This document shows, piece after piece, positions 1 to 64,000 of a stretch of DNA of 64,000 bases (within the stretch, counting starts at the first letter, position 1; the number at the start of each line of letters is the position of its first letter). The DNA is taken from contig JAFGRY010000033.1 of the NCBI GenBank assembly GCA_016934955.1, positions 1-64,000 on the forward strand, in the 5' to 3' direction. The DNA comes from a bacterium. GTDB lineage: Bacteria > Zhuqueibacterota > QNDG01 > JAGLOF01. Below the pieces are notes generated by a model, which was not told where the DNA came from, did not search any database, and saw only the letters and a program-made list of their open reading frames with translations. Made by a program: the position numbers and the translations under genes.

Positions 1-73
1 CAACATTCAACATACAACATTCACCGGCCCAGCATCATTACCTTGTTTATTGAATGTTCCTTGTTGAATGTTG
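1..73. repeat. Imperfect inverted repeat upstream of the first gene
   Basis: Arms at 1-23 and 51-73 match at 20 of 23 positions when one is reverse-complemented. Both are built from short CAACATT / AATGTTG words. It is the same kind of low-complexity intergenic inverted repeat as those at 840-957 and 1014-1153, but the word is slightly different. It lies just before the gene at 104 and could fold in RNA; no T tract follows, so a terminator role is not supported. Confidence 0.6.
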
Positions 74-103
74 TTCTGTTGATTTTGTATAAGGTAATTA
101 GCC

Positions 104-475
104 ATGAACATAGTGAAAAAAATAAAAATGCACCCCATCCTCACCCTCTTCTACCTCCCCCGGCTGCTGGGGCTGTTTCTCACGGTCCTGATCCTCATCA
201 TGCTCTTCGGACAGGGGCTGCCCGATGTCCATGCCATGATGCTGCGGGAACGGCTCATGACCGGGTGCATGATCGTAATGCTGCTCGGGCTGATCACCGG
301 GTTCAGGTGGGATATGGCCGGGGCCCTGGGCATTCTCACCGGGTTCACGTTCGCCGTCCTGATCGAAAAGGGATTTCCCGGCGGCTGGGTGTTCCCGCTC
401 CTGCTGCTCACCGGCCTTCTCTACCTGGCTTCGTTTATCGTGATCCCTCCTGAACAGAAGAAAGGGGCGCTCTGA
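104..475 (+). CDS. Small integral membrane protein of unknown function
   Basis: A 123-residue protein with a short basic N-terminus followed by about four hydrophobic stretches, near residues 19-37, 50-66, 70-86 and 93-113, and a charged C-terminus ending in EQKKGAL. It should sit in the inner membrane. I recognise no catalytic motif or named family. The ATG at 104 has a possible AAGG ribosome site nine bases upstream. The stop is followed one base later by the ATG of the YciH-like gene, so the two are probably co-transcribed; that pairing gives no clear functional clue. Confidence 0.7.
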   Translation: MNIVKKIKMHPILTLFYLPRLLGLFLTVLILIMLFGQGLPDVHAMMLRERLMTGCMIVMLLGLITGFRWDMAGALGILTGFTFAVLIEKGFPGGWVFPLLLLTGLLYLASFIVIPPEQKKGAL

Positions 476-476
476 G

Positions 477-830
477 ATGGGAAAGGACCGGTCGCTCGTC
501 TATTCCACCGGTGAAGGGCGCATCTGCCCGGACTGCCATCTTCCCTGGGGCGACTGCATCTGCCGGGAAGCGAAACCGGCGTATGCGGGAAGCGCTGTCC
601 TGAAGGTCCGGCGGGAAGTGAAGGGCCGCAAGGGTAAAACCGTCACCACCGTCAGCGGGGTCGGCGGCAGTGAAACCGCCATTGAGGATCTGGCGAAAAC
701 GCTGAAACAGGCCCTGGGCACCGGCGGATCGGTAAAGGAGGGCGTTATCGTCATTCAGGGAGATCACCGTAAGAAAATTGTCGACCTGCTCACGGAAAAA
801 GGATTCACGGTGAAGCTGGCAGGAGGCTGA
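477..830 (+). CDS. yciH: Translation initiation factor eIF1/SUI1-like protein (YciH family)
   Basis: A 117-residue protein with the layout of bacterial YciH. The N-terminus has a small cysteine-containing segment (CPDCHLPWGDCIC, residues 18-30), then the SUI1 fold follows with the typical RRE.KGRKGKTVTTVSG strand region near residues 45-62. The C-terminal part ends in the usual 'IQGDHRKKIVDLLTEKG' helix and a final strand. Family knowledge: eIF1-like proteins bind the small ribosomal subunit and influence start-site fidelity; the bacterial role is non-essential and poorly defined. The N-terminal CxxC...CxC could bind a metal. It starts one base after the previous stop. Confidence 0.88.
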   Translation: MGKDRSLVYSTGEGRICPDCHLPWGDCICREAKPAYAGSAVLKVRREVKGRKGKTVTTVSGVGGSETAIEDLAKTLKQALGTGGSVKEGVIVIQGDHRKKIVDLLTEKGFTVKLAGG

Positions 831-839
831 GAAAAGAAT

Positions 840-957
840 CAATATCCAATAATCAATGTCCAACTCCCAATGATCAAGTGAAACCGGACGTTGCCTGCTT
901 ATTGAAATTCGATAGTGGATATTGGACATTGGATGTTGGATATTGGATATTGAATGG
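840..957. repeat. Intergenic imperfect inverted repeat, TTGGATATTGG type, copy 1
   Basis: The left part (about 840-870) reads as ATCCAAT/GTCCAAC words and the right part (about 916-957) as ATTGGAC/TTGGATATTGG words, so the two ends are imperfect reverse complements around a loop of about 45 bases. It shares a block of about 24 bases (861-884) with the next copy (1030-1053), which marks them as members of one dispersed family rather than chance AT-rich sequence. It occupies the gap after the YciH gene, in which I see no gene. Confidence 0.65.
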
Positions 958-1013
958 GTTTAAGGAACGTTGAAAAAAACAATATCCAGACCCGCGTAGC
1001 GATGTATGGTCCC

Positions 1014-1153
1014 CTGAATAATCAATATCCAACTCCCAATGATCAAGTGAAACTTCTCCGCACGTTCCGGAAGTCGCACAACGTCAGCGGCAAAAGATGG
1101 ATCCGGTTTGGATATTGGACATTGGATATTGGATATTGGCTGTTGGATATTGT
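1014..1153. repeat. Intergenic imperfect inverted repeat, TTGGATATTGG type, copy 2
   Basis: A second copy with left arm about 1014-1050 and right arm about 1108-1153, again of ATCCAAC and TTGGATATTGG words. The right arm is a run of imperfect tandem 7-10 bp units. The spacer differs from copy 1 in length and sequence, while the left-arm block CCAACTCCCAATGATCAAG is identical. It ends about 30 bases before the ATG of the metalloprotease-like gene and so would lie in its leader. Confidence 0.65.
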
Positions 1154-1185
1154 ACAGAGGACAGGAATAAAAAGACGAGCCGCAC

Positions 1186-2079
1186 ATGACAAAAATCATT
1201 ACATCTATTACAGCACCATTACTGCTGCTGCTCATCCTGGAGTGCAGCACAGACAATCCGTACGCTATCGACGGAGAATGGGTGTCGGACATCCCCTTCA
1301 TCATCAATCACGTCGGGCTGCACTATGCCCACGACAACCGGATCTTTGAATCGGACCATTTTCTCACCTTCAGCGACGCCGGCAGTGACGCGGTAAAGAA
1401 ACGGTTCGCCGGGTATGCTGAACGGGCGTTCGCGGAGATTCTCGACGATTTTCACATCCCCTCCGCGTCGTCTCTGGGCATCACCGGTCAGAGCACCAAG
1501 ATGACCATCTACACCAACAAACAGTCGGGCATGATCCAGCTCGCCTTTCCCTACGGATTCATCCTGGACGGCGAGGATTCGCAGACATATGCCAACTGGC
1601 CTGAAGAGATGAAGCCGCGCTATTACAAGCAGCTCAAGCATGAAACCATGCATGTGGTACAGTTCCTTCTGGGGGTGCTTCCGAACGCGGACAACGATTA
1701 CGAACCGGACAAGTGGTTCAACGAGGGGCTGGCCGAGACGATGAGCGGCGGTTTTTTCATTCCCATCACCAGCAGGGCGGAGTTCGACAGCTGGAAAAGC
1801 CGCTGCGGTTCGGTGAATCCGGTTTCCATTCACCAGTGGTCCGACCTCACCATTCCCGCAAACGAAGTCGGTGCCTTTTATCCGGCCTTCGGCCTGGCAG
1901 TCCGCTATCTCGTGCATAAGGACGGCCTCGGCAAACGCTATACCGACATCAAACATATGTTTCAGGAGCTGGCGATGCTGGAGATCACTTTTCCCGAAGC
2001 ATTTGAGAAATACATGGGCATCACGCTGGAAGAGTATGAAAATACATTCTTTGAGCGCATGGATAATTTTCTGAAGTAA
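1186..2079 (+). CDS. Exported gluzincin-type zinc metallopeptidase-like protein
   Basis: A 297-residue protein with an N-terminal hydrophobic segment ending at Cys20 (LILEC). That cysteine may be lipidated, but Glu before it is unusual, so ordinary export is also possible. HETMH at residues 152-156 fits the HExxH zinc motif, and NEGLAE at 179-184 supplies a plausible third ligand, Glu180, as in MA-clan gluzincins. 'Peptidase MA-like' is the nearest description; no substrate can be named. The stop codon is immediately followed by the first palindromic element (from 2080). No strong ribosome site precedes the ATG. Confidence 0.7.
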   Translation: MTKIITSITAPLLLLLILECSTDNPYAIDGEWVSDIPFIINHVGLHYAHDNRIFESDHFLTFSDAGSDAVKKRFAGYAERAFAEILDDFHIPSASSLGITGQSTKMTIYTNKQSGMIQLAFPYGFILDGEDSQTYANWPEEMKPRYYKQLKHETMHVVQFLLGVLPNADNDYEPDKWFNEGLAETMSGGFFIPITSRAEFDSWKSRCGSVNPVSIHQWSDLTIPANEVGAFYPAFGLAVRYLVHKDGLGKRYTDIKHMFQELAMLEITFPEAFEKYMGITLEEYENTFFERMDNFLK

Positions 2080-2162
2080 GTACTTGTGACAAGTCAATTC
2101 GTAAAGGACAGTCTGAAGTGTGAAGTGTATTGATATACAACAGAATGACTTGTCACAAGTAC
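2080..2162. repeat. REP-like palindromic element 1 (long-loop variant)
   Basis: Arms at 2080-2095 and 2147-2162 are exact reverse complements (GTACTTGTGACAAGTC and its complement), but the loop is 51 bases instead of the usual 3. It starts directly after the TAA of the metallopeptidase gene and ends 25 bases before the aminotransferase ATG. Each arm contains the self-complementary word ACTTGTGACAAGT, so the arms can also fold on their own. It may be an element with an insertion in its loop, or two half-elements. Confidence 0.85.
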
Positions 2163-2187
2163 TGCTGTACCAAACCGGAGCCATTCA

Positions 2188-3333
2188 ATGCCTCTACAGC
2201 CTTTCACCCTCGAACGCTACTTCGCGAAACACGAATTCAGCGCCCGCTACCTCCTCTCATCCTCGGACTGTGAACCCCTGCCCATGACCGACCTGCTGGC
2301 CATGGCATCGGACGGAACTGCCGCCCTCTGGCATGACCTGACACTCGCCTACACCGAATCGGCCGGGCACCCCCTGCTCAGGGAGATGATCGCCTCTATC
2401 TATCGCGGACTAAACGCTGAGGACATTCTCACCGCAGCACCCGAAGAGATCATCTACCTCTTCATGAACACTTTTCTCGAGCCCGGGGATCACGTCGTTT
2501 CCACTTTCCCCGGCTACCAGTCGCTCTACGAGCTGGCCCGCGCCCGCAGCTGCCGTCTCTCCTTCTGGAAGCCCAGGGAGGAGGAGGGCTGGGCCTTCAC
2601 CGCCGCCGATCTGGAAGCGCTGCTGGAGCAGGACACAAAACTGGTGGTCATGAACTTCCCCCACAACCCGACTGGATATGTGCCGCCGGCGAAAGAATAC
2701 GAAAAGATGGTCCGGATGGCGACGGACCGCGGCGCCCTGGTCTTCTCGGACGAGATGTACCGGTTCCTGGAGATCGTTCCGGGAACGACCCTGCCGGCCG
2801 CCTGCGAGCTCTCGGACCGGGCCGTCAGCCTCTTCGGCCTCTCCAAGAGCTTCGGCCTTCCCGGCCTGCGCACCGGCTGGCTCGCCTGCCGGGACGGAGA
2901 TATCCTGCGGAACATGCAGGAGCTGAAGGACTACACCACCATCTGCGGCAGCGCCCCCTCGGAGATTTTAGCCATGATCGCCCTGGAGAACCGGGTACGG
3001 ATCATCACCGGCCATATCGAACGGGTGCGGAAAAACCTCGCGCTGCTGCAGGATTTCGGCAAACGGTTACTTGTGACAAGTCCACAGGACTTGTCACAAG
3101 TAACCGGCCAGCCTGCAGTCTTCGAACTCATCCCTCCCGTCGGCGGCTCGGTCTGCTTTCCCCGCCTGCCGGGAGTGGGTTCCACCTTCGATTTCTGCGA
3201 GCGGCTGGTGAACGAGGCCTCGATCATGCTGCTGCCCTCGAAACTGTTCGAGTGGGATGACACCCATGTCCGTATCGGCCTGGGACGGGAGAATTTCCCG
3301 GAGGTGCTGGAACGGTTTGTACGGTACTTGTGA
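2188..3333 (+). CDS. PLP-dependent class I/II aminotransferase with an in-frame palindrome insert
   Basis: A 381-residue fold-type I aminotransferase. Visible signatures are 'NFPHNPTGY' in the cofactor-binding region, 'SDEMYR', and 'SLFGLSKSFGLPGLRTGW', where Lys220 should form the internal aldimine with pyridoxal phosphate. Substrate specificity cannot be read. Codons for residues 293-306 are one complete palindromic element (3064-3106). It is translated as roughly LLVTSPQDLSQVT between the large domain and the C-terminal 'PPVGGSVCFPRL' segment, apparently in a linker. The TGA stop also lies inside a second palindrome (3325-3359). A ribosome site GGAG sits seven bases before the ATG. GC is high, as in the core genome, so the enzyme looks native and the palindromes look like later insertions. 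Confidence 0.9.
   Translation: MPLQPFTLERYFAKHEFSARYLLSSSDCEPLPMTDLLAMASDGTAALWHDLTLAYTESAGHPLLREMIASIYRGLNAEDILTAAPEEIIYLFMNTFLEPGDHVVSTFPGYQSLYELARARSCRLSFWKPREEEGWAFTAADLEALLEQDTKLVVMNFPHNPTGYVPPAKEYEKMVRMATDRGALVFSDEMYRFLEIVPGTTLPAACELSDRAVSLFGLSKSFGLPGLRTGWLACRDGDILRNMQELKDYTTICGSAPSEILAMIALENRVRIITGHIERVRKNLALLQDFGKRLLVTSPQDLSQVTGQPAVFELIPPVGGSVCFPRLPGVGSTFDFCERLVNEASIMLLPSKLFEWDDTHVRIGLGRENFPEVLERFVRYL
3064..3106. repeat. REP-like palindromic element 2, inside the aminotransferase gene
   Basis: A perfect 20-bp stem (3064-3083 with 3087-3106) around the loop ACA. The core arm is ACTTGTGACAAGTCC, extended by CGGTT on the outside. It is in frame with the surrounding codons and contains no stop in that frame, so the enzyme's reading frame passes straight through it. 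This is the only copy inside a coding region other than at its very end. Confidence 0.93.
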
Positions 3334-3359
3334 CAAGTCCGTTGGACTTGTCACAAGTA
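3325..3359. repeat. REP-like palindromic element 3, spanning the aminotransferase stop codon
   Basis: Perfect 16-bp arms (3325-3340 and 3344-3359) with loop GTT. The TGA at 3331-3333 within the left arm ends the aminotransferase, so the last residues (Tyr-Leu) and the stop are supplied by the element. The right half precedes the ribosome site of the next gene. Confidence 0.92.
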
Positions 3360-3377
3360 ATCACCATCGGAGGGAAC

Positions 3378-4757
3378 GTGGACACCAACACACAGGTTTT
3401 TAACATCGCATGCCTTTGCCTGAGCATGGCACTGTTTCCCGGAACCGCCCGCGGGGGCGACATCTACACATTCTCTGGAACGCTTGCAGATGTGCACAAT
3501 TCCACTTATGCGATAGCCGGCGCCAATCTCACATTCACAAGCCCTGACGGCATAACCTATCCTACAGTTCAAACACAGGCTGACGGCACATTCACTACAG
3601 CTATCGACACGCCTGTTGAAGAAGACGACCATGACCAAACATCTCTTAAGTACTCGTCATATGCAGTCGGGCACGGCGAGAACACTCGAATGATCAGGTG
3701 GTCAACCCCAATCAGAGGTACAGCAAACATCAAGATTTTTAACATCCTCGGACAACTCGTAGATGAGGGACAGGTAAGCTATGGCCAGGGCGGCTATCAT
3801 CAGGTAAACTGGGACATGCCCTCTAATGCCGCAACACAGATGTTCCTTGCATTGGTCGAGGTGCAGGACGCACAGGGCAGGCATATTCTCAAGAACATGA
3901 AGATGATGGGCGGCTCAGGAGTAGGAAGCGGCTTTTCTTCTGTTGGCTCGTTCCAGAAAACCTCGAACGCAACATACACTGAATCACTTGAGAAAACAAC
4001 CAACGGCAGCTACTGGAAACTGGTCATCGACCACCCTGACTTCAGGACAAGGGAAGTGCTGTTTGACTTGGCTGATGGCGGCAGTTATAATCTCGACCTT
4101 GATATGATTAGCAACAGCTTTGATTTGGGTTTCTTTGATGAGATAACATACAGAATGAACGGCAGCGGCACTCTTAGATGGGCAGAGGCACCCCAGCTCT
4201 ATATCGTAACTGATAATCCTTCAGGCAAGACCGGCTACCGCGCGCCAACACAAGCCCAGATAGACATGATAAAAGACATCTGGAAAAACAAGATATACGA
4301 ATTAACCGGCGGAGAGATTGAAGTGACAGATTCGATGATAACGCTGGGCAATGATCCTCTTGGAGATGGTGCTGCAGAGATTGTATTGGATAATGGGAAT
4401 TTAAAACCTTCTGTGGGGTATAATGTAGTGTGCTGGAGTGACCTGTTGCCAAGAATTGGTGCTCATGGAGAGTTCTATGCTAGTGATTATAATAATCAGG
4501 AGAATCCGCATATCATCCAGGGTGCGACACAAATACTTAATCCTTGGTATAATCCAACATCTCCTGAATATGATATTGCCATGGTTGAAACAATGCAAAG
4601 CCTTGGCTTCCCTAATGACCCTGCTGATAAAAATAAAAGATGGGATGGCACAACTCATGAACCAACAGAATTGATGAGGCAGTGTGTGAAATTAAATTAT
4701 GAAAGGATGTATGCAACATATTCCCCTGATAGAAGCACAGTCCCAGAATCAATCTAA
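3378..4757 (+). CDS. Exported multidomain protein of unknown function, AT-richer than its neighbours
   Basis: I take the GTG at 3378 as start (459 residues) because GGAGGG lies just before it; the frame stays open upstream to 3330 only through palindrome 3. A signal peptide (to about residue 26) is followed by a beta-rich region like carboxypeptidase regulatory domains. Next, near residues 105-175, comes a segment resembling FlgD/T9SS-type Ig folds ('IKIFNILGQLVDEG', 'GGYHQVNWD'). The C-terminal 200 residues contain 'MVETMQSLGF', which looks like a metzincin HExxHxLGF motif with both histidines replaced; that reading is inference. The second half is clearly lower in GC than flanking genes and differs in codon use, suggesting transfer. 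I assign no function. Confidence 0.65.
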   Translation: MDTNTQVFNIACLCLSMALFPGTARGGDIYTFSGTLADVHNSTYAIAGANLTFTSPDGITYPTVQTQADGTFTTAIDTPVEEDDHDQTSLKYSSYAVGHGENTRMIRWSTPIRGTANIKIFNILGQLVDEGQVSYGQGGYHQVNWDMPSNAATQMFLALVEVQDAQGRHILKNMKMMGGSGVGSGFSSVGSFQKTSNATYTESLEKTTNGSYWKLVIDHPDFRTREVLFDLADGGSYNLDLDMISNSFDLGFFDEITYRMNGSGTLRWAEAPQLYIVTDNPSGKTGYRAPTQAQIDMIKDIWKNKIYELTGGEIEVTDSMITLGNDPLGDGAAEIVLDNGNLKPSVGYNVVCWSDLLPRIGAHGEFYASDYNNQENPHIIQGATQILNPWYNPTSPEYDIAMVETMQSLGFPNDPADKNKRWDGTTHEPTELMRQCVKLNYERMYATYSPDRSTVPESI

Positions 4758-4807
4758 TTCTTAAGAACAAACAACATTCTAGAGGGTGTACTCAGTATCC
4801 AGCGTGT

Positions 4808-4840
4808 ACTTGTGACAAGTCCTCCGGACTTGTCACAAGT
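4808..4840. repeat. REP-like palindromic element 4
   Basis: Perfect 15-bp arms (4808-4822 and 4826-4840, ACTTGTGACAAGTCC and its complement) around loop TCC, in the gap between the exported protein and the RAYT transposase gene. It is 60 bases upstream of the transposase ATG. Confidence 0.93.
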
Positions 4841-4900
4841 GCCGTAAATGTAAACAGCAATCGATTGATCCCCGGCTGAGAATTGCTATATTATCTGATC

Positions 4901-5479
4901 ATGCGATGCCGCAAAGAACAATTCATCAAGAACAGTATATTTCACATCTACAACCGAACCATATCGGGCGAACGCCTCTTCAGAGATGATGACGACTATC
5001 TGAAATTTCTCAGAAAACTCAAAGATACGGTTCCCCGCTATCCCTGTTCACTCTATGCCTACTGCCTCATGCCCACCCATTTTCATTTTCTGATCCGGCA
5101 GGACGGCGATGAATCTATATATAAAATTTTCAATCATGTGCTGTCATACTACGTGCAGACATTCAATTTCAAGCACAAACGGCGGGGCCGCCTCATGCAG
5201 GGGCCGCTGCAGCATATTCAGGTGGTAAAAGAAAATCATCTTTTCCTGCTCAGTCAATACATCCATCTGAACCCGGTGAAGGCGAACCTGGTCAATACAC
5301 CCCATGACTGGGTCTATTCAAATTTCCGTGAATGGGTCGGCACCAGGAAGGGGACGTTATATGTCGATGCGCTGTTAAAGCGTTATTTCAACAATTCACT
5401 GGATGACTACTGGGAGGCGGTTGAAAAGTATCAACAAAATCCGGATGACCTGGAGGGTATAACGTTTGATGAGTCGTAA
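4901..5479 (+). CDS. REP-associated tyrosine transposase (RAYT), IS200/Y1 family
   Basis: A 192-residue Y1-type transposase starting at the ATG at 4901; a TTG 18 bases upstream is less likely. The HUH metal motif is HFH at residues 60-62 within 'CLMPTHFHFLIRQ'. The catalytic tyrosine should be one of Tyr83/Tyr84 in 'LSYYVQTFNFKHKRRG', and 'YIHLNPVKANLV' is a hallmark of the RAYT branch. Family knowledge: RAYTs bind and nick single-stranded REP palindromes and are single-copy domesticated relatives of IS200. Palindromes 4 and 5 flank the gene (4808-4840 and 5480-5526), and five more copies lie within 3 kb, so this is the likely agent of their spread. The gene is AT-richer than the chromosome around it. 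Confidence 0.92.
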   Translation: MRCRKEQFIKNSIFHIYNRTISGERLFRDDDDYLKFLRKLKDTVPRYPCSLYAYCLMPTHFHFLIRQDGDESIYKIFNHVLSYYVQTFNFKHKRRGRLMQGPLQHIQVVKENHLFLLSQYIHLNPVKANLVNTPHDWVYSNFREWVGTRKGTLYVDALLKRYFNNSLDDYWEAVEKYQQNPDDLEGITFDES

Positions 5480-5526
5480 AACAGTTACTTGTGACAAGTC
5501 CTGCGGACTTGTCACAAGTAACTGTT
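5480..5526. repeat. REP-like palindromic element 5
   Basis: The longest stem of the set: perfect 22-bp arms (5480-5501 and 5505-5526) with loop TGC. It begins directly after the TAA of the transposase gene. With element 4 it brackets the RAYT gene, giving the palindrome-transposase-palindrome arrangement expected of a REPtron. Confidence 0.93.
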
Positions 5527-5552
5527 GCGAAAGGGAAACAGTATGCGTATAT

Positions 5553-5576
5553 TGCTTGTAGGAAAACCTACAAGCA
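5553..5576. promoter_or_regulatory. Perfect hairpin or operator-like palindrome before the antitoxin gene
   Basis: Ten-base arms TGCTTGTAGG (5553-5562) and CCTACAAGCA (5567-5576) with an AAAA loop. It ends 11 bases before the antitoxin ATG and touches its ribosome site (AGGGG, 5576-5580). RHH antitoxins usually bind a palindrome at this position to repress their own operon, so an operator is the leading idea; an RNA hairpin that hides the ribosome site is the alternative. It is unrelated to the REP-like arms. Confidence 0.55.
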
Positions 5577-5587
5577 GGGGCATTACC

Positions 5588-5830
5588 ATGAGTGTGATGA
5601 GTATTCGAATCGATGATCAAAAACGAAAAGCATTAAAAGTGATCGCGTCCATAGAAGGGAAAACGATGGGAGGCATTGTTTCCGAGCTGATTGACGGGTA
5701 CATCGACAAGAACAAGAAAAAATTGTCGGGACTTTCAGAAAATGAAAATGTACGGGAAATAATGGGAATGTCCGAGCCGGCATTCAGGGAGTGGGATAAT
5801 AAAGAAGACGAGATATATAATGACATGTAA
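5588..5830 (+). CDS. Ribbon-helix-helix antitoxin of a MazEF/PemIK-type pair
   Basis: An 80-residue protein if started at ATG 5588, with AGGGG seven bases upstream. 'SIRIDDQKRKALKVIAS' and the following helix pattern 'MGGIVSELIDGYID' give the strand-helix-helix of CopG-like DNA-binding antitoxins (residues 4-40). The acidic C-terminal tail (residues 41-80) would wrap the toxin. The last 11 bases overlap the toxin gene, a typical translationally coupled antitoxin-first order. Confidence 0.82.
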   Translation: MSVMSIRIDDQKRKALKVIASIEGKTMGGIVSELIDGYIDKNKKKLSGLSENENVREIMGMSEPAFREWDNKEDEIYNDM

Positions 5831-6155
5831 AAAATGGACGATCGTTTTAGTCCCTTTTCCTTTCTCGGATTTGTCAACCACCAAAAAACGTCCCGCCCTG
5901 GTCGTTTCACCGGACGAATACAATACGTATTCAGATGCCGTTATCGCTTTCATAACCAGCAACCTGGATGTGAAACACAGACTCGGTGATTACCTCATAC
6001 AAAACTGGCATGAGGCACATTTACCGAAGCCATCGATGATACGGATGAAATTCGCCACTATCGACAACAAGATGATTATTAAGCAAATCGGCCGGTTGTC
6101 CGCATACGACATCAGTGAATTTAAAAAGTCACTCACTGCCTTTTTTATTGCTTGA
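5820..6155 (+). CDS. MazF/PemK-family mRNA interferase toxin
   Basis: A 111-residue protein with the PemK-like beta barrel. 'IVLVPFPFSDLSTTKKRPALVVS' near residues 8-30 is the family's first signature, and 'SMIRMKFATIDNKMIIKQIGRLS' near residues 73-95 holds the later conserved strand. Family knowledge: these toxins cut mRNA at short sequences and are neutralised by the partner antitoxin; the target sequence cannot be predicted here. The ATG overlaps the antitoxin by 11 bases. The pair sits between palindromes 5 and 6, suggesting it arrived in the same accessory region. Confidence 0.88.
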   Translation: MTCKKWTIVLVPFPFSDLSTTKKRPALVVSPDEYNTYSDAVIAFITSNLDVKHRLGDYLIQNWHEAHLPKPSMIRMKFATIDNKMIIKQIGRLSAYDISEFKKSLTAFFIA

Positions 6156-6159
6156 CGGC

Positions 6160-6192
6160 ACTTGTGACAAGTCCTGCGGACTTGTCACAAGT
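6160..6192. repeat. REP-like palindromic element 6
   Basis: Perfect 15-bp arms (6160-6174 and 6178-6192) with loop TGC, four bases after the stop of the toxin gene. It could act as a 3' hairpin for the toxin transcript, but no T tract follows. Confidence 0.93.
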
Positions 6193-6213
6193 ACGGGGGT
6201 GGATGGAATTTCC

Positions 6214-6242
6214 TTGCAATAAAAAAACGATCTGATTACATT
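6214..6242 (+). promoter_or_regulatory. Candidate sigma-70-type promoter for the gene at 6336
   Basis: TTGCAA (6214-6219), a 17-base spacer and TACATT (6237-6242). A start near 6250 would place palindrome 7 in the 5' leader, just upstream of the ribosome site. The pattern resembles the candidate miaB promoter (TTGCTT, 17 bases, TACATT). Confidence 0.45.
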
Positions 6243-6274
6243 ACATTTTATGCACTCAGAATACGCACCTCAAT

Positions 6275-6317
6275 TGGTTACTTGTGACAAGTCCTGCGGA
6301 CTTGTCACAAGTAACCA
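6275..6317. repeat. REP-like palindromic element 7
   Basis: Perfect 20-bp arms (6275-6294 and 6298-6317) with loop TGC, ending a few bases before the ribosome site AAAGGAG of the gene at 6336. It is the last copy seen; the remaining 57 kb appears to hold none. Confidence 0.93.
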
Positions 6318-6335
6318 TACAAAAGGAGTTCATAT

Positions 6336-7163
6336 ATGAAAAAATTGACTGCTTTGCTGCTTGTGTTACTGCCAATTTCCTCCCTGCTCGCCCAGGACAC
6401 CATCACCGGCACCTATTCCTACACATACGGCGACAGTGAGAGTCTTGTCGAGGCCCGTCAGACCTGCAAGGATCTGGCGCTGAGGGAGGCGATCGAATCC
6501 TATTCGGTATTCGTTCAGTCATCCACGGATGTGGAAAACTACCAGCTCAAATCGGACATCATCACCACTATCAGCGGCGGCAACCTGAAAAACGTCACCG
6601 TGATCGACCAGAAAGAAGAAGGGCGGAAAATCACCATGACCGTTTCCGCGGAGGTGGATCCCGAAGAGATCAAAGCGCTGATCGAACAGGCACGGGCCTC
6701 CTTCGGAAAGGCCGCTGAAACAACCGTCGCCGACACCGCTGGAGCCGATGAAGGCGATTCGCCCTTTCTCGAAGCGCTGGAAAAACATAAACTGGATCTT
6801 GGTGACACATCCGGCGGTTCCGTGGATCCCGACAGGCTCCTGGAGCTGTTCCGCACATACAAGCCTTCGGAAAAGAATACATTCCAGTGGCTTGTCTATC
6901 AGTCACTGCTGAAGCGCATGGAGATTGTCAAAGGGCTGCGTACACTGAAGGAACTCGAGACGGGGAACAAACCGGTGCGGGCCCGGGCGCAGATGCGCAG
7001 GGTCGATGCCATGGCCCTGGAGCTGTTTCGCCTGGTCAGGCAGATCCAGAACAGTGAGCTGCAAAAGACCAGGCTCAAAGTGCTGCGCGCGCGCTGGGTG
7101 AGCCAGTGCCGGGAGCTGCTGCAAACAGTGAAAACAAAAAGCGACCACTATTCGCGCCGGTAA
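6336..7163 (+). CDS. Exported protein of unknown function with an LPP20-like N-terminal domain
   Basis: A 275-residue protein with a clear signal peptide (MKKLTALLLVLLPISSLLAQ, cleavage after Ala19 likely). The next 85 residues, from 'GTYSYTYGDSESLVEARQTC' through 'ITMTVSAEVDPEEI', resemble LPP20/FlgO-like domains of exported proteins: an early helix rich in A/E/R and strands ending in a 'V.A.VD...' motif. The second half is helical and basic, without motifs I recognise. A ribosome site AAAGGAG precedes the ATG. The gene converges on the DUF4097 pair with a shared hairpin terminator between them. Confidence 0.7.
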   Translation: MKKLTALLLVLLPISSLLAQDTITGTYSYTYGDSESLVEARQTCKDLALREAIESYSVFVQSSTDVENYQLKSDIITTISGGNLKNVTVIDQKEEGRKITMTVSAEVDPEEIKALIEQARASFGKAAETTVADTAGADEGDSPFLEALEKHKLDLGDTSGGSVDPDRLLELFRTYKPSEKNTFQWLVYQSLLKRMEIVKGLRTLKELETGNKPVRARAQMRRVDAMALELFRLVRQIQNSELQKTRLKVLRARWVSQCRELLQTVKTKSDHYSRR

Positions 7164-7216
7164 CCGTTCCGGCCTCGTGGACGGCGCTCCCCGTTTCGGA
7201 AGGAGCATCAAACAAA

Positions 7217-7248
7217 AAGGCGCCCGCGGCTTCAGCCGCGGGCGCCTT
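7217..7248. terminator. Bidirectional hairpin terminator between convergent genes
   Basis: A perfect 14-bp stem of mostly G and C (AAGGCGCCCGCGGC with its complement) around loop TTCA. It is preceded by an A run and followed by TTTA, so it can serve both the gene ending at 7163 and the one ending at 7269. The T tract is short. Confidence 0.75.
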
Positions 7249-7268
7249 TACGTCTATGCCGCAGTGTG

Positions 7269-8186
7269 TTACTTTTTCAGGACGGCCTTGCCGGTCCCGG
7301 TCGAGATGAAAAACCGCCGTTTCTCATTTCCGGTCGAATAGGTTTTTTCCAGCGTTCTATCCTTCTTCGTCCCGTAGATATTCTCGGTCTGGAAATCAAC
7401 CGGAGCGACAATCCTGCCCGCACGCTCATTGCATTTCATTGTCAGGGATCCGTCAAGGGGCACGCCTTTCAGGTCGACGAGTGCGGCGCCGAGACCGGTA
7501 TTCACGTGAAGCTCGAACTCGTCACCCTTCGGTTCGATGACGCTGACATCAGCGAGGCCCGAATTGAAATTGCCCTCGAACAGAATGGTGACATTCTCGG
7601 CCTTCACCGATCCTGTCCCGCTGTTGGCCTGAATCTCGCCTTCCGTGTTTTCAATGGTGACCCGTCCGGTGCCGGTGTTGCAGTTGAATTCACCTTCACA
7701 TCCGACAATGATGACATTGTTCGTACCGGTATTCAGATCGTACTCGCCTTTGGCGTCGGTGACCGTGATGCGCCCGGTTCCGGTATTCCCTTCGAACTCG
7801 ATGTCGCAGCCGCTGATCTCTATATTGCCGACACCGGTGTTGAAATCGATTTCGATCCCGTCCGGCACGCGGATCGTCCAGCTGACACTGCCATCCCTGT
7901 CTTCGTCGTAATCGTTGTCGTACTTCTCTTTCAGCGAGAGCCGTTTGCCCCGGGCGCTGAATTCGGGAGTAAAGTACTTGTCGTCAAAACTGTAATCGAC
8001 AACGACATGGACATCACTGTCACCGCTTTTGACGATCTCCACACTGCCGAGCGCGAATTCACATGTGATAGCGGAGATGCCGGAAAACTTTTTGTCCACT
8101 TTCTTGTCGATGCCCGCATACAGTGAGCAGGTAAGCACGGCAAAGAGCAGTCCGACTGCCGGCAGATATGATTTTCTCATGGTCAT
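7269..8186 (-). CDS. Exported DUF4097-type beta-helix protein with NTGTG repeats
   Basis: A 305-residue protein with a signal peptide (to about residue 24), followed by a DUF4097-like right-handed beta solenoid. The repeat unit is roughly 18-20 residues long with variants of NTGTG: 'NTGVGNIEI', 'NTGTGRITV', 'NTGTNNVII', 'NTGTGRVTI', 'NSGTGSVKA', 'NTGLGAALV'. Proteins of this family are exported and often form small operons, but their role is not defined. The ATG at 8186 has AAGGAG six bases upstream. It follows a paralogue by 24 bases, so the two form an operon; in the paralogue the turn word is ASGD instead of NTGT. Confidence 0.82.
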   Translation of the reverse strand: MTMRKSYLPAVGLLFAVLTCSLYAGIDKKVDKKFSGISAITCEFALGSVEIVKSGDSDVHVVVDYSFDDKYFTPEFSARGKRLSLKEKYDNDYDEDRDGSVSWTIRVPDGIEIDFNTGVGNIEISGCDIEFEGNTGTGRITVTDAKGEYDLNTGTNNVIIVGCEGEFNCNTGTGRVTIENTEGEIQANSGTGSVKAENVTILFEGNFNSGLADVSVIEPKGDEFELHVNTGLGAALVDLKGVPLDGSLTMKCNERAGRIVAPVDFQTENIYGTKKDRTLEKTYSTGNEKRRFFISTGTGKAVLKK

Positions 8187-8210
8187 GGTATTCTCCTTCC
8201 TATCCCGATC

Positions 8211-9173
8211 CTATTGACGCAGTTCGGCTTTTCCCGAGGCGGTGCGGATATGCACTACCGGTGAATCACCTGAACGGCTGAATGATTTTTTCAGGTACGT
8301 GTCTCCCCCCTTTTCATACTCTTCCTCATTATCGAAGGCAAAGGGAGAAATAATATGTCCGGACCGTTTTTTCGCTTTCATCTCAAAAAAGCCCTTCACC
8401 TCGTTGCCGTTGTAATCGAGCATGGCATCACCGGACGCGGTCGAGACGGTCACATCGAAGCGGGCGGTTTCCGCGAGGACCACACTCACATCGCCTGAAG
8501 CAGCGCTGAATTCGCTCGCCGCGGCAAGCGTCACATTCCTAACATCGACATCACCGCTCGCGCAGGAGACCGAGAACACGCCCCTGGCATCGCGGATGTC
8601 GATATCGCCGGAAGCACAGCTGACATTCACCATCCCGTCAAGATTGTCACCCTCCACCTCACCGCTGGCGGTGCTGACATCGATATCGCCTTTGATATGG
8701 TCAAGCGTGATATCGCCGCTGGCAACACTGATTTCCACATCGCCCTGGATGTCAGTCAGTTCGACATCTCCGGAAGCGGTCTTCGCATCAAATGACGCCC
8801 GCAGGCCCGTGACGGCAATGTCACCCGACGCGGCTTCAAACTCTATCTCCGTCTCCGGGGGCACGAGCAGGTTCCAGGTCACGCTTCCGTTCGAGCGTTG
8901 TCCACGCCACTCTTCCTTCAGCCTCAATGTAGACCCCTGCTCCCTGATCACGGGTGTGAACGCTTCCTTGGGCGTGACATCATAGACTACTTCGACGGTT
9001 ACGGTTGAGCCGCTTCGGGTGGTCACGACCACGTCGCCGCTTACCGCTTCAATTTTCACCTTGTCCTTGCCGGTGAATTCTTTTTTCAGTTTCTCGGGAG
9101 TACCGCTCCATACGACTCCGGCGGCAAGCAGCGCCAGGACAGCGGCTGCTGGTACGGTGCTTCTGATTTTCAT
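8211..9173 (-). CDS. Exported DUF4097-type beta-helix protein with ASGD repeats
   Basis: A 320-residue paralogue of the downstream gene. After a signal peptide (residues 1-23) comes the shared 'TVEVVYDVTPKEAFTP...LRLKEEW' segment and then about eight ladder repeats carrying ASGD/ASGE ('AASGDIAV', 'TASGDVEL', 'VASGDITL', 'TASGEVEG', 'CASGDIDI', 'CASGDVDV', 'AASGDVSV'). The C-terminal part 'RSGHIISPF...KSFSRSG...IRTASGKAELRQ' parallels 'RAGRIVAP...KTYSTGN...ISTGTGKAVLKK' in the neighbour, so they arose by tandem duplication. Likely periplasmic or surface-exposed. Ribosome site AAGGAGG precedes the ATG. Confidence 0.83.
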   Translation of the reverse strand: MKIRSTVPAAAVLALLAAGVVWSGTPEKLKKEFTGKDKVKIEAVSGDVVVTTRSGSTVTVEVVYDVTPKEAFTPVIREQGSTLRLKEEWRGQRSNGSVTWNLLVPPETEIEFEAASGDIAVTGLRASFDAKTASGDVELTDIQGDVEISVASGDITLDHIKGDIDVSTASGEVEGDNLDGMVNVSCASGDIDIRDARGVFSVSCASGDVDVRNVTLAAASEFSAASGDVSVVLAETARFDVTVSTASGDAMLDYNGNEVKGFFEMKAKKRSGHIISPFAFDNEEEYEKGGDTYLKKSFSRSGDSPVVHIRTASGKAELRQ

Positions 9174-9375
9174 AGTGATCCTCCTTTGTATGTTCGCCGA
9201 TCAATTGGGTGCTTCACATTTCGAACTCGCATAAATATACGGAAGAACACGCTGAAAAGTCGTTCTGAATGGCAATGCCGTACCGTTTTGCGGGACGATA
9301 TTATCATTCCGAACGTCACCCGGTCGAGTCACCGGGATGCGAAGCTGTCGGGGGGATCCATCCGCAGACCCCGGA

Positions 9376-12075
9376 TCAGGCATGCTTTTTACGAAAGGCT
9401 GAGGGGGTGGTTCCGGCAAATTTTCTGAAGGCGGTATTGAACACGGACTTGGAATAGAACCCGCATTCATACATGATATCGAGGATTGACCTCTCCCGAT
9501 GCGCGGGATCAGAGAGCTTGCTCATGGCCTCCCGGATCCTGAACCTGTTGATGTAGTCATTGAAGCTCACCCCGAACTGCTCGTTGATAATGCGGGAGAG
9601 ATGATTGGGATGGATCTTCAGTGATTTGGCAAGTGTTTTGAGGCTGAGATCGGGATCGAGAAAGAGCCTGTCTTCCTCCATGTATATTTTGAGGCGTTCG
9701 GTTGTGAAGGATACGCGCTCAGGGTCTACAGGCGTCGTGCGATACTTTTCAGCCGGCTGCGATTTCGGGCCCCGCTTCTTTCCTGCTAACAGCACCCAGA
9801 GGGCAGCGCCCGCCGCAATGAAAATCACGCCGATGACCGCAGCGCTACTGCCTGACGTGCCGGGAGGCAGCAGCACCGTAACGGCGCAGGGACGACCGAT
9901 TACGGCCCTGTCGCTGACGGCGGCCGCGGTGAAGCGGTATTCCCCTGCGGGCAGATCCCGGTATTGAACGATTCGTTGCTCCCCGGGGTTTATATACGAG
10001 CAGACGCTGTCCACTCCCTGCAGAAAATACCGGAAACGGAGTTTTTCCGCACGACCCCAGTCGAAACCGGTCAGTTCCACCAGCAGATGACGGGTTCCCG
10101 GCGGCAGTGTCATGACGGAATCGGGGACCAGAGGACGGCCGTCAGCCATGACAGTGACGATCCGGCAGGGCGGTGCAGCCGCGCCCCGCAGAATGGCGGC
10201 GGTATTGATCTCGCCGATCCCTTCCCGGGTGGCGATATAGAGGAGTGAATCCCGCACAACGGCCGATGGACTGCAGCCGCTGCAGAGATCGTGGGGAAGA
10301 CCGTCTCCCCCGGTGATCCATACCGGATGAAGCCCGGAAGTCCTGCCCGCGGCCACGGCTTCCAGTGAATCCCGCTGCAGGCTGAACAATCCGTTCCGGC
10401 TTCCCAGCCAGAGTGTGCGGCCGCTGCCCGGCACGATACTGTAGATTACATTATCCGGAAGGCCGTCAAGAGTCGAAAAAGTGGCAAATGTTCCATCCCG
10501 CCAGCGCTTGAGCCCGCTGCCCCCTGTGCCGATCCAGAGGAACCCGTCACTGTCGCCGTACAGGGCCTGTACGGTAAACGCCGGTTCTTCGGAGGGAACC
10601 GTCAGTTGCCTGAACTCTTTCCCGGCCAGCCGGTAGAGAGCGGATTCCGTGGCCGCAAAGAGTTCCCGGCCGGTGCCGGCGAGCGCCCGTATCTCTTTGC
10701 CGGCAAGGGACGCCACGCTGCCCCAGGTGCCGCCATCGTAAAAATAGAGCCCGTCCGCGGCCGCTATCCAGACCGTGTCGGAGGCGGTGTTTTGCCGGAA
10801 CCCCCGGATCCCGATGCCCGCGAGGGCGCTGATTTCCCGGGAACCCGTGCCGTCGATCCAGGCCGCCCCCCCGTTTTCATCCCCTGCCCAGAGACGGCCG
10901 AGGCTGTCCCGCAGCAGTGCCCGCACCCTGTTCCCCGGCAGTCCGGATTCGGCGGTATAGCGTCCGGTGACCGCTCCCCGCCGCAGGCGGAACAGGCCAT
11001 CCTCTTCGCTGCCCGCCCACAAAGTCTCGTCATCATCGGCAATGAGAGCCGTGGCGCGCCTGCTGCCGAAGGCCGGAAGCGTGACCACATCACCCCGGCG
11101 AATACCTGCCAGTCCCTGCTCCCCGGTGCCCGCGAAGAACATGTCGCCGGCGCGGCAGAGACAGGTGATATGATTATCGGGCACGACTGCCGGTGCGTCG
11201 AATACACCGTCACTGTACAGCTGCAGACCGTCCGCCATGGTGCCGACCCAGAGGGCACCGTTTTCAGCGGCGAGAAGGGCGGATACCGGGGTATAACTGA
11301 CACCGGGATGCAGCGTCGCCCTTGCTCCGGTGATGTCAACGGAATAGAGCCCCTGCATTGTGCCGATCCAGACACTGCCCGAGGCGTCACTGGCGAGTGA
11401 GAGCACCGACGTGTTGCCCAGGCCTTCGTCCCTGCCCAGCCGCTGAACCAGATCGGTGTTCACGACCGCCGCTCCGCCCCGAAGCGTTCCGGCCCAGACA
11501 CGGCCGGCACCGTCAAGGCAGAGACTGGTAACGATATTGTCGGGGAGGCCGTCATCGACGCTGTACCTGCGGATACCCGATTCAGCGAGGCGGTACAGGC
11601 CGAATTCCGTTCCAGCCCAGAGTGATCCGTCTCCGTCTGCCACCAGAGACCGCACATGGGCGGCCGCCAGATAGGGAGCCTGCCGGTGATGGGTGAACGA
11701 ACCGTTCCGGAAACTGTAGAGCCCCCCGCCCGCGGTGCCGATCCATAGTGTTCCGGCCCTGTCCTGAAACAGGGACAGCACCTTGTCGCTCTTCAGCACC
11801 GGGGTGTTCCAGATACTGAAAACGGTCATTGTGTAACCGTCCCATCGTACCAGCCCTGCATTTGTTCCTATCCAGACATACCGGTCATCGGTCTGTATCA
11901 GGGCGTTGACGGTGTTGTGGGGAAGGCCGCTGCTCTCCGACCAGAGGCGCACCTGAAAGCGCGGTTCCGTCCCGGCGAGGAGCGGTCCCGGCTGGGAGGT
12001 AATCCAAAACAGTGCGGCCAGAATATGAATAACGGCTGACGCTGGTACCCGGAGAGCGCGACAGACTGCAAGCAT
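9376..12075 (-). CDS. Membrane-spanning one-component regulator: propeller sensor, Y_Y_Y domain, AraC output
   Basis: I start at the ATG at 12075 (899 residues) because a consensus-like promoter (12149-12177) lies inside the longer frame that opens at 12183, and AGGA sits eight bases upstream. After a signal segment come about 14 two-component-regulator propeller repeats ('VWIGTNAGLVRWDG', 'LWIGTAGGGLYSF', 'VWAGTLRGG'), filling roughly residues 40-600. A Y_Y_Y-like domain follows, then one membrane helix near residues 740-760. An AraC-type double helix-turn-helix is at the C-terminus ('LSLKTLAKSLKIHPNHLSRIINEQFG', 'SILDIMYECGFYSKSVFNTAFRK'). There is no histidine kinase or receiver domain. 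This is the SusR layout, in which a periplasmic ligand directly controls DNA binding. The divergent peptidase gene is the obvious candidate target. Confidence 0.88.
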   Translation of the reverse strand: MLAVCRALRVPASAVIHILAALFWITSQPGPLLAGTEPRFQVRLWSESSGLPHNTVNALIQTDDRYVWIGTNAGLVRWDGYTMTVFSIWNTPVLKSDKVLSLFQDRAGTLWIGTAGGGLYSFRNGSFTHHRQAPYLAAAHVRSLVADGDGSLWAGTEFGLYRLAESGIRRYSVDDGLPDNIVTSLCLDGAGRVWAGTLRGGAAVVNTDLVQRLGRDEGLGNTSVLSLASDASGSVWIGTMQGLYSVDITGARATLHPGVSYTPVSALLAAENGALWVGTMADGLQLYSDGVFDAPAVVPDNHITCLCRAGDMFFAGTGEQGLAGIRRGDVVTLPAFGSRRATALIADDDETLWAGSEEDGLFRLRRGAVTGRYTAESGLPGNRVRALLRDSLGRLWAGDENGGAAWIDGTGSREISALAGIGIRGFRQNTASDTVWIAAADGLYFYDGGTWGSVASLAGKEIRALAGTGRELFAATESALYRLAGKEFRQLTVPSEEPAFTVQALYGDSDGFLWIGTGGSGLKRWRDGTFATFSTLDGLPDNVIYSIVPGSGRTLWLGSRNGLFSLQRDSLEAVAAGRTSGLHPVWITGGDGLPHDLCSGCSPSAVVRDSLLYIATREGIGEINTAAILRGAAAPPCRIVTVMADGRPLVPDSVMTLPPGTRHLLVELTGFDWGRAEKLRFRYFLQGVDSVCSYINPGEQRIVQYRDLPAGEYRFTAAAVSDRAVIGRPCAVTVLLPPGTSGSSAAVIGVIFIAAGAALWVLLAGKKRGPKSQPAEKYRTTPVDPERVSFTTERLKIYMEEDRLFLDPDLSLKTLAKSLKIHPNHLSRIINEQFGVSFNDYINRFRIREAMSKLSDPAHRERSILDIMYECGFYSKSVFNTAFRKFAGTTPSAFRKKHA

Positions 12076-12148
12076 GGCGATTGTCCTGTTATGACAACGA
12101 GGCGAATATCCGGTCCGACGGCGATGATTGTAAGCCTGCGGTACCATA

Positions 12149-12177
12149 AACATAGAGAATATATCCAAAAATGTCAA
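12149..12177 (-). promoter_or_regulatory. Promoter of the SusR-like regulator gene
   Basis: Minus strand: TTGACA (12172-12177), 17-base spacer, TATGTT (12149-12154). Transcription would start near 12142, downstream of the alternative ATG at 12183, which is why the start at 12075 is preferred. Confidence 0.6.
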
Positions 12178-12190
12178 CACCATTCATCGT

Positions 12191-12225
12191 TCCCCGGGGT
12201 AGCCGGGCGGGGCTGTACCCGGGGA
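12191..12225. repeat. GC-rich inverted repeat in the divergent regulatory gap
   Basis: Arms at 12191-12201 and 12216-12225 (CCCCGGGGTA against TACCCGGGG, one base bulged) lie between the divergent promoters of the regulator and the peptidase fusion. It could be an operator for the AraC-type regulator or just a hairpin; the sequence alone does not decide. Confidence 0.35.
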
Positions 12226-12309
12226 GGAAACGATGCCCTTTAAGACCGCGGGTAACCATCTTCCTCTCCGCTTTTGTACGGCTCCGGCCATTCACCGGTT
12301 GCATTGTTA

Positions 12310-12339
12310 TTGATAATTACGTATGTTAATTGCTGTAAT
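12310..12339 (+). promoter_or_regulatory. Candidate promoter of the M28-M19 peptidase gene
   Basis: TTGATA (12310-12315), 18-base spacer, TGTAAT (12334-12339), in an AT-rich island immediately upstream of the ribosome site at 12349-12354. The implied leader is very short, about 18 bases. Confidence 0.4.
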
Positions 12340-12363
12340 TTGACAAAAGAAAGGATGGTTTCC

Positions 12364-14880
12364 ATGCGTTCCAGAACCCGCGCCGCCGCCGCGGCCCTGC
12401 TTTGCGCCTGCTCCCTCCTCACTGCCCAGACCCGTCCCGACGGGGCCCGCGCCCTTAGCCATGTCGCATTCCTCGCCTCCGATGAAAACGGAGGCAGAAA
12501 ATCGGGCACCGACGGTTACCTCGCCGCCGCCCGTTACGTTGCTGAACAGATGCGCTCCTTCGGCCTCAAACCCGGTGTCGGCGACAGCTCCTATTTTCAG
12601 ACCGTCCCGCTTCCAAACTGGACCAGCTTCACCGCGCCGGCCCGGCTGGAGATTACCGCGCCTGTGTCGCTTTCCTACATCCCCGGACAGGACCGGGACT
12701 TTCTTCCCCTGGCCGGTACCGGCTCCGGGATCGTGCAAGGGCAGGCGGTCTTCGCCGGATTCGGTCTTGTCTCCGACAGCTGCGGCTGGAACGACTATGC
12801 CGGACTGGACGCCGCCGGCAAGATCGTCATCGTCGTCCCCGACGCCCCCGACAGCCTTACCTGCCTCACGCCCGCTGAACGGTCCGTAGAGGCAAAGATA
12901 CAGAACGCGGTCAGGGCCGGCGCCTCCGGCATGCTGTTTATCCAGACAACCAGACGCCTGTCCTGGGGCAGGGGACGGAGCGGGGGACACAGCTTTCAGC
13001 CGCCCCCGGGATTCATCATCATGTCCGCATCCCGGCAGGTGTGCGATGACATCTTCTACGAGGCGGGGCAAAGCTGGCGCTGGCTGGTGAGCCGCACCCT
13101 GAGAGAGCTCACATCCCACACCTGCGACCTGCCGGTCACCCTGGAAATGGAAGCCCATTTTCAACAGTCCGATAGCGAGGCCCCCAATGTGATCGGCGTG
13201 CTGCCCGGACGGGACAAACGGCTCAAGCATGAATACATCATCGTCGGGGGACACCTGGACCATCTCGGCACCGGCATGCGGGGGGAGATCTATCACGGCG
13301 CCGATGACAATGCCGGATCTGCCGGAATCATGCTTGAGATCGCCCGCGTTCTTCAGTCCGACCGCTTCAGACCCCGGCGAACCGTGGTCTTTGCCTCCTG
13401 GGCGGGGGAAGAGATCGGGCTGCGCGGGTCCAGATACTATGCCGAACACCCGCTGTTCCCCCTGGAAAAGACCGCTGTGTATCTCAACATCGATATGGTC
13501 GGCAGCGGGGACATGGATCTGACAACCGGCGGCATCTGGGAGTTTTCGCAGCTCTTCGACATCGTGCGCAGGGATATGCCCGACGAGCTGAAATCGAATA
13601 TCAGATACCGGCTCGATTACGGAGGTTCAGATCACGCGGCGTTTCTGCGAAAGCGGGTAAAATCGCTGAGCCTGCGCACCGGCGATCCCCTGAACGGGCG
13701 TCTGGACGATGAGCACCCCGAGTATCACCGGCCCGGTGACAATCTCAAGATCATGTCCGCCGCTATTCTTGAGCACGCCGCGGTCTATTATCTGCACATA
13801 ATCCGGGGCTTTGCGGACACCGATGAGAACCTCATGGATCCGGCTCTCCTCACGGAACACATCCACAAGAACGCCTTCGTGGCCGATCTGCACTGCGACA
13901 CCATCGGACGACTGCTCGCCGGTGACGATCTCGCGGCAGACAACGACCATGGACATATCGACATTCCCAAGCTTGACCGGGGAGCAGTCGATCTGCAGGT
14001 ATTCGCATGCTACGTGGGACCGCCGCACAATGAGACGGAGAGGCTGAACGCGGCCGTGACGGCATTCAGGCAGATCGACGCCGTGCATGAGCTGGTCGAC
14101 GGCAATCCCGACAGGATGCTTCTTATTGAAAAGAGCGCTGATCTGGAAAAACTGAGGGGTGTGCGCAAGACCGGCGCCCTGATCGGCATCGAGGGCGGAT
14201 ACGCCATCGAGAACGATCTGCGCCTGCTCAGGTCGTTCTACCGCAGCGGTGTCCGTCTTATGACCCTGACACACTGGACCCGCACCGACTGGGCCGACGC
14301 GTCGGGTGACGAAGAACCGCTGTTCAACGGGCTGACGGATTTTGGAGAATCAGTGGTCAGGGAAATGAACCGCCTGGGAATGATCGTCGATGTCTCACAT
14401 GCCCATGATTCGACTTTCTGGGATGTGCTGCGGGTGAGCAAAGCGCCAGTTGTCGCCTCCCACTCATGCTGCCGCGCCCTCTCTGAACATCACCGCAACC
14501 TCAGCGATGAGATGCTGAAGGCGCTGGCGGACAACGGCGGCGTGATCGGTATCAATTTCTGTCTTCCGTTCCTCGACAGCCGGATCAGCGCCGATCCCTC
14601 GCTGGTGGTCGATGTCGCGACAGTCGCCGATCACATCGAGCATGTCATCAGCGTGACCGGCAGTTCCCGCCACGTCGCCCTCGGGTCGGACTACGACGGC
14701 ATCAGCGAGGCGCCCGCCGGTCTCGAAGATATCGGCAGGATCCAGGCTGTCACCGACGAACTGTACCGGCGGGGAATGGATCCGTCCGACATTCGCAATA
14801 TTCTCGGTGCCAATGTTCTGCGCGTATTCTCCGAAGTCGAGAGGGTTTCCAGTTCCCTGAGAACCAAAACAGATACCTGA
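12364..14880 (+). CDS. Exported fusion of an M28 aminopeptidase and an M19 dipeptidase
   Basis: 838 residues from the ATG at 12364 (GAAAGG nine bases upstream; ATG 12355 touches the ribosome site). A signal peptide ends near residue 20. Residues 30-490 are an M28 zinc peptidase with an inserted PA-like region. Co-catalytic zinc ligands are visible in 'GGHLDHLG' (His near 295), 'HGADDNAGS', 'WAGEEIGLRGS', 'LNIDMVG' and 'GSDHAAF'. Residues about 500-838 are an M19 renal-dipeptidase-like domain: 'VADLHCDT' (HxD), 'IGIEGGYA', 'IVDVSHAHD', 'VASHSCCRALSEHHRN', 'LGSDYDGI'. Both domains keep their metal residues, so one periplasmic protein could trim N-terminal residues and then split dipeptides. The divergent SusR-like regulator may control it. 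Confidence 0.9.
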   Translation: MRSRTRAAAAALLCACSLLTAQTRPDGARALSHVAFLASDENGGRKSGTDGYLAAARYVAEQMRSFGLKPGVGDSSYFQTVPLPNWTSFTAPARLEITAPVSLSYIPGQDRDFLPLAGTGSGIVQGQAVFAGFGLVSDSCGWNDYAGLDAAGKIVIVVPDAPDSLTCLTPAERSVEAKIQNAVRAGASGMLFIQTTRRLSWGRGRSGGHSFQPPPGFIIMSASRQVCDDIFYEAGQSWRWLVSRTLRELTSHTCDLPVTLEMEAHFQQSDSEAPNVIGVLPGRDKRLKHEYIIVGGHLDHLGTGMRGEIYHGADDNAGSAGIMLEIARVLQSDRFRPRRTVVFASWAGEEIGLRGSRYYAEHPLFPLEKTAVYLNIDMVGSGDMDLTTGGIWEFSQLFDIVRRDMPDELKSNIRYRLDYGGSDHAAFLRKRVKSLSLRTGDPLNGRLDDEHPEYHRPGDNLKIMSAAILEHAAVYYLHIIRGFADTDENLMDPALLTEHIHKNAFVADLHCDTIGRLLAGDDLAADNDHGHIDIPKLDRGAVDLQVFACYVGPPHNETERLNAAVTAFRQIDAVHELVDGNPDRMLLIEKSADLEKLRGVRKTGALIGIEGGYAIENDLRLLRSFYRSGVRLMTLTHWTRTDWADASGDEEPLFNGLTDFGESVVREMNRLGMIVDVSHAHDSTFWDVLRVSKAPVVASHSCCRALSEHHRNLSDEMLKALADNGGVIGINFCLPFLDSRISADPSLVVDVATVADHIEHVISVTGSSRHVALGSDYDGISEAPAGLEDIGRIQAVTDELYRRGMDPSDIRNILGANVLRVFSEVERVSSSLRTKTDT

Positions 14881-14891
14881 CATACGATAAA

Positions 14892-14918
14892 GGGCGGTCC
14901 CGTTACCCGGGACCGCCC
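14892..14918. terminator. Hairpin terminator between convergent genes
   Basis: Stem GGGCGGTCCCG with its exact complement around a 5-base loop, directly after the peptidase fusion and before the convergent lipoprotein gene. No T tract is present, so termination may be weak or Rho-assisted. Confidence 0.6.
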
Positions 14919-14941
14919 GCCTGCCGTTTAAGGCGACTTCG

Positions 14942-15706
14942 TCAATCCGTTTTCACCGGATCGAGCCCCCAGATCTCCCGCAGCCACTCACTGGCCACCT
15001 TAATCTCGGGCAGATAGGTGGTCGCCTGATAATGTGAGTATCCCTGGCCCTCGATAAGCCGGATATCCAGTCCCTGGCCGATCAGCGTCGTCACTCTGCT
15101 CCGCACATCGCCGATGGAGACCAGTTCATCGGCGGTGCCGTTGATGACACAGACCCGCGGATATTTCTCAGGATCAGTAACCGCTGCCGGCGGCAGCGAT
15201 GCCACGGGAACGGCCGCGCAGAACCGTTCCGGCCACTTCTCGAGGAGATGCCACGCACCGGCGCCGCCCATGCTGTAGCCGATAAGGGCGATTTTCGTCG
15301 TGTCGACCGGATACCAGGCTCTGACGCTGTCAAGCAGCGCCTGAATTCCTTTCTCGGCATCGGGCCCCGTCCAGCCGTTCGGCTGCTCACCGGGGCAGGC
15401 CGGGGATATGATGAAAGGATCGAGCCGCTGAAACGCGGGGATGAGAATATTTTCCAGAAACTCCAGTCCCGCGGTATAGGGATTCGGATCTCCGTAATGC
15501 ATCCCGATGAGAAGGGGCATCTGCACCGGGGACTGGTAGGCGGCATCCGGTATCGTCACATAGCAGGTAAGAATCCCCCCGTCGTACACGACGTCCATCT
15601 GATACGTCGTATAGCCCGGGTCATTATCCCTGCTGTCGTTGACACCGCTGCATGCCGAGATCAGCAGCAGGATGCCGCACCATAATATACATACCTGTCG
15701 ATACAT
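14942..15706 (-). CDS. Lipoprotein alpha/beta hydrolase (esterase/dienelactone-hydrolase-like)
   Basis: 254 residues from ATG 15706, chosen over 15736 because AAAGG lies six bases upstream and the signal sequence then starts properly. The lipobox is LLISAC near residue 19. The nucleophile elbow GYSMGG carries the catalytic serine, the acid is likely in 'NGTADELVS', and the histidine in 'GYSHYQ' completes a triad in the right order. 'MPLLIGMHYGDPN' is the oxyanion-loop strand. Family knowledge: such PHB-depolymerase or esterase-like proteins cut ester bonds; the substrate is unknown. It converges with the M28-M19 fusion and diverges from the propeller gene. Confidence 0.83.
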   Translation of the reverse strand: MYRQVCILWCGILLLISACSGVNDSRDNDPGYTTYQMDVVYDGGILTCYVTIPDAAYQSPVQMPLLIGMHYGDPNPYTAGLEFLENILIPAFQRLDPFIISPACPGEQPNGWTGPDAEKGIQALLDSVRAWYPVDTTKIALIGYSMGGAGAWHLLEKWPERFCAAVPVASLPPAAVTDPEKYPRVCVINGTADELVSIGDVRSRVTTLIGQGLDIRLIEGQGYSHYQATTYLPEIKVASEWLREIWGLDPVKTD

Positions 15707-15785
15707 AGGGGACCTTTCACGTTTTTCCTTACTCACCTATTCATACGGCTCAGCGGCCGGTTTCCCCGCCGGTGTCATTCTTCTG

Positions 15786-15814
15786 TTGAAAATCAGCGGG
15801 ATGATCATTAAATT
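15786..15814 (+). promoter_or_regulatory. Candidate promoter of the sortilin-like propeller gene
   Basis: TTGAAA (15786-15791), 17-base spacer, TAAATT (15809-15814), in an AT-rich stretch about 50 bases upstream of the ATG at 15870. Confidence 0.45.
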
Positions 15815-15869
15815 AATAAGAAATTCGCGAAAAATCCAGTATTCATTTACCCCAGAAAGGATGCGCCCT

Positions 15870-18800
15870 ATGAATCCCGAAACCCGTTTTCAGCCCCTGC
15901 TTCCGCTGCTCTTCATCAGCCTCGTTTCCTCTCTGCAGGCAACAGCCCGTACGGCGGACACAACCATCGCGCCCCTTTTCAGCCATCTCGAATACCGCTG
16001 CGCGGGACCCACCAGAGGCGGCCGCGTCACGGCCGTGGCCGGCACTGCCGCGGAACCGGGCACCTTCTACATGGGAGCCACCGGGGGCGGCGTCTGGAAA
16101 ACCACCGACTACGGAACTTCCTGGAACAATGTATCGGACGGCTATTTCGACACCGGATCCATCGGCGCCATCAGCGTCGCGCCAAGCGATCCCCGGATCG
16201 TCTGGGCGGGCACCGGTTCGGACGGACTCCGCAGCAACGTCATTTACGGGCGGGGCGTCTACCGTTCCGGTGACGGAGGCGATTCGTGGACATTCCGGGG
16301 ACTGCGGGACGCCGGCCAGATCGGGGCCGTTCTCATCCATCCGGACAATCCCGATATCGTTTTCATCGCCGCGATCGGCAACGCTTTCGCGCCCTCGCCT
16401 GCCCGGGGCGTCTATCGCACGAACGACAGCGGGGCGACCTGGGAACGGGTGCTCTTCATCTCGGAGCGGACCGGCGCCGTCGATCTCGAGTTCGCCCCCG
16501 ACGATCCGGAGACGATATACGCCTCCATGTGGGAGGCACAGCGGAAACCCTGGACCATTATCAGCGGCGGATACGAAGGCGGCCTTCACCGCAGCACTGA
16601 CGGCGGCGACAGCTGGCAGAAGCTCACCGCCGGACTGCCGCCCGGGCTCATCGGCAAAAGCGATCTGGCCGTGTCGGCAGCCGATCCGGACCTTCTCTAC
16701 GCCCTGATCGAAGCCCCGGAAGGCCTCGGCGGCGTCTATCTCTCCCGGGACCGCGGGTCCACGTTCAGCCTTGTCTCGACCTATGATCCCCTGCTTGACC
16801 GTCCTTTTTACTACTGCAACATCGACGCGGACCCGACCGATGCCCGCCGTCTCTATGTCAACGCCACCGGATTCTATCGCTCGGATGACGGCGGCAGAAG
16901 CTGGGAACGGCGCTCCACTCCCCACGGAGACAATCATGATATGTGGATCAACCCCGACGACCCCCGTCTTTTCATCCAGTCGAACGACGGCGGCGCCAAT
17001 GTGACCAGGGACGGCGGAGAGACCTGGTCCAGCCAGGACAACCAGCCCACCGCCGAGCTCTACCAGGTGAATCTCGACGACCGCTATCCCTACCGCCTCT
17101 ACGCGGGCCAGCAGGACAACAGCACTATCGTCGTTCCCGGCCGGCCCCTTTCCGGATCCGTCACCGGCCCATCCGGATACTGGCGTTCGGTGGGAGGATG
17201 CGAAACCGGCCCCGCGGTGCCGAAGCCGGGAAATCCCGATATCGTTTACGCCGCCTGCAAAGGCAGATTCGGTGTGTACAACGTCACCACCGGCCAGGAA
17301 AAGCAGTATTACGTGGGCGCGGCCGATATGTATGGACACGATCCCGCTGATCTGCGGTACCGCTTTCAGCGGGTCTCGCCCATTATCGTCTCTCCCCACA
17401 ATCCCGATGTTGTCTATCACGCATCCCAGTACCTGCACCGGACCGACGATGACGGCGTCACCTGGAAGACTATATCCTCCGACCTGACCGCCTTCACTCC
17501 GGAAACCCAGGGAATTTCCGGTGGCCCAATCACCCGGGACATCACCGGAGAAGAGTTCTACAGCACCATCTACGCGATTGCGGAATCCCCTCTGCAGGAG
17601 GGACTGATCTGGACAGGATCGAACGACGGCCCGGTATACGTTACCGGGGACGGAGGGAAACAGTGGCGCAACGTCACCCCTTCCGCTCTGCCTCCCGGAG
17701 GACGGGTCCAGACCATCGAGCCGTCTCCCCACCGGCCCGGCACGGCCTACATCGCTGTCTACCGCTATCTGCTGGGTGACTTCAGCCCCTATCTCTACCG
17801 GACCGACAATTACGGCAGGGACTGGACGCTTCTCACCGACGGCGCCAACGGCATTCCCGGGGATGTGCCCTGCCGGGTGATCCGTGAAGATCCGAAACGG
17901 CCGGGGCTGCTCTACGCGGGTACCGAATCAGGCATGTTCGTCTCCTTTGACAACGGCCGCTTCTGGCACCCGCTTCAGCTCAATCTGCCGGCCGTCCCGG
18001 TCACCGACATCAAGCTGTTCAGGAACGACCTGGTGATCTCGACCATGGGGCGCTCCTTCTGGATTCTCAACGATATCGCCTCCCTCGAACAGCTCGATCC
18101 GGCCATGGACCGGTCCGTACCGCGCCTCTTCGAGCCGTCACAGGCGTTCCGGCGCCGTTACTCCAGTTATCGCCGTTCCCGGGAGGTGCCTTCATATCCG
18201 GAAGCAGGGGTCAACATCGATTACTACCTGCCCCCCGGTACGAAAGAGACATGTACCCTGGAGATCAGAGACATGTCGGGCGCTGTCATTCGCCGCTTCA
18301 CCAGCGCTTCCGAAGCGCGGGAGCCTGCCCTTCCCTCGCTGGATACCGACGGGGCGGCCCTGGCCGCCGCGGCCGTCGGCGGCATTCTGACCGTGCAGCC
18401 GGGCATGCAGCGGTTCACCTGGGATATGCGTCACGCCGGGCCCTATTCTCCGCAAAGCAGGCGCGGCCGCAGCGGTCCGATGGTGACACCCGGCATATAC
18501 CGGGCGGTCCTTTCGGCGGGAGACTGGCGAGACGAGACACGCTTCACCATCGCCATCGATCCCCCTGTGCAGCGCTCAGGCGTCACTCGGGCCCATCTGA
18601 AAGAACAGGAGGATCTCAGTCTTAAAATCAGGGATCTCATGAGTGAGGCGCAGCTGCTCAATGCTCATATCGGCGGGATGCTGGAGGCGTTCAGCAACAC
18701 AGCTGCCCTTTCCGGCAGGGAAATACAAACAAAAACGATGCTGGAAACGGTGGACAGTCTGCTCAACACCGGGGAAGGCCCCTATCCGCAGCCGATGCTG

Positions 18801-18962
18801 ATCAGTCAGATATCCTATCTTTACAGTATGCTCGACCGGGCCGATCAGCAGCCGGGAAAGGATGCCCGGGAACGGTACATGGAGCTGCGGGATCGATGCC
18901 GGCGCATACGATCCGAGGTTCTGCGGCTGCAGCAAAGCGAACACATGATGGAAACCCCCTGA
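15870..18962 (+). CDS. Exported sortilin/VPS10-like beta-propeller protein with BNR (Asp-box) repeats
   Basis: 1030 residues from ATG 15870, with GAAAGG nine bases upstream, the same arrangement as the M28-M19 gene. A signal peptide is followed by two large propellers with many Asp-box turns: 'SGDGGDSWTFRG', 'TNDSGATWERV', 'STDGGDSWQKL', 'SDDGGRSWERR', 'TRDGGETWSSQD', 'TDNYGRDWTLL'. After about residue 760 comes an FlgD-like segment ('TCTLEIRDMSGAVIRRF...RFTWDMRH'), and the end is helical. Close families are exported 'glycosyl hydrolase / sortilin' proteins abundant in FCB and acidobacterial genomes; most have no demonstrated enzyme activity. I see no sialidase FRIP motif, so a binding or scaffold role is as likely as hydrolysis. 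Confidence 0.82.
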   Translation: MNPETRFQPLLPLLFISLVSSLQATARTADTTIAPLFSHLEYRCAGPTRGGRVTAVAGTAAEPGTFYMGATGGGVWKTTDYGTSWNNVSDGYFDTGSIGAISVAPSDPRIVWAGTGSDGLRSNVIYGRGVYRSGDGGDSWTFRGLRDAGQIGAVLIHPDNPDIVFIAAIGNAFAPSPARGVYRTNDSGATWERVLFISERTGAVDLEFAPDDPETIYASMWEAQRKPWTIISGGYEGGLHRSTDGGDSWQKLTAGLPPGLIGKSDLAVSAADPDLLYALIEAPEGLGGVYLSRDRGSTFSLVSTYDPLLDRPFYYCNIDADPTDARRLYVNATGFYRSDDGGRSWERRSTPHGDNHDMWINPDDPRLFIQSNDGGANVTRDGGETWSSQDNQPTAELYQVNLDDRYPYRLYAGQQDNSTIVVPGRPLSGSVTGPSGYWRSVGGCETGPAVPKPGNPDIVYAACKGRFGVYNVTTGQEKQYYVGAADMYGHDPADLRYRFQRVSPIIVSPHNPDVVYHASQYLHRTDDDGVTWKTISSDLTAFTPETQGISGGPITRDITGEEFYSTIYAIAESPLQEGLIWTGSNDGPVYVTGDGGKQWRNVTPSALPPGGRVQTIEPSPHRPGTAYIAVYRYLLGDFSPYLYRTDNYGRDWTLLTDGANGIPGDVPCRVIREDPKRPGLLYAGTESGMFVSFDNGRFWHPLQLNLPAVPVTDIKLFRNDLVISTMGRSFWILNDIASLEQLDPAMDRSVPRLFEPSQAFRRRYSSYRRSREVPSYPEAGVNIDYYLPPGTKETCTLEIRDMSGAVIRRFTSASEAREPALPSLDTDGAALAAAAVGGILTVQPGMQRFTWDMRHAGPYSPQSRRGRSGPMVTPGIYRAVLSAGDWRDETRFTIAIDPPVQRSGVTRAHLKEQEDLSLKIRDLMSEAQLLNAHIGGMLEAFSNTAALSGREIQTKTMLETVDSLLNTGEGPYPQPMLISQISYLYSMLDRADQQPGKDARERYMELRDRCRRIRSEVLRLQQSEHMMETP

Positions 18963-18971
18963 GGGTGGCAT

Positions 18972-19002
18972 GCGGGCGGGAGACCATACGATCTCCTGCC
19001 GC
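18972..19002. terminator. Possible terminator between the propeller and transporter genes
   Basis: Imperfect hairpin GCGGGCGGGAGA with TCTCCTGCCGC (one G-T pair) around an 8-base loop, in the 52-base gap between two convergent genes. No T tract. Confidence 0.4.
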
Positions 19003-19014
19003 GGCGGAATGTGC

Positions 19015-20331
19015 TTACATGCCGCCGCTGAGCAAAATGGAGTTGTCGGTGTAGAAGATTCCCGCCATGCAGGCGGTCATGAGACATGCCAGGGTTGCCG
19101 CCAGAAGCGCCCGGGGGCCGATCACGGAAATATCCTTTGTTCTCCCCGGAATCAGGGCCGCGAGACCGCCCGTGAATATGGCAAGGGACGCCACATGGGC
19201 AAATCCGCAGAGGGCATAGGTGCAGATGACCGCTGAACGTGTCTGTTCCAGGGAGCCGCTTTTTATCAGGGCGGCCAGATCCTGATAGGCGGCGATCTCG
19301 GTCACCACCGCCCGCTCTCCGATGATCCGGCTTATCTCGACGGCATCGGCCGGGGGTATGCCGAGGATGAGCGTGAAGGGGTAGAACAGCAGTCCCAGCA
19401 GCCCCTTCAGACTCCAGTCGAATTCGACATGGAACAGCCGGTGAATCCCTTCTCCGGCAGTGGCTAAAATGAGATCGGCAAGGGCAACCAGGCCGACCAC
19501 CGCGATGAGCAGAGCGGCGATGCCCGCGATCAGCTTCACACCCGAGTTGGCGCCGGCAATGATCGCGCTCAGCAGATTGTCCTCCCGTTCATAATGGGGC
19601 GTCACATGCAGTCCCAGTGTTTCCGGCGAACCGGTTTCCGGAAGAATGATCTTCGCCATCACCAGGGCCGCGGGCGCGGAGAGCAGTGATGCTGACATGA
19701 GATGCCCGGCGATAGAGGGGAATACGTCGGAAAGCATGGCCACATACATCGCCAGTATATTTGATGCGACCGTGGCCATGCCCGCAGTCAGCACCGTCAT
19801 GAGCTCTGACCGGGTCATGCGCTCGAGATGCGGTTTTACCGTCAGCGTCGATTCGATACCGACGAAAATATTGGACGAGGCACAGAGGGATTCGGCGCCG
19901 CTGACCCGCATCAGCCGGGTGAACACCCACGCGAATCCCCTGATAATTTTCGGAATGATGCCGGTGTGATACAGAATGGCGACCAGCGCAGCGAAGAAGA
20001 CCACTCCCGCAAGGCCCTGAAAGGCAAGGATGAATCCCAGCGAGGTTTCACCGTTTTCGGCCACGGCGCCGGGCGGCAGCGCCAGCCGTCCGAACACGAA
20101 GCGGCTGCCCTCGGACGCGGTCCCCAGCAGCGTGATCACCAGGTCGTTCAGAAAAAGAAACAGTTTCGCTCCGGCGGGAACGGTAAAAATAAAGAAAGCG
20201 ATCAGCAGCTGCAGACCGGTTCCCCAGATGATGACCCGCCAGTTGACGATTCGTTTATTCGCGGAGAAAAGCCAGGCCGTCCCGAGCAGCAGGATCATGC
20301 CGGCCATACTGACGAGATTGTAAAGAGTCAT
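19015..20331 (-). CDS. nupC: Concentrative nucleoside transporter (CNT/NupC family)
   Basis: A 438-residue polytopic protein of normal CNT length. It shows the family's core: 'GFILAFQGLAGVVFFAALVAILYH' in the N-terminal half, 'GAESLCASSNIFVGIESTLTVKPHL' (the EST nucleoside-binding motif), 'MTVLTAGMATVASNILAMY', and 'GLLFYPFTLILGIPPADA' plus 'TEIAAYQDL' in the second half. Family knowledge: it couples nucleoside uptake to a sodium or proton gradient in the inner membrane. It stands alone between convergent and divergent neighbours; salvage of extracellular nucleosides is the likely role. Confidence 0.92.
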   Translation of the reverse strand: MTLYNLVSMAGMILLLGTAWLFSANKRIVNWRVIIWGTGLQLLIAFFIFTVPAGAKLFLFLNDLVITLLGTASEGSRFVFGRLALPPGAVAENGETSLGFILAFQGLAGVVFFAALVAILYHTGIIPKIIRGFAWVFTRLMRVSGAESLCASSNIFVGIESTLTVKPHLERMTRSELMTVLTAGMATVASNILAMYVAMLSDVFPSIAGHLMSASLLSAPAALVMAKIILPETGSPETLGLHVTPHYEREDNLLSAIIAGANSGVKLIAGIAALLIAVVGLVALADLILATAGEGIHRLFHVEFDWSLKGLLGLLFYPFTLILGIPPADAVEISRIIGERAVVTEIAAYQDLAALIKSGSLEQTRSAVICTYALCGFAHVASLAIFTGGLAALIPGRTKDISVIGPRALLAATLACLMTACMAGIFYTDNSILLSGGM

Positions 20332-20418
20332 AACGGCACCATGCGGAAAAATGATTGATCGACCAAACCAAAATAATGAACGGCGCCGCCAACAACAAGA
20401 ACAATTTTAGTTTTCACT

Positions 20419-20447
20419 TGGTATCATCTTCATAAATGTGTATAATA
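20419..20447 (+). promoter_or_regulatory. Promoter of the M14 peptidase pair
   Basis: TTGGTA (20419-20424), 17-base spacer and a perfect TATAAT (20442-20447). The inferred start near 20454 leaves a 42-base leader with GAAAGGA before the ATG at 20496. Confidence 0.65.
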
Positions 20448-20495
20448 ACACCATTCACTCCTTTATCCCTGCTACCTGAAACGAAAGGAAACCAC

Positions 20496-22211
20496 ATGAA
20501 GAAACTCCTGCTCATCACTGTCGCGGGCCTATTTCTCTGCAGCGGTGTTACCCGGGGATCGGTCCCTGAAAATGCTCCCGATTACCGGGAGATGACTCGC
20601 AGACTCAAACAGCTCGTAAAGACGCATGAGAACTACGCCACCCTCGAATCCATCGGCAAAACCGGCGAGGGACGGGACATCTGGCTCGTCAGGATCAGCG
20701 ATCCCGGCACCGGAGATCCCGGCGGGAAAAGCGCCCTTCTGGTCTGTTCCACCATAAACGCGGACTATCTCGTGGGAGGCACGGCGATTATTGCCCTGAC
20801 GGAACGGATCCTTGCCCGAGCGGTCACCGACACGGCGATCGCAGGCATGCTGAAGAAGCACACGCTCTATCTCCTGCCCCGGCTCAATCCCGACGGTTCC
20901 GATTATCTCATCAACGGCGCCGTCGCCCCATACTCATCAAACCGCGTACCCTTCGATGACGATCATGACGGCCTCGTCGATGAGGACGGGCCGGAAGATC
21001 TGGATAACAACGGGCTCATTACGGTCATGAGAGTGAAACGCTGGGATGCCACCCATGTCGCCACGTCCGGGGATAAGCGCCTTCTCAGGGAAGCCGACAC
21101 CCAAAACGGCGAAACGCCCGTCTACCGGCTTTACAGCGAAGGCATCGACAATGACGGGGACGGAACGATCAATGAAGACGGACCGGGCGGTGTCTGCATA
21201 GACCGGAACTTTCCCCACGCCTACCCCTACTATCAGCCCGGAGCCGGTCCGTATATGACCAGCGAGCCCGAAACCAGGGCGATCATCGATTTTCTTTCGA
21301 CCCGCAAACATGTCGCCGCGGTCCTGGTCTACGCTCCCTTCGACAATATCATTCAGCCCCCGGAACCGGAACGGAAACGGCAGGCTGAAACACCCGCAAA
21401 TGACATCCGCCGCTTCATGCGGGCACGCAGCGCGCCTGCAGGGCTGGATCCCGCCGACCTGTCCGTGTATACGAAAATCAGTTCCCTCTACAAGGACCTC
21501 GTTTACGCCCGTCCTCCGGCGCAGGCGGTTCCCGAAAAGCCCGCAGGATCATTGACCCAGTGGGCCTATTACCAGTATGGGGTCGTATCCCTCTCGTCAC
21601 CATTCTGGCAGATCCCCTCTCCCGCGGAAGAAGACAAAGGGCCACGGGGGAAAAAGGAAAAGAACGGCGGCAGTGAAGAGACCCTGCTGCGGTGGATAGA
21701 GTCCGCACATATTACGAACGGCTTCGTCCCCTGGAAACCGTATACCCACCCCGAGCTCGGAGAGGTCGAGATAGGCGGCTTCAATCCGCTGGTCACCTGG
21801 AATCCCCCCCAGCTTCCCGACAGCCTTATAGACAAACAGCTCGGATTTATTGTCCGGGTCACTGACCTTTTCCCGGAACTGGTCCTCGAAACCTTCAGCG
21901 TCACCCGGGAGGCGGACCGCGTCTACCGTATCGAAGCGGTGGTTAAAAACAGGGGATTTTTCCCGACGGTACTGGCCCAGGGAGCCACGGCGGGCAGCGT
22001 CACTCCCACGAGAGCGACCCTTACCGGTACGGACTTCACCCTGCTCGAGGGACAGATGCATCAGTTTCTCCCGCCGCTGAGCGGTTCCGGCGGCGCCGTA
22101 AAAGCGGCGTGGCTGATCCACGCGGGCGCGGGGACAAAAATGACACTCACCGTCGTTTCCGAAAAAGCGGGAACGATCCGGCACCCCTTTACCCTTAGCG
22201 CACAGGAGTAA
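20496..22211 (+). CDS. M14-family carboxypeptidase homologue lacking all catalytic residues (pseudopeptidase)
   Basis: 571 residues, signal peptide to about residue 22. It aligns along its whole length with the next gene, an intact M14 peptidase: 'SIGKTGEGRDIWLVRISDP', 'LYLLPRLNPDGSDY', 'GIDNDGDGTINEDG', 'CIDRNFPHAYPYY'. At the zinc site the neighbour's HGNE reads NADY (Asn88, Tyr91). The third ligand His293 of the neighbour is Ala280 here, and the catalytic Glu365 is Pro369. The Asp-rich calcium-like loops are kept, as is the substrate-side 'NPDG' region. So the fold seems preserved while chemistry is lost. Three bases separate it from the intact gene. A role in binding, or as partner of the active enzyme, is inference. 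Confidence 0.85.
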   Translation: MKKLLLITVAGLFLCSGVTRGSVPENAPDYREMTRRLKQLVKTHENYATLESIGKTGEGRDIWLVRISDPGTGDPGGKSALLVCSTINADYLVGGTAIIALTERILARAVTDTAIAGMLKKHTLYLLPRLNPDGSDYLINGAVAPYSSNRVPFDDDHDGLVDEDGPEDLDNNGLITVMRVKRWDATHVATSGDKRLLREADTQNGETPVYRLYSEGIDNDGDGTINEDGPGGVCIDRNFPHAYPYYQPGAGPYMTSEPETRAIIDFLSTRKHVAAVLVYAPFDNIIQPPEPERKRQAETPANDIRRFMRARSAPAGLDPADLSVYTKISSLYKDLVYARPPAQAVPEKPAGSLTQWAYYQYGVVSLSSPFWQIPSPAEEDKGPRGKKEKNGGSEETLLRWIESAHITNGFVPWKPYTHPELGEVEIGGFNPLVTWNPPQLPDSLIDKQLGFIVRVTDLFPELVLETFSVTREADRVYRIEAVVKNRGFFPTVLAQGATAGSVTPTRATLTGTDFTLLEGQMHQFLPPLSGSGGAVKAAWLIHAGAGTKMTLTVVSEKAGTIRHPFTLSAQE

Positions 22212-22214
22212 ATC

Positions 22215-23957
22215 ATGAAGACATTTTTCAGCTGGAGCATCCCCCTCGTCCTTGCTGCTGTGCTGCTTTCGGCCGGCGCAGCCGCCCAGGAAAAACCGAT
22301 CGTGTCGCTTCCCTACAACCACTACTACAGTCACGCCGAGATCGGTTCTCTTCTCAGGGATTTCGAAAAGAAATACGACAGATTTCTCTCTCTGCAATCC
22401 ATCGGGAAAAGCACCCTCGGCCGCGAGATATGGGTGATGACCGTGAACAATCCCGATACAGGACCCGAAGATCAGAAGGCCGCCATGTATATCGATGCCA
22501 ACATTCACGGCAACGAAGTGCAGGGCGCTGAAGCCGTCATCTACACCCTCGATTACCTCATGACCAACTACGGACATATCGACCGCGTCACCGACCTTGT
22601 CGACACCTATGTGTTTTATCTGCTGCCAATGGTAAATCCTGACGGACGCATGCACTGGTTCGACACCAGCCGTTTCAGCGGCGGCGGACGCAGCGGCATG
22701 CAGCCCACCGACGATGACAACGACGGTCTTTTCGATGAGGACGGATACGACGATATCGATGGTGACGGATATATTCTGCGCATGCGTAAAAAAGTCGAAA
22801 ACGGCGACTATATCATCAGTCCCGAGGATCCGCGGCTCATGGAACGGGCAGCTCCCGGCCAGACCGGCGACTACATCATGCTCGGCACCGAGGGTATCGA
22901 CAATGACGGCGACGGCCGCATCAACGAAGACGGCGCCGGCGGCTACGACATGAACCGCAACTGGCCCGCGGACTGGCAGCCAGATTATATACAGAGTGGC
23001 GCTGGGACGAGACCGTTCTCCTATCCGGAAACAGAGGCGATCGGAACGTTCTTTCTTTCCCATCCCAATATCGCGGGGGTTCAGTCATATCACAATTCCG
23101 GCGGAATGATCCTGCGCGGTCCCGGCTCGAAAGACGAAGAGCCCTACTCGAGATCCGATCTTCAGGTGTACGATTATATCGGCCGGGAAGGGGAAAAAAT
23201 CCTCCCGTTCTACCGCTACTACGTTATTTACGAAGACCTGTACACGGTTCACGGCGGCTTCATCAACTGGACCGCCGAGGGACTGGGTATTTTTTCCTTC
23301 TCGAATGAACTCTGGAGCTCACGCCAGTATTACAATAGCGCGGTTCCGGAAGAAGACAGGTCGTCCCGGGGCAACTCGGGACAGAAGGAACGGCTTTTCT
23401 TTGACGACCATGTTGAAATGGGAAGGCAGTTCATCGAATGGAAGCCCGCGGTTCATCCCCAGTACGGCAACATCGAGCTCGGCGGCTGGGCACGGGAAAC
23501 GGGACGGGTGCCGCCCATGTTTATGCTCGAGGAGCTCTGTCACCGGAACACCATGTTCACCCTGTTCCACGCCGAACAGATGCCGGTCGTCGCCATCGAT
23601 ACAATCTCCGTCACATCGCTCGGCCGCGGGAGCTACCGTGTCTGGGTCACCATCAGAAACAGCAAGGTGATCCCCACGATCAGCGACATCGCCGCGAAAC
23701 GACACCTAGTAACTCCGGATATTCTTTCGCTTGAGGGGAAAAGCAGCACCGTGACCGCGGCCGGATTCGTGAGAGACATCTACACCGGCAGAACCGATCC
23801 GGTTGAAAACAGATACGAGCGGGTCGCCATACCCGGAGGGATACCCGGGCAGAGTGCAGTGACGGTGCAGTTCATCGTCTCCGGCGCAGGACGCTGCACC
23901 GCAGCATTTGTCAGCTCTAAAGGAGGGAAGACGGTAAAGACCTTCATGCTGCAGTAG
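22215..23957 (+). CDS. Exported M14-family zinc carboxypeptidase
   Basis: 580 residues with a signal peptide (to about residue 24). The zinc ligands are His98 and Glu101 in 'ANIHGNEVQGAE' and His293 in 'QSYHNSGG'; the likely general base is Glu365 in 'FSFSNELW'. 'LLPMVNPDGR' and 'DMNRNWPADW' carry the conserved substrate-binding Arg/Asn region. Two Asp-rich, EF-hand-like loops are inserted (near residues 170-190 and 235-250). A C-terminal beta domain of about 130 residues follows. Normal function is release of C-terminal residues from peptides outside the inner membrane. The gene is co-transcribed with the preceding catalytically dead paralogue. Confidence 0.9.
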   Translation: MKTFFSWSIPLVLAAVLLSAGAAAQEKPIVSLPYNHYYSHAEIGSLLRDFEKKYDRFLSLQSIGKSTLGREIWVMTVNNPDTGPEDQKAAMYIDANIHGNEVQGAEAVIYTLDYLMTNYGHIDRVTDLVDTYVFYLLPMVNPDGRMHWFDTSRFSGGGRSGMQPTDDDNDGLFDEDGYDDIDGDGYILRMRKKVENGDYIISPEDPRLMERAAPGQTGDYIMLGTEGIDNDGDGRINEDGAGGYDMNRNWPADWQPDYIQSGAGTRPFSYPETEAIGTFFLSHPNIAGVQSYHNSGGMILRGPGSKDEEPYSRSDLQVYDYIGREGEKILPFYRYYVIYEDLYTVHGGFINWTAEGLGIFSFSNELWSSRQYYNSAVPEEDRSSRGNSGQKERLFFDDHVEMGRQFIEWKPAVHPQYGNIELGGWARETGRVPPMFMLEELCHRNTMFTLFHAEQMPVVAIDTISVTSLGRGSYRVWVTIRNSKVIPTISDIAAKRHLVTPDILSLEGKSSTVTAAGFVRDIYTGRTDPVENRYERVAIPGGIPGQSAVTVQFIVSGAGRCTAAFVSSKGGKTVKTFMLQ

Positions 23958-23979
23958 CGCTCACGGGCATGAGGAGGCC

Positions 23980-24021
23980 CCCCCGCCCTGAACGAGGAGG
24001 TCAGGCGTTCAGGGCAGGGGG
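23980..24021. terminator. Strong hairpin between the M14 pair and ftsZ
   Basis: A 15-bp GC-rich stem (CCCCCGCCCTGAACG with a complement carrying one bulged A) around an 11-base loop. It lies in the gap between convergent transcripts and could end both the peptidase operon and the long dcw operon. A clear T tract is lacking. Confidence 0.6.
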
Positions 24022-24038
24022 TAGACAGGAGGCACCGT

Positions 24039-25322
24039 CTATTCCTTGTTCTTTCTCAGGTACGCGGGAACATCGAGTTCACTGGCCGGAAAAGAACCCA
24101 GCCCGGAGCCCTTGCCGTTCCCGTTCCCATTCCCGTTTCCATTCCCGTTCCCGCTGCCTGCGAACGACATGAAGCCGTCTCCGCCGAACACTTCACTGAA
24201 CGCCTGTTCCAGCGGTTCGTTCTGCAGCTGGTTGAGCACCGGGACTGGATCTCTGTCAAAATCTGCACCGGTGAATATCTTTTTCCCGTTACCGGAAGCC
24301 CGCTTCGCTGTCTGTTTAACGCCGTCATGGCAGAATCCCGTGGCGATCACCGTCACCCGCACTTCCTCTTTCATGGACGGATCGATGACCGCTCCGAGAA
24401 TGATATTCGCATCGGCGCCCGCGACTTCAAAGACCACCGTCGCCGATTCGTTCACATCGTCAAGGCTCATATCGCTTCCGCCGGTGATATTGACCAGCAC
24501 GCCCTGAGCGCCCGTTATGGTCACATCCTCGATCATGGGACTGGTGATGGCGGCTTCGGCCGCTTTTTTGCCCCGGTTGTCACCGGACGCCACACCCGAT
24601 CCCATGAGCGCGTCGCCACTCTGACTCATGACCGTCTGCACATCGGCAAAGTCGAGGTTGATGAGACCCGGCACATTGATCACGTCCGAGATTCCCTTGG
24701 TTGCATGCAGCAGAATCTCGTCAGCGACCCGAAACGCCTTTTCCAGGGGAGTGTTTTTCGGCACCAGGGAGATCAGTTTCTGATTGGGCACCGTGATCAG
24801 GGTATCGACATTCTCCTTCAGATCCCGTATGCCGAGTTCGGCGCGCTGACTGCGTTTGATTCCCTCGAAGAGAAACGGTCGTGTCACGATGCCGACCGTG
24901 AGCGCGCCGATATCCCTGGCGATTTCCGCAACCACCGGCGCCGCTCCCGTCCCGGTGCCGCCCCCCATTCCGCAGGTGATGAACACCATGTCTGAGTCGG
25001 AGAGTACCTCGATGACCGCATCCTTGTTCTCCTCCACGGCCCGCCTCCCTACTTCAGGGATCCCTCCCGCTCCCAACCCCCTGGTAAGACTTTTACCAAG
25101 CTGGATTCTCGATGCGGCTTTGTTCAATTCAAGCGCCTGCAGGTCGGTATTCATGGTAATGAAATCGACCCCGGTCAGATTGTCTTCGATCATACGGTTG
25201 ACGGCGTTTCCCCCGGCGCCCCCGATGCCGACTACCCGTATTTTCGCGACCTCTCTTCGTTCTTCGACGAAATCGAAAAACATAGTACCTCCGGAATTAC
25301 CGCTGTGATTACCCATTGTCAT
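24039..25322 (-). CDS. ftsZ: Cell division GTPase FtsZ
   Basis: 427 residues. The tubulin signature GGGTGTGA is in 'CGMGGGTGTGAAPVVAE', 'VVGIGGAGGNAVN' forms the nucleotide-binding T1 region, and the T7 loop is NLDFADV. The C-terminal peptide 'ELDVPAYLRK' should bind FtsA. Before it the linker is a run of Gly-Asn dipeptides coded by an imperfect hexanucleotide repeat near 24112-24155. FtsZ polymerises into the Z ring at midcell. It is the last gene of the dcw operon, 19 bases after ftsA. AAGGAGG precedes the ATG at 25322; an ATG at 25316 is equally possible. Confidence 0.98.
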   Translation of the reverse strand: MTMGNHSGNSGGTMFFDFVEERREVAKIRVVGIGGAGGNAVNRMIEDNLTGVDFITMNTDLQALELNKAASRIQLGKSLTRGLGAGGIPEVGRRAVEENKDAVIEVLSDSDMVFITCGMGGGTGTGAAPVVAEIARDIGALTVGIVTRPFLFEGIKRSQRAELGIRDLKENVDTLITVPNQKLISLVPKNTPLEKAFRVADEILLHATKGISDVINVPGLINLDFADVQTVMSQSGDALMGSGVASGDNRGKKAAEAAITSPMIEDVTITGAQGVLVNITGGSDMSLDDVNESATVVFEVAGADANIILGAVIDPSMKEEVRVTVIATGFCHDGVKQTAKRASGNGKKIFTGADFDRDPVPVLNQLQNEPLEQAFSEVFGGDGFMSFAGSGNGNGNGNGNGNGKGSGLGSFPASELDVPAYLRKNKE

Positions 25323-25341
25323 ATGGCCTCCTTGTCTATTG

Positions 25342-26613
25342 TTACCCTTGAAAAAAGTCTTCCGCGACGGATCGAAGGGAATTGAAGAAGGTTTTCAAAA
25401 ATCCGCCCTTTCTTCCCGCGACCCTGAGCTGCTCATCGTTCTCATGCTCGATGCCGTAGAGCACCAGTCCCACACCCGTGGAAAAGACAGGACTCGATGC
25501 CGATTCGATCAGCCCCTGCAGCACGTGCGGGGCACCGACCTTCACCGGCACCCCGAATATCTCTTCAGCCAGTTCCGCTGCATTTTTCAGCAGAGCGCCC
25601 CCCCCGGTAAGGACAATACCCGCACCCAGTTTTTCACCGTATTCAGACCGTTTGATCTCTTTGGCGGCAAGACTGAATATCTCCTCCATTCGGGGCTGAA
25701 TGATAGACGTAAGCAGCGTCCTCGACACCTCCCTCGGCTCCCGCCCCCCGATACCGGGGACCATAAACGTGTCATCATCTCTCGATTCGGGGGCCAGGCA
25801 GCTGCCGTACCTGCACTTTATCATTTCAGCCTGTTCGATGGGTGTTCTCAGGCCGAGGGCGATATCGTTGGTCACATTCTGGCTCCCCAGGCCGATCACC
25901 GCCGTGTTGCGAATCACTCCTTCGTGAAAAAGGGCAATATCGGTGGTGCCGCCCCCGAGATCGATAAGCGCCACTCCCAGTTCTTTCTCATTTTCATCGA
26001 GCACCGCATAATGGGAGGCAATGGGCTCGAGCACAAGCTGTGACACATGATACCCGGCCTTGCTGACACTGCGCAGAATATTGTTCGCCGAAGTGACCGC
26101 GCCGGTGACGATATGTACCTCAGCTTCCAGGCGCACACCGGAAATCCCGATGGGATTCTTTATCCCCCCCTGGTTATCGACGATGAATTCCTGAGGAAGC
26201 ACATGGAGCAGCTCCCGGTCCGGCGGCAGATTGATGGCCCGGGCCGCTTCCAGCACCCTGTCGACATCCGACTGATCGATCTCTTTGTCTTTCCCGGCGA
26301 CGGCCACGACCCCCCTGCTGTTGATGCTCCGGATATGGTCGCCTGCAATGCCGACAACGAAATCCTGCACTTTCACTCCCGCGGTCAGCTGCGCTTCCTG
26401 AACCGCACGGTCGATTGATTGCACCGCCTGGTCGAGATTGATGACGACACCCTGCCGCAGCCCTTTCGAGGGGCTCATGCCCACACCCAGAATGCAGAGT
26501 TTATCATCTTCGCTCAGCTGACCGATGACGACACCAATTTTGCTGGTACCGATATCCAGCCCGGCAAATATTCGATGGTCCGGCTGTCTGTGTAAATCTC
26601 TCGGGTCCAACAT
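25342..26613 (-). CDS. ftsA: Cell division protein FtsA
   Basis: 423 residues from ATG 26613, which overlaps nothing essential and has GAGG eight bases upstream, inside the end of ftsQ. It is an actin-like ATPase: phosphate loop 1 'AGLDIGTSKIGVVIG', phosphate loop 2 'VALIDLGGGTTDIALF', and the adenosine motif 'GIVLTGGGALLKN'. The 1C domain lies between, and the C-terminus has a short amphipathic membrane-targeting helix ('FLKTFFNSLRSVAEDFF'). It tethers FtsZ to the membrane and recruits later division proteins. Confidence 0.97.
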   Translation of the reverse strand: MLDPRDLHRQPDHRIFAGLDIGTSKIGVVIGQLSEDDKLCILGVGMSPSKGLRQGVVINLDQAVQSIDRAVQEAQLTAGVKVQDFVVGIAGDHIRSINSRGVVAVAGKDKEIDQSDVDRVLEAARAINLPPDRELLHVLPQEFIVDNQGGIKNPIGISGVRLEAEVHIVTGAVTSANNILRSVSKAGYHVSQLVLEPIASHYAVLDENEKELGVALIDLGGGTTDIALFHEGVIRNTAVIGLGSQNVTNDIALGLRTPIEQAEMIKCRYGSCLAPESRDDDTFMVPGIGGREPREVSRTLLTSIIQPRMEEIFSLAAKEIKRSEYGEKLGAGIVLTGGGALLKNAAELAEEIFGVPVKVGAPHVLQGLIESASSPVFSTGVGLVLYGIEHENDEQLRVAGRKGGFLKTFFNSLRSVAEDFFQG

Positions 26614-26615
26614 AA

Positions 26616-27386
26616 TCAGATCCTCATTCCTAAAACCACCTGACTGGCATACCGAAGATCGATATACCGTACTTCGCCATACAATTGCTCCTGATCCATC
26701 TTGTCGAGAACCGCGTCCAGGCAATGTATTTTGTATTCAAGATTGTCCGTTCCGAATTTGACGGGGATAGCTCCCCGCACCGTGTAGACGAGGAGGGAAT
26801 CCGCCGTTCCCGTCACTATCTCCGAGATCCGGGAATACAGTTCCGGTTTCACCGCGATGACCGACCGCAGAAGATCGAGGGACTGCCTGATTCTGCGATT
26901 CCCGATGGTTGCACCGGTACGGGTTCCTCCGTGGTAGTCTCCCGAGAGAAGGGGAAGATTGTACATCTTTCCGGGACGCGACGGCAGAACGAGCCCGGTT
27001 TCGTCCAGGCAGTACAGTTCCCCGTCCACTTTTAAAAGCGCAATAGGCTGCTTTTCCTCGATACGCAGCTGAATGCTTCCCGGGTATGATTTGGTGACCT
27101 GCACCGATTCAACGAAGGGGATTTGCCGAAGGCGGGCATCAATCGCCGAGAGGGAAACAGTATGCATGTGCTCCGGCGAAACAAGTCCGGCCGCCTCCCG
27201 CACTTCCCCGTCGCTCAGCAGATCATTCCCTTTGAGAAGCACCTCCCGAACAGCCAGTGCGTCGGCGCCAGTGAGCCAGCGGGCGTACCCTGTGAACACG
27301 ATGTAGCACAGCACTCCGCTCGCCATCAGGACGAACAGCATCTTCACTTGCCGGGCTGCTCCGCCATTTATTCTCATCAGCATCAT
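26616..27386 (-). CDS. ftsQ: Cell division protein FtsQ/DivIB
   Basis: About 256 residues from the ATG pair at 27386, which overlaps the murB stop; ATG 27377 has better ribosome-site spacing. A short basic N-terminus, one membrane helix (residues 15-35), then a POTRA domain ('VREVLLKGNDLLSDGEVREAAG' and 'FVESVQVTKSYPGSIQLRIEEKQPIALL') and the beta domain ending in 'VRYIDLRYASQVVLGMRI'. It links the early Z-ring proteins to FtsL and the FtsWI synthase. Confidence 0.93.
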   Translation of the reverse strand: MMLMRINGGAARQVKMLFVLMASGVLCYIVFTGYARWLTGADALAVREVLLKGNDLLSDGEVREAAGLVSPEHMHTVSLSAIDARLRQIPFVESVQVTKSYPGSIQLRIEEKQPIALLKVDGELYCLDETGLVLPSRPGKMYNLPLLSGDYHGGTRTGATIGNRRIRQSLDLLRSVIAVKPELYSRISEIVTGTADSLLVYTVRGAIPVKFGTDNLEYKIHCLDAVLDKMDQEQLYGEVRYIDLRYASQVVLGMRI

Positions 27387-28291
27387 CCTTCCACGTGCAG
27401 TTCGAGCTCCAGCCGGATACCGAATCGTTTTTCGACCCTGGCGACGATCTCTTCGATCAGCCGCCGCACATCCTCCGAGCTGGCGCACCCGCAATTAACG
27501 ATAAAATTCGCATGTTTTTTCGATACCAGGGCATCACCGATACGAAGCCCTTTACATCCGGCAATATCGATGAGCCGGCCGGCGGCCTGTCCCGCCGGAT
27601 TTTTAAAAACCGATCCAGCCGAGGGCAGCGAGAGGGGCTGTTTCTCCTTGCGCTCACGCAGATAGGCCAGACGTAATCTGTCCATCTCCCGGGGATTACC
27701 CTCTTCCAGTGCGAACACCGCCTCGAGAATGGTGTCGGTTGTAGGGATATCGACAGTGCGGTACCCGAAATTAAGGTCTTTGCGGTCCCTTTTTTCAAGC
27801 GTCCCCATGGCGTCGAGAATTCTGCAGCTGTGCAGCAGATCGGCCATCTCCTGACCGTGAGCCCCGGCATTCATCCTCAAGCCGCCGCCGACCGTGCCCG
27901 GAATACCGGCCAGCCATTCCAGCCCGGCATATCCCCGCTCGATACAGTATTTCACCAGCGCTGCCATTCCCACTCCCGCTTCTGCGGTGATCTGACCGGC
28001 GCTGCAGCTGATACGAGTGAAGGACGCGGTGAGGTCGATGACCGCTCCTCTGAATCCCTCATCGGAAAAGAGGATATTCGTTCCCTTGCCGATCACCAGG
28101 TACCGCATGCCTTCACGGGCGGAGAAATCGATGAGCCGCGCCAGATCTTCCTGGTCCCTGGGGGCGATGAAATAATCCGCCGGTCCGCCGATGCGGAAGG
28201 ACGTATGTTCGGCCAGCAGCTCATCTATCAGGATTCCACCTCTGACAACCTGCCGCAGCCGCGCATACTGTTTTGCGCGATGATCGCTCAT
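27383..28291 (-). CDS. murB: UDP-N-acetylenolpyruvoylglucosamine reductase MurB
   Basis: 302 residues. The FAD-binding region is visible as 'HTSFRIGGPADYF', 'VIGKGTNILFSDEGFRG' and 'AGIPGTVGGGLRMNAGAHGQEM', and 'SLPSAGSVFKNP' holds the catalytic serine. It reduces the enolpyruvyl group to give UDP-MurNAc, using NADPH and FAD. Start and murC stop overlap by four bases (ATGA). There is no MurC-MurB fusion as in some chlamydiae. Confidence 0.97.
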   Translation of the reverse strand: MSDHRAKQYARLRQVVRGGILIDELLAEHTSFRIGGPADYFIAPRDQEDLARLIDFSAREGMRYLVIGKGTNILFSDEGFRGAVIDLTASFTRISCSAGQITAEAGVGMAALVKYCIERGYAGLEWLAGIPGTVGGGLRMNAGAHGQEMADLLHSCRILDAMGTLEKRDRKDLNFGYRTVDIPTTDTILEAVFALEEGNPREMDRLRLAYLRERKEKQPLSLPSAGSVFKNPAGQAAGRLIDIAGCKGLRIGDALVSKKHANFIVNCGCASSEDVRRLIEEIVARVEKRFGIRLELELHVEG

Positions 28292-29670
28292 CTGCCCAGA
28301 ATCTCAATCAATTCTTCACCTGTCTTCCAGATATCTCCCGCCCCCATGGTGATCACCAGATCACCCGGTTTGACCTCTTTCTTGATCATCAGCGGCAGGT
28401 CGGACAGATCCGGCACGTAGACAACATGCCGGTGTCCCAGCGATCTGGCCGCTTCCGCCACCAGCGCCCCGCTCACCCCGGGAATCGGTTCCTCCCGTGC
28501 CGCATAGACATCGGTGACGACGAGCAGGTCCGCATCGAAAAACGATTTGCCGAAATCTGTGGAGAAATCTCTGGTTCGTGAATAGAGATGGGGCTGAAAC
28601 ACCGCGATGATACGACGGTCCCACCCCTCTCTCGCGCCTTTGAGACAGGCCTTGATTTCAGTGGGATGATGCGCATAGTCGTCGACCACGAGAATATCAT
28701 TGATTTCGGCTTTCATTTCGAAACGGCGGTGCACACCCGTAAAGCGCATAAGCGCTGCTTTAATCTGCTCGAAAGGAATCTCCAGCTCGATTCCGACAGC
28801 AACCGCGGCGAGGGCATTCTTTATATTGTACTCACCCGGGAGCTGAATCATGATCCTGCCCAGCCGCTCTTCTTTCCACAGGAGAGTGAATTCGCTCTTG
28901 CCCATGTGGGTTTTTATTTCCGTCGCCCTTACATCGGCCTGCGGGGTCAATCCATAGGTGACGATACGACGTTTCAGCCGGGGCACGATCTCCTGCAGAG
29001 ACACTTCATCGAGACAGACGAACACGGCTCCGAAAAACGGCACCTTGTTGGCGAACGAGATAAAGCTGTTTTTTATATCATCCAGATCCTTGTAGCAGTC
29101 GAGATGCTCACTTTCAATATTGGTGATGACCGCCAGGGTCGGTGTCAGCTGCAGAAACGATCTGTCATATTCGTCGGCCTCGACCACCACATATTTCCCG
29201 CTGCCCAGTTTTGCATTCGTCTTCAGACTCTTCAGTTTTCCACCGATAATCAATGTCGGGTCGAGTTGCCCTTCCTGCAGCACCAGCCCGGTCATGGAAC
29301 TGGTGGTCGTTTTCCCGTGCGTACCCGCGATGGCGATACCATACTTCATCCGCATCAGCTCCGCCAGCATTTCAGCCCGTCGTATCACGGGAATACCCAG
29401 TTCATGAGCGGCCCTGACCTCCGGATTGTCCTCTTTGATGGCTGACGAGATGACGACCACATCGGCGCCCTTCACGTTTTCCGCTTCATGGCTGGCATTG
29501 ATTCCCGCACCCAGCTGTTTCAGGTGATCGGTGATCGGTGTCAGCTGCCGGTCGGAGCCGGTGACATCGAAGCCCAGATTGATAAGCACCTCGGCAATAC
29601 CGCTCATACCGATGCCGCCTATGCCCACCATGTGCAGTCTTCGTGTCCGTCCGAACATGCTGCCCCTCAT
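28288..29670 (-). CDS. murC: UDP-N-acetylmuramate-L-alanine ligase MurC
   Basis: 460 residues of standard Mur-ligase layout. The N-terminal Rossmann motif is 'HMVGIGGIGMSG', the ATP P-loop 'GTHGKTTTSSM', the central 'EADEYDRSFL' and 'TNIESEHLD', and the C-terminal 'YAHHPTEI' with 'FQPHLYSRT'. It adds L-alanine to UDP-MurNAc in the cytoplasm, the first step of the stem peptide. It is separated from murG by a small receiver-domain gene. Confidence 0.98.
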   Translation of the reverse strand: MRGSMFGRTRRLHMVGIGGIGMSGIAEVLINLGFDVTGSDRQLTPITDHLKQLGAGINASHEAENVKGADVVVISSAIKEDNPEVRAAHELGIPVIRRAEMLAELMRMKYGIAIAGTHGKTTTSSMTGLVLQEGQLDPTLIIGGKLKSLKTNAKLGSGKYVVVEADEYDRSFLQLTPTLAVITNIESEHLDCYKDLDDIKNSFISFANKVPFFGAVFVCLDEVSLQEIVPRLKRRIVTYGLTPQADVRATEIKTHMGKSEFTLLWKEERLGRIMIQLPGEYNIKNALAAVAVGIELEIPFEQIKAALMRFTGVHRRFEMKAEINDILVVDDYAHHPTEIKACLKGAREGWDRRIIAVFQPHLYSRTRDFSTDFGKSFFDADLLVVTDVYAAREEPIPGVSGALVAEAARSLGHRHVVYVPDLSDLPLMIKKEVKPGDLVITMGAGDIWKTGEELIEILGR

Positions 29671-29699
29671 ACGACACTCCTCGCCGCCGCTGCGTCCAT

Positions 29700-30074
29700 T
29701 CAGATGCGCTCAGCCGCTGAACAGGCTATTGACTCGAGTTCACTCTGATTGAACGGTTTCGGCAGCAGATAAAATGATTTTTCAGCCATAAGACATTCGG
29801 GCAAATGGGTATTGAAAAAATCGGAAATGTATACGACTTTCGCGCCGTATTCACGGAAGAACCGCCTGATCACGTGAATTGAGCCGTTGAGACCGTGGCA
29901 GTTCTCATCGATGACAACCAGGTCATATCCCTGCCGGGCATCATCATGGCCGATCATATCGATCGTCTTCGTTACCGCCTGCTCGGCGTATCCCCATTCT
30001 TCAAACAGTTTTTTTAAATCCGCCGCGACAATGCCGTCTTTCTCGGCAATAAGCACCCGCTTTTTTTCATTCAT
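29700..30074 (-). CDS. Single-domain response regulator (CheY-like) embedded in the dcw operon
   Basis: 124 residues from ATG 30074, which overlaps the 3' end of murG by eight bases, so translation is coupled. A complete receiver domain can be read: acidic pocket 'VLIAEKDGIVA', phospho-acceptor aspartate in 'YDLVVIDENCHGLNG', the Ser/Thr switch in 'VVYISDFF', and the conserved lysine in 'YLLPKPFNQ'. No output domain follows. It lies between murG and murC, 29 bases upstream of murC. It may relay a phosphorylation signal to the division machinery or act as a sink; the cognate kinase is not evident, though two orphan kinases lie at 47.3-54.3 kb. I know of no standard dcw cluster with this insertion. 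Confidence 0.88.
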   Translation of the reverse strand: MNEKKRVLIAEKDGIVAADLKKLFEEWGYAEQAVTKTIDMIGHDDARQGYDLVVIDENCHGLNGSIHVIRRFFREYGAKVVYISDFFNTHLPECLMAEKSFYLLPKPFNQSELESIACSAAERI

Positions 30075-31176
30075 TTCCGTTGTTCCCCCTTCGGTATAGT
30101 GATTGAATCTCTGCCGCGATTTTTCCGGCCGCGTCGGGTCTGGCCAGTTTTCCGGCTTTCCGTGCCATCTCTTTGCGCCTCTCTCCATCCTGCAGCAGCC
30201 CGCTCACGGCCTGGTAAAGTGTCTCCGTGTCGATTTCTCTTTCCCTGAACATGAGTGCGGCCCCTTCTTCCGCCAGAAGCTGCGCGTTCTTTTCCTGGTG
30301 GTTGTCAGCGGCTCCGGGAAAGGGAATACAGACGGCCGGTTTCCCCGCGCAGGTCACCTCGGCAATCGTCGTGGCCCCGGCCCGGCAGATCACCAGGTCG
30401 GCGGCCGCATACGCAAGATCCATGCGGTCAATATAGGGCAGCACGGTACAGCCGCTGCCGGTGCCCTGCATCGCCTCCGCTATCTCGACGTGCCAGCGGC
30501 GTCCCGCAGCCCAGACGACCTGGCAGTGATTACCGGCAAGAAGTCGCCGGGCCACCGGCACCAGGATCCGGTTCATATCTCTTGCACCCTGGCTGCCGCC
30601 GAAAACAAGCAGCACAGGAGGCTCTTTTTTCAGGTTGAAAAAGGTGATCCCGTCCTCTTTTTTTGCCGCGGTCACGTCAGCTCGCACCGGGTTTCCGGTT
30701 ACCCGCAGGTTGTCCTGCCGAGGGAACCATTCCCTGGTGCTCTCAAAACTAAGAAACACGCGGTCGACGCGTCCGGCCAGCTGTTTCGTGACCAGTCCCG
30801 GAGCCCGGTTCTGTTCCAGGAGAAAGGTCCGTTTATGCAGAAACAGTGCCGCCCTGATAACAGGCCAGGTGACATAACCGCCGGTGCCAATCACCACATC
30901 GGGATCATATGCCCTGACAATGGCCCGCGCCTGCAGAAAAGAGACCGCCATCTTCAGCGGGAACAGCAGATTCGCCAGCAGACGGCCCCGGTGAAGTCCG
31001 CTGATCCAGACTGTCCTGAAATCGATGCCGCGCCCGGGCACTACCGTCGCTTCCAGCCCCGCGGCGGTGCCGACGAAGAGCAGTCTGCTGCCGCGATCAG
31101 CCGCCAGTATATCGGCCACGGCCAGTCCGGGGTAGAGATGCCCCCCTGTACCTCCCCCGGTAAGCAGCACTCTCAC
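30067..31176 (-). CDS. murG: MurG: UDP-GlcNAc:undecaprenyl-PP-MurNAc-pentapeptide GlcNAc transferase
   Basis: 369 residues of the GT-B fold. The N-terminal glycine loop is 'LLTGGGTGGHLYPGLAVAD', the lipid-side loop 'GTGGYVTWPV', the second domain begins 'VLLVFGGSQGARDMN', and 'RAGATTIAEVTCAGKPAVCIPFPGAADNHQ' binds the UDP-sugar. It makes lipid II at the inner face of the membrane. It overlaps ftsW by four bases and the downstream receiver gene by eight. Confidence 0.98.
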   Translation of the reverse strand: MRVLLTGGGTGGHLYPGLAVADILAADRGSRLLFVGTAAGLEATVVPGRGIDFRTVWISGLHRGRLLANLLFPLKMAVSFLQARAIVRAYDPDVVIGTGGYVTWPVIRAALFLHKRTFLLEQNRAPGLVTKQLAGRVDRVFLSFESTREWFPRQDNLRVTGNPVRADVTAAKKEDGITFFNLKKEPPVLLVFGGSQGARDMNRILVPVARRLLAGNHCQVVWAAGRRWHVEIAEAMQGTGSGCTVLPYIDRMDLAYAAADLVICRAGATTIAEVTCAGKPAVCIPFPGAADNHQEKNAQLLAEEGAALMFREREIDTETLYQAVSGLLQDGERRKEMARKAGKLARPDAAGKIAAEIQSLYRRGNNGNE

Positions 31177-32330
31177 GCATACCTCCCAGGCTTTCCCGGT
31201 ACTGTTCTGGCGCGGCTGCGGGTGAATTTACGAAGGCCTTCAGGACGTTCCTTCGATATATTCAGAATAATACCGACACCGATCATCAGCACCAGCAGCG
31301 AGGACCCCCCGTAGCTGAGAAAGGGAAACGGCAGCCCCGTGACCGGAAGCAGGTTCACCGCCACTCCCGCATTCATGAGTGCGGTGATCAGGATCAGGAA
31401 AGTCACTCCGCCGGCAACGAGCATGCCGAACCGGTCGGGAGCGTTGAGCGCGATCCTCACGCCTCTCCAGAGGATGACCCCGAGAAGAAAGAATACCGCC
31501 GCGATCCCGATAAACCCCATCTCCTCGCCCAGGCTGGCCAGAATAAAATCGGAGAACGGCTCCGGCAGAAACAGCAGTTTCTGGGTTCCGGCACCATAGC
31601 CGACACCCCTGAATCCCCCGTGGGCGAGTCCCATGATCGACTGCTGCACCTGGTAGCTCATCTGTCCGCTGCCGAACACAGCCTCGAGATAACTCTGCAC
31701 GCGGTCGAGCTGGTACCTGAAGATCAGCAGCCCGACGCTGACAATGGGGATGAGACAGGCCAGCATCTTCCCCAGGGTTTTCAGGGATACGCCCCCCAGA
31801 TAAAACATGGTCATGGTCACTGCGAAAATGATCAGCGACGTACCCAGGTCCGGTTCGAGAAAAACCAGACCGATCATCGCCAGTATGATGAAATAGTGGA
31901 CCATAAGACGGTCTTCCGGTATCTGGGACCCTTTCCACTGGCGGCTGAAAAGGGAGGCGATGTAGAGGATTACCGCCAGTTTCACGAATTCCGACGGCTG
32001 CATGTCCTTGCCGAAGAAGGAAAGCGCCCGGCGGCTTCCGTTCACCTTGTCACCGAAAAAGACGAGGACGAGCATAACCGCCAGAATCAGAAACACAAAG
32101 GGCGTAATCCAGCGAATGCGCCGGTAATCGATCTTTGAAACGATGAACATGATGAGAAATCCGAGGACCACTCTGAACAGGTGCTGTTTAAAAAACATGG
32201 CGTCGTCGCCGTACATTTCGTCGGCCCGGAAGGAGCTGGCGCTGTAAATCATGAACAGACCGATCATTACGAGAGCGATGACCGCAAACAGCAGCAGAGA
32301 ATCATGCCGGATGTCCTTCGTGAATATCAT
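31173..32330 (-). CDS. ftsW: Division-specific SEDS peptidoglycan polymerase FtsW
   Basis: 385 residues with about ten membrane helices. Family marks are 'MQPSEFVKLAVILYIA', 'FLEPDLGTSLIIFAV', the large periplasmic loop around 'FLPEPFSDFILASLGEEMGFIG', and 'GLPFPFLSYGGSSLLVLM'. The aspartate in 'EPDLGTS' is the expected catalytic residue. It polymerises glycan strands with the FtsI homologue at the septum. It follows murD at one base. Confidence 0.97.
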   Translation of the reverse strand: MIFTKDIRHDSLLLFAVIALVMIGLFMIYSASSFRADEMYGDDAMFFKQHLFRVVLGFLIMFIVSKIDYRRIRWITPFVFLILAVMLVLVFFGDKVNGSRRALSFFGKDMQPSEFVKLAVILYIASLFSRQWKGSQIPEDRLMVHYFIILAMIGLVFLEPDLGTSLIIFAVTMTMFYLGGVSLKTLGKMLACLIPIVSVGLLIFRYQLDRVQSYLEAVFGSGQMSYQVQQSIMGLAHGGFRGVGYGAGTQKLLFLPEPFSDFILASLGEEMGFIGIAAVFFLLGVILWRGVRIALNAPDRFGMLVAGGVTFLILITALMNAGVAVNLLPVTGLPFPFLSYGGSSLLVLMIGVGIILNISKERPEGLRKFTRSRARTVPGKPGRYA

Positions 32331-32331
32331 G

Positions 32332-33675
32332 TTACAGCTCCATCACCAGTGTTTTAAAGGTATCGCCCCTGTCTTCGAAATTGCTGAACATATCAAAGGA
32401 AGCGCAGGCCGGCGAAAGCAGTACGATATCCCCCGGCCGGGCTGCATTTCGAGCCGCGTCCACCGCCTCTTTCAATGACCCCGCGTGAATCACCGGTGCC
32501 GCTCCCGTCAGGGCTTTCTCTATTTTCCCGGCGGCCTCACCGATGAGCACCATCGCCTTCACCCGTTCGGAAACCCGTTCCTTGAGGAACGTGAAATCGG
32601 AGTCCTTGTCCCTGCCCCCGGCGATGAGAATGACCGGATCGCTGAATCCTCCCAGTGCGTACCATACCGCATCGACGTTCGTTGCCTTTGAATCGTTGAT
32701 GTACCGCACCCCATCCACCGTTCTTACCGGTTCCAGCCGGTGGGGAAGGCTCGTGAATGTCCGCAGGGTCCGACTGATCACCGGCAGCGGGATTCCCAGG
32801 GAATGAGCCGCAAGGGAAGCCGCGAGACCGTTCAGACGGTTATGCTCGCCTCTCAGCTGCATATCAGCTCCGGTGACCAGCAGTTCCGGGCCGGTGTCCA
32901 GGGTTATCCAGAGGCTGTCGTCCTTGAGAAAGGCATCAGCCTGCCGGTCAGACGCTGAGAATGCCAGCGTACGGCAGGCCGCATTCCGCGCCCGTTCAAC
33001 GACCAGGCGGTCATCCCGATTGTACACAAGCACATCCTCATCCCGCTGCTGCTGAAAAATCCTGGCCTTCATCTCGCTGTATATTTCCATACTGCCGTGT
33101 CTGTCCAGATGGTCAGGCGTGAGATTGAGCAGCACCGATACCGACGGTCTGAAACGGACCACCGTTTCCAGCTGAAAACTGCTCACTTCCAGCACCGCCA
33201 CTCCTTCAGGCACCGTCTGCTCCACGACCCCGGCGAACGGTTCCCCGATATTGCCTGCCAGCACGCAGGGCCTGCCGCTGTTTTGCACCATGGCCGCCAG
33301 CAGGGCGGTTGTCGTCGTCTTTCCATTCGACCCGGTTATCGCGGCGATGGGGGCCCGGCAGAACCATGAGGCCACTTCCAGCTCTCCGAAGACGGGCAGT
33401 TCGGCCGACCTGGCCCGGACGACCGCCGAAGCATTCACCGGCACCCCGGGACTGACCACGAGCCAGTCACAATCGGGTCTTTCCGGTGAGAATCCGAACT
33501 GCAGCGTGACACCCGCCTTTTCCAGCCGCTCCCGTTCGGCGCCGCCGACCGGTGTTTCCCTCATATCGGTAAGGGTGACCGTCGCCCCGTGCCTGCTGAG
33601 CAGCAACGCCGCGGCTGCGCCGCTTCTGGCCGCGCCGATGACGGTGATCCGCTTTTTATCGATTTCCCGCTTCAG
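32332..33675 (-). CDS. murD: UDP-N-acetylmuramoylalanine-D-glutamate ligase MurD, probable CTG start
   Basis: 447 residues if started at the CTG at 33675, which lies eight bases after a strong GAGGAG. No in-frame ATG, GTG or TTG occurs between the upstream in-frame TGA (33688-33690) and the TTG at 33606, and that TTG would remove the N-terminal nucleotide loop 'ITVIGAARSGAAAALLLS'. An ATG at 33683 is out of frame and ends after three codons. The ATP loop is 'AAITGSNGKTTTTALLAAM', with 'NLTPDHLDRHGSM' and 'YINDSKATNVDAV' as in MurD. It adds D-glutamate to UDP-MurNAc-L-Ala. It follows mraY by 16 bases. Confidence 0.92.
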   Translation of the reverse strand: MKREIDKKRITVIGAARSGAAAALLLSRHGATVTLTDMRETPVGGAERERLEKAGVTLQFGFSPERPDCDWLVVSPGVPVNASAVVRARSAELPVFGELEVASWFCRAPIAAITGSNGKTTTTALLAAMVQNSGRPCVLAGNIGEPFAGVVEQTVPEGVAVLEVSSFQLETVVRFRPSVSVLLNLTPDHLDRHGSMEIYSEMKARIFQQQRDEDVLVYNRDDRLVVERARNAACRTLAFSASDRQADAFLKDDSLWITLDTGPELLVTGADMQLRGEHNRLNGLAASLAAHSLGIPLPVISRTLRTFTSLPHRLEPVRTVDGVRYINDSKATNVDAVWYALGGFSDPVILIAGGRDKDSDFTFLKERVSERVKAMVLIGEAAGKIEKALTGAAPVIHAGSLKEAVDAARNAARPGDIVLLSPACASFDMFSNFEDRGDTFKTLVMEL

Positions 33676-33691
33676 TATATCATCTCCTCAA

Positions 33692-34777
33692 CTACTGGAT
33701 TTTCAGTGTTCCGACACTGACAAGCGCCAGCAGAATTGCAACAATCCAGAAACGCACCACGATCTTCTCCTCGGACCAGCCCAGGAGCTCGAAATGATGA
33801 TGAATAGGTGCCATCTTGAATATTCGTTTCCCCCGCCAGCGATAGGACGACACCTGCAGGATCACCGACAGTGTCTCCGCCAGAAATACACCCGCGATTA
33901 CGGGGAGCAGCAGTTCCTTTTTCAACAGCACCGCCAGCGTTCCCATTGCTCCGCCCAGGGCAAGCGAACCGGTGTCCCCCATGAAGACCGTCGCGGGGTG
34001 ACTGTTGAACCAGAGGAACCCCAGCGAGGCTCCGATCAAAGCGGCGCAGTAGACGGTCAGCTCACCGGCCCCCGGAATGTAGAGGATTTTCAGGTAGCTG
34101 CTGAATATGGAGTGACCGGTGACATAGCTGATGGCCGCCCAGGCCAGGGCCCCTATCCCGATGAGGCCGATGGCCAGTCCGTCGAGGCCGTCCGTGAGGT
34201 TCACGGCGTTCGACATGCTGGTGATGATGAATATCACCACCGGTATGTAGAACCATCCCAGGTTGATCATCAGATGCTTGAAAAAGGGGACACTCGTCGT
34301 CCAGTTGATGCCGCTGTATGTCTCGGAAAGGGTGACGGCGAACCCGACGACCAGCCCGAGAAGTACCTGTCCGATGAGCTTGTAACGGCCGATGAGCCCC
34401 TTCGGGTACTTTTTCACCACTTTCAGATAATCGTCCAGAAATCCCACCAGCCCCATCCAGACGGTGGAGAGAATCATCATCTGAATGAGCAGATTATCCA
34501 GCCGGCAGAACAGCAGCACCGGCACGAGCACCGCGCAATGGATAATGAGTCCTCCCATCGACACCGTGCCTGCCTTGGCCTTGTGAGAGGCGGGCGTCTC
34601 TTCCCTGATCTCCTCCGTGATCGACATGTTCCGCAGCCGCTGAAGGATTTTCGGCCCCACGATGAAGGTGATGAACAGGGCGGTTATCGCGGCCGATGCG
34701 GACCGGAATGATATATAGTAGAAAAGATTGAATCCAAAAAAGACATCGCGCAGCGGGTACAGAAAATGGTATAGCAT
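33692..34777 (-). CDS. mraY: Phospho-N-acetylmuramoyl-pentapeptide-transferase MraY
   Basis: 361 residues with about ten membrane helices. Catalytic and binding motifs are 'VGFLDDYLK' (Asp pair), 'NAVNLTDGLDGLA', 'FMGDTGSLALGG' and 'FKMAPIHHHFELLGW'. It transfers phospho-MurNAc-pentapeptide to undecaprenyl phosphate, giving lipid I. Its ATG shares one base with the murF stop. Confidence 0.98.
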   Translation of the reverse strand: MLYHFLYPLRDVFFGFNLFYYISFRSASAAITALFITFIVGPKILQRLRNMSITEEIREETPASHKAKAGTVSMGGLIIHCAVLVPVLLFCRLDNLLIQMMILSTVWMGLVGFLDDYLKVVKKYPKGLIGRYKLIGQVLLGLVVGFAVTLSETYSGINWTTSVPFFKHLMINLGWFYIPVVIFIITSMSNAVNLTDGLDGLAIGLIGIGALAWAAISYVTGHSIFSSYLKILYIPGAGELTVYCAALIGASLGFLWFNSHPATVFMGDTGSLALGGAMGTLAVLLKKELLLPVIAGVFLAETLSVILQVSSYRWRGKRIFKMAPIHHHFELLGWSEEKIVVRFWIVAILLALVSVGTLKIQ

Positions 34778-36150
34778 CAGTATTCCCCCCGTTGTTTCCT
34801 GAGATGGCTGACCAGCCCCCCGGTTATCTCTTCCATGCGCATGCTTCTGCTCGCTTTGACAAGGAGAATGTCGCCCTCATCCGCAAAATCGATCAGCGCC
34901 GCCAGGAGGCGCTCACGGCTGTCGAACCGGAACACCTGTTTCATGCCTCCGGACGCAGCGGTCTCGGCCGCCCGCCGCATTTCCGGTCCCAGAGCGAAGA
35001 ACGCGTCACATCCGTTCACCTGGATCATCGGCCCCAGCATCGCGTGTTCCTCAGCGCTGCCGCTGCCCACTTCCGCCATGTCGCCCAGCACCGCGATACG
35101 CCTCCTGAACGATGTCATCTGCCCCAGGGCCGAGAGCGCCCCGATCATCGAGGTGGGATTGGCATTGTAGCAGTCGTTCAGAATGGTAACGCCTCCGGCT
35201 TCCACCATTTCCATCCGCCGTCCGGCAGGGACAAAGCCTTCTATTCCGCTCACGATATCATTCCAGGGAATGTCAAAAAAGCCGGCCACCGCCGCGGCGG
35301 CGGCCGCGTTCATCACCGAAAATCGACCGGGAACAGGCACCCGGACCATGCGGCCCTGGATACGCACCATGGGAAAGCCGTTTTCCATGCGGATATCGCT
35401 TATCCGCACATCGCAGTGGTCATCAGAACCGTAGGTAACGGTGGTCGCGGCCACGGTCCGCATACCGGCAAGCAGGGGATCGTCCGTATTCAGAAAGGCG
35501 GTTCCCGCGGGCGCCAGCCAGGCAAGCAGCTCCCCTTTTGCCCGTGCCACGCCCTCGAGATCATGAAAATATTCCAGGTGTCCCTTGCCGATATTGGTGA
35601 TGAGACCGTGGGTCGGCCTGGCGATACGGCAGAGCTCCGCGATTTCGCCAAAGTGATTCGTACCCATCTCCAGAACCCCGATCTCGATTTCCTCGTCCCA
35701 GCCGCAGATGCTCAGCGGCAGTCCTATGGTGTTGTTGAAATTGCCCGGCGTGCCGCCGACCCGGTAACGGCCGGAGAGCAGCTGAACAATCATGTTTTTC
35801 GTGGTGGTCTTGCCGTTCGAGCCGGTTATCGCTATCACCGGAACAGTGAACCGGGCACGGTACGCCGAGGCCAGCTGCCGCAGGGCCTCAGGAACGTCCG
35901 CCGTTTTCAGCAAGGGTGCACCGGGGGGCAGATCCTCTCTCCCTTCACCGACAACCGCGGCGGCCGCACCGGCTTCAAGGGCGGCCGGCACATATGCATG
36001 TCCGTCACCGTGCTCACCGGGGAGGGCGAAAAAGAGGTCGCCGGGCCGTACGGTTCGCGAATCGATGGACACGCCGGTGATAACCGGATCGGACCCGCCT
36101 GCTCTCCGGCAGGGGAGCAGCGCCGCGATCTCGCTCAGGGTCAGCCGCAT
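34777..36150 (-). CDS. murF: UDP-MurNAc-tripeptide-D-alanyl-D-alanine ligase MurF
   Basis: 457 residues from ATG 36150, which overlaps murE by ten bases. The N-terminal domain has 'GVSIDSRTVRPGDLFFALPG', the ATP loop is 'AITGSNGKTTTKNM', the central motif 'LEMGTNHFGEI' and 'TNIGKGHLEYF', and the C-terminal region 'ILNDCYNANPTSM' is MurF-specific. It adds D-Ala-D-Ala to complete the pentapeptide. No ddl gene is present in this cluster. Confidence 0.97.
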   Translation of the reverse strand: MRLTLSEIAALLPCRRAGGSDPVITGVSIDSRTVRPGDLFFALPGEHGDGHAYVPAALEAGAAAAVVGEGREDLPPGAPLLKTADVPEALRQLASAYRARFTVPVIAITGSNGKTTTKNMIVQLLSGRYRVGGTPGNFNNTIGLPLSICGWDEEIEIGVLEMGTNHFGEIAELCRIARPTHGLITNIGKGHLEYFHDLEGVARAKGELLAWLAPAGTAFLNTDDPLLAGMRTVAATTVTYGSDDHCDVRISDIRMENGFPMVRIQGRMVRVPVPGRFSVMNAAAAAAVAGFFDIPWNDIVSGIEGFVPAGRRMEMVEAGGVTILNDCYNANPTSMIGALSALGQMTSFRRRIAVLGDMAEVGSGSAEEHAMLGPMIQVNGCDAFFALGPEMRRAAETAASGGMKQVFRFDSRERLLAALIDFADEGDILLVKASRSMRMEEITGGLVSHLRKQRGEY

Positions 36151-37613
36151 CTGATCCCCCGGGTTTCGGCAATACACTCCCTTGCCACCTGCGCATCGCT
36201 GAAGGGATGGCTGGTGTTTCCGATGATCTGCACTTCTTCATGTCCCTTACCCGCGATCACCAAGGAATCGCCTTTTTCGGCGGCCGTAATCGCTTCCCGG
36301 ATCGCCATCCTGCGGTCCTGGATCACGGTCGCCCCGCTGGCGGTTCCCATGCCTGACAGGATCTCATCGATAATCGATTTCGGATCTTCACTGCGGGGAT
36401 TGTCACTGGTGACAAAAACCAGGTCCGCCATATCCACGGCGATCCGCCCCATTTCCGGACGCTTGCCCCGGTCCCGGTCACCGCCGCACCCGAACACCAC
36501 CAAGAGCCGGCCTCTGGTGAACCCGCGCACCGCAGAGAGCACATTCGCCAGTGCCTGGGGCGTATGCGCATAATCGACCAGTACGCTGAACGGAGCTTCG
36601 GGACAGACGGTCTGCATGCGTCCCGGTATTCCCCTGACGTCAGCGATTCCCCGCAGCACCGCCCCGGGCTCGAGACCCAGCTCGAATCCGGTAACCGCTG
36701 CAGCCGCGGTGTTCGCAATATTGAATCCGCCGGTCAGAGGCGTTTCCACGGGAATACCTTCACCGGCATGCAACAGCCGGTAGCGGGTACCGGCCGCCGA
36801 CATCTCGGCGGCATCTATCCGGTAATCACTGCTGTCGTTCCAGCCATAGGTGACGGCCCGTTCCGACGCCGCACTCAGCATGCAGTCCGCGGCGGGATCG
36901 TCACCGTTGACAACCGCGACCCCGCCCGCTTTGATCTGGGTGAAGAGCAGCGCTTTCGCGTCTCTGTATGCCGCTTCGGTCCGGTGAAAATCCAGATGGT
37001 CACGGGAAATGTTCGTATAGACCGCTGCGTCGAACGACATGCCCGAGGTGCGGCGCAGAGTAAGGGCATGGGAGGAGACTTCCATGACCGCAGTATCACA
37101 GCCCGCCGTCGCCATGCGGATCAGCAGTTCCTGCAGCTCAAGGGAGTCGGGCGTCGTGCGTACGGCTTTCTCCTCATACCCGGGCCAGCGGTAGGTCAGG
37201 GTGCCGATGACACCCGGTATCCGTCCCGCCCGGGCGAACACGGCTTCGAGCAGCCAGGTGACGGTGGTTTTACCGTTGGTGCCGGTGACCCCCACGGTAG
37301 TCATGTGTGAGGCCGGATCACCGTAATACCGTGCGGCCAGCAGCCCTGCCAGTTCCCGGGTGGACGGAACAACGATGGTTTTATCCCGGTGGGCGGGACA
37401 ATCCCGCATGGTGACGAGCAGAGCCGCACCGCGGCAGGCGGCGTCGGCGAGAAAATCATGGCCGTCATGCACCAGTCCGGGAACGGCGATAAACACCCCG
37501 CCCGGCCTGACCTTCCGGGAATCGGCATAGATGCCTGATACAGGTAAACCTGCCGGTATATTTTTCGGCAGGTCGAGAATACCCCTCGTCAATGTGCGCA
37601 GATCCATTGCCAT
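36141..37613 (-). CDS. murE: UDP-MurNAc-tripeptide synthetase MurE, meso-diaminopimelate type
   Basis: 490 residues from ATG 37613. 'YADSRKVRPGGVFIAVPG' opens the N-terminal domain, the P-loop is 'GVTGTNGKTTVTWL', and 'EVSSHALTLRRT' with 'TNISRDHLDFH' are typical. The C-terminal 'TSDNPRSEDP' carries the DNPR sequence that in the family selects meso-diaminopimelate as third residue rather than lysine. This fits a Gram-negative-type wall. It lies two bases from the ftsI stop. Confidence 0.97.
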   Translation of the reverse strand: MAMDLRTLTRGILDLPKNIPAGLPVSGIYADSRKVRPGGVFIAVPGLVHDGHDFLADAACRGAALLVTMRDCPAHRDKTIVVPSTRELAGLLAARYYGDPASHMTTVGVTGTNGKTTVTWLLEAVFARAGRIPGVIGTLTYRWPGYEEKAVRTTPDSLELQELLIRMATAGCDTAVMEVSSHALTLRRTSGMSFDAAVYTNISRDHLDFHRTEAAYRDAKALLFTQIKAGGVAVVNGDDPAADCMLSAASERAVTYGWNDSSDYRIDAAEMSAAGTRYRLLHAGEGIPVETPLTGGFNIANTAAAAVTGFELGLEPGAVLRGIADVRGIPGRMQTVCPEAPFSVLVDYAHTPQALANVLSAVRGFTRGRLLVVFGCGGDRDRGKRPEMGRIAVDMADLVFVTSDNPRSEDPKSIIDEILSGMGTASGATVIQDRRMAIREAITAAEKGDSLVIAGKGHEEVQIIGNTSHPFSDAQVARECIAETRGIRCG

Positions 37614-37614
37614 G

Positions 37615-39624
37615 CTACTGCTCCCCGGAAAGGGGGGTGCAGACAAGACGGCACACCACCCCCGGTTCGATCTTTTTCCCGGCTGCAGGCTCCTGCCGGC
37701 GGACGACACCACTGCCGGACACGGTCGCTTCGATCTCCAGTTCAGCGAGCTTCATCATCGCCTGTCGCACACTCATTCCGGTAAGCTGCGGTATATGATT
37801 GGGAGAGTCAGGCCCGGTCACCGGCGGCGGATCCTGGGAACCGGTTTCTCCGCTGCGCGTGTATGCGGTGAACACCGGGCCTGCCTGAGGCGGCGACGCA
37901 CTGTCATCGGTCATCTGCCGCCGGGGAACGTTGTTTCCCGGCAGTCCCGCTATGCGTTCCACAATACGGCCGAAACAGGGAGCCGCGGATTTGCTGCCCC
38001 AGCGGTCGATTGTCGGCTCGTCCAGAACCACCAGCATGGCGTAGACCGGTGATTCGGCGGGCCAGAACCCCACGAATGAACAGACATTGGCTCCCGGCAG
38101 ATACCCGCTGTGCCCGGGAATGCTTTTCTCGGCGGTTCCGGTCTTGCCGGCGATGGTGATGCCGGGAACAGCCGCCTCCTGGCCGGAGCCGTCCACCACT
38201 ACGTTGACCAGTACGTTCGTAATGTCTTCCGCCGTCTGCTCTGAAATCACTCTTCTGATCACCCGCCGCCGCGAGGAGCGCAGCACCGTTCCCTGGGGAT
38301 CGACGATTTTCTTGACCAGCTGCGGTTCCAGCAGTTCTCCGCCGTTGGCCACCGCCGCCGCCATGGAAACCACCTGGAGCGGTGTGGCCGAGATCTCCTG
38401 TCCGAAGGAGATGGACGCCACCGAAAAGGGTGTCCACTCATAGACCTGCCTGAGGATGCCGGAGGATTCGCCCGGCAGCCCGACGCCCGTTTTATTTCCG
38501 AACCCGAAATCTCTGATATATTTGAACATCAGCTTTGACCCCAGTGTCTGGGCCACCTTGGCGACACCGATATTTGAGGATTTGGCCATCACCTGGTTCA
38601 GTGTCAGCCAGGCGAATGACTCTTCATGGTCGCTGATGACTTCATTTTCAAAGCGGTAGGACCCGTTCTCGCAAAAGATCAGGGATTTTGCATTGAATGC
38701 TCCTTCTTCGAATGCCGCCGCCAGGGTCACAATTTTAAAAACCGACCCCGGCTCGAAATCCCACTGTACCGCCCGGTTTTTCATTTTTTCATTGAATTCA
38801 TTCTCCCCATCCCTGCCGCCTCTTCCCACGGCAGACACCATGGCGAGAATCTCACCGGTGAAGGGGTCCATCAGCACCGCGGTGCCGAAGCGGGCGTTAT
38901 ACCGCCTGACGCCTTCATGTATCTCTTCTTCCAGAATCGACTGCAGCGCATGATCGATTGAGAGCACCACATTGTCACCGGGCTGCGGCTTCTGCACCGG
39001 CAGATCGACGGATTCATGGCGCCGGTTCAGTCCGTCTTTCTGCTCAACCGCCCAGCCGTCGACACCGGTGAGCCTGCTGTTCAGCTGCTGTTCGATGCCC
39101 CAGGCCCCTTCTCTCTCCTGGGTGGTGACTCCCAGGAGCTGCAATGCCAGGTCTCCCAGGGGACGGACCCGCTGCAGGGATTCTTCAAAAATCAGCGCTT
39201 CGAATCCGGCCGCCTCCAGCCGCTTCCGCTGTACCAGTGTCAGCCGCTCCCGCAGCGGCAGGTAGCGGGTGCCCGCATCCCGCTTGAAGAGGGCGTTATA
39301 CTCTGATTCAGTGCCTCCCAGCACAGCGGCCAGCGAGCAGGCAAGGGCCTGCGTGGTGCCCGGCATATTGGGATCCACGGCCAGGGACGTCGTCGGCATA
39401 TCCATGGACAGCACATTCATGTGCCGGTCATAGATCAGTCCCCGCTCCGCGGGAATGATCTTGTACGACTGCCCCTGCGCCAGCAGTTTCTCCAGCCAGG
39501 GTCCTCTGTTTATCACCTGGTAGGAGAACGTTCTGTAGAGCGTTCCGAGCATGAGAAACAGAAACAGTGCGGCCAGTCCGCACATGCGTTTCTGTTCAGG
39601 GGTCAATCGGTTCCGTCGTTTCAT
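37615..39624 (-). CDS. ftsI: FtsI/PBP3-type transpeptidase with a C-terminal PASTA domain
   Basis: 669 residues from ATG 39624. A cytoplasmic basic start, one membrane helix (about residues 13-33), the pedestal domain ('AERGLIYDRHMNVL'), then the transpeptidase domain with SxxK in 'EPGSVFKIVT', SxN in 'AKSSNIGVAK' and KTG in 'IAGKTGTAEKS'. The last 60 residues ('IPQLTGMSVRQAMMKLAELE' onward) are a PASTA domain. It cross-links septal peptidoglycan together with FtsW. A PASTA tail on the division PBP is known in several phyla and may sense lipid II or muropeptides. Confidence 0.96.
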   Translation of the reverse strand: MKRRNRLTPEQKRMCGLAALFLFLMLGTLYRTFSYQVINRGPWLEKLLAQGQSYKIIPAERGLIYDRHMNVLSMDMPTTSLAVDPNMPGTTQALACSLAAVLGGTESEYNALFKRDAGTRYLPLRERLTLVQRKRLEAAGFEALIFEESLQRVRPLGDLALQLLGVTTQEREGAWGIEQQLNSRLTGVDGWAVEQKDGLNRRHESVDLPVQKPQPGDNVVLSIDHALQSILEEEIHEGVRRYNARFGTAVLMDPFTGEILAMVSAVGRGGRDGENEFNEKMKNRAVQWDFEPGSVFKIVTLAAAFEEGAFNAKSLIFCENGSYRFENEVISDHEESFAWLTLNQVMAKSSNIGVAKVAQTLGSKLMFKYIRDFGFGNKTGVGLPGESSGILRQVYEWTPFSVASISFGQEISATPLQVVSMAAAVANGGELLEPQLVKKIVDPQGTVLRSSRRRVIRRVISEQTAEDITNVLVNVVVDGSGQEAAVPGITIAGKTGTAEKSIPGHSGYLPGANVCSFVGFWPAESPVYAMLVVLDEPTIDRWGSKSAAPCFGRIVERIAGLPGNNVPRRQMTDDSASPPQAGPVFTAYTRSGETGSQDPPPVTGPDSPNHIPQLTGMSVRQAMMKLAELEIEATVSGSGVVRRQEPAAGKKIEPGVVCRLVCTPLSGEQ

Positions 39625-39655
39625 GGTCTCTTTCCGCTGTTGTCCGGCGGGCCGC

Positions 39656-40045
39656 TCACTGCTGCACCGGGAGCCGGATTCCCGCATAATTGATTGGCCG
39701 TCGTTCCCCGGTGCCGCTCTCCTTCCCTACCCCCTCATCGAAGCCGACCACCAGTTCGTCTGTCATGGCCGCGGAGATGTGGCCGAGACCCCGTGCCGCG
39801 ACCTTTTCAGCGATGTATCCGGGACTTTTCAGCTGTTTGATCTCGATTTCAAGATTCTGCCGGTAGGCGACAAGCTGCACCTTTTCTTTTTCAAGTTTGG
39901 ATTTTTCCCGCTGCATCTTGTTCATCTGCACCCGGCCCAGGAGGTAAAACATGCAGATAAGCATGCCGAGCAGAAGCGCCGCTTCCCAGATGCGCGGCAG
40001 CGACTGTCCGGCTGCAGGTTTGTTCTCGGATGTCTTTCTTGTCAT
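39656..40045 (-). CDS. ftsL: FtsL-like septum-formation protein
   Basis: A 129-residue bitopic protein in the usual ftsL position between rsmH and ftsI. It has a short cytoplasmic tail, one membrane helix (about residues 20-40), a predicted coiled coil ('VQMNKMQREKSKLEKEKVQL' to about residue 72) and the conserved 'SPGYIAEKVAARGLGH' step that follows the coil in FtsL. It would join FtsQ and FtsB-like proteins and activate FtsWI. Sequence is poorly conserved in this family, so position and layout carry much of the call. Confidence 0.88.
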   Translation of the reverse strand: MTRKTSENKPAAGQSLPRIWEAALLLGMLICMFYLLGRVQMNKMQREKSKLEKEKVQLVAYRQNLEIEIKQLKSPGYIAEKVAARGLGHISAAMTDELVVGFDEGVGKESGTGERRPINYAGIRLPVQQ

Positions 40046-40063
40046 GGCTGCTTCTCCTGCTTC

Positions 40064-41002
40064 TTACATCTCGCGAATGCCTGCCCTCAGCCGGGCGCTT
40101 CTCGCCCGGGGATTATTCCGGATCTCCTCTTCCCCGGGTCGGACCACCTTGCGGGTCAGCACGGTGAACCGCCACCCTGATCCGGGAACGGGTTCAACCT
40201 CTTTTTCAAACGTCGGTTCATCACCCCGCAGGAACCGTTTCACCAGCCTGTCCATGAGCGACTCGTAACTGAGCACCACCAGGCGTCCCTGCGGTTTCAG
40301 CAGCGGATACGATCGTTCGAGACCCATCCTCAGCTGCCCGAGTTCGTCATTGACGGCAAACCGCAGCGCCTGCCAGACGCGGGCGAATGTCTTGATATGC
40401 TGAGCGGGCGGAACCGCCCCTTTGACCGCGGCCGCAAGCGCCGCGGTTGTCGTGATCGGGGATTCGTGCCTCTTCTCCACAATCCGGCGGGCAATCCTGC
40501 GGGATTTTCTCTCTTCTCCGAACCGGTACAGACAGTCCGCCAGCTCACGCTCCGAATACCCGTTCACGATATCCGCCGCGGACACCGCCGCGCCGCCGTC
40601 CATACGCATGTCGAGAGGCCCATCCTCCAGATAGCTGAATCCCCTGCCGGCGGTGTCGATCTGGTAGGAGGAAACCCCCAGATCCATGAGAATTCCGTCC
40701 ACGGCCCCGACTCCCGCCCCGGCCAGCACTTCGTCAATCTTTGCCAGCTCCCCCCGGTACACGCTGAACCTGTCCATAGTATGAGAAAACCGATCAGTGC
40801 AAAACTGAACGGCATCCGGATCACGGTCAATTCCAATATAACGGGCATCAGCATTCAGGTCGGGCAGGATCGCCGCGGCGTATCCGCCCCCGCCGACTGT
40901 CGCGTCAATGTATGTTCCCGATCGGTTGGTTAGAAGATAGCGCTTTACCTCATCGACCATTATCGGGGTGTGATATACTTCATTTCCCTGCTCCGGCTGC
41001 AT
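40064..41002 (-). CDS. rsmH: 16S rRNA (cytosine-1402-N4)-methyltransferase RsmH
   Basis: 312 residues. 'YHTPIMVDEV' at the start, the S-adenosylmethionine loop 'DATVGGGGYAAAIL', 'GIDRDPDAVQF', 'ILMDLGVSSYQID', 'GFSYLEDGPLDMRMD' and the C-terminal 'FARVWQALRFAVNDELGQL' are all diagnostic of RsmH (MraW). It methylates C1402 in the decoding centre. It overlaps mraZ by 23 bases. Confidence 0.98.
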   Translation of the reverse strand: MQPEQGNEVYHTPIMVDEVKRYLLTNRSGTYIDATVGGGGYAAAILPDLNADARYIGIDRDPDAVQFCTDRFSHTMDRFSVYRGELAKIDEVLAGAGVGAVDGILMDLGVSSYQIDTAGRGFSYLEDGPLDMRMDGGAAVSAADIVNGYSERELADCLYRFGEERKSRRIARRIVEKRHESPITTTAALAAAVKGAVPPAQHIKTFARVWQALRFAVNDELGQLRMGLERSYPLLKPQGRLVVLSYESLMDRLVKRFLRGDEPTFEKEVEPVPGSGWRFTVLTRKVVRPGEEEIRNNPRARSARLRAGIREM

Positions 41003-41525
41003 CGGGCTCCTTCTCGACCCATCCGAATTTTTCGATCCGCTCGTCAGAGGTCGATGTTCCGCCGTTCATGTATTCTTCATAGCGTTTCGGATCCCACACC
41101 TCCAGGTAGTCGAACATGCCGATGATGACCGCGTCTTCCCCGATTCCGGCATATTCCAGCTGTCTGGCGGAAACCGTCAGCCTTCCCTGCTTGTCGCACT
41201 TGACCGGCTGGGCCGCATTCATGATCTCATGCATGTACCGCCGGGCCTCGGGATCGGCGTTCCGGTGTCCAAATTCCCTGCGGATCCGCTCCGCCTTGCG
41301 TTTGAATGTCTCCCGGGGATCGATGATCAGGCAGCGCTCCTTGCCTTCGGTGATGTGAAACAGAGGCCCGGATTCCTTGAAGGTTTTAAAGGCGACGGCA
41401 TCGTGCTCGGGATTGTCGGTAAACTTGTCCGAATCCATGAACAGTTCCATCATGCAGGCGGACGGTATTCCCAACCGCCGCTTGCTGTCGACTGTTACAT
41501 CATATCTGCCTGCGAAACAAGCCAT
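40980..41525 (-). CDS. mraZ: Transcriptional regulator MraZ
   Basis: 181 residues, somewhat longer than the usual 140-155 because of a C-terminal tail. Two AbrB-like swapped-hairpin repeats are visible: 'GRYDVTVDSKRRLGIPS' near residues 6-22 and 'VKCDKQGRLTVSARQLEYAGI' near 108-128. MraZ forms rings and binds direct repeats before its own gene to control the dcw operon. Matching repeats are seen at 41551-41600. It is the first gene of the operon. Confidence 0.95.
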   Translation of the reverse strand: MACFAGRYDVTVDSKRRLGIPSACMMELFMDSDKFTDNPEHDAVAFKTFKESGPLFHITEGKERCLIIDPRETFKRKAERIRREFGHRNADPEARRYMHEIMNAAQPVKCDKQGRLTVSARQLEYAGIGEDAVIIGMFDYLEVWDPKRYEEYMNGGTSTSDERIEKFGWVEKEPDAAGAGK

Positions 41526-41550
41526 GACTGCTCTGCCTTTTCATTACTCA

Positions 41551-41600
41551 GTTATGGAATCCGCTGGAATTTAGTGAAATTTATGGGAATTTATGGGATT
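41551..41600 (-). promoter_or_regulatory. Five tandem 10-bp repeats, probable MraZ binding boxes
   Basis: On the plus strand, five consecutive 10-mers align exactly: gttaTGGAAT, ccgcTGGAAT, ttagTGAAAT, ttatGGGAAT, ttatGGGATT. The 10-bp period and the TGGG-like core match the known MraZ operator design of several direct repeats on one face of the helix. They lie between the inferred transcription start (about 41600) and the mraZ ATG, so bound MraZ would block transcription of the whole operon. Confidence 0.75.
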
Positions 41601-41606
41601 CGGTTA

Positions 41607-41635
41607 AATAAACACATTTAATTCTGGAATGTCAA
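41607..41635 (-). promoter_or_regulatory. Promoter of the dcw operon
   Basis: Minus strand: a perfect TTGACA (41630-41635), 17-base spacer, TTTATT (41607-41612), directly upstream of the MraZ-type repeats. Confidence 0.7.
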
Positions 41636-41670
41636 GGGAAAAGTGAAAAAAAATTAATATGAGAAAAAAT

Positions 41671-41699
41671 TTGCTTTTATAGCGAATTTCCGTTACATT
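41671..41699 (+). promoter_or_regulatory. Candidate promoter of the miaB operon
   Basis: TTGCTT (41671-41676), 17-base spacer, TACATT (41694-41699), back to back with the dcw promoter in an AT-rich gap. Transcription would start within a few bases of the miaB ATG at 41709, and no ribosome site is visible, so the transcript may be leaderless. Confidence 0.45.
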
Positions 41700-41708
41700 T
41701 ACAGCGAT

Positions 41709-43043
41709 ATGACGAAGAACGGCAAAAACAGGCAACCTCTTGTTTTTATCGAGACCTACGGCTGCCAGATGAACAAGTGCGACAGTGAACTCGTGCAGGG
41801 ACTGCTCGGTGAACACGGGTACGGCGCCGCGGACTCCATCGAGAGCGCGGACATCGTACTCGTCAACACCTGTTCAGTACGCAATCACGCCGAAAAACGG
41901 GCCCTGGGACGGATTTCCAGCCTCGCCTCCTGGAAACGGGCCCGGCCGGACCGCAAGCTGGGCATTATCGGCTGCATGGCGCAGCGGCTGGGTCCGGAAC
42001 TGCTGGAAATGAAACCGTTTCTCGATCTGGTTGCCGGTCCCGACAACTACAGGGACCTGCCCGGCCTGCTCGCATCGGCGGACGCGGCCTGCAGCGCAGA
42101 GCTGGACCACCGGGAGCTGTACGACCGCATTCCCGCCCGGCGTCAGGCCTCATTCCAGGCCTGGGTCACCATTATCCGCGGATGCAACAATTTCTGCTCC
42201 TACTGTATCGTTCCCCACACCCGGGGCAGGGAACGCAGCCGCAGTCTCGGCTCCATCCTGGAGGAGATCCGGGGGCTCGCCGGCCGCGGCGTGATCGAAA
42301 TCACGCTCCTCGGCCAGAATGTCAATTCCTATCGTTCCGGCGATGTCCGGTTTCCGGATCTGCTGCAGCGGGCCGCCGATATTCCCGGGATCGAACGGGT
42401 TCGCTTCATGACATCGCACCCAAAGGATCTCTCGAGGGAGCTGCTGGAAGTGATCGCCGCTCATCCGGCCGTCTGTGAGCATATCCACCTGCCGCTGCAG
42501 GCGGGGTCGGACAGGATTCTGGCGGCGATGAACCGCCGATACACACAGGCCCATTACCTGGGCCTCGTCGAAACGATCAGGGAGACCATACCTGACGTCG
42601 CGCTCACCACCGATGTGATCGTCGGATTCCCGGGCGAGTCGGAAACGGACTTCCGGGAGACCGTCGGCATGGTCGAGAGGATACGCTTCGACGACGCCTT
42701 TACCTACTATTTTTCACCCAGGAGCGGCACCAGCGCGGCCGGCATGCCCGGTCAGGTCGACGATGCGGTAAAGCTGGAACGGCTCAACCGGCTTATCGCG
42801 CTCCAGCGCCGGATCAGCAGGGAAAAGCACGCGGACCTTGTCGGCCGCACACTGGACGTGATCCCGGAACGGGACAGTAAACACTCTTCCCGGGAGTGGA
42901 TGGGCCGGTCACGGGGCAACCATGTGGTCATCTTCCCAAAATCGGGATTCAGCGCTGGTGAAACGGTGGCGGTACGGATCGAAGACGGGACCGGAACTTC
43001 GCTGCGCGGCGTCCCTGTACTAGAATCGGTAGCGGTTACCTAA
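41709..43043 (+). CDS. miaB: tRNA-2-methylthio-N6-dimethylallyladenosine synthase MiaB
   Basis: 444 residues in the methylthiotransferase order. The N-terminal UPF0004 domain has 'ETYGCQMNKCDSELV', 'VNTCSVRNHAEKR' and 'IIGCMAQRLG' (three cysteines for the auxiliary cluster). The radical-SAM CxxxCxxC follows in 'RGCNNFCSYCIVPHTRGRERS', then a C-terminal TRAM domain. It adds a methylthio group at position 37 of tRNAs that read codons starting with U. It heads a five-gene operon (gaps of 15-24 bases), divergent from mraZ. Confidence 0.97.
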   Translation: MTKNGKNRQPLVFIETYGCQMNKCDSELVQGLLGEHGYGAADSIESADIVLVNTCSVRNHAEKRALGRISSLASWKRARPDRKLGIIGCMAQRLGPELLEMKPFLDLVAGPDNYRDLPGLLASADAACSAELDHRELYDRIPARRQASFQAWVTIIRGCNNFCSYCIVPHTRGRERSRSLGSILEEIRGLAGRGVIEITLLGQNVNSYRSGDVRFPDLLQRAADIPGIERVRFMTSHPKDLSRELLEVIAAHPAVCEHIHLPLQAGSDRILAAMNRRYTQAHYLGLVETIRETIPDVALTTDVIVGFPGESETDFRETVGMVERIRFDDAFTYYFSPRSGTSAAGMPGQVDDAVKLERLNRLIALQRRISREKHADLVGRTLDVIPERDSKHSSREWMGRSRGNHVVIFPKSGFSAGETVAVRIEDGTGTSLRGVPVLESVAVT

Positions 43044-43058
43044 AATCCGGAGGACATT

Positions 43059-43400
43059 ATGTGGATCGTACGCATGTTACTGGGTGCGTTAATCATCCTT
43101 GCCGTGCTTGGTTTTGCCCTGCAGAACACTGAACAGACCGCCTCGGTAATGATCATCAAGTGGCAGTCTCCTGTTCTTCCCCTCTATATATTCCTCTATT
43201 TTGCCTTCGGCGCGGGCATGGTGTTCTGGGCGCTCGTTTCCATATACAACATTCTCAAACTGAAGGGCAATATGCACCGCCTGCAGAAAGAAAACAAAAA
43301 AATTCGTGATGAACTCAACCGTCTTCGCAATGTTGATATCGATGTGCAGGATACAGACGTGCCGGGCCCGTCAGAATCTGAACCCGATTCCGCTGCATGA
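43059..43400 (+). CDS. lapA: LapA-family (DUF1049) inner-membrane protein
   Basis: 113 residues with two membrane helices (about 5-22 and 42-65), the family motif 'GFALQNTEQTASVMIIKWQ' between them, and a C-terminal coiled coil followed by an acidic tail. GGAGG precedes the ATG. The next gene has the LapB layout, and in Escherichia coli LapA and LapB form a complex that guides assembly and amount of LPS. The same role here is inference from that pairing. Confidence 0.86.
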   Translation: MWIVRMLLGALIILAVLGFALQNTEQTASVMIIKWQSPVLPLYIFLYFAFGAGMVFWALVSIYNILKLKGNMHRLQKENKKIRDELNRLRNVDIDVQDTDVPGPSESEPDSAA

Positions 43401-43423
43401 CCGCACACCTGTGAGGGCTGCCG

Positions 43424-44569
43424 ATGACTGACAACATTTTCCTATACGCTGCCGGGGCGCTGATCCTGATCGCAGCAGGTGCTGTTCTTCTGCTTCACCG
43501 TCGACGCGGACGCACGCGCCCGGGCAGAGAATCCGCCTATATCGAAGCGCTGCACCGCCTTCTGGAAGGCCAGACCGACGAAGCACTGGAACAGCTGAAA
43601 AAAACGGTGAAGCAGGACAGCGATAACATCATGGCCTATATCAAGCTGGGGGATATCTACCGCGACCGCGGCCTGCCGGCCAAAGCAGCCAAAATACACC
43701 GCAATCTCCTGGTCAGAAGCGATCTGAACGACCGTCAGGTCCGCTCGGTGCTCTTCCATCTGGTCCAGGATTACCGCAATGCCGGCGCTCTCGACAGGGC
43801 CGTGGAGATGGCGGAGCGGCTCATCGAGAAAGACAAACGGAGCCGGGCCTACCAGCAGCTGCTGCTTTCCGTCTATGAGGAAAAAGGGGACTGGGACAAG
43901 GCCTTCTTCTACCGCCAGAGTCTCAACAAATGGCAGAAGAAATCGGACATGCCCCTGCTCGCTCTCTATAAAATGCAGTCAGGCATAGCCCATACGAACC
44001 TGAATGCCGAACGGGAAGGACGCATCAGGTTTCGCGAGGCCCTGAAACTCGACCGGACATGCGTCCCCGCCTGGCTCTACTGGGGCGACTCCTACCGGCG
44101 CCAGAACCGGGATGAAGACGCCCTCAGGGTCTGGAAAGACTTTTCGGAAAAAGTGCCCGAAAAGGCCTACCTGGCTTTTTCCAGGCTTCAGCAGGTGCTC
44201 TTCGATCTCGGCATCTACGGAGAGATGGAAAAAATCTACAAAAAAGTGATCAGCCGCAAACCCGACACTCCCCACGCGCACATCGCCCTGGCAGAACTCT
44301 ACGACAAACAGGGTGACATCGAGGCGGCGATCAGAGTGTGTGAATCGGTGGTCGACCTTTTCCCGGACTCTGTAACAGCCAAGCACTTCCTTGTGGAACT
44401 GTACTATGAAAAAGGAGACAGGACAGGCGCGCTGGAAATGGCACTGAAAACCATCAGCAGGGAGATGAACCGGACAGAGACATATTCCTGCAGCCAATGC
44501 GGGGCAGTATCAGGGGAACCGCTCTGGCACTGCCCTGAATGCAGCGGCTGGAACACCTATCTCTCCTGA
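43424..44569 (+). CDS. lapB: LapB/YciM-like TPR protein with rubredoxin-type zinc site
   Basis: 381 residues with an N-terminal membrane anchor (about 4-22), an array of roughly eight TPR units, and a C-terminal metal site 'YSCSQCGAVSGEPLWHCPECSGWNTY', with CxxC twice, as in LapB. Family knowledge: LapB brings the deacetylase LpxC to the protease FtsH and so limits LPS synthesis. With LapA next door this is strong indirect evidence for an LPS-bearing outer membrane. The gap to lapA is 23 bases. Confidence 0.9.
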   Translation: MTDNIFLYAAGALILIAAGAVLLLHRRRGRTRPGRESAYIEALHRLLEGQTDEALEQLKKTVKQDSDNIMAYIKLGDIYRDRGLPAKAAKIHRNLLVRSDLNDRQVRSVLFHLVQDYRNAGALDRAVEMAERLIEKDKRSRAYQQLLLSVYEEKGDWDKAFFYRQSLNKWQKKSDMPLLALYKMQSGIAHTNLNAEREGRIRFREALKLDRTCVPAWLYWGDSYRRQNRDEDALRVWKDFSEKVPEKAYLAFSRLQQVLFDLGIYGEMEKIYKKVISRKPDTPHAHIALAELYDKQGDIEAAIRVCESVVDLFPDSVTAKHFLVELYYEKGDRTGALEMALKTISREMNRTETYSCSQCGAVSGEPLWHCPECSGWNTYLS

Positions 44570-44592
44570 ACGTGACCCTCCGGAACGGAACG

Positions 44593-45402
44593 ATGAAACG
44601 ACGATTGTACGGTATTCTCACTGTTTTCTGCCTGAGCGGCACACTGGCGGCGCAGAACGTTGAACGGATCGCCAGTCTTATCCAGCGGGGAGAGATCGCC
44701 CGCGCCCGGGCAGAAGTGGAGACCCTGAGCGATACGGACAAGCCCGGTGAGAAGCTGTTTCTGCGCGGCCTGCTCGCCACGGACGGCCTGGAAGCGGAGA
44801 CGCTGTATGAACAGCTCTGCCGGACATATCCGGATTACGACAACTGTGATTTCGCCCGCTTCCGGCTGGCGCAGCTGAAATACGCCCGGGGCCTCTACAT
44901 TTCCGCGAAAACCGAATTCGAGCGGCTCATCACATCCTATCCGGAATCGCGATACATTCCCCAAAGCCACTACTGGATCGGCCGCTGTCTCCAGGCTCTC
45001 GGGGACGACGATGCCGCCGTCGGCTGGTTTGAAAAGGCGTCCGATGCCTCATTCAGCGGACCGGAAACCGCACGCATGGCCGAATCGGCCCTGGACTCGC
45101 TGAAGCGGTCGCCCGCGGCCCCGGCCCCGGAGCGGCTTTCCCGTGATGGGGAACAGCGGGAGGCGGCGCGGGAATCCTGGACCGTCCAGGTCGGGGCGTT
45201 CAGCCGCCGGCAGCATGCTATCCTGCGAAAATCGTTTTTCGAACAGCGGGGGTACGAGGTCCGTCTCGGTTCCAAGGAAAGGGACGGGCAAACCCTCTAC
45301 CTTGTCTGGATCGGAGAGTTCGACAACCGGCAGAGCGCCTGGAATTTCGGGGAAGCGCTGAAGAAAAAGTACGACACTCCCTTCACGCTGGTACAACACT
45401 GA
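44593..45402 (+). CDS. Exported TPR and SPOR-domain protein
   Basis: 269 residues from ATG 44593. Signal peptide to about residue 21, TPR-like helices ('LIQRGEIARARAEVETL', 'ARGLYISAKTEFERLITSYPESRYIPQSHYWIGRC', like YbgF/TolA-binding proteins), a Pro/Arg linker, and a C-terminal SPOR domain ('WTVQVGAFSRRQHAILRKSF' to the end). SPOR domains bind glycan strands stripped of stem peptides at the septum. The TPR part suggests it recruits a partner there. The position after lapB and near the dcw operon fits an envelope-division role. Confidence 0.85.
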   Translation: MKRRLYGILTVFCLSGTLAAQNVERIASLIQRGEIARARAEVETLSDTDKPGEKLFLRGLLATDGLEAETLYEQLCRTYPDYDNCDFARFRLAQLKYARGLYISAKTEFERLITSYPESRYIPQSHYWIGRCLQALGDDDAAVGWFEKASDASFSGPETARMAESALDSLKRSPAAPAPERLSRDGEQREAARESWTVQVGAFSRRQHAILRKSFFEQRGYEVRLGSKERDGQTLYLVWIGEFDNRQSAWNFGEALKKKYDTPFTLVQH

Positions 45403-45420
45403 CACCGAGAGGAGCAGACG

Positions 45421-45831
45421 GTGATCCGACACCCGGATCTTCATAAATGGGAATTACGGCTGAAAGGGCTGCTCGACAGTCTCGATGACGAACTCGAGCA
45501 CCGGTACGGTGACGAACTGCCGCTGCACCCCTCCCGGAAAGCCAGGGGGAATACCGCGAACAAGGCCCATGACGGCCTCTTCGACATCACCGCCAATTTC
45601 TCTCTCGGTATCGGCTCGAAAACCGGCAGAAGCTATGTAATCGACATCCACCTGGCCACACTGGAAAAAGTGCCGGCGGACCTGCAGGAAAAGATCAATG
45701 ATACCGCTGTCGCCACGCTGAAAAAGAAACTGCCTGAATTCTTCCCCGGTGCCGCGCTGGACATATCCCGGGACCAGGGCACGATCAGGCTGCACGGCGA
45801 TCTTTCCTTCACCGGCAGCGCCGGATCATGA
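45421..45831 (+). CDS. Conserved-looking protein of unknown function
   Basis: 136 residues from GTG 45421 with GAGAGGAG upstream. No signal peptide or membrane helix. The sequence is mixed alpha/beta: a charged N-terminal helix ('HKWELRLKGLLDSLDDELEHRYG'), a Pro/Arg-rich turn, then strands 'FDITANFSLGIG' and 'SYVIDIHLATL', and a basic helix 'DTAVATLKKKLPEFF'. I do not recognise the family. It ends the miaB-lap operon and overlaps the convergent VanZ-like gene by six bases. Confidence 0.7.
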   Translation: MIRHPDLHKWELRLKGLLDSLDDELEHRYGDELPLHPSRKARGNTANKAHDGLFDITANFSLGIGSKTGRSYVIDIHLATLEKVPADLQEKINDTAVATLKKKLPEFFPGAALDISRDQGTIRLHGDLSFTGSAGS

Positions 45832-46221
45832 GAGCGCCCGCCGCCGCAGGAGCACCCACCCCGCATGAGCAGCGAGAATACCCGCCGTATCGGCGAGAAA
45901 ATCGGTTATGTCACAGTAGCGGCCCGGCACAAAAAACTGGTGCAGTTCATCCAGACCGGCCCAGGCCATGCAGGTCAGGATCGAAAAGAGAACGGTTCGG
46001 GGAGTTCGTGCGCGTCGCCGAAAAAGCATGCGCTGAAAGAGCAGTGCAAAGAGACCGAATTCCAGCAGGTGCAGCACCTTGTCCTGGAAGTCGAAAAGCG
46101 TCTCGGGCAAAGACGTGGAGGGCAGGGATGACAGCACGAATATCGTTGCAGCGTACACTATTACCGGCAGGTCGTATGCCATACATGAACGAGTACCCGG
46201 TCTCACCGTCATTTTTCTCAT
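45826..46221 (-). CDS. VanZ-like membrane protein
   Basis: 131 residues from ATG 46221 with GGGGA upstream. Four membrane helices and the VanZ-family pattern: 'SSLPSTSLPE' near the start, 'DKVLHLLEFGLFALLF' (DK..H...Y/F), 'AWAGLDELHQFFVPGRYCDITDFLADTAG'. VanZ itself gives low-level teicoplanin resistance by an unknown mechanism, and most homologues have no known function. It shares its upstream gap with the divergent sigma factor gene. Confidence 0.85.
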   Translation of the reverse strand: MRKMTVRPGTRSCMAYDLPVIVYAATIFVLSSLPSTSLPETLFDFQDKVLHLLEFGLFALLFQRMLFRRRARTPRTVLFSILTCMAWAGLDELHQFFVPGRYCDITDFLADTAGILAAHAGWVLLRRRALS

Positions 46222-46232
46222 CAAATTTCCCC

Positions 46233-46261
46233 TTGACTCCCTGCCAAATTTCTCTTACTTT
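46233..46261 (+). promoter_or_regulatory. Possible promoter of the sigma factor gene
   Basis: TTGACT (46233-46238), 17-base spacer and a weak TACTTT (46256-46261). The -35 box is good, the -10 box poor. Confidence 0.3.
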
Positions 46262-46300
46262 TTATTTATTCTCAATCGTTGCCATTAAACGGTATCCTGT

Positions 46301-46867
46301 TTGAAAGACGAAATTCAATCCTATATTGACCGCGCACTGAATGGTGATGAGCAAGCCTATCACTGGCTGCTGGAACGATACAAGAACGGTATCTACAATC
46401 TCATCTACCAGATGATAAAAAATCATGAAGAAACGCGCGATCTCGTTCAGGAGACCTTTATCAAGGCATTCAATTCTCTTGACAGCTATAATGATAAATA
46501 CGCATTCTCGACCTGGCTCTATAAAATCGCCTACAATCACAGCATCGACGCCATCCGCAAGAAAAAACTGAAGACGCTCCCTCTCGACAGGCCCATTTCC
46601 CTCAAGGAAGGGGACGTCAAACCGCAGATAGGAGATGAATCACAGAGTCCGGAAAGAAATATGCTGCTCAAAGAGAAGCAGCAGATGCTGGACAACGTCA
46701 TCGAATGGCTTCCCGAACGATACCGTGAGGCGATCATCCTCCGTCACAAGGAGGAGCGTTCCTATGAGGAGATCAGCGAAATCCTCGATATTCCCATCGG
46801 AACGGTAAAGGCCCGGATTTTCCGGGCCCGGGAAATGATCAAGAAAAAAATGCGGGAACATCTCTAG
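46301..46867 (+). CDS. RpoE-like ECF RNA polymerase sigma factor
   Basis: 188 residues from a TTG start; no in-frame ATG lies nearby and no strong ribosome site is visible. Region 2 is at residues 10-80 ('DLVQETFIKAFNSLDSYND', 'FSTWLYKIAYNHSIDAIRKKK') and region 4 at 128-180 ('LPERYREAIILRHKEERSYEEISEILDIPIGTVKARIFRAREMIK'). No region 3 is present. No membrane anti-sigma gene is adjacent; the next gene is a convergent response regulator only ten bases away, so control of this factor is unclear. Confidence 0.92.
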   Translation: MKDEIQSYIDRALNGDEQAYHWLLERYKNGIYNLIYQMIKNHEETRDLVQETFIKAFNSLDSYNDKYAFSTWLYKIAYNHSIDAIRKKKLKTLPLDRPISLKEGDVKPQIGDESQSPERNMLLKEKQQMLDNVIEWLPERYREAIILRHKEERSYEEISEILDIPIGTVKARIFRAREMIKKKMREHL

Positions 46868-46876
46868 CGCAGCGGG

Positions 46877-47275
46877 TCAGTGAATCAGACCCAGCTTTCT
46901 CAGTTCTTCGTAGAGCGTCTCCTTCTCCACCGGTTTCACAATGTACGACGCGGCCCCTCCCTGAAAAAACGCCTCCACGATATTCTTCTGATCGCCCAGC
47001 GCAGTGGTCATGATAATGATAACCTGGTCGTGCCGCGCCACCCCGTACCGTTTTTCGATCTCCCGTATCTTTCTGGTCGCTTCATGCCCGCTTACCCGGG
47101 GCATCATGATATCCATCATGATCAGGTCGTACCGGCAATTCGAGGCGTAGGCCCGTTCACACAATTCGATTGCTTCGTCACCGTCGGTCACCAGGTCGCA
47201 TTCACCGTAAGGGCTCAGGAACTCTTTCAGGATCTCCCGGCTGGTGACTTCATCTTCAACGATCAGAATCCGCAC
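46877..47275 (-). CDS. Single-domain response regulator
   Basis: 132 residues from GTG 47275 with GGAG upstream. Full receiver signature: 'ILIVEDEVTSREIL', phospho-acceptor in 'YDLIMMDIMMPRVSGHEA', Thr switch in 'IIIMTTALGD', lysine in 'YIVKPVEKETL'. There is no output domain. It lies 65 bases downstream of the hybrid kinase and on the same strand, so it may receive phosphate from that kinase's Hpt domain. Confidence 0.92.
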   Translation of the reverse strand: MRILIVEDEVTSREILKEFLSPYGECDLVTDGDEAIELCERAYASNCRYDLIMMDIMMPRVSGHEATRKIREIEKRYGVARHDQVIIIMTTALGDQKNIVEAFFQGGAASYIVKPVEKETLYEELRKLGLIH

Positions 47276-47340
47276 ACTGCAGGCTCCCTTGCTTCTTTTT
47301 CAGGAATATACTCATACCGGGATAAAAAAGCCAGCATTTA

Positions 47341-50300
47341 TCAGGAGGCGTTGCTGTATATCGACGGCAGCACCGATATAATGTTACCCACTTCATGTCT
47401 CAGTACCGCCGCCTTGGCCGCAATGAGACGATAGTTGTTGCTGCGGGCCGCGGTCTCCACCGCCGAGGCCGCCTGCTGGGCACGCTTCCCTCCGATTGAC
47501 GCAGAAGCGGTTTCCAGTGAATGGGCGATCTTCGAAATATCAGCGGCATCACGGTTTTTTATGGATGTTTCGAGGTCACGAAGGAGCTCTTCCGCCGATG
47601 ACCGGTACGTCTCACAGGTCTTCTTGAGAAGGGCTTCTCTTCCTCCGGTTTGGGCAAGAATGGCCTTCATATCGATGCTGTCCTCGACCCGGGGAGCGGC
47701 CGGGATGACTGCCCCGTACTCACCGTTTCGGTAGCGCTGCAGTTTTTTCTTGATATCGGTCATGGCTATCGGTTTCAACAGGTAGTCGTTCATACCGGCA
47801 TTGAGACAGCGCTGACGGTCCTTTTCGTAGGCGTGCACGGTAAGGGCGATGATGGGAACACGCCGTTTGGGGCCGAGTGACGCCGTGTTACGAATTTTCC
47901 TCACCGCGTCGAGGCCGTTCAATACCGGCATCTGAATGTCCATGAATACGAGATCATACTCTTTGTCGTTCACCGCTTCCAGCGCGGCTTTACCGTCAGC
48001 GGCGATGTCAACGCGACAGCCGAGCTTCATCAGCATCTTTTCGATCACCAGCTGGTTGATGGGATCGTCTTCGGCCACCAGCACGGAGCAGGAGAATTCA
48101 CTCTCACCCGCTTCCGCAGCGGTCTCCGCCTGACGGTTCGGCACCACGACCGGTGCGGCACCCTCGGCAATCTGCAGGGGCAGAGTGAAGAAGAAACGGC
48201 TGCCCGCACCGGCCCGGCTCTCGACACTGATCGATCCGCCCATCAGTTCCACCAGCTCTTTGCAGATGGCCAGCCCCAGCCCGGTCCCGCCGTATTTTCT
48301 CGTCGCTGATCCGTCACCCTGCACAAAACTGTCGAAGATGCTCTCGATACGGTCATGCTCGATGCCGATCCCGGTGTCGGTGACCGAGAACTGCACCGTT
48401 ATCCGGTCGCCGTGCGCGCCTTTCTTCGCTGCGGCCCTGCCCATACTTTCGGCGGAAATGACTATCTCCCCTTCACCGGTGAATTTCACCGCATTATTGA
48501 CCAGATTGATCAGTATCTGCCTGATGCGGCCGCTGTCTCCGGTAAGCATCTCCGGCATGTCTTTCGAAACCGTGCTGGTGAGGGTGAGGTGTTTGGCGGC
48601 TGCCCGGGACGCGAATTCCTGCTGCAGATTGCTGATCAGCTCTTCAACGCTGAAGGGGCAGGTATAAATCTCGATGCGATCGGCTTCGATCTTTGAATAA
48701 TCGAGAATATCATTGAGCAGGCCGAGCAGGTTCTTCGAGGATTCGGAAACGAGCTCCAGGCAGCTGCGCTGTTCATCATCAGTGGAGAGATCGGTCGCGA
48801 GACTCGTCATGCCGATAATGGCGGTCATGGGGGTTCTGATTTCGTGCCCCATGTTTGCCAGAAACTCCGCTTTCAGCTTCTTGGATTCCTCGGCCCGCTT
48901 CAAAGCCTTTTCCAGTTTGATATTTTTCAGTTCCAGTTCCCGGCTGAACAGATCGAGGGTGCGGGCACTCTCTTCCGCCTTGTTTTTCGCCTTGTTCAGC
49001 TGTTCACTGGCCATCTTCTGGCGGGTTTCGTCCCTTACAATGCTGATGAACGCCGGTTTCCCCTGATACTGGACCGCGTCGGTGCGGATATTGACGTATA
49101 TCTGCTTTCCGCTCTTGGTGATATGCGTGTAGGAATTGCCCCTGTCCCGGTTGCATGTGTCGATATTTGCCCGGACGGTCTCCAGATCTTCTTCCGGGTG
49201 AAGGTCATAGGGCTGCATCTCCTTCAATTCTTCCAGTGAATATCCGTAGGTGCGGAGAGCGGCTTCATTGCAGTCAAGGAATCGGTGCTCCCTGGTTGAG
49301 AAGATGAATATCGGATCGGCAATCTGATTGAAGAGCGAGCGGTACTTGTTTTCACTGGCGAGAATCGCCTGTTCCACGATTTTACGGCCGGTGATATCAC
49401 GCAGGACGCCGTCGGTGCTCACCAGCGTGTCGCCGTCGAACACCGGATAGAAGCGGTCCTCGAGGCAGATGCGGGTGCCATCTTTGCACTGCCACCAGGC
49501 TTCCCAGGAATTGCCCCCGCTGATTTCATGGCCGGCCAGCTTTCGGTACCGTTTCTCCTGTTCCGCGAACGCGTCGCCCTCGATCACCTGCTGAAGAAAT
49601 TTCTTCCGTCCTCCCATGTTGTCAATGTCCTCGAGTGTATAGCCGAGGATTCGTTCAAAAGAAGGGCTGAGATAACTGAACTCTTCACTGTTCCCATCCA
49701 CGGAATAGAGAATATCCGAAATGGAAGAAGCGAGCCGGTTCAGTTTGTCCTCGGATTCATCCAGCTTTTTTCTGATCGCCCTGGCCGCGGTATTGTCGGT
49801 ATAGATAGAGATAAGGCCGAGCACCTCCCCGTTCTCCCCGGTGATGCGGTCGGCTCGCAGCAGTATCCACTTCTCCTCCCCGTCCCGGCTCCGCATGACC
49901 ACTTCTCCGGACCAGGGTTTTCCCTGCTGCATGTGCGTTTCCACTTCAGCCGCGACCGCAGCGTCAGCAAAGAGTATCTCCGGACCGCCCGCCTGCAGCA
50001 GCTCCGCACCGCCGGTAAAGCTGAAAATCCGTTCAAATGCGGGGTTGACATAGAGCCCGCCGCTGAGGGTGCTCAGGATCGAGACGGCATCCGAGGTGCC
50101 GTCAACCGCCTTTTTGATAATGGCGATCTCATCGTGCTCTTTTTTACGTTCGGTGATGTCACGGGCAAAACAGGCCACACCGGTAACGGTACCGACACCG
50201 TCGCGGATGGGATAGAAGGAGGCTTCCCAGCAGGTTTCTCCCGTACCGTTCTCAAAGGTCAGGTCGGTGGTAAAATGCTCGCCTGCCAGGGCCCGGTCAT

Positions 50301-51279
50301 AGAGGCTGCCGCTGAGGAGCCCTCCGCTTTCAGTATCAGTGTCGGCGATGATGATATCGCCGATAGCCGGTTTCCGTCCCCGCAGGGCCGTATAGAGATC
50401 ATTGAAGGAAGTGTTGCTGGTCAGCAGCCGGTGCTCGCGGTTTACCGACCACATACAGTCGCTGGTATTTTCAATCAGGGCACAAAGATTTGTTTCGCTC
50501 TGGGTAAGAGCAGCAAGCATGGCGCTGTCGACACCGCCTTTCTCTCCCGCAGTCTCCCGGCAGGTGATAAATAGAGCCTGCTCTCCGTTCCAGGTTCCGG
50601 TTTTGAAAAAGCTGCGCACGGGCACCGGATCCCCCGTCCTGGTGGTGAAGATCATGGGCAGAACTCGGGGGTCACCGGTCTCGGCGGTCTTGGTGAATTT
50701 CTCGAAAAGCGCGGGCTTTTCATTGAGCAGTTCCTCTATTGATTTGCCCAGCAGCTCCTCCGGCGGATATTCCAGACGGTTAGAGGCGGTCTCGTTGGCC
50801 TCGACGATCCTGTTATCCGGACCGCAGACGAAAAAGAGATGCCCGTTGTTGTTGAAAAGCGCATGAAGGTTGTCATGGTGCTCACGCAGCCGCTGTTCCC
50901 GCTGGTGACGGTGGATCGCAAGATCGAGTACGTACTCCAGTTCCTTGACATCAAGAGGCTTGAGAATATACCCATAGGGTTCAGCCGACTTCGCCCGTTC
51001 CCTGGTGGCGGTATCGGAATATGAGGTGGTGAAGATGACGGGAATGTTGTATTCGCGATGCAGGGCCGTCGCGGTTTCGATGCCGTCGAGCCGGCCGGCA
51101 AGGTGGATATCCATGAGCACGCAGGTGGGATGCGTATCAGCGGCGATTTCCAGGGCCAGTTCGCCCTTTGCCGTCTCTCCAACCACGCTGTAGCCGAGCT
51201 CCTTCAGGGTAAAGACAAGCTCTTTCCGGGGAATCAGTTCATCTTCAACGACAAGTATGGTGCGCTCTTCAGGATTCAT
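47341..51279 (-). CDS. Soluble multi-PAS hybrid histidine kinase (REC-PAS-HisKA-HATPase-REC-Hpt)
   Basis: 1312 residues from ATG 51279. Rough layout: receiver 8-120, five PAS-like units 135-770 ('LFNNNGHLFFVCGPDNRIVEANE', 'FARDITERK', 'LSPSFERILGYTLEDI', 'LFNQIADPIFIFST'), coiled coil, HisKA with 'NMGHEIRTPMTAIIGM', HATPase with 'NLVNNAVKFT', 'DTGIGI' and 'KYGGTGLGLAI', second receiver ('VFMDIQMPVLNG'), and an Hpt domain with 'KIAHSLETASASIGG'. No membrane helix is seen, so it senses cytoplasmic cues. The internal receiver and Hpt form a phosphorelay, and the downstream receiver gene is the natural last step. Confidence 0.93.
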   Translation of the reverse strand: MNPEERTILVVEDELIPRKELVFTLKELGYSVVGETAKGELALEIAADTHPTCVLMDIHLAGRLDGIETATALHREYNIPVIFTTSYSDTATRERAKSAEPYGYILKPLDVKELEYVLDLAIHRHQREQRLREHHDNLHALFNNNGHLFFVCGPDNRIVEANETASNRLEYPPEELLGKSIEELLNEKPALFEKFTKTAETGDPRVLPMIFTTRTGDPVPVRSFFKTGTWNGEQALFITCRETAGEKGGVDSAMLAALTQSETNLCALIENTSDCMWSVNREHRLLTSNTSFNDLYTALRGRKPAIGDIIIADTDTESGGLLSGSLYDRALAGEHFTTDLTFENGTGETCWEASFYPIRDGVGTVTGVACFARDITERKKEHDEIAIIKKAVDGTSDAVSILSTLSGGLYVNPAFERIFSFTGGAELLQAGGPEILFADAAVAAEVETHMQQGKPWSGEVVMRSRDGEEKWILLRADRITGENGEVLGLISIYTDNTAARAIRKKLDESEDKLNRLASSISDILYSVDGNSEEFSYLSPSFERILGYTLEDIDNMGGRKKFLQQVIEGDAFAEQEKRYRKLAGHEISGGNSWEAWWQCKDGTRICLEDRFYPVFDGDTLVSTDGVLRDITGRKIVEQAILASENKYRSLFNQIADPIFIFSTREHRFLDCNEAALRTYGYSLEELKEMQPYDLHPEEDLETVRANIDTCNRDRGNSYTHITKSGKQIYVNIRTDAVQYQGKPAFISIVRDETRQKMASEQLNKAKNKAEESARTLDLFSRELELKNIKLEKALKRAEESKKLKAEFLANMGHEIRTPMTAIIGMTSLATDLSTDDEQRSCLELVSESSKNLLGLLNDILDYSKIEADRIEIYTCPFSVEELISNLQQEFASRAAAKHLTLTSTVSKDMPEMLTGDSGRIRQILINLVNNAVKFTGEGEIVISAESMGRAAAKKGAHGDRITVQFSVTDTGIGIEHDRIESIFDSFVQGDGSATRKYGGTGLGLAICKELVELMGGSISVESRAGAGSRFFFTLPLQIAEGAAPVVVPNRQAETAAEAGESEFSCSVLVAEDDPINQLVIEKMLMKLGCRVDIAADGKAALEAVNDKEYDLVFMDIQMPVLNGLDAVRKIRNTASLGPKRRVPIIALTVHAYEKDRQRCLNAGMNDYLLKPIAMTDIKKKLQRYRNGEYGAVIPAAPRVEDSIDMKAILAQTGGREALLKKTCETYRSSAEELLRDLETSIKNRDAADISKIAHSLETASASIGGKRAQQAASAVETAARSNNYRLIAAKAAVLRHEVGNIISVLPSIYSNAS

Positions 51280-51915
51280 GGTTATGGCCTTATCCAATGG
51301 CAAAAAACGGCACATTACGACAGGTATCAGGACCGGCTTTCCAGGGATGCACCGGACCTGATATGTACCGGAACATGCCGGTGCAACTTTAGTGCCATAA
51401 ATACGTTAAGAGCTTATTAATGCCCGCCTGCATGAAGGAGGTGCCGAACAAAGGGCGATATCGCCGCGCGCCGCGCGCGGACCACTCAGGCAGAACACCG
51501 CCGGTGGAGGGATATCCCCGGAGATATGTGGGCAGTCGAATATGATGCTGTCAGGGGGATTTATTTGGCAAATCAGAAGAAAAAAAGCAGTGAACGCATG
51601 ATTTCCAGGGGAAAATAGCTGAAATTACCCAGAATTCCTCTGTTTATGCATTGCCCGGGGCAGCACGGTGATGCAGGGGGTCGATGCCTGTTCGCCGTCT
51701 TCTATCGACCGGCCTCGTCGATTCCGGTGCATACCCGGTTACAGCGGGCAGGGCACCGCCGGATAACACCCCCGGAGACGGATCAGCCGTTCTCCCCCAC
51801 TCCCGGGAACGGGCCCATTGCATTCTGTAAGCGCTTCTGCAATATGAAAGCCCGGTACCGCCGCATCTGCTCTGATCCTCAGGATGGAGCTGATTTCCGT
51901 GCCGGTCCAGCAGGT
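51280..51915. other. Gap of about 640 bases between two kinase genes, no gene seen
   Basis: I find no convincing coding frame. Visible features are a perfect 12-bp palindrome GGCGATATCGCC (51454-51465) followed by an alternating CG run (51461-51480), and an AT-rich patch near 51395-51425 that may hold the promoter of the hybrid kinase. The rest looks like unstructured intergenic sequence, longer than usual for this window. Confidence 0.5.
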
Positions 51916-54339
51916 TCACTGCTGATTGAATGTGACTGTAATGGCCGTCCCGCCCCGCCTGTCAAGGCGTATTCTCCCGCTCAGCTGATCCTCGACGATC
52001 ATGGAGACCAATTTCAGACCCAGGGTTTCAGGGTGGTGGATATCCAGTTCCTTGGGGAACCCGATCCCGTTATCTGCCACCCGAATCCCTATTTCCCCCG
52101 TATCCAGGGCATGTACCGCGATGCCCAATCGTCCCTTTCGTTTCAGGGAAACCGGAAAGGCATGCTTCAGGGCGTTGGAAATCAGTTCGTTCATCACAAG
52201 ACCGCAGGGCACGGCCTTGTCGATACCCAGCGACACCTCATCGACATCGATAGTGTGCGCCACCCGGCCGGGATCGATCATGTAGGTGCGTATAAGTCGT
52301 GAGACCAGATCCCTGATGTACGCGGTAAATGTCACGTTGGTAAACTCTTTGGACTTGTACAATGCGTCATGCACCAGGGCGATGGAGTGGATGCGGTTAC
52401 GGCTCTCCTCCAGGATACGCAGCGCCTGCTCATTCTCGGTTTTCGCGGCCTGCAGGCTCAGCAGACTCGATATAACCTGCAGATTGTTCTTGACCCGGTG
52501 ATGTATCTCCTTGAGAAGCACCTCTTTTTCCTTCAGGTCTTTCTGTACCTGGGCCTCGGCGCGCCTGCGCTCGGCGATTTCGTTCTCGAGCTGCTGCGTA
52601 TAGAGGACCAGTCCCTGATGCAGACGCACGTTCTGTATGCCCAGTGCCAGTTCATTGGTGATGGTCATGCAGAGATCGATCTCATGGGCGGAAAACATGC
52701 GCGGCCTGCTGACCGTACCAAGAATCAGCACTCCGATGACATCGTTCTCGTGCTCGAAAGGCAGAAAGATGAGACTTCGCAGACAGCGCAGGTCGACAAT
52801 CATGTGTTCCTGCGGAGACAGATCCGCGTTGCCGGTGTCATAGATGGTAACGGGCTTTTTCGCCTCGATCGCCTTTTTGATAGTGGGATGATCCGCAAGC
52901 CGGGCTGTGCGAAGACTGTCGGGCATGTCGGGATCGAGAGGCGGCGTCGTGGCCCCGAGATAGAGGTCATCACCGTCCGCCAGGTAAATCGCCGCGGTCT
53001 CCACATCGAGCAGCTGTGCCGTTCCGTCACTGATCGTCTGCAGAACGGTATCCAGGTCCAGAGAGGAGGCCACGTGCTGGCTCACCTTCAGCATGATCTC
53101 CTGTTCCAGAACCTGCCGGCGGAACACGGCTTCGGCCTCCTTGCGTTCGCTGATATCGACGATAATCCCGCGTATCCCCTGCAGTACGCCGTCCCTGAAA
53201 ATGGTATTTGCGTGCAGCAGCGAAGGAAAGGTGCTCCCATCCTTCCTGATTGCCGTATACTCGACGACTCCCGGATCACCTCCGTCACTCCGCCTTCTGA
53301 AGTTGGCCTTTGCCCGCGGCCTGTCAGCGGGTGCGATCATCTCGAGACTATTCAGTCCCCGCTCGAGATCGCCGCGGGAATACCCGAACAGTTCAAAGGC
53401 ACGCTGGTTCGCAAATAGGAGCTCGAGCTGTCCATCGGTTTCGAAAAGCGCCTCAGGCAGCAGTTCGGCAAGGTTCCTGAACCGTTCCTCACTGCCGCGC
53501 AGGGCGGCTTCTGCTTCTTTCTGCTCGCTTATGTCCAGCTGAAATCCCCAGAGCCAGTGCAGTTTTTGATCACGCACATTCCCGAAATAGCAGTTCCGGA
53601 ACCAGTGACTTTTACCTGCGGGATCCAGCTCCTCCGTCTCAACCGAAACGGCGCGAAAATCGTTTGCAGCCACCGCCGCCATTCTCTCGAGGAATATATG
53701 CCTGTCGGCCGCCACCTCCCTGATGGGAGTGCCGATTAACCTCGTGCGTGATCTCAGGCCGTACATCTCGAGGATCCGCTCGTTGCAGTCTGCGATGTAC
53801 CCGGTCTCAAGGATGCGTTCGGCCATGCGCCGGTACGATCGGGTGATAGGTATGGGTTCGGGAAAATCGACCCGCCAGACACCGAAAAGTTGGTTCTCAA
53901 AAAACGTTTGATACTGCCGCTGCAGGATAAGCGCCTCAGCCTGACACCGCCCTGCCGCTTCAGCCGACCGGTGCCTGACGAGGACGGAATTGAGCACCGC
54001 CTCTATCATCCTGCCGCTGTCATCTTTTGTGATCCAGCCGCCGGCATCCGTTTTTTCAATTTTTTTCACATGCGCTGAATCTTCGGAGGGCAGCAGAAAG
54101 ACCGCCGGAACATTCCACCGGGACCTGATTTGCCCGGCAGCACTAAAACCATCGGTCTTTCCTTTCAGGTCGACAGCGGTGATGACGAGATCGGGACGCA
54201 TCTCTTGCACCCGCCTGTACGCATCGACAGCGGATACAGCGATACCGGTAAGCGAGTGGCCGAGCTGCTGCAGGGTCGTACGAACCTTCTCTGCGCCGAC
54301 GCTGTCTTTTTCGATAAGAAGGATGGAAATAGGGGTCAT
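51916..54339 (-). CDS. Cytoplasmic sensor kinase REC-PAS-PAS-GAF-HisKA_2
   Basis: 807 residues from ATG 54339 (AAGGAG eight bases upstream). A receiver-like domain (5-120, acceptor in 'LVITAVDLKGKTDG'), two PAS units (about 150-405), and a GAF domain (about 415-590, 'VLQTISDGTAQLLDVETAAIYLADG'). The HisKA_2 dimerisation domain follows ('LLKEIHHRVKNNLQVISSLLSLQ', with the phospho-accepting His in HHRVKNN) and then a HATPase domain ('VMNELISNALKHAF', 'VADNGIGFP'). HisKA_2 kinases often work in light, stress or general stress relays. No membrane segment. No dedicated response regulator is adjacent. Confidence 0.92.
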   Translation of the reverse strand: MTPISILLIEKDSVGAEKVRTTLQQLGHSLTGIAVSAVDAYRRVQEMRPDLVITAVDLKGKTDGFSAAGQIRSRWNVPAVFLLPSEDSAHVKKIEKTDAGGWITKDDSGRMIEAVLNSVLVRHRSAEAAGRCQAEALILQRQYQTFFENQLFGVWRVDFPEPIPITRSYRRMAERILETGYIADCNERILEMYGLRSRTRLIGTPIREVAADRHIFLERMAAVAANDFRAVSVETEELDPAGKSHWFRNCYFGNVRDQKLHWLWGFQLDISEQKEAEAALRGSEERFRNLAELLPEALFETDGQLELLFANQRAFELFGYSRGDLERGLNSLEMIAPADRPRAKANFRRRSDGGDPGVVEYTAIRKDGSTFPSLLHANTIFRDGVLQGIRGIIVDISERKEAEAVFRRQVLEQEIMLKVSQHVASSLDLDTVLQTISDGTAQLLDVETAAIYLADGDDLYLGATTPPLDPDMPDSLRTARLADHPTIKKAIEAKKPVTIYDTGNADLSPQEHMIVDLRCLRSLIFLPFEHENDVIGVLILGTVSRPRMFSAHEIDLCMTITNELALGIQNVRLHQGLVLYTQQLENEIAERRRAEAQVQKDLKEKEVLLKEIHHRVKNNLQVISSLLSLQAAKTENEQALRILEESRNRIHSIALVHDALYKSKEFTNVTFTAYIRDLVSRLIRTYMIDPGRVAHTIDVDEVSLGIDKAVPCGLVMNELISNALKHAFPVSLKRKGRLGIAVHALDTGEIGIRVADNGIGFPKELDIHHPETLGLKLVSMIVEDQLSGRIRLDRRGGTAITVTFNQQ

Positions 54340-54525
54340 ACCAGCTTCTCCTTGCTTCGTTACCGGGCTCACTGCTGCCTGAAGGAGCGGCAGTCCGGGA
54401 CCATCCGGGTCTGTACAGAGCAATGCATGCAGGCGAGTACAGTGTATGAATATCCGGCGATGAAACCTAGGGAAAAATGCGTCTCCGGCAGACCAGGGCC
54501 GGCGGAGAGTGCCGCTTTCCGGCAT

Positions 54526-54698
54526 TCAGCGCCGCCGCCGGGCATCGGTGTACGGCAGCGCCGCGGTACCGGTCAGATGCGCTGCAGGGGAAACGTGTAC
54601 CGCGGCCCCGCAAAGCTGCTCTGTCCGCAGCAGGATGCGGCAGCCGGAACCAGCAGCGGAGACCGGCAACGAACCATTTTACCCATACACGACCTCAT
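54526..54698 (-). pseudogene. Internally deleted, decayed copy of the gene at 56916-57851
   Basis: On the minus strand, ATG 54698 opens a frame whose start (MRSCMGKM..., then 'VPAAASCCGQSSF' and 'YTFPLQ') matches the first 42 residues of the gene starting at 57851/57839. After a frame change the last 45 bases encode 'TAALPYTDARRRR' and a stop, which matches 'TAVLPYTDTRR' at the far end of the longer frame of that gene (56916). About 760 bases of the middle are missing. The upstream leader is also similar. So this is a remnant of a duplicate, not a functional gene. Confidence 0.7.
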
Positions 54699-54738
54699 GT
54701 TATCTCCCGCCCGGAGTATGCCGGACAGGGGGCATCAT

Positions 54739-56838
54739 TCATTTTATGAGCGTCAGCTTGCGGGTGATGCGTTCATCCTCCTGTTGCAGGGTGTAGAAGT
54801 AAAGACCGCTTGCCAGTCCCCTGCCGTCGAGATGAACGGTGTAAAGGCCCCGCTCCTGCCGGCCGTCAACCAGTTTCCGTACCATCTCTCCTCGTACATT
54901 GTACAGGGTCAGCGTCACATCTCCGGCCCTCTCGAGCGCATATGAAATCTGCGTCTCACCATTGAAGGGATTGGGATAGTTCTGCATCAGGGTGAAAGCA
55001 CCGGGCCTACCGCTTGTTTCGGGTTCCACACCGGCATCGACGAACCGGAGGATGCGGAATCCTTCGTACCAGTTGCTGATGAAGACGGCATCGGATGACG
55101 TTGTCACGCTGTAGACGGAGAACGGACTCGGCTCTCTGGCGAGCAGCCCCCATCCCGAATACTGATCTTCACCGTACAGGTTCATCCAGGCGTCGGAAAC
55201 ACCGAAGATGTATTCATTGAACAGGCAGCCGTGGTTGGCCTGACAGGAAAACACTTCAACAGGACCGGCGGGATTTGGAAGGTCCCCGGCAATGTAGATT
55301 TCAGTCACCGACCCCGTTGAGACATAGAGTTTACCGTCGGCCGCATCCAGGAACAACGGGGGATGATCGAGCGTAATGGTCCCGGCCTGGAACGGATATT
55401 CAGGATCAGCGACGTTTATAACCGCGCAATCGTCGTAGCCGGCAAGAACCGCGAACGAATCGATGACCGCGATCCCATGTATCCTCCCGTCCATCGGCAG
55501 GCTGCTCATCACCACCGGATCAGCCGGATCCGAGATATTCACGATCCCGAATTCGCTCCAGTTGGTAATATAGATCAATGTGTCCTGTACGAGGAACTCC
55601 ACGACGCCGATATCGGGAACGACGCTGTTGCAGGGCTGAGGCGCGACCGGATCGCTGACGTCATAGCAAAAGAGCCCGCCGCATTTGATGGCGACGAGCA
55701 GGTCGTTTTCCAGCGCCAGGGCGTCCACGCTCATATGCAGAGCGCCGTTTCCTCCGGCATGTACGGTATCGACCAGAACCGGATGTTGCGGGTCGGTGAT
55801 ATCCATTATTTTTATTCCGAAAAATGAAGAGGCCACATAGATATATGGATAGTTGGGGGCGATATCCATGGTCTCCCCGCCCGTCAGATACTGCCGTCGC
55901 AGTGAGAGATCTGAACGGGCATTCACCTGAATACCGAAATAGTGATCCCCGGTACATATCACATCCGGGGTGACGCATACATGTGCCGCCATCCTGTTGA
56001 AATTCGGAATGGTACCGATATGCACCGGTGCCGCCAGGGTGCTGATGTCATAGATATTCACGCCCTTGAATCCGTCCGCGGAGAAGAGCGTGTCGCCGCT
56101 GATCCAGAGATCGTCGCTGGCGTTGGTCTGGGCGAACGTTTCCCGCAGAAGCACTGTATCGGGATCGGCAAGATCGAACACGGCGATGCCATCGGTGGTG
56201 CCGCAGAAAAAGGAATCGCCCCTGACAAGCAAAGTACTGATGCCCCGGTCATGTTCGTAGCTGCACACAAACTGAGGCGCGGAAGGATCGGCAACGTTGT
56301 ACCTGTGGATGGTTGAACCGCTGAAGGCAAGCAGTGTCGCATCATCGGCGGCAAGAGCGGTGCACTGGAACGGCAGATCCACAGAGCCGACGGCAGATAT
56401 AGTGGAGGGATCTCCGACATCCAGAATGGTAATGGTCCGGTAGTACCCTGTATTCAGAAAAAGCAGATCTCCGCTGGCAGTGAATGACCGCTGATATCCC
56501 TCGTACTGCCGCACCGGGTACGGTGCGGCGGGAGAGCTGAGATCATAGAGAGTAAGAATCGACCCGTAGGAGCTGCCAGCCCAGAGCCGGGTTCCCTCAA
56601 CCGCCAGGCCGGTAACCGGACTACCGTTATCGATTCGGGGACATGCAACGGGATTATCAGGATCACTGTAATTCACGACCTCGATATAGGTGCCGTTGCC
56701 GTAATAGAGAAATGACCCGTAGACAGCGGCGTCATAGCAGGGTCCTTCAGACCAGCCGCCTGCTATCTCGAGTGACTGGCCGCACGCAGCGGCCGTGCCC
56801 AGTATCAGGAACAGTGCCAGGATGGTATTCGATTTCAT
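54739..56838 (-). CDS. Secreted LVIVD-repeat beta-propeller with T9SS-like C-terminal sorting domain
   Basis: 699 residues from ATG 56838 (GAGG seven bases upstream). A signal peptide ends near 'AAACGQ'. About 550 residues of propeller repeats follow with the LVIVD pattern ('IEVVNYSDPDNPV', 'LTLYDLSSPAAPY', 'ITILDVGDPSTI', 'VNIYDISTLAAPVHIG', 'IKIMDITDPQHPVLV', 'FGIVNISDPADPVV'). The last 85 residues ('LMQNYPNPFNGETQISYAL' through 'LYNVRGEMVRKLVDG' to 'LASGLYFYTLQ') are the conserved Por-secretion/FlgD-like C-terminal domain. Such proteins are exported to the surface or medium in FCB bacteria. No T9SS component gene is in the window. Confidence 0.9.
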   Translation of the reverse strand: MKSNTILALFLILGTAAACGQSLEIAGGWSEGPCYDAAVYGSFLYYGNGTYIEVVNYSDPDNPVACPRIDNGSPVTGLAVEGTRLWAGSSYGSILTLYDLSSPAAPYPVRQYEGYQRSFTASGDLLFLNTGYYRTITILDVGDPSTISAVGSVDLPFQCTALAADDATLLAFSGSTIHRYNVADPSAPQFVCSYEHDRGISTLLVRGDSFFCGTTDGIAVFDLADPDTVLLRETFAQTNASDDLWISGDTLFSADGFKGVNIYDISTLAAPVHIGTIPNFNRMAAHVCVTPDVICTGDHYFGIQVNARSDLSLRRQYLTGGETMDIAPNYPYIYVASSFFGIKIMDITDPQHPVLVDTVHAGGNGALHMSVDALALENDLLVAIKCGGLFCYDVSDPVAPQPCNSVVPDIGVVEFLVQDTLIYITNWSEFGIVNISDPADPVVMSSLPMDGRIHGIAVIDSFAVLAGYDDCAVINVADPEYPFQAGTITLDHPPLFLDAADGKLYVSTGSVTEIYIAGDLPNPAGPVEVFSCQANHGCLFNEYIFGVSDAWMNLYGEDQYSGWGLLAREPSPFSVYSVTTSSDAVFISNWYEGFRILRFVDAGVEPETSGRPGAFTLMQNYPNPFNGETQISYALERAGDVTLTLYNVRGEMVRKLVDGRQERGLYTVHLDGRGLASGLYFYTLQQEDERITRKLTLIK

Positions 56839-56915
56839 ACAGTCCTCACGATAGTGGTTACCAGGGGGGTATCGGCAATGCCGGTACATCTTGTGTCACC
56901 GCAGATGCAGAAGTC

Positions 56916-57056
56916 TCATCGCCGCGTATCGGTATAGGGCAGCACAGCGGTGCAGTTCTCTATCTTTTCCCGGGCTGTAGAGAACCCGAGTGTCAGCTCT
57001 ATCGCTCCTTCATGAAAATCAAGGGGGACACACACGGTGCCGTAAAATGTATAGCC
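56916..57056 (-). other. In-frame coding-like extension beyond the TGA of the next gene
   Basis: After the TGA at 57057-57059 the same frame runs on for 46 codons to a second TGA at 56916-56918 (GYTFYGTVCVPLDF, FHEGAIELTLGFST, NCTAVLPYTDTRR). The sequence is protein-like, and its last part is also found at the end of the decayed copy at 54526. This supports it being the original C-terminus. Either the TGA is a recent nonsense mutation or sequencing error, or it is read through. Confidence 0.6.
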
Positions 57057-57839
57057 TCAGCACCTTTCGGTCAGTTTGACCAGACCACGGCCCGTTGTCC
57101 GTCCGCTCTGGTCTATGTACCGGATGTTCACCGTCGGGAAACAGGTATCCGGAATTGTATTATATAACTGATACACGCTGTTCCCTTTCTCCTGCCCCGT
57201 CAGCATGATGCGAGTTTCACACCGCAGCAGATGCGGATCCATCAGCCATGCGGCCTTAAGGGAATCGTACCGAAGGGTTCGCTCAAGGTTCAGCGATGGA
57301 TCATCATAGAGCAGCTCGATTCGCGACGGTCCGAACAGTTTGAGATCAGGAGCGATCGCTGGAGCAGAGGGCAGAACGGACGGGCCCGATCCGTAACTGC
57401 CGCCGAAGCGTCTGCCGTCCGGGAGCGTGCATCGGATAATCAGGTATTCCTGCTTCAACGCGTAGGGCCCGAGGCCCTTGAGGATGTGGTAGGCCCGCTC
57501 GTGCGCGCCGCCGACATAAACCGCGCAGGATGTGCGGCCCGTATCCCCCGGCGGGCAAAAAGTAATGTCGTTCACAGACGCGCTGCAGCGGCCCTTTTCA
57601 TCGAACAGCAGTAATTTTTCACCGGGATCCCGCAGATCCCGGTTCAGATTACGGTCGATGTAGACATCATTACTGTCAATGACAATCATCATTCTGTGAA
57701 GCGAATCTGGAGAAAACGAAACGCTGCAATACTGCTGCAGCGAAGATGTGTAACACGGTTCAACAAGGCCGCTCTGGCCGCGGCAGGATGCCGCGGCCAG
57801 CATGAGCAGGAGAAACCGGAAACCAGCCTTCATAGCCAT
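57057..57839 (-). CDS. Exported protein of unknown function, C-terminus probably cut by an in-frame TGA
   Basis: 260 residues to the first stop, from ATG 57839 (GAGGT six bases upstream, overlapping an earlier ATG at 57851). The signal peptide 'FRFLLLMLAAASCRGQ' may be a lipoprotein signal (AAASC). An Asp-rich segment 'IDSNDVYIDRNLNRDLRDPGE' resembles the D-N-D patterns of many FCB secreted proteins. The rest is beta-rich with six or more cysteines, suggesting disulfides outside the cytoplasm. I know no function. The reading frame continues past the stop (see 56916-57056), which would give about 307 residues. Confidence 0.72.
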   Translation of the reverse strand: MAMKAGFRFLLLMLAAASCRGQSGLVEPCYTSSLQQYCSVSFSPDSLHRMMIVIDSNDVYIDRNLNRDLRDPGEKLLLFDEKGRCSASVNDITFCPPGDTGRTSCAVYVGGAHERAYHILKGLGPYALKQEYLIIRCTLPDGRRFGGSYGSGPSVLPSAPAIAPDLKLFGPSRIELLYDDPSLNLERTLRYDSLKAAWLMDPHLLRCETRIMLTGQEKGNSVYQLYNTIPDTCFPTVNIRYIDQSGRTTGRGLVKLTERC

Positions 57840-57945
57840 ATCAGACCTCATGTCGTTGCCTGCCCGGCGTTTACCGGGCGAGGATCTATCCTAATCAAAA
57901 CGTACAGTGTGCGGGTAATGGGCTGTTGCGCTTACTGCCACCCGT

Positions 57946-58341
57946 CTATTTCAGTCCGTAGAGGCGCACGGTGGCCCGCTTGCTGTTTGCCTTCGTGGAC
58001 GCGTACCAGAAAACGACTTTTTTAATGATGCGGTTGTTGCCCGGCAGGTCGATCGCCCGGGTCTCTCCCCCGGCGGGGATGACTTTGCGGATCTGCACAT
58101 CGATGACGTCGCCGTTGGCGAAGTGAACCTTCATGTCAGTGAAGTTGACGCCCGACTGCCGCACGGTCAGTTTGATCTTTTTATACACACCTTCGTCGGC
58201 ACCGACCTCGATTACATCCTTCTCGGTTCTGAAGGTGACTTTCCTGACTCCCAGCTGTTTCCAGCGGGGCGCCTGGGCCGCGGCAGCGGCGATTCCCAGG
58301 CACAAAACGAGCAATGCAGCGGTAATACGTGTTGATTTCAT
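57946..58341 (-). CDS. Exported DUF2541-family protein
   Basis: 131 residues from ATG 58341 with GAGGAGG upstream. Signal peptide to about residue 23. The mature part 'WKQLGVRKVTFRTEKDVIEVG...YKKIKLTVRQSGVNFTDMKVHFANGDV' and 'IDLPGNNRIIKKVVFWYAST' is the compact beta-sandwich seen in DUF2541 proteins. Function is not established. A candidate promoter far upstream (58671-58699) would give a leader of about 320 bases. Confidence 0.8.
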   Translation of the reverse strand: MKSTRITAALLVLCLGIAAAAAQAPRWKQLGVRKVTFRTEKDVIEVGADEGVYKKIKLTVRQSGVNFTDMKVHFANGDVIDVQIRKVIPAGGETRAIDLPGNNRIIKKVVFWYASTKANSKRATVRLYGLK

Positions 58342-58803
58342 ACGTCCTCCTCTTGTGATACATGACGGAAGCCGATACAGACTTGTGAAAGAAGCGATTG
58401 ATTTCTCGGGCTGTGTTTTATGTCCCGGCAAGCAGCCGGGCCGGGTGTCGTATCACCGGCAGGGTGCATACGCTCACCAGAGACGGTACCGGAGAATCTG
58501 TTTCTCCCGGAAGAAGCGTGACGAGCGTCTTCCAGATCGTCGGAATGAATGAAATATTCCGCTCCGGGGGGTATAGACGCGGTATCGGCGCGGGTCGAAG
58601 TGTGTGTACTCACACTAATGTATCATTGCGGCCTTCCCGGTAGTACCCCATCGCGGGAAAAATTTCCTTAAATATATAATAAACATCAGATAATTTCAAG
58701 TGAATTCAGTGTCACAGACCGAGTTGTCACCCTATTCCTGTTAAACGGGAGAGGCAAGCCTGAAGCAGCAGCTCACCCTGCATAGATCGGGCGCCCCTGT
58801 CAC
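58342..58803. other. Gap of about 460 bases, no gene; probable long leader of the DUF2541 gene
   Basis: No convincing coding frame. The part nearest 58671-58699 is AT-rich and promoter-like on the minus strand. The part between it and the DUF2541 start is GC-rich with several short self-complementary words (for example around 58480-58530 and 58545-58575) that could fold. I cannot match it to a known riboswitch. Confidence 0.4.
58671..58699 (-). promoter_or_regulatory. Candidate promoter, minus strand
   Basis: TTGAAA (58694-58699), 17-base spacer, TATATT (58671-58676), within an AT-rich block. The nearest downstream gene on this strand starts at 58341. Confidence 0.5.
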
Positions 58804-59508
58804 TCAATCCTTTACAAGCCGCACGGAGAACCCGTAAATATATTTATAATAATCGCGGTATGAGTAGTCGTGGTCGTACGGCAGATGCCGTCCCCAGGCA
58901 CTTTCGCCGTTATAATCGGTGGCGGTCCACACCTGATAGGAGCGTTTTTCATTGTAAAAAACGCCGTTCTGGCCGCGGTAGCCCGATCCCCGGGCGGAAA
59001 AATCGAACTTGTTCGTGGCGCCGGTGTTCGGGTCCCGCCAGTGCTCAGTTCCTTTCTCTTTGAGTTTTCCGCCCGCTGTGCCTCTGTAGGCGATGTCATC
59101 GGCTTCCTCCTGGGTCAATCCTGCCCGCATCTCGAGCAGCTTCCAGTCTTCGTCAGTGGCCACGTGCCACCCCTCGGGAGCGAGGTTGCGGCTGTCGTTC
59201 ACCGCGTACCAGTTATAGAGACGTCCATAGATCTCGGCGCGGTAAGTTTCATTCTGATAGTTGCACCAGGCGGGTGTGGTGAGCGCGATCCACTCCTCCC
59301 CGGAGGTCACCTCCGCAATCGGATCGCCGTTGCGGAAGTGGGTCACGCGCAGGTCCTCCGCAATCCAGTACTGGCCGCCGATTTTCACCACTTCATACTT
59401 GTTGCCGTCGATATCTACGCACTTCGGCAGTTTTTCAGCATTCTGGCAGGCCGTCAGCAGCATGACGATAATTGCCGGCAGCAGGAAGATAATAGATCGT
59501 TTTCTCAC
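58804..59508 (-). CDS. FISUMP-domain lipoprotein
   Basis: 234 residues from GTG 59508, chosen because AGGAG lies seven bases upstream and the signal peptide then begins with RKRS. Lipobox MLLTAC. The mature protein is a Fibrobacter succinogenes major paralogous (FISUMP) domain: 'IGGQYWIAEDLRVTHFRNGDPI', 'TPAWCNYQNE', 'YGRLYNWYAVNDSRNLAPEGWHVATDEDW', 'GGKLKEKGTEHW', 'FDFSARGSGYRGQNGVFY', 'GFSVRLVKD'. The domain is frequent in FCB bacteria and related to formylglycine-generating folds, without a proven activity. Stands alone. Confidence 0.9.
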   Translation of the reverse strand: MRKRSIIFLLPAIIVMLLTACQNAEKLPKCVDIDGNKYEVVKIGGQYWIAEDLRVTHFRNGDPIAEVTSGEEWIALTTPAWCNYQNETYRAEIYGRLYNWYAVNDSRNLAPEGWHVATDEDWKLLEMRAGLTQEEADDIAYRGTAGGKLKEKGTEHWRDPNTGATNKFDFSARGSGYRGQNGVFYNEKRSYQVWTATDYNGESAWGRHLPYDHDYSYRDYYKYIYGFSVRLVKD

Positions 59509-59726
59509 GGATATCTCCTGAATTGATTGTTTGGATACGTGCTTCCTGCAAACGCTCGCCGTCCCTGGGACGTGTCGATAATTTACAGGGGCGATGCGAA
59601 CGGGACAAGTGACATTATTGCAATAATGGAGGGATCGGCCAATGTATCCGAGGTCGGTCCTCTGCACCGGAGAGGATCAGCGGGAAACCGGCTGCATCAG
59701 GGACCGGAATGTTCACACCCCCTGAT

Positions 59727-60155
59727 TCAGCGTTCAAAGGCCGCCAGAAATGCGTCGACCAGCTCGGCGCCGCCCATGAAGGTCGCCACCTCAAAGGCGT
59801 AATACTCACCGCTGCGAGTTCCCATGACGAAGGTCGTCAGCGCTTTTTTCTTCTCCGCCTTGACGGTAATCTCTTTCCTGGGCCAGCGGCCCGCTTCCTT
59901 TTTGATCTTGAATTTGAATCCTCTGGGGGCATATTTGAAGGCATACACGAATTCCGTACCCACGCCGATAAACACCGGATTGGGCAGATCGCTGGTTTTT
60001 GCCCCGGCACCGAACCCTCCCGAGAGTCTGGAAATCAGCAGTGAACTCAGTGATCCCGCGTGACTGCAGGTCATGGCGGCAATGATCGTATCGTCACAGT
60101 GGGGCTGAAGCGCATCGACCATTTTGGCCATCTGCTTTGCTGTTTTTTCATTCAT
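59727..60155 (-). CDS. Cytoplasmic protein of unknown function
   Basis: 142 residues from ATG 60155 (AGGGG seven bases upstream). No signal peptide. An N-terminal helix ('KTAKQMAKMVDALQPHCDD'), a Gly/Ser-rich segment, then alternating basic strands ('EFVYAFKYAPRGFKFKIKK', 'RKEITVKAEKKKALTTFVMG') and a C-terminal helix ('GAELVDAFLAAFER'). The strand-rich basic core with a final helix recalls PH-like folds, but I cannot name a family. 81 bases separate it from the DUF2200 gene upstream on the same strand. Confidence 0.7.
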   Translation of the reverse strand: MNEKTAKQMAKMVDALQPHCDDTIIAAMTCSHAGSLSSLLISRLSGGFGAGAKTSDLPNPVFIGVGTEFVYAFKYAPRGFKFKIKKEAGRWPRKEITVKAEKKKALTTFVMGTRSGEYYAFEVATFMGGAELVDAFLAAFER

Positions 60156-60236
60156 ATGCAATCCCCTTACATTGAAAGCTGACACCTCAACTTCAATGGT
60201 GTGCGTTCCTCCTGCTGCAGCGTGCGGAAGATGCGA

Positions 60237-60587
60237 CTACTGCCGCAGAATTTTCTCCATTGTCCTGCCTTTTGCCAGCTCATCGATCAGCTTGTCAAGA
60301 TAGCGGATATTTCGCATCAGCGGATCTTCGATCGTCTCAACGCGGACTCCGCAGACCACACCCGTGATACGCGAACAGTTCGGATGGATTGCCGGAGCCT
60401 GGGCGAAGAATGTTTCAATATCATTCATCTGCTCGATTTGCCGCCGCAGCCCGGCCTCGTCGTAGCCCGTCAGCCAGCGGATAATCTGATCGACTTCTTC
60501 CTTTGTGCGATTCTTTCGTTCCGCTTTGGCAACGTACAGCGGATAAACCTTCGCGAACGGCATTCCAAACACCGTATGTCGGGACAT
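60237..60587 (-). CDS. DUF2200-family protein
   Basis: 116 residues. The opening '[25 protein letters not shown]' and '[17 protein letters not shown]', then '[41 protein letters not shown]', are the conserved DUF2200 blocks, and the length is normal. Small cytoplasmic protein of unknown function found across many bacteria, often moved horizontally. Confidence 0.88.
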
Positions 60588-60660
60588 TGATTTTTCTCCC
60601 CATAATAAAGAGCCTATGTATAACTCGTATCACATGCATCGGTCCGTTTCGCTCTGTCGA

Positions 60661-60937
60661 CTATCTTTGCCAATCACACACCTCTCGGGACAGACCGCCG
60701 GCCCTATGGATGAACCCGAAACTCCGGCCGTCTGCAAGTGCAGCGACCTCCCATCTGAACACTCCTATTTTTTTCATGGGTATGTTCACCGGTCGATCCT
60801 GTTCCGAACGGGGGCGAAGAGGTCCATTCGGCCTTGACAATGCCATCCCGCCAGTCGACATCGTTGCCGACATCCATCAAATAGTTCCAGACGGATTCGG
60901 GCCTTCGTGCAATATATATGGATTCGTTGATGAGCAT
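60661..60937 (-). pseudogene. Frameshifted and truncated SRPBCC/START-type gene
   Basis: ATG 60937 (GAAGG eight bases upstream) opens 'MLINESIYIARRPESVWNYL...DWRDGIVKAEW', the typical first third of SRPBCC ligand-binding proteins. At a run of seven A near 60771-60778 the matching frame shifts by one base. The continuation 'IGVFRWEVAALADGRSFGFI' lies in the other frame and stops at 60661-60663. With one A fewer the two halves join. Even then the product would be about 90 residues, short of the usual 140, so it looks like a decaying gene; a sequencing error at the homopolymer is the other explanation. Confidence 0.65.
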
Positions 60938-60984
60938 AATACGCGCCTTCAGCAGGTACAGGACAGTCGATGATTTTTTTGCCG

Positions 60985-62685
60985 TCATTCCCCAAACAGC
61001 CGGAACGCGCCGATACGGGTGGAGTAGGAATCGGCATCCTTTTTCAGATAGTCTCCCACGTACCAGATGGTGCGGTCATCGCTTGGATCGATCGCCGTCT
61101 GGGTATAGTCCTGCCAGCGAAGCGTGTTCGTCTGGGCGGCTTCACCTTCGGCGAGCACGACCTCCCGCAGGGACAGTATTCCGGAAGGGTCACCGTACCG
61201 CCTGCCGGCAAAGCGCTGCCCGGGGAAGGAGAGTGAATCGCAGAAGGTGTAGCCGATACCGATGTTCCCCCGCCCGTCGAAGGCGGGACTGGCCATCCAA
61301 CGGTAGGAGCCCCCCGGACAGTAGGTACCCTGCTGGTGCAGAGAGACATTGCTTTCTCCGTCCAGACTGAATTCGTACCAGCGCACACCCCCGCCTCCCG
61401 CGGAGGTCGCCACGGAATGGACCGCGACGATCGACTGCCGGTCGCCGATGCGGCGGTAGACCAGGCGCGCCATGATCTTGTCGCCCTGGGCATCGAGGCG
61501 CTGGCCCGTGCCCGCCTGCGGGACGGCTTCCGTCAGCTGCCCGCCCCCCAGGTAGCGATAGGGCGCCACGGTGATTTTCACCGGCCCTTCCAATCGTGAT
61601 ATTGCGGGATCGTCCCAGTCCGTGAATATCTTCCAGACATAGATACCGTCGTCTTCCATGACACCCTTCAATTGGGCGCCGCCGGCTGCCATCATGATAT
61701 TAGGCGCGCCTTCCGGAGGCGGCTGTGTTCCGTCGAGGTCTGCATTATTGAGAAAGTTCACATCATCAATAATGAATCCCAGTTCCCTGGCAGGTTCGCC
61801 CCTGAGCATTTTTTCCCGTTCGGCAATATATATATGTTTCTGGATAACGTTATCGCCGGTGCTGGTCGGCACGTAGTACCCGTCGGGCCAGACTGCGGGA
61901 CGGGGATAATCGGGGAACAGGGGACGCACGAATTCGTAGCGGTAATACGATCCCAGGGGATCGGGACCGGTGCTGACCGCGTAACACATGGCATATGATC
62001 CTTCGGGATTTTGCGGACGCCGACGCCCCTCCCCTCTCCCGCGTGTTCTCGCTTCCCGGGCAGCTTCGACCTCTTCGGCCGTGGGGTTCGGCGGCTGAAA
62101 GAGCGGTACCGCGGGGCCCGGCTGATCAGCGACTCCCGGCAGGCTCAGATGCGCCGGTTCTCCTGATTTCGGAATCGCCGGCTCCTGTTCCCGGGGCGGC
62201 AGCCGCCTGAATATTGGCATGACGATCAGCCAGCGGTCTGCCAGCTGGTCGTAGCGCACGACCGCGTCCCCGTTGTTCATCTGCCCGCCGGCGCCGAACC
62301 CGCGGAACACGTTGTTCGTGGGAACGGGGCCATACAGTATTTTCCCGGTCGTATCGAAGCGGGCGCCTTTTTTCGTATAGACCGCCATGCGGGAGTTCAC
62401 GGTCTGAACGATGTGATCCGGACCGACCGCCAGGGAGTTATCGGAGGGATTGCGGAACCGGGCCTCGCCCTGTGGTCCTGCAAACCCTTCGCCCAGCCCG
62501 TCGAAACTGACCGGCATCTCCGGGGCGGGCCCTGTCCCGTGTTCAGTCTGCTCTATCGCTTCGGACGTCAGGGGCGGGGTATCGATCCCCCGGGACAGGT
62601 TCGCAAAACGGAGCGCCCCTACCAGTAAAAGAACGGCAGCGGCGACGATGAGCGCGGCGGGGACATGGATATGGTATCTTTTCAC
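60985..62685 (-). CDS. Large exported protein of unknown function
   Basis: 566 residues from GTG 62685, supported by GGAGG five bases upstream; frames open to 62718 but lack a ribosome site. One N-terminal membrane helix or signal segment (about 8-28) and no other. The mature part starts with 'SDNSLAVGPDHIVQTVNSRMAVY' and contains 'GDAVVRYDQLADRWLIV', 'SYAMCYAVSTGPDPLGSYYRYEF', 'DYPRPAVWPDGYYV' and 'WMASPAFDGRGNIGIGYTF'. This repeat-like set of W/Y-rich blades suggests a propeller. A Pro/Arg-rich insertion (about residues 170-230) interrupts it. I cannot assign an activity. Confidence 0.75.
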   Translation of the reverse strand: MKRYHIHVPAALIVAAAVLLLVGALRFANLSRGIDTPPLTSEAIEQTEHGTGPAPEMPVSFDGLGEGFAGPQGEARFRNPSDNSLAVGPDHIVQTVNSRMAVYTKKGARFDTTGKILYGPVPTNNVFRGFGAGGQMNNGDAVVRYDQLADRWLIVMPIFRRLPPREQEPAIPKSGEPAHLSLPGVADQPGPAVPLFQPPNPTAEEVEAAREARTRGRGEGRRRPQNPEGSYAMCYAVSTGPDPLGSYYRYEFVRPLFPDYPRPAVWPDGYYVPTSTGDNVIQKHIYIAEREKMLRGEPARELGFIIDDVNFLNNADLDGTQPPPEGAPNIMMAAGGAQLKGVMEDDGIYVWKIFTDWDDPAISRLEGPVKITVAPYRYLGGGQLTEAVPQAGTGQRLDAQGDKIMARLVYRRIGDRQSIVAVHSVATSAGGGGVRWYEFSLDGESNVSLHQQGTYCPGGSYRWMASPAFDGRGNIGIGYTFCDSLSFPGQRFAGRRYGDPSGILSLREVVLAEGEAAQTNTLRWQDYTQTAIDPSDDRTIWYVGDYLKKDADSYSTRIGAFRLFGE

Positions 62686-62737
62686 AGGGACCTCCGGCAG
62701 CGGCTTGCCGAACATCACATTCGAGTTCAGCGCTATT

Positions 62738-62920
62738 TTAGGGTACCATCGTGGTGGACTGAATATCGGCCGTATGCTTCATAAAACGGTTGAAAACAGC
62801 ATCCTCAATCGTGAATTGCAGCCGCTCGGCATCGCCCGATATCAATGCGCTGATATCGTGTGCATCCAACGATACGTTTAGATATTCCGTCTGCGGCCCT
62901 GAGTCCTGGGCCGCCAGCAA
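62738..62920 (-). CDS. Doubtful small protein
   Basis: A 60-codon frame from TTG 62920. The composition is protein-like ('YLNVSLDAHDISALISGDAERL', 'IEDAVFNRFMKH'), but there is no ribosome site and its first codons overlap a hairpin. It could be a remnant of a longer gene or noise. Confidence 0.25.
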   Translation of the reverse strand: MLAAQDSGPQTEYLNVSLDAHDISALISGDAERLQFTIEDAVFNRFMKHTADIQSTTMVP

Positions 62921-62929
62921 AAGCGGCCC
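62893..62929. terminator. Hairpin pair after the small membrane-protein gene
   Basis: Three copies of a 7-base word alternate: GCGGCCC (62893-62899), GGGCCGC (62908-62914), GCGGCCC (62923-62929). The middle one can pair with either side, giving two mutually exclusive 7-bp stems with 8-base loops, directly after the stop at 62931. On the minus strand no T tract follows; T residues sit in one loop. Confidence 0.45.
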
Positions 62930-62930
62930 T

Positions 62931-63218
62931 TCAGTTCCAGGGGGTACGTGAGAAGAGCAGCAGCACCAGGAACAGCAGATAGAGCAGCGCCGGCAGGGCC
63001 GGAATCAGCAGAAGGATGACCGCGAGAGTACGGTGCCCCTTATTCATGAGAAGGCGGCCGCCCCCCAGGACGGCCGCCATGACGGCGATCATCGCGATCC
63101 AGATGCCAATATTGTCAGCCGACACCGTGCCGTTCTTCACTCCCGAAAGGAAGTAGAAGAGGCAGACAAGGCCGGTCAGTGCATCCAGGGTCCAGAGAAT
63201 CGCATATACCTGTCTCAT
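62931..63218 (-). CDS. Small integral membrane protein
   Basis: 95 residues with three membrane helices (about 5-26, 37-57, 65-90), a positively charged loop 'NKGHRTLAV' between the last two, and no signature I recognise. GGGAG precedes the ATG. A second, much smaller membrane protein is coded about 80 bases upstream on the same strand. Confidence 0.75.
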   Translation of the reverse strand: MRQVYAILWTLDALTGLVCLFYFLSGVKNGTVSADNIGIWIAMIAVMAAVLGGGRLLMNKGHRTLAVILLLIPALPALLYLLFLVLLLFSRTPWN

Positions 63219-63296
63219 GGGTATCTCCCGAAAAGCGGCAGACAGCGGACGCTGTGCTTCATGCCCGGGATACGCTCACGCTTTTGAGGGCGTCTT

Positions 63297-63407
63297 TTAT
63301 AGAACCCGGCCACCAGCCAGCCGGGCCAGCAGAATTGCGATGAAGCCGACCACCACCCGCATGCTTCTGTAGTCGATCAGCCGGTCCGATGATGGATTTG
63401 TCTGCAT
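63297..63407 (-). CDS. 36-residue membrane protein or remnant
   Basis: ATG 63407 with a strong GGGAGG six bases upstream opens a 36-codon frame ending in TAA at 63297: a polar start, 'DRLIDYRSMRVVVG', and one hydrophobic helix 'FIAILLARLAGG'. The LIDYR..R...G.IA.LL pattern is like the first helix of some four- to five-helix membrane proteins, so this may be a truncated remnant. The good ribosome site makes a real small protein possible too. Confidence 0.5.
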   Translation of the reverse strand: MQTNPSSDRLIDYRSMRVVVGFIAILLARLAGGRVL

Positions 63408-63526
63408 GTGAACCTCCCTGGTTTGAGAATATTCATCCTGTGATCATACACGACAACCGCACCGTGTAACGAGCCGGTTTAGAGATGTATGCCCTGCATG
63501 CATATATCGGAAACACAGAAGGGATA

Positions 63527-64000
63527 TTATTTATACGCGCTGATCCAATCGATCTCCAGCCGGAAGGCACCCTCCTGCTTGTTCGAGATGAGAAATCCCA
63601 CCTGCTGAATCAGCTCCGCTGAAACGGGATCCACACCGGTGAGGGTCCTTCCCCGGAAGGTCGGCACGCAGCCGGCAAAGGGCACCCGCACCGTCACCCA
63701 CGCATCCTTCCGTGTCTCGAACGCATAGGCATAGGCGATTCCGTCGAAACGGCCGCCGGTGCGAATGCGGAATTCGTACTGCTTCCCGTCCCCCCTGACC
63801 CGCACAAGGATACCATCGTATCCTTCCAGATCCAGGGGACGCGGCCGGGTACTGGTCGACGCGAATCCGCCGTAGTTTTCCAGTGAGACCGTGCCCGCGA
63901 ACAGAGCCGTCCCTTCCCCGGTAACGGTCATACTGCTTCTGGACAGTCCTCCCATGACCCCGTCGTTGATGACCACCCATTCACCGGCATCAGTCGGCCT
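63527..64000 (-). CDS. CIA30/NDUFAF1-like protein, cut by the window edge
   Basis: The frame is open to the end of the window, so the N-terminus is missing; a GTG at 63976 lies inside the domain and is unlikely to be the start. 'WVVINDGVMGGLSRSSM', 'FAGTVSLENYGGFASTST', 'YDGILVRVRGDGKQYEFRIRT', 'WVTVRVPFAGCVPTFRGR' and 'VGFLISNKQEGAFRLEIDWI' are the ordered blocks of the CIA30 galactose-binding-like fold. Bacterial members are of unknown function. At least 157 residues are present. Confidence 0.85.
   Translation of the reverse strand, partial: RPTDAGEWVVINDGVMGGLSRSSMTVTGEGTALFAGTVSLENYGGFASTSTRPRPLDLEGYDGILVRVRGDGKQYEFRIRTGGRFDGIAYAYAFETRKDAWVTVRVPFAGCVPTFRGRTLTGVDPVSAELIQQVGFLISNKQEGAFRLEIDWISAYK

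Follow-up and report, generated by a model that had tools for sequence, protein, structure and literature searches.

A perfect palindrome of 43 nucleotides lies in frame inside the gene of a PLP-dependent aminotransferase-like protein in the bacterial contig stretch analysed here (64,000 nucleotides, hereafter the window), and comparison with homologous genes confirmed that a mobile palindrome has been inserted in frame into the enzyme gene. Very probably, this palindrome is hairpin DNA of the self-complementary TIR or REPIN type linked to a RAYT (REP-associated tyrosine transposase, Y1/HUH family), entered an accessory PLP enzyme gene by a recent chance insertion, and encodes a peptide that is tolerated as a flexible loop on the protein surface. 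Sequence analysis established the element family, the insertion, its reading frame and the phylum-wide association with RAYT genes.

An in-frame palindrome in an aminotransferase-like gene

The element occupies positions 3064 to 3106 of the window (CGGTTACTTGTGACAAGTCC ACA GGACTTGTCACAAGTAACCG), with arms of 20 bp and a loop of 3 nucleotides. Codon 293 of the host gene (2188-3333, forward strand, 381 amino acids) begins at 3064, so that the palindrome is in phase, encoding R293 to T306 and the first base of codon 307. Read in the frame of the gene it gives RLLVTSPQDLSQVT without a stop, in agreement with the original prediction of an in-phase, stop-free element of about 14 residues. One of its other frames is open (VTCDKSTGLVTSN) and one contains stops; since two of the three frames can be translated, use of the present one is not by itself improbable. 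The predicted folding energy of the hairpin is -22.7 kcal/mol as single-stranded DNA, against -4.4 for shuffled sequences (z = -10.4), and -33.9 kcal/mol as RNA. Chance alone would give about 6e-5 perfect 15+3+15 palindromes per 64 kb, and the window has six copies of a single sequence. Third-position GC is 0.385 in the element versus 0.81 in the host gene, and the predicted tryptic peptide of the insert-bearing protein is LLVTSPQDLSQVTGQPAVFELIPPVGGSVCFPR.

Relatives of the enzyme were gathered from whole genomes and GTDB contigs, and the 60 that span the site were aligned. Opposite the element there is a gap of 14 columns in 59 of these homologues and of 16 columns in the other one (L068). 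The same gap appears in pairwise alignments of the enzyme with the solved relatives 3op7 and 8fft, and most of the closer full-length homologue loci measure about 1,083 to 1,107 nucleotides, versus 1,143 here. The exactness of the 14-residue gap indicates a 42-nucleotide insertion, an in-frame insertion having been supposed from the window alone, and none of the 60 aligned homologues has an equal number of residues at the site, so the insertion reading stands. The palindrome (43 nucleotides) and the net insertion (42 nucleotides) differ by one nucleotide, which would be either a target base at a boundary or a small indel accompanying the insertion; protein alignments at 56 to 58% identity fit both.

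The host gene was characterised by Pfam, alignments, an AlphaFold2 model and its fold. Its product is a fold-type-I PLP enzyme matching Pfam Aminotran_1_2 (E 3e-35); its best NCBIfam matches are PRK07324, capreomycidine synthase VioD and GntC, all under the curated cutoffs, and its closest structural neighbours are 3op7/3p6k (TM ~0.9) and GntC (8fft/8ffu). All 44 positions that are invariant in a 39-sequence alignment are retained, including N160, D188, Y191, K220 and R362. The gene has no further frameshift or stop, and full-length alignment with the best homologues (56 to 58% identity) reveals no other notable indel. In the model, which was built from the 39-sequence alignment (mean pLDDT 93.1, pTM 0.92), the insert comes right after a long helix (residues 269-295), and the element-encoded residues 296-305 are the sole segment with pLDDT below 50. 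The location in a linker before the C-terminal domain thus agrees with the model, and the expectation that a loop could tolerate the peptide is matched by the prediction of a flexible loop at the surface, following the interdomain helix. The description of the enzyme as core-like did not hold: order-level relatives have at best a match of 34% identity or less, the best homologues (56-58%) are proteins of Anaerolineales, and, as far as sequence comparison goes, the gene is accessory and a member of the PRK07324/capreomycidine-synthase-like PLP group.

A second copy of the element (3325-3359) supplies the last two codons of the enzyme and its TGA stop codon (3331-3333). Several homologues terminate at nearly the same position, so the C-terminal loss caused by this copy is a few residues at most.

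The element family and its RAYT gene

The family to which the element belongs has the core ACTTGTGACAAGTCC-NNN-GGACTTGTCACAAGT and comprises nine compact copies and one long-spaced pair in the 4.4-Mb genome. The core form is present in eight copies, six of them at 3064-6317 of the window and the others on contigs 14 and 52, one on each; the contig-52 copy carries a symmetric A-to-C and T-to-G change by which pairing is kept. In the ninth, found on contig 48, the centre is shorter. The RAYT gene is surrounded, at 2081-6317 of the window, by six compact copies together with the long-spaced, REPIN-like pair (2081-2161, half-sites 53 nucleotides apart). Besides the two copies in the enzyme gene, there is one upstream of the RAYT gene (4808-4840), one with 22-bp arms directly after the RAYT stop codon (5480-5526), one 4 nucleotides past the stop codon of a PemK-like toxin gene (6160-6192) and an intergenic one before the gene that begins at 6336 (6275-6317). 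Three stop codons, with their last bases at 2079, 5479 and 6155, are each followed closely by a copy. The elements are 33 to 47 nucleotides long, with arms of 15 to 22 bp and a 3-nucleotide loop, and the 13-nucleotide half-site, ACTTGT-S-ACAAGT, is itself symmetric. In five of the eight core-form copies the outer arms add at least two pairs, and their sequence varies between copies with complementarity kept. These divergent yet complementary outer arms (window 3064-6317, contigs 14 and 52), like the symmetric change on contig 52, look as if one arm had been corrected from the other.

A search of 82 genomes of the phylum found the exact element in none other than that of the window. The element was absent from IMG/VR, and a plasmid search with the region returned only two short matches (69-77%); in these searches no viral or plasmid source was found. 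Between element copies and directly 3' of the RAYT gene, positions 5525-6155 encode a ribbon-helix-helix-like protein and a PemK/MazF-like toxin (PF02452, E 4e-15), which likely constitute a toxin-antitoxin pair. Elsewhere in the window, clusters of degenerate 14-nucleotide repeats (TTGGATATTGGACA... and its complement), both direct and inverted, were noted at 834-955 and 1017-1148.

The RAYT gene (4883-5479, forward strand, with ATG 4901 as a possible start) matches PF01797 (Y1_Tnp) above the cutoff and has an HxH motif and the conserved Tyr. Its match to NF047646 (E 1.5e-17, 63.8 bits) is below the equivalog cutoff of 80, and its match to TnpA_REP (4er8) is weak (E 0.003). Copies of the element lie 42 to 60 nucleotides before the gene and directly after it. 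Thirty RAYT loci of the phylum were examined for 15+3+15 palindromes with at most two mismatched pairs; such palindromes flank the RAYT gene on both sides in 14 of them, that of the window included, and the control loci (389 kb minus one run of N) contain roughly one per 35 kb. The flanking sequence varies by lineage (for example AACCTTGCGAAGGTT, AGAAGGTAACCTTCT, ACGTGACCGTCACCT and ATCCTCCCGAAGGCT). Because of this two-sided arrangement at 14 of 30 loci, and with copies of the element itself flanking the RAYT gene of the window, the link between element and RAYT, part of the original prediction, is well supported. In a Bacteroidetes MAG (L058, 269-301), a perfect 15+3+15 palindrome of similar design (AGACTTTCCAAGTTT TTA AAACTTGGAAAGTCT) was also noted, closely preceding an aminotransferase homologue, from which the design may extend beyond the phylum.

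In-frame palindromes in hybrid sensor kinases

Two other RAYT-linked palindrome families are present in 30 and 10 of the 82 genomes, with at most 38 copies per genome. Eighty distinct copies were viewed in context as a sample, not a census, the copies on contigs 14 and 52 being those of the window's own genome; ORFs of less than about 150 amino acids spanning palindromes, and one of 284 amino acids in L243, were counted as spurious. Five of the 80 copies are in frame within proteins read as stretches of about 760 to 1,070 amino acids, all of them hybrid two-component kinases with Y_Y_Y, HisKA and HATPase_c domains and most with receiver and AraC-type parts too in the stretch read. Two further in-frame copies in G056 bring the total to seven copies in five hybrid kinase genes, in one family of the phylum (loci L222, L228, L229, L152 and L260; palindrome CCTTGCGAAGGTT-NNN-AACCTTCGCAAGG and a variant CCTTCCG...). 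The seven copies occupy three sites: one precedes the Y_Y_Y domain, one is a loop where the ATPase domain begins, and one precedes the receiver domain. All seven are read in one frame, as P.EG..PS.G, with D replacing E in one eroded copy. Some are pristine and others eroded, and eroded versions are common to several genera. The kinase genes are related, so the insertions are not all independent.

Pairwise dN/dS ratios of three insert-bearing kinase genes were 0.29 (dS 0.24), 0.22 and 0.22. Estimated in this way, the ratios show purifying selection on the kinase genes that carry inserts and do not imply that the inserts are useful. A literature search for such palindromes in hybrid kinases gave few relevant matches and no description of them. 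In kinase linkers before the receiver domain (L256, L257, L265 and L260), there are also stretches such as NPPSKGD and SPLEGGLRG, which resemble the translated form of a further family of short repeats.

It is conceivable, though we hold it only tentatively, that RAYT-linked 15+3+15 palindromes are a recurrent source of in-frame linkers, used at the same three sites in kinases, always in the polar Pro/Gly/Ser-rich frame (P.EG..PS.G), and persisting under purifying selection; the insertion in the enzyme gene would then be a fresh event of the same process.

Known systems, alternative readings and significance

REPINs are paired REPs in inverted orientation, linked to RAYTs, whose two half-sites make one hairpin. 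The elements described here resemble them in having two inverted half-sites in one RAYT-linked hairpin, but the spacer is only 7 nucleotides (53 in one copy) and the genome has only ten units. The integron attC consensus starts with RYYYAAC and ends with GTTRRRY, and attC sites were rejected since the outer-armed palindromes have the opposite order, beginning with GTTAC and ending with GTAAC; no integron integrase was seen among the ORFs at 1-8000 of the window. There is a close likeness to TIRtrons, or TIRYTs, which in the portions of Di Nocera et al. 2013 (PMC3733652) drawn on here are described with self-complementary ("double palindromic") TIRs, that is, with wholly self-complementary repeats, unrelated to GTAG REPs, on both sides of a RAYT-type gene, and with small dispersed families of such repeats. 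All of this recurs in the window's genome, which has a Y1/HUH gene of the RAYT group, the same repeat on both sides of it (4808-4840 and 5480-5526) and dispersed copies on contigs 14, 48 and 52, and the two-sided arrangement is found at 13 other RAYT loci as well. The element sequence, however, is a new one, the RAYT lineages of the phylum keep to one 15+3+15 design, and the same portions of that paper give in-gene copies for GTAG and CGTC REPs and not for TIRtron TIRs, whereas here an untagged self-complementary repeat lies in a gene.

The intragenic GTAG and CGTC REPs, as those portions present them, are likewise small palindromes that are translated in frame, donate stop codons to flanking ORFs and are mostly intergenic or just after stops, but their stems are of 5 to 13 bp, against arms of 15 to 22 bp and a 3-nucleotide loop here. 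Membership of either superfamily was rejected, as neither tetranucleotide is present in the in-gene element or at the foot of its hairpin. Rickettsia RPE-1 and other RPEs also lie in frame at a tolerated place in otherwise intact protein genes, just as the enzyme element is absent from homologues and in frame in an intact host gene. At 33 to 47 nucleotides versus 105 to 146 bp (PMC2229807), with few copies and a presumed mobiliser, the RAYT, adjoining, the elements do not belong to the RPE families. A Rickettsia guanylate kinase with such an insert is active with altered substrate affinity (PMC2229807). The view that mobile palindromes within genes are known mainly from Rickettsia, and that a RAYT-linked case is unusual, has to be given up, with in-frame REPs, including RAYT-linked GTAG REPs, noted within genes of several species in the parts of PMC3733652 cited and with the recurrence in this phylum.

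Four other readings of the element at 3064-3106 are less likely than a tolerated RAYT-linked insertion. There is an outside chance that the enzyme gene is already a pseudogene, struck by two elements (inside and at its end) and stop-free so far only through the youth of the insertion, given that a single gene holds two copies and that the lack of a close orthologue in the same order may mark it as a dispensable acquired gene; its full-length identity of 56 to 58% to the best homologues, with no other notable indel and the invariant residues all kept, the confident fold of the model, and a C-terminal loss of a few residues at most, near the point where several homologues end, argue against decay. 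Retention of the hairpin for a role in mRNA or DNA (ribosome slowing, shielding of mRNA ends, gyrase or protein binding), with translation as a by-product, is improbable. The hairpin is very stable and several copies are within 15 nucleotides of a stop codon, a distance at which REPs of E. coli have been reported to lower translation (work cited in the part of PMC12306157 used here), but the enzyme copy is deep within its gene, the outer arms and loops vary between copies, and the genome has only about ten. No T run follows the in-gene hairpin, and an intrinsic terminator was therefore rejected.

A reading of the palindromes as operators for a DNA-binding regulator, and not as mobile elements, is very improbable: the symmetry of the 13-nucleotide half-site does recall dimer-binding sites, but copies are mostly downstream of genes and once within a coding region, the outer arms differ by copy while remaining complementary, the same design with unrelated sequence flanks RAYTs elsewhere, and a clean 42-nucleotide insertion is not the way in which operators originate. 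Hardly credible is an assembly artefact, in which short reads were misjoined at one of several near-identical palindromes; the genome is in 52 contigs and six such palindromes occur within about 3.3 kb, but the sequences on either side of the element match successive segments of the same homologues, with order, strand and frame all correct, and every copy is distinct in its loop or arms.

In the preferred reading of a RAYT-linked insertion, the RAYT would recognise the hairpin in single-stranded DNA, cut and rejoin it by HUH chemistry, and so disperse copies, mostly locally. Most insertions into genes would be lost, the survivors being those with a length divisible by three, an open frame and a loop position. 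At codons 293-307 the net 42 nucleotides would have preserved the frame, the element having landed in one of its two stop-free frames, and the 14-residue peptide, presumably translated, would be tolerated as a flexible loop that follows the interdomain helix on the protein surface, with activity retained and an effect close to neutral. As the palindrome is still perfect, the enzyme copy appears to be a recent survivor, and the element is read here as selfish DNA that a loop on the protein surface tolerates.

A mobile palindrome in frame within a protein gene is an already known phenomenon; the constant 15+3+15 design across the phylum, the in-frame position of untagged self-complementary RAYT repeats and the recurrence in linkers of sensor kinases go beyond the sources consulted. 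The enzyme gene offers a clean case, not from Rickettsia, in which the gene of a seemingly intact enzyme is read through a mobile palindrome and the presumed mobiliser adjoins it, and one fixed palindrome design, varying in sequence, accompanies RAYTs across the whole phylum. The pristine and eroded copies in kinases of related genera make it testable whether such inserts are only tolerated or become useful as linkers.

Follow-up and report, generated by a model that had tools for sequence, protein, structure and literature searches.

Heterodimeric proteases of the M16B group, such as AlbF/AlbE, TTHA1264/1265, SPH2681/2682 and the mitochondrial MPP, combine a catalytic subunit with a paralogous subunit devoid of the zinc motif to give an active heterodimer, and the bacterial subunits are encoded by neighbouring genes (PMC12731061). 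TldD/TldE is likewise an active/inactive paralogue pair, widespread in bacteria, for which proteolysis needs both proteins (PMC5810440). Among the M14 peptidases, the accessible part of a review lists eukaryotic pseudopeptidases, namely domain III of carboxypeptidase D, AEBP1/ACLP, CPXM1/2 and Ecm14, of which the first shares its polypeptide with active domains, arranged in tandem, and is proposed either to bind proteins or to hand substrates on to those domains; no bacterial M14 pseudopeptidase was found in that part of the review (PMC11266112). According to the accessible portions of the corresponding reports, a dead paralogue also complexes with and activates the working enzyme in the case of the trypanosomal AdoMetDC prozyme (PMC5201418) and of deoxyhypusine synthase (PMC3663545), which differ from the pair described here in being eukaryotic and non-proteolytic. 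Searches of the open-licence literature found no earlier description of an active/inactive M14 pair in bacteria.

The pair in question lies on the forward strand of a 64,000-nucleotide stretch of bacterial DNA, the whole of which is referred to here as the window. The first gene, encoding a catalytically dead M14-family protein of 571 amino acids (hereafter D), runs from 20496 to 22211, and the second, encoding an intact M14 metallocarboxypeptidase of 580 amino acids (hereafter A), from its ATG at 22215 to 23957. Both reading frames are intact, that of D extending from the ATG at 20496 through the TAA at 22209-22211, and nothing other than ATC (22212-22214) separates them, so that the unbroken frame of D and the three-base spacer reported in the initial annotation of this locus were both found as described. 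M14 (PF00246) is the only Pfam family above cut-off for either protein (D, 78.1 bits, 1.2e-21; A, 152.3 bits, 2.8e-44; gathering cut-off, 21.6), which places neither of them in the M16B or TldD/TldE families, and no NCBIfam family model matches D or A at its cut-off. Since Pfam puts both genes in one family (zinc carboxypeptidase) and NCBIfam models neither, routine annotation does not show how they differ.

As in the M16B and TldD/TldE-type proteases, linked genes here encode active and inactive paralogues, although in the D-A pair the heterodimer itself is a structural prediction. The M16B enzymes belong to an unrelated fold and family and are clam-shell endopeptidases, in contrast to A, a predicted exo-acting carboxypeptidase; TldD/TldE also has an unrelated fold, with a different metal site, and is cytoplasmic rather than exported. 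The eukaryotic M14 pseudopeptidases, as covered in the accessible part of the review, resemble D in keeping the M14 fold while having lost catalytic residues, but they belong to regulatory or digestive branches, and the partner of D is a separate, adjacent bacterial gene.

The closest described relatives of A are the M14 carboxypeptidases of the T/A type, with which it has in common the fold of its catalytic half (about 300 residues of the model match carboxypeptidase T, Z 38.5), the HxxE...H zinc ligands (H98, E101 and H293), the equivalents of Arg127, Asn144, Arg145, Tyr248 and the general base Glu270 (R159, N247, R248, Y343 and E365), and a hydrophobic residue, I350, in the S1' pocket. All full-length copies of the A clade conserve the catalytic residues. 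We infer that A removes C-terminal residues, with a preference for hydrophobic side chains to judge from the S1' residue (Ile/Leu/Val, cf. carboxypeptidases A and T). It differs from carboxypeptidases T and A by two inserted, invariant acidic loops, by its C-terminal beta domains and by its near-constant partner.

That partner, D, is catalytically dead, its zinc site and general base being lost. In the alignment of the two products, H98, E101, H293 and E365 of A correspond to N88, Y91, A280 and P369 of D, and the equivalents of Arg127 and Tyr248 are also missing. The initial annotation had every catalytic position changed, which holds for the zinc ligands and the general base but not for the carboxylate-binding Arg145 equivalent, kept as R237 (21204-21206) next to D236 in place of Asn144. 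The same pattern extends to the 151 non-redundant D proteins, in which the catalytic apparatus is gone save, in many cases, for Arg145: the catalytic Glu is kept in none of them, and no zinc ligand is left in 146, while Arg (92) or Lys (31) occupies position 145 in 123. The ligand and Glu270 columns align consistently, and a search for intact ligands elsewhere in D found none. The former HxxE motif is N88-A-D-Y91 in the window (20757-20768), and in most relatives it has E or D first, followed by H, D or other residues. The former third ligand (His196 equivalent), A280, precedes a D-specific motif, D283-N284-I285 (21333-21350), in which position 284 is Asn in 93 of 97 D proteins against Gly in all 86 A proteins; P369 (21600-21602) stands where Glu270 would be expected. 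A profile match, a confidently modelled D half and the catalytic loss thus mark D as an M14 pseudopeptidase.

What D has kept is equally regular. The first calcium-type acidic loop, D154-D156-D158..E163-D164..D168 (20955-20999), is conserved at D154 in 96/97 D proteins and at its other positions in 97/97, and throughout in 86/86 A proteins; the second, E215-G-x-D218-x-D220-x-D222 ... E227-D228 (21138-21179), is complete in 97/97 and 86/86. The active site has been erased in D only, while the acidic loops are invariant in both. Putative Sec-type signal peptides open both proteins (residues 1 to about 25 in D), and export signals were predicted in 90/98 D and 80/83 A sequences. The loops and the signal peptide that had been attributed to D from the window sequence are features of the family as well.

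The search for the dead/active pair in related genomes, proposed earlier as a check, showed that it recurs, the dead gene first, in no fewer than eight bacterial phyla; cultured bacteria with a homologue include Cellulophaga and Pedobacter. At 141 non-redundant loci the two genes share a strand with D first, 138 of them adjacent (within 1 kb) and three near, and recurrence among 151 non-redundant homologues takes the pattern beyond chance. D is a member of an ancient pseudo-M14 clade spanning phyla, and its pairing with A is near-obligate: the one real exception found is an extra D copy (L122) with no A within 2.7 kb. The linkage was also seen from the side of A. Apparently solitary A genes in Planctomycetota were considered and rejected as such, because each member of the true A clade among them either adjoined a divergent D or ran off the contig, and the rest were a different paralogue, an active clade that occurs without any D. 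The pair sits in variable gene contexts, and no third conserved gene was found beside it, the clusters detected there being mostly shadow ORFs of the pair or lineage-local genes; the link is therefore between D and A themselves and not part of a larger operon. D and A are separated in one lineage by an HtpG-like gene on the opposite strand, yet are still close. Natural single-chain D-A fusion ORFs were looked for and none was found. A second type of dead/active pair has the reversed order, with the active gene first.

The dead copy is under purifying selection, with dN/dS of 0.07-0.28 for D and 0.04-0.26 for A in close pairs (dS about 1.2 or less), and the relaxed selection that would have spoken for decay was not seen. 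Frequent frameshifts were also looked for in D orthologues, and the broken copies noticed among more than 150 loci were two, L052 with one in-frame stop and L233 with a frameshift; assembly errors may account for either. The loci that branch deepest in the D clade are also the deepest in the A clade, and the distances within the two clades are correlated (mirror-tree r=0.86 for 86 pairs, against at most 0.09 in 500 shuffles). Mirror-tree agreement may also reflect shared vertical inheritance.

AlphaFold2 was applied to the cognate D-A pair only, joined by reading through the D stop codon as a folding device. With a 66-row alignment the joined pair reached a pTM of 0.87, which is not an interface score, and a mean pLDDT of 87.6, with a disordered 33-residue linker; a first run with 25 fused rows gave a pTM of 0.50, so the relative placement of D and A is alignment-dependent. 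A further alignment with D-only rows was set aside unfolded, because MAFFT had aligned these rows to the A half. The D half is confidently folded (pLDDT mostly 85-97), and because the A half filled the PDB fold-search list, the fold of D rests on the sequence profile and on model confidence. The predicted arrangement is a heterodimer in which two M14 domains, each with calcium-type loops, pack against each other.

Because the pair, dead gene first, is found again in eight or more phyla and both genes are under selection, D is probably a subunit of the working enzyme and not a decaying copy. We consider it likely that D has been maintained as a pseudopeptidase and forms, together with A, an M14 carboxypeptidase of two subunits, secreted or periplasmic, in which D is the one without catalytic function. 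A would perform the cleavage, removing C-terminal residues, while D, with its fold and usually an Arg or Lys at position 145 that may grip the peptide carboxylate, would most likely present or select peptide substrates, or else stabilise or gate the active-site funnel of A, by analogy with the inactive subunits of the M16B and TldD/TldE proteases. The earlier suggestion of a maintained pseudoenzyme, perhaps a substrate-binding partner or regulator of the peptidase, is thus upheld as regards maintenance, by purifying selection, few breaks and near-obligate pairing, and the partner or regulator role is compatible with these data, with a physical interaction predicted by AlphaFold2. A bolder version, which we put forward tentatively and hold at somewhat less than even chances, is that of an unrecognised M14 carboxypeptidase, ancient, multi-phylum and obligately heterodimeric, whose catalytic funnel is covered or flanked by the zinc-free subunit, which decides what is cut; the dead/active arrangement would have arisen at least twice in the calcium-loop M14 branch, with the gene order reversed on the second occasion.

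Other roles for D are less probable to different degrees. It could be co-expressed with A and yet act on its own, binding or scavenging extracellular peptides without a stable complex with A; the Arg or Lys at position 145 could still bind a C-terminal carboxylate, both proteins are predicted to be exported and the gene contexts vary, but the near-perfect one-to-one linkage, the co-divergence and the confident placement in the AlphaFold2 model favour a direct partner and make this unlikely. Slightly less plausible still is that D inhibits A, caps it in the manner of a zymogen or helps it to fold as a chaperone, and is made first like a detached prodomain. D does come first throughout the main family, its copies are constrained and predicted to be exported, and zymogen matches to the fused model start at residues 278-283 (about 303-308 of D) paired with the prodomain, a weak hint of a segment near the funnel of A; however, that segment has pLDDT below 65 with few residues aligned, prodomain homology was not seen in D, and the second pair type places the active gene first.

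Where HxxE once stood, a swapped motif, ExxH or DxxH, with E or D at position 69 and H at position 72, occurs in 62/151 D proteins; this swap and the conserved D/N-Asn-Leu motif directly after the former third ligand might suggest that D is not dead but a metalloprotein or enzyme that has been re-tooled. We regard this as very improbable, since the swap itself lacks conservation (the window copy has N/Y and lacks even ExxH, and ExxD, KxxH or others occur elsewhere), the third ligand is Gly or Ser in 136/151 and the general base is absent from 151/151. Decay of D as a duplicate kept only through hitch-hiking ahead of A is hardly credible. The evolutionary rate of D is about 1.5 times that of A, with the window copy a little above the average (rank 72/86), but the dN/dS of D is well below 1, its calcium-type loops are invariant, and it belongs to an ancient clade across phyla with almost no broken copies.

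If the preferred subunit reading is right and the pair is one enzyme, a secreted two-component carboxypeptidase would be present in many genomes of Bacteroidota, Planctomycetota, KSB1, Acidobacteriota and other groups, its active half may be misassayed when purified alone, and the active/inactive-subunit principle of M16B and TldD/TldE would extend to M14. Partly degraded D copies (L185 and L232), together with the solo active paralogue clade, offer a natural system for an enzyme becoming an obligate partner.

Upstream of the pair, a consensus scan identified a correctly placed candidate sigma-70-like promoter, TTGGTA-17-TATAAT (20418-20446, forward strand). The TATAAT box of the initial annotation is present and the promoter has 10/12 matches, but 1.6 sites of such quality are expected by chance in the scanned stretch. 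On the same strand, a hairpin at 23980-24021, between A and a convergent ftsZ gene, is a possible transcription end (RNA fold of 23955-24045, -40.7 kcal/mol, z -2.2); no T-tract terminator was found there. D and A share a frame in the window, and stop-codon read-through of D into A was considered and rejected, as in-frame pairs are not in excess across loci (frame relation 30:26:36); the in-frame arrangement in the window is therefore due to chance. At several loci (e.g., L035, L049 and L054) candidate A start codons overlap the D stop, which suggests translational coupling.

The two genes lie in tandem on the forward strand, the first (20496-22211) encoding a 571-aa M14-family protein with a lost active site, hereafter D, and the second (22215-23957) the intact M14 peptidase A (580 aa), with only three bases, ATC, between them. 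Both products pass the Pfam Peptidase_M14 cut-off and share approximately 30% identity in pairwise alignment, and a Shine-Dalgarno-like purine-rich stretch precedes each ATG, the AGGAG of A overlapping the 3' end of D. The flanking genes, those for a nucleoside transporter (19015-20331, opposite strand) and FtsZ (ftsZ, named from its translation), both face the other way, and the two M14 genes thus seem to make up a unit of their own. The promoter initially annotated before D is present and well placed (TTGGTA-17-TATAAT, 20418-20446), although the number of such sites is not above chance for the stretch. Beyond the transporter gene, a large Sortilin/Vps10-BNR-type protein is encoded upstream on the pair's strand (15855-18962).

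The zinc ligands and the general base are replaced in D, as the initial annotation had it, with N88, Y91, A280 and P369 aligned opposite H98, E101, H293 and E365 of A. R159 and Y343 of A (equivalent to Arg127 and Tyr248 in carboxypeptidase A numbering) are also lost, and Asn144 has become D236; the statement that every catalytic position had changed nevertheless went too far, because the Arg145 equivalent, which grips the substrate carboxylate, is retained as R237. Glu at position 270 is absent from all 151 non-redundant D proteins; 146 of them retain no zinc ligand, three retain one and two retain two, while position 145 is Arg or Lys in 123. The two proteins with two ligands (L185 and L232) split off first within the D clade, as they should if the site was lost step by step in descent from an active ancestor. 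In the A clade, His69, Glu72, Arg127, Asn144, Arg145, His196, Tyr248 and Glu270 are conserved almost without exception. It is unlikely that D is instead a re-tooled metalloprotein. The HxxE site reads ExxH or DxxH in 62/151 D proteins, some of which may have a new metal site, but the swap is neither universal nor found in the window copy, so that such a site is not the common function of the family.

D homologues are present in the window's own phylum, Zhuqueibacterota, where the L033 locus (labelled candidate division KSB1) is the same as that of one genome, and an independent genome collection holds others labelled Bacteroidetes, Rhodothermia, Ignavibacteriales, Candidatus Aminicenantes, Vicinamibacterales, Planctomycetota/Phycisphaerae, Gemmatimonadota and Caldithrix, in addition to single MAGs of other groups. 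By profile search, D-type matches occur in about 32 of 82 sampled genomes of the window's phylum, 22 of 198 Bacteroidota and about 30 of 199 Planctomycetota (the phylum of locus L082). Linkage was scored over the 153 D-type loci left after collapse at 95% identity: A follows D directly on the same strand in 138 and within 4 kb in three more, and the sequence ends in eight. Of the four loci scored without A, two belong to a different pair type with the active gene first and one lies at a contig end; the fourth (L122:2731-4662) is a real exception, an additional D and the only clear one without A nearby, from a genome in which a normal pair is present as well. Among the seemingly D-less Planctomycetota genes that were checked, those of the A clade adjoin a very divergent D or run off the contig, so that the dependence looks mutual; the remainder group apart as a clade of solo paralogues whose pocket residues differ. 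One A-clade gene (L126), from an incomplete genome, has no visible D. Within the window's phylum, one family (L123, L124 and L125) has an opposite-strand gene reading like HtpG/Hsp90 between D and A, in an otherwise intact neighbourhood.

D and A form two clades of one tree, A with a support of 0.999; the support for D was 0.77 in the first tree and rose to 0.991 when sampling was broadened. Purifying selection acts on D, as Nei-Gojobori dN/dS values in close pairs (dS about 1.2 or less) are 0.07-0.28 for D vs 0.04-0.26 for A. The alternative that D is a decaying copy is therefore very unlikely, and the proposal of a pseudoenzyme kept by selection is strengthened; mean D distances are 1.5 times those of A, and the window copy shows no sign of abandonment, because its D/A distance ratio is slightly above the mean (rank 72 of 86). 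The calcium-like loops were correctly described as kept: in the two inserted loops (D154-D168 and E215-D228), the acidic and glycine residues hardly vary, if at all, across 97 D and 86 A proteins. Nothing in either protein is more tightly constrained than these loops, putative calcium-type sites judging by their motif, while the active site has been erased in one. Two broken D genes were noticed (L052:5920-7704 and L233:216-1864; an in-frame stop and a frameshift), and both could be assembly errors.

Within-clade distances of D and A are strongly correlated over 86 loci (r=0.86, where none of 500 shuffles exceeded 0.09), although part of this correlation must come from common descent. At several loci a putative start codon for A overlaps the D stop, and the D-to-A frame relation is 30:26:36 across loci. 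For AlphaFold2, D and A were entered as one chain with the D stop codon read as Gly, which is feasible in the window since both genes share a reading frame; this folding device implies no claim about translation. With 25 paired rows, two good domains were obtained whose mutual relation was undefined (pTM 0.50), and with 31 paired and 35 A-only rows the mean pLDDT was 87.6 and the pTM 0.87, the 33 linker residues (544-576 of the model) being disordered. Such a pTM for two equal halves makes their mutual placement a strong prediction, and a D-A heterodimer is predicted. For the A half, carboxypeptidase T is a structural match (Z 38.5 over 302 residues, rmsd 2.5); zymogen structures in the same match list have alignments that start at model residues 278-283, within D, and pair them with prodomains, which faintly suggests, from a segment of low confidence, that D may lie near A's funnel.

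A Sec-type hydrophobic start was found by a simple hydropathy test in 90/98 D and 80/83 A proteins, in agreement with the signal peptide initially read in D, and both proteins are probably exported. A, whose S1' residue is Leu, Ile or Val, would remove C-terminal residues with a hydrophobic preference, and D would contribute substrate selection, gating or stability, possibly via the retained Arg145 pocket. Less probably, D would act as an independent peptide binder, or as an inhibitor or cap. By family, as judged from sequence, D belongs to the M14 pseudopeptidases and A to the M14 peptidases; the pair would resemble M16B pairs such as AlbF/AlbE (PMC12731061) and TldD/TldE (PMC5810440) in working principle, without being a member of either family. 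A recent review on metallopeptidase pseudoenzymes covers eukaryotic M14 cases, one of them carboxypeptidase D, whose inactive third domain possibly presents substrates (PMC11266112). A bacterial M14 pair of active and inactive members was not found among the open-access papers searched, a result that does not prove novelty.

The pair type with the active gene first and a dead paralogue second is found in three related genomes (L120:2010-6165, L121:2077-6256 and L131:1116-5099), and its dead member carries R/Q-x-x-E, H->Q and E->S, a set of losses unlike that of D. Because this member falls outside the D clade in the first two of three trees, its inactivation appears to be separate; a smaller tree instead places it as sister to D (support 0.94). 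A tandem M14 pair retaining all catalytic ligands in both members, on the Candidatus Aminicenantes bin34 chromosome (L230:2-3545), is possibly a both-active relative of this type, a kinship that is poorly supported, and the same genome has at least three D-A pairs. A solo Bacteroidota paralogue (L159, L160, L162 and L164) has Asp aligned to His196, the third zinc ligand, and retains HxxE and Glu270, possibly an altered metal site. The solo active Planctomycetota clade (L237, L239-L241, L243 and L251), which has no D partner, carries Lys or Arg in place of Tyr248 and Asp at S1', which suggests a different, basic substrate preference.
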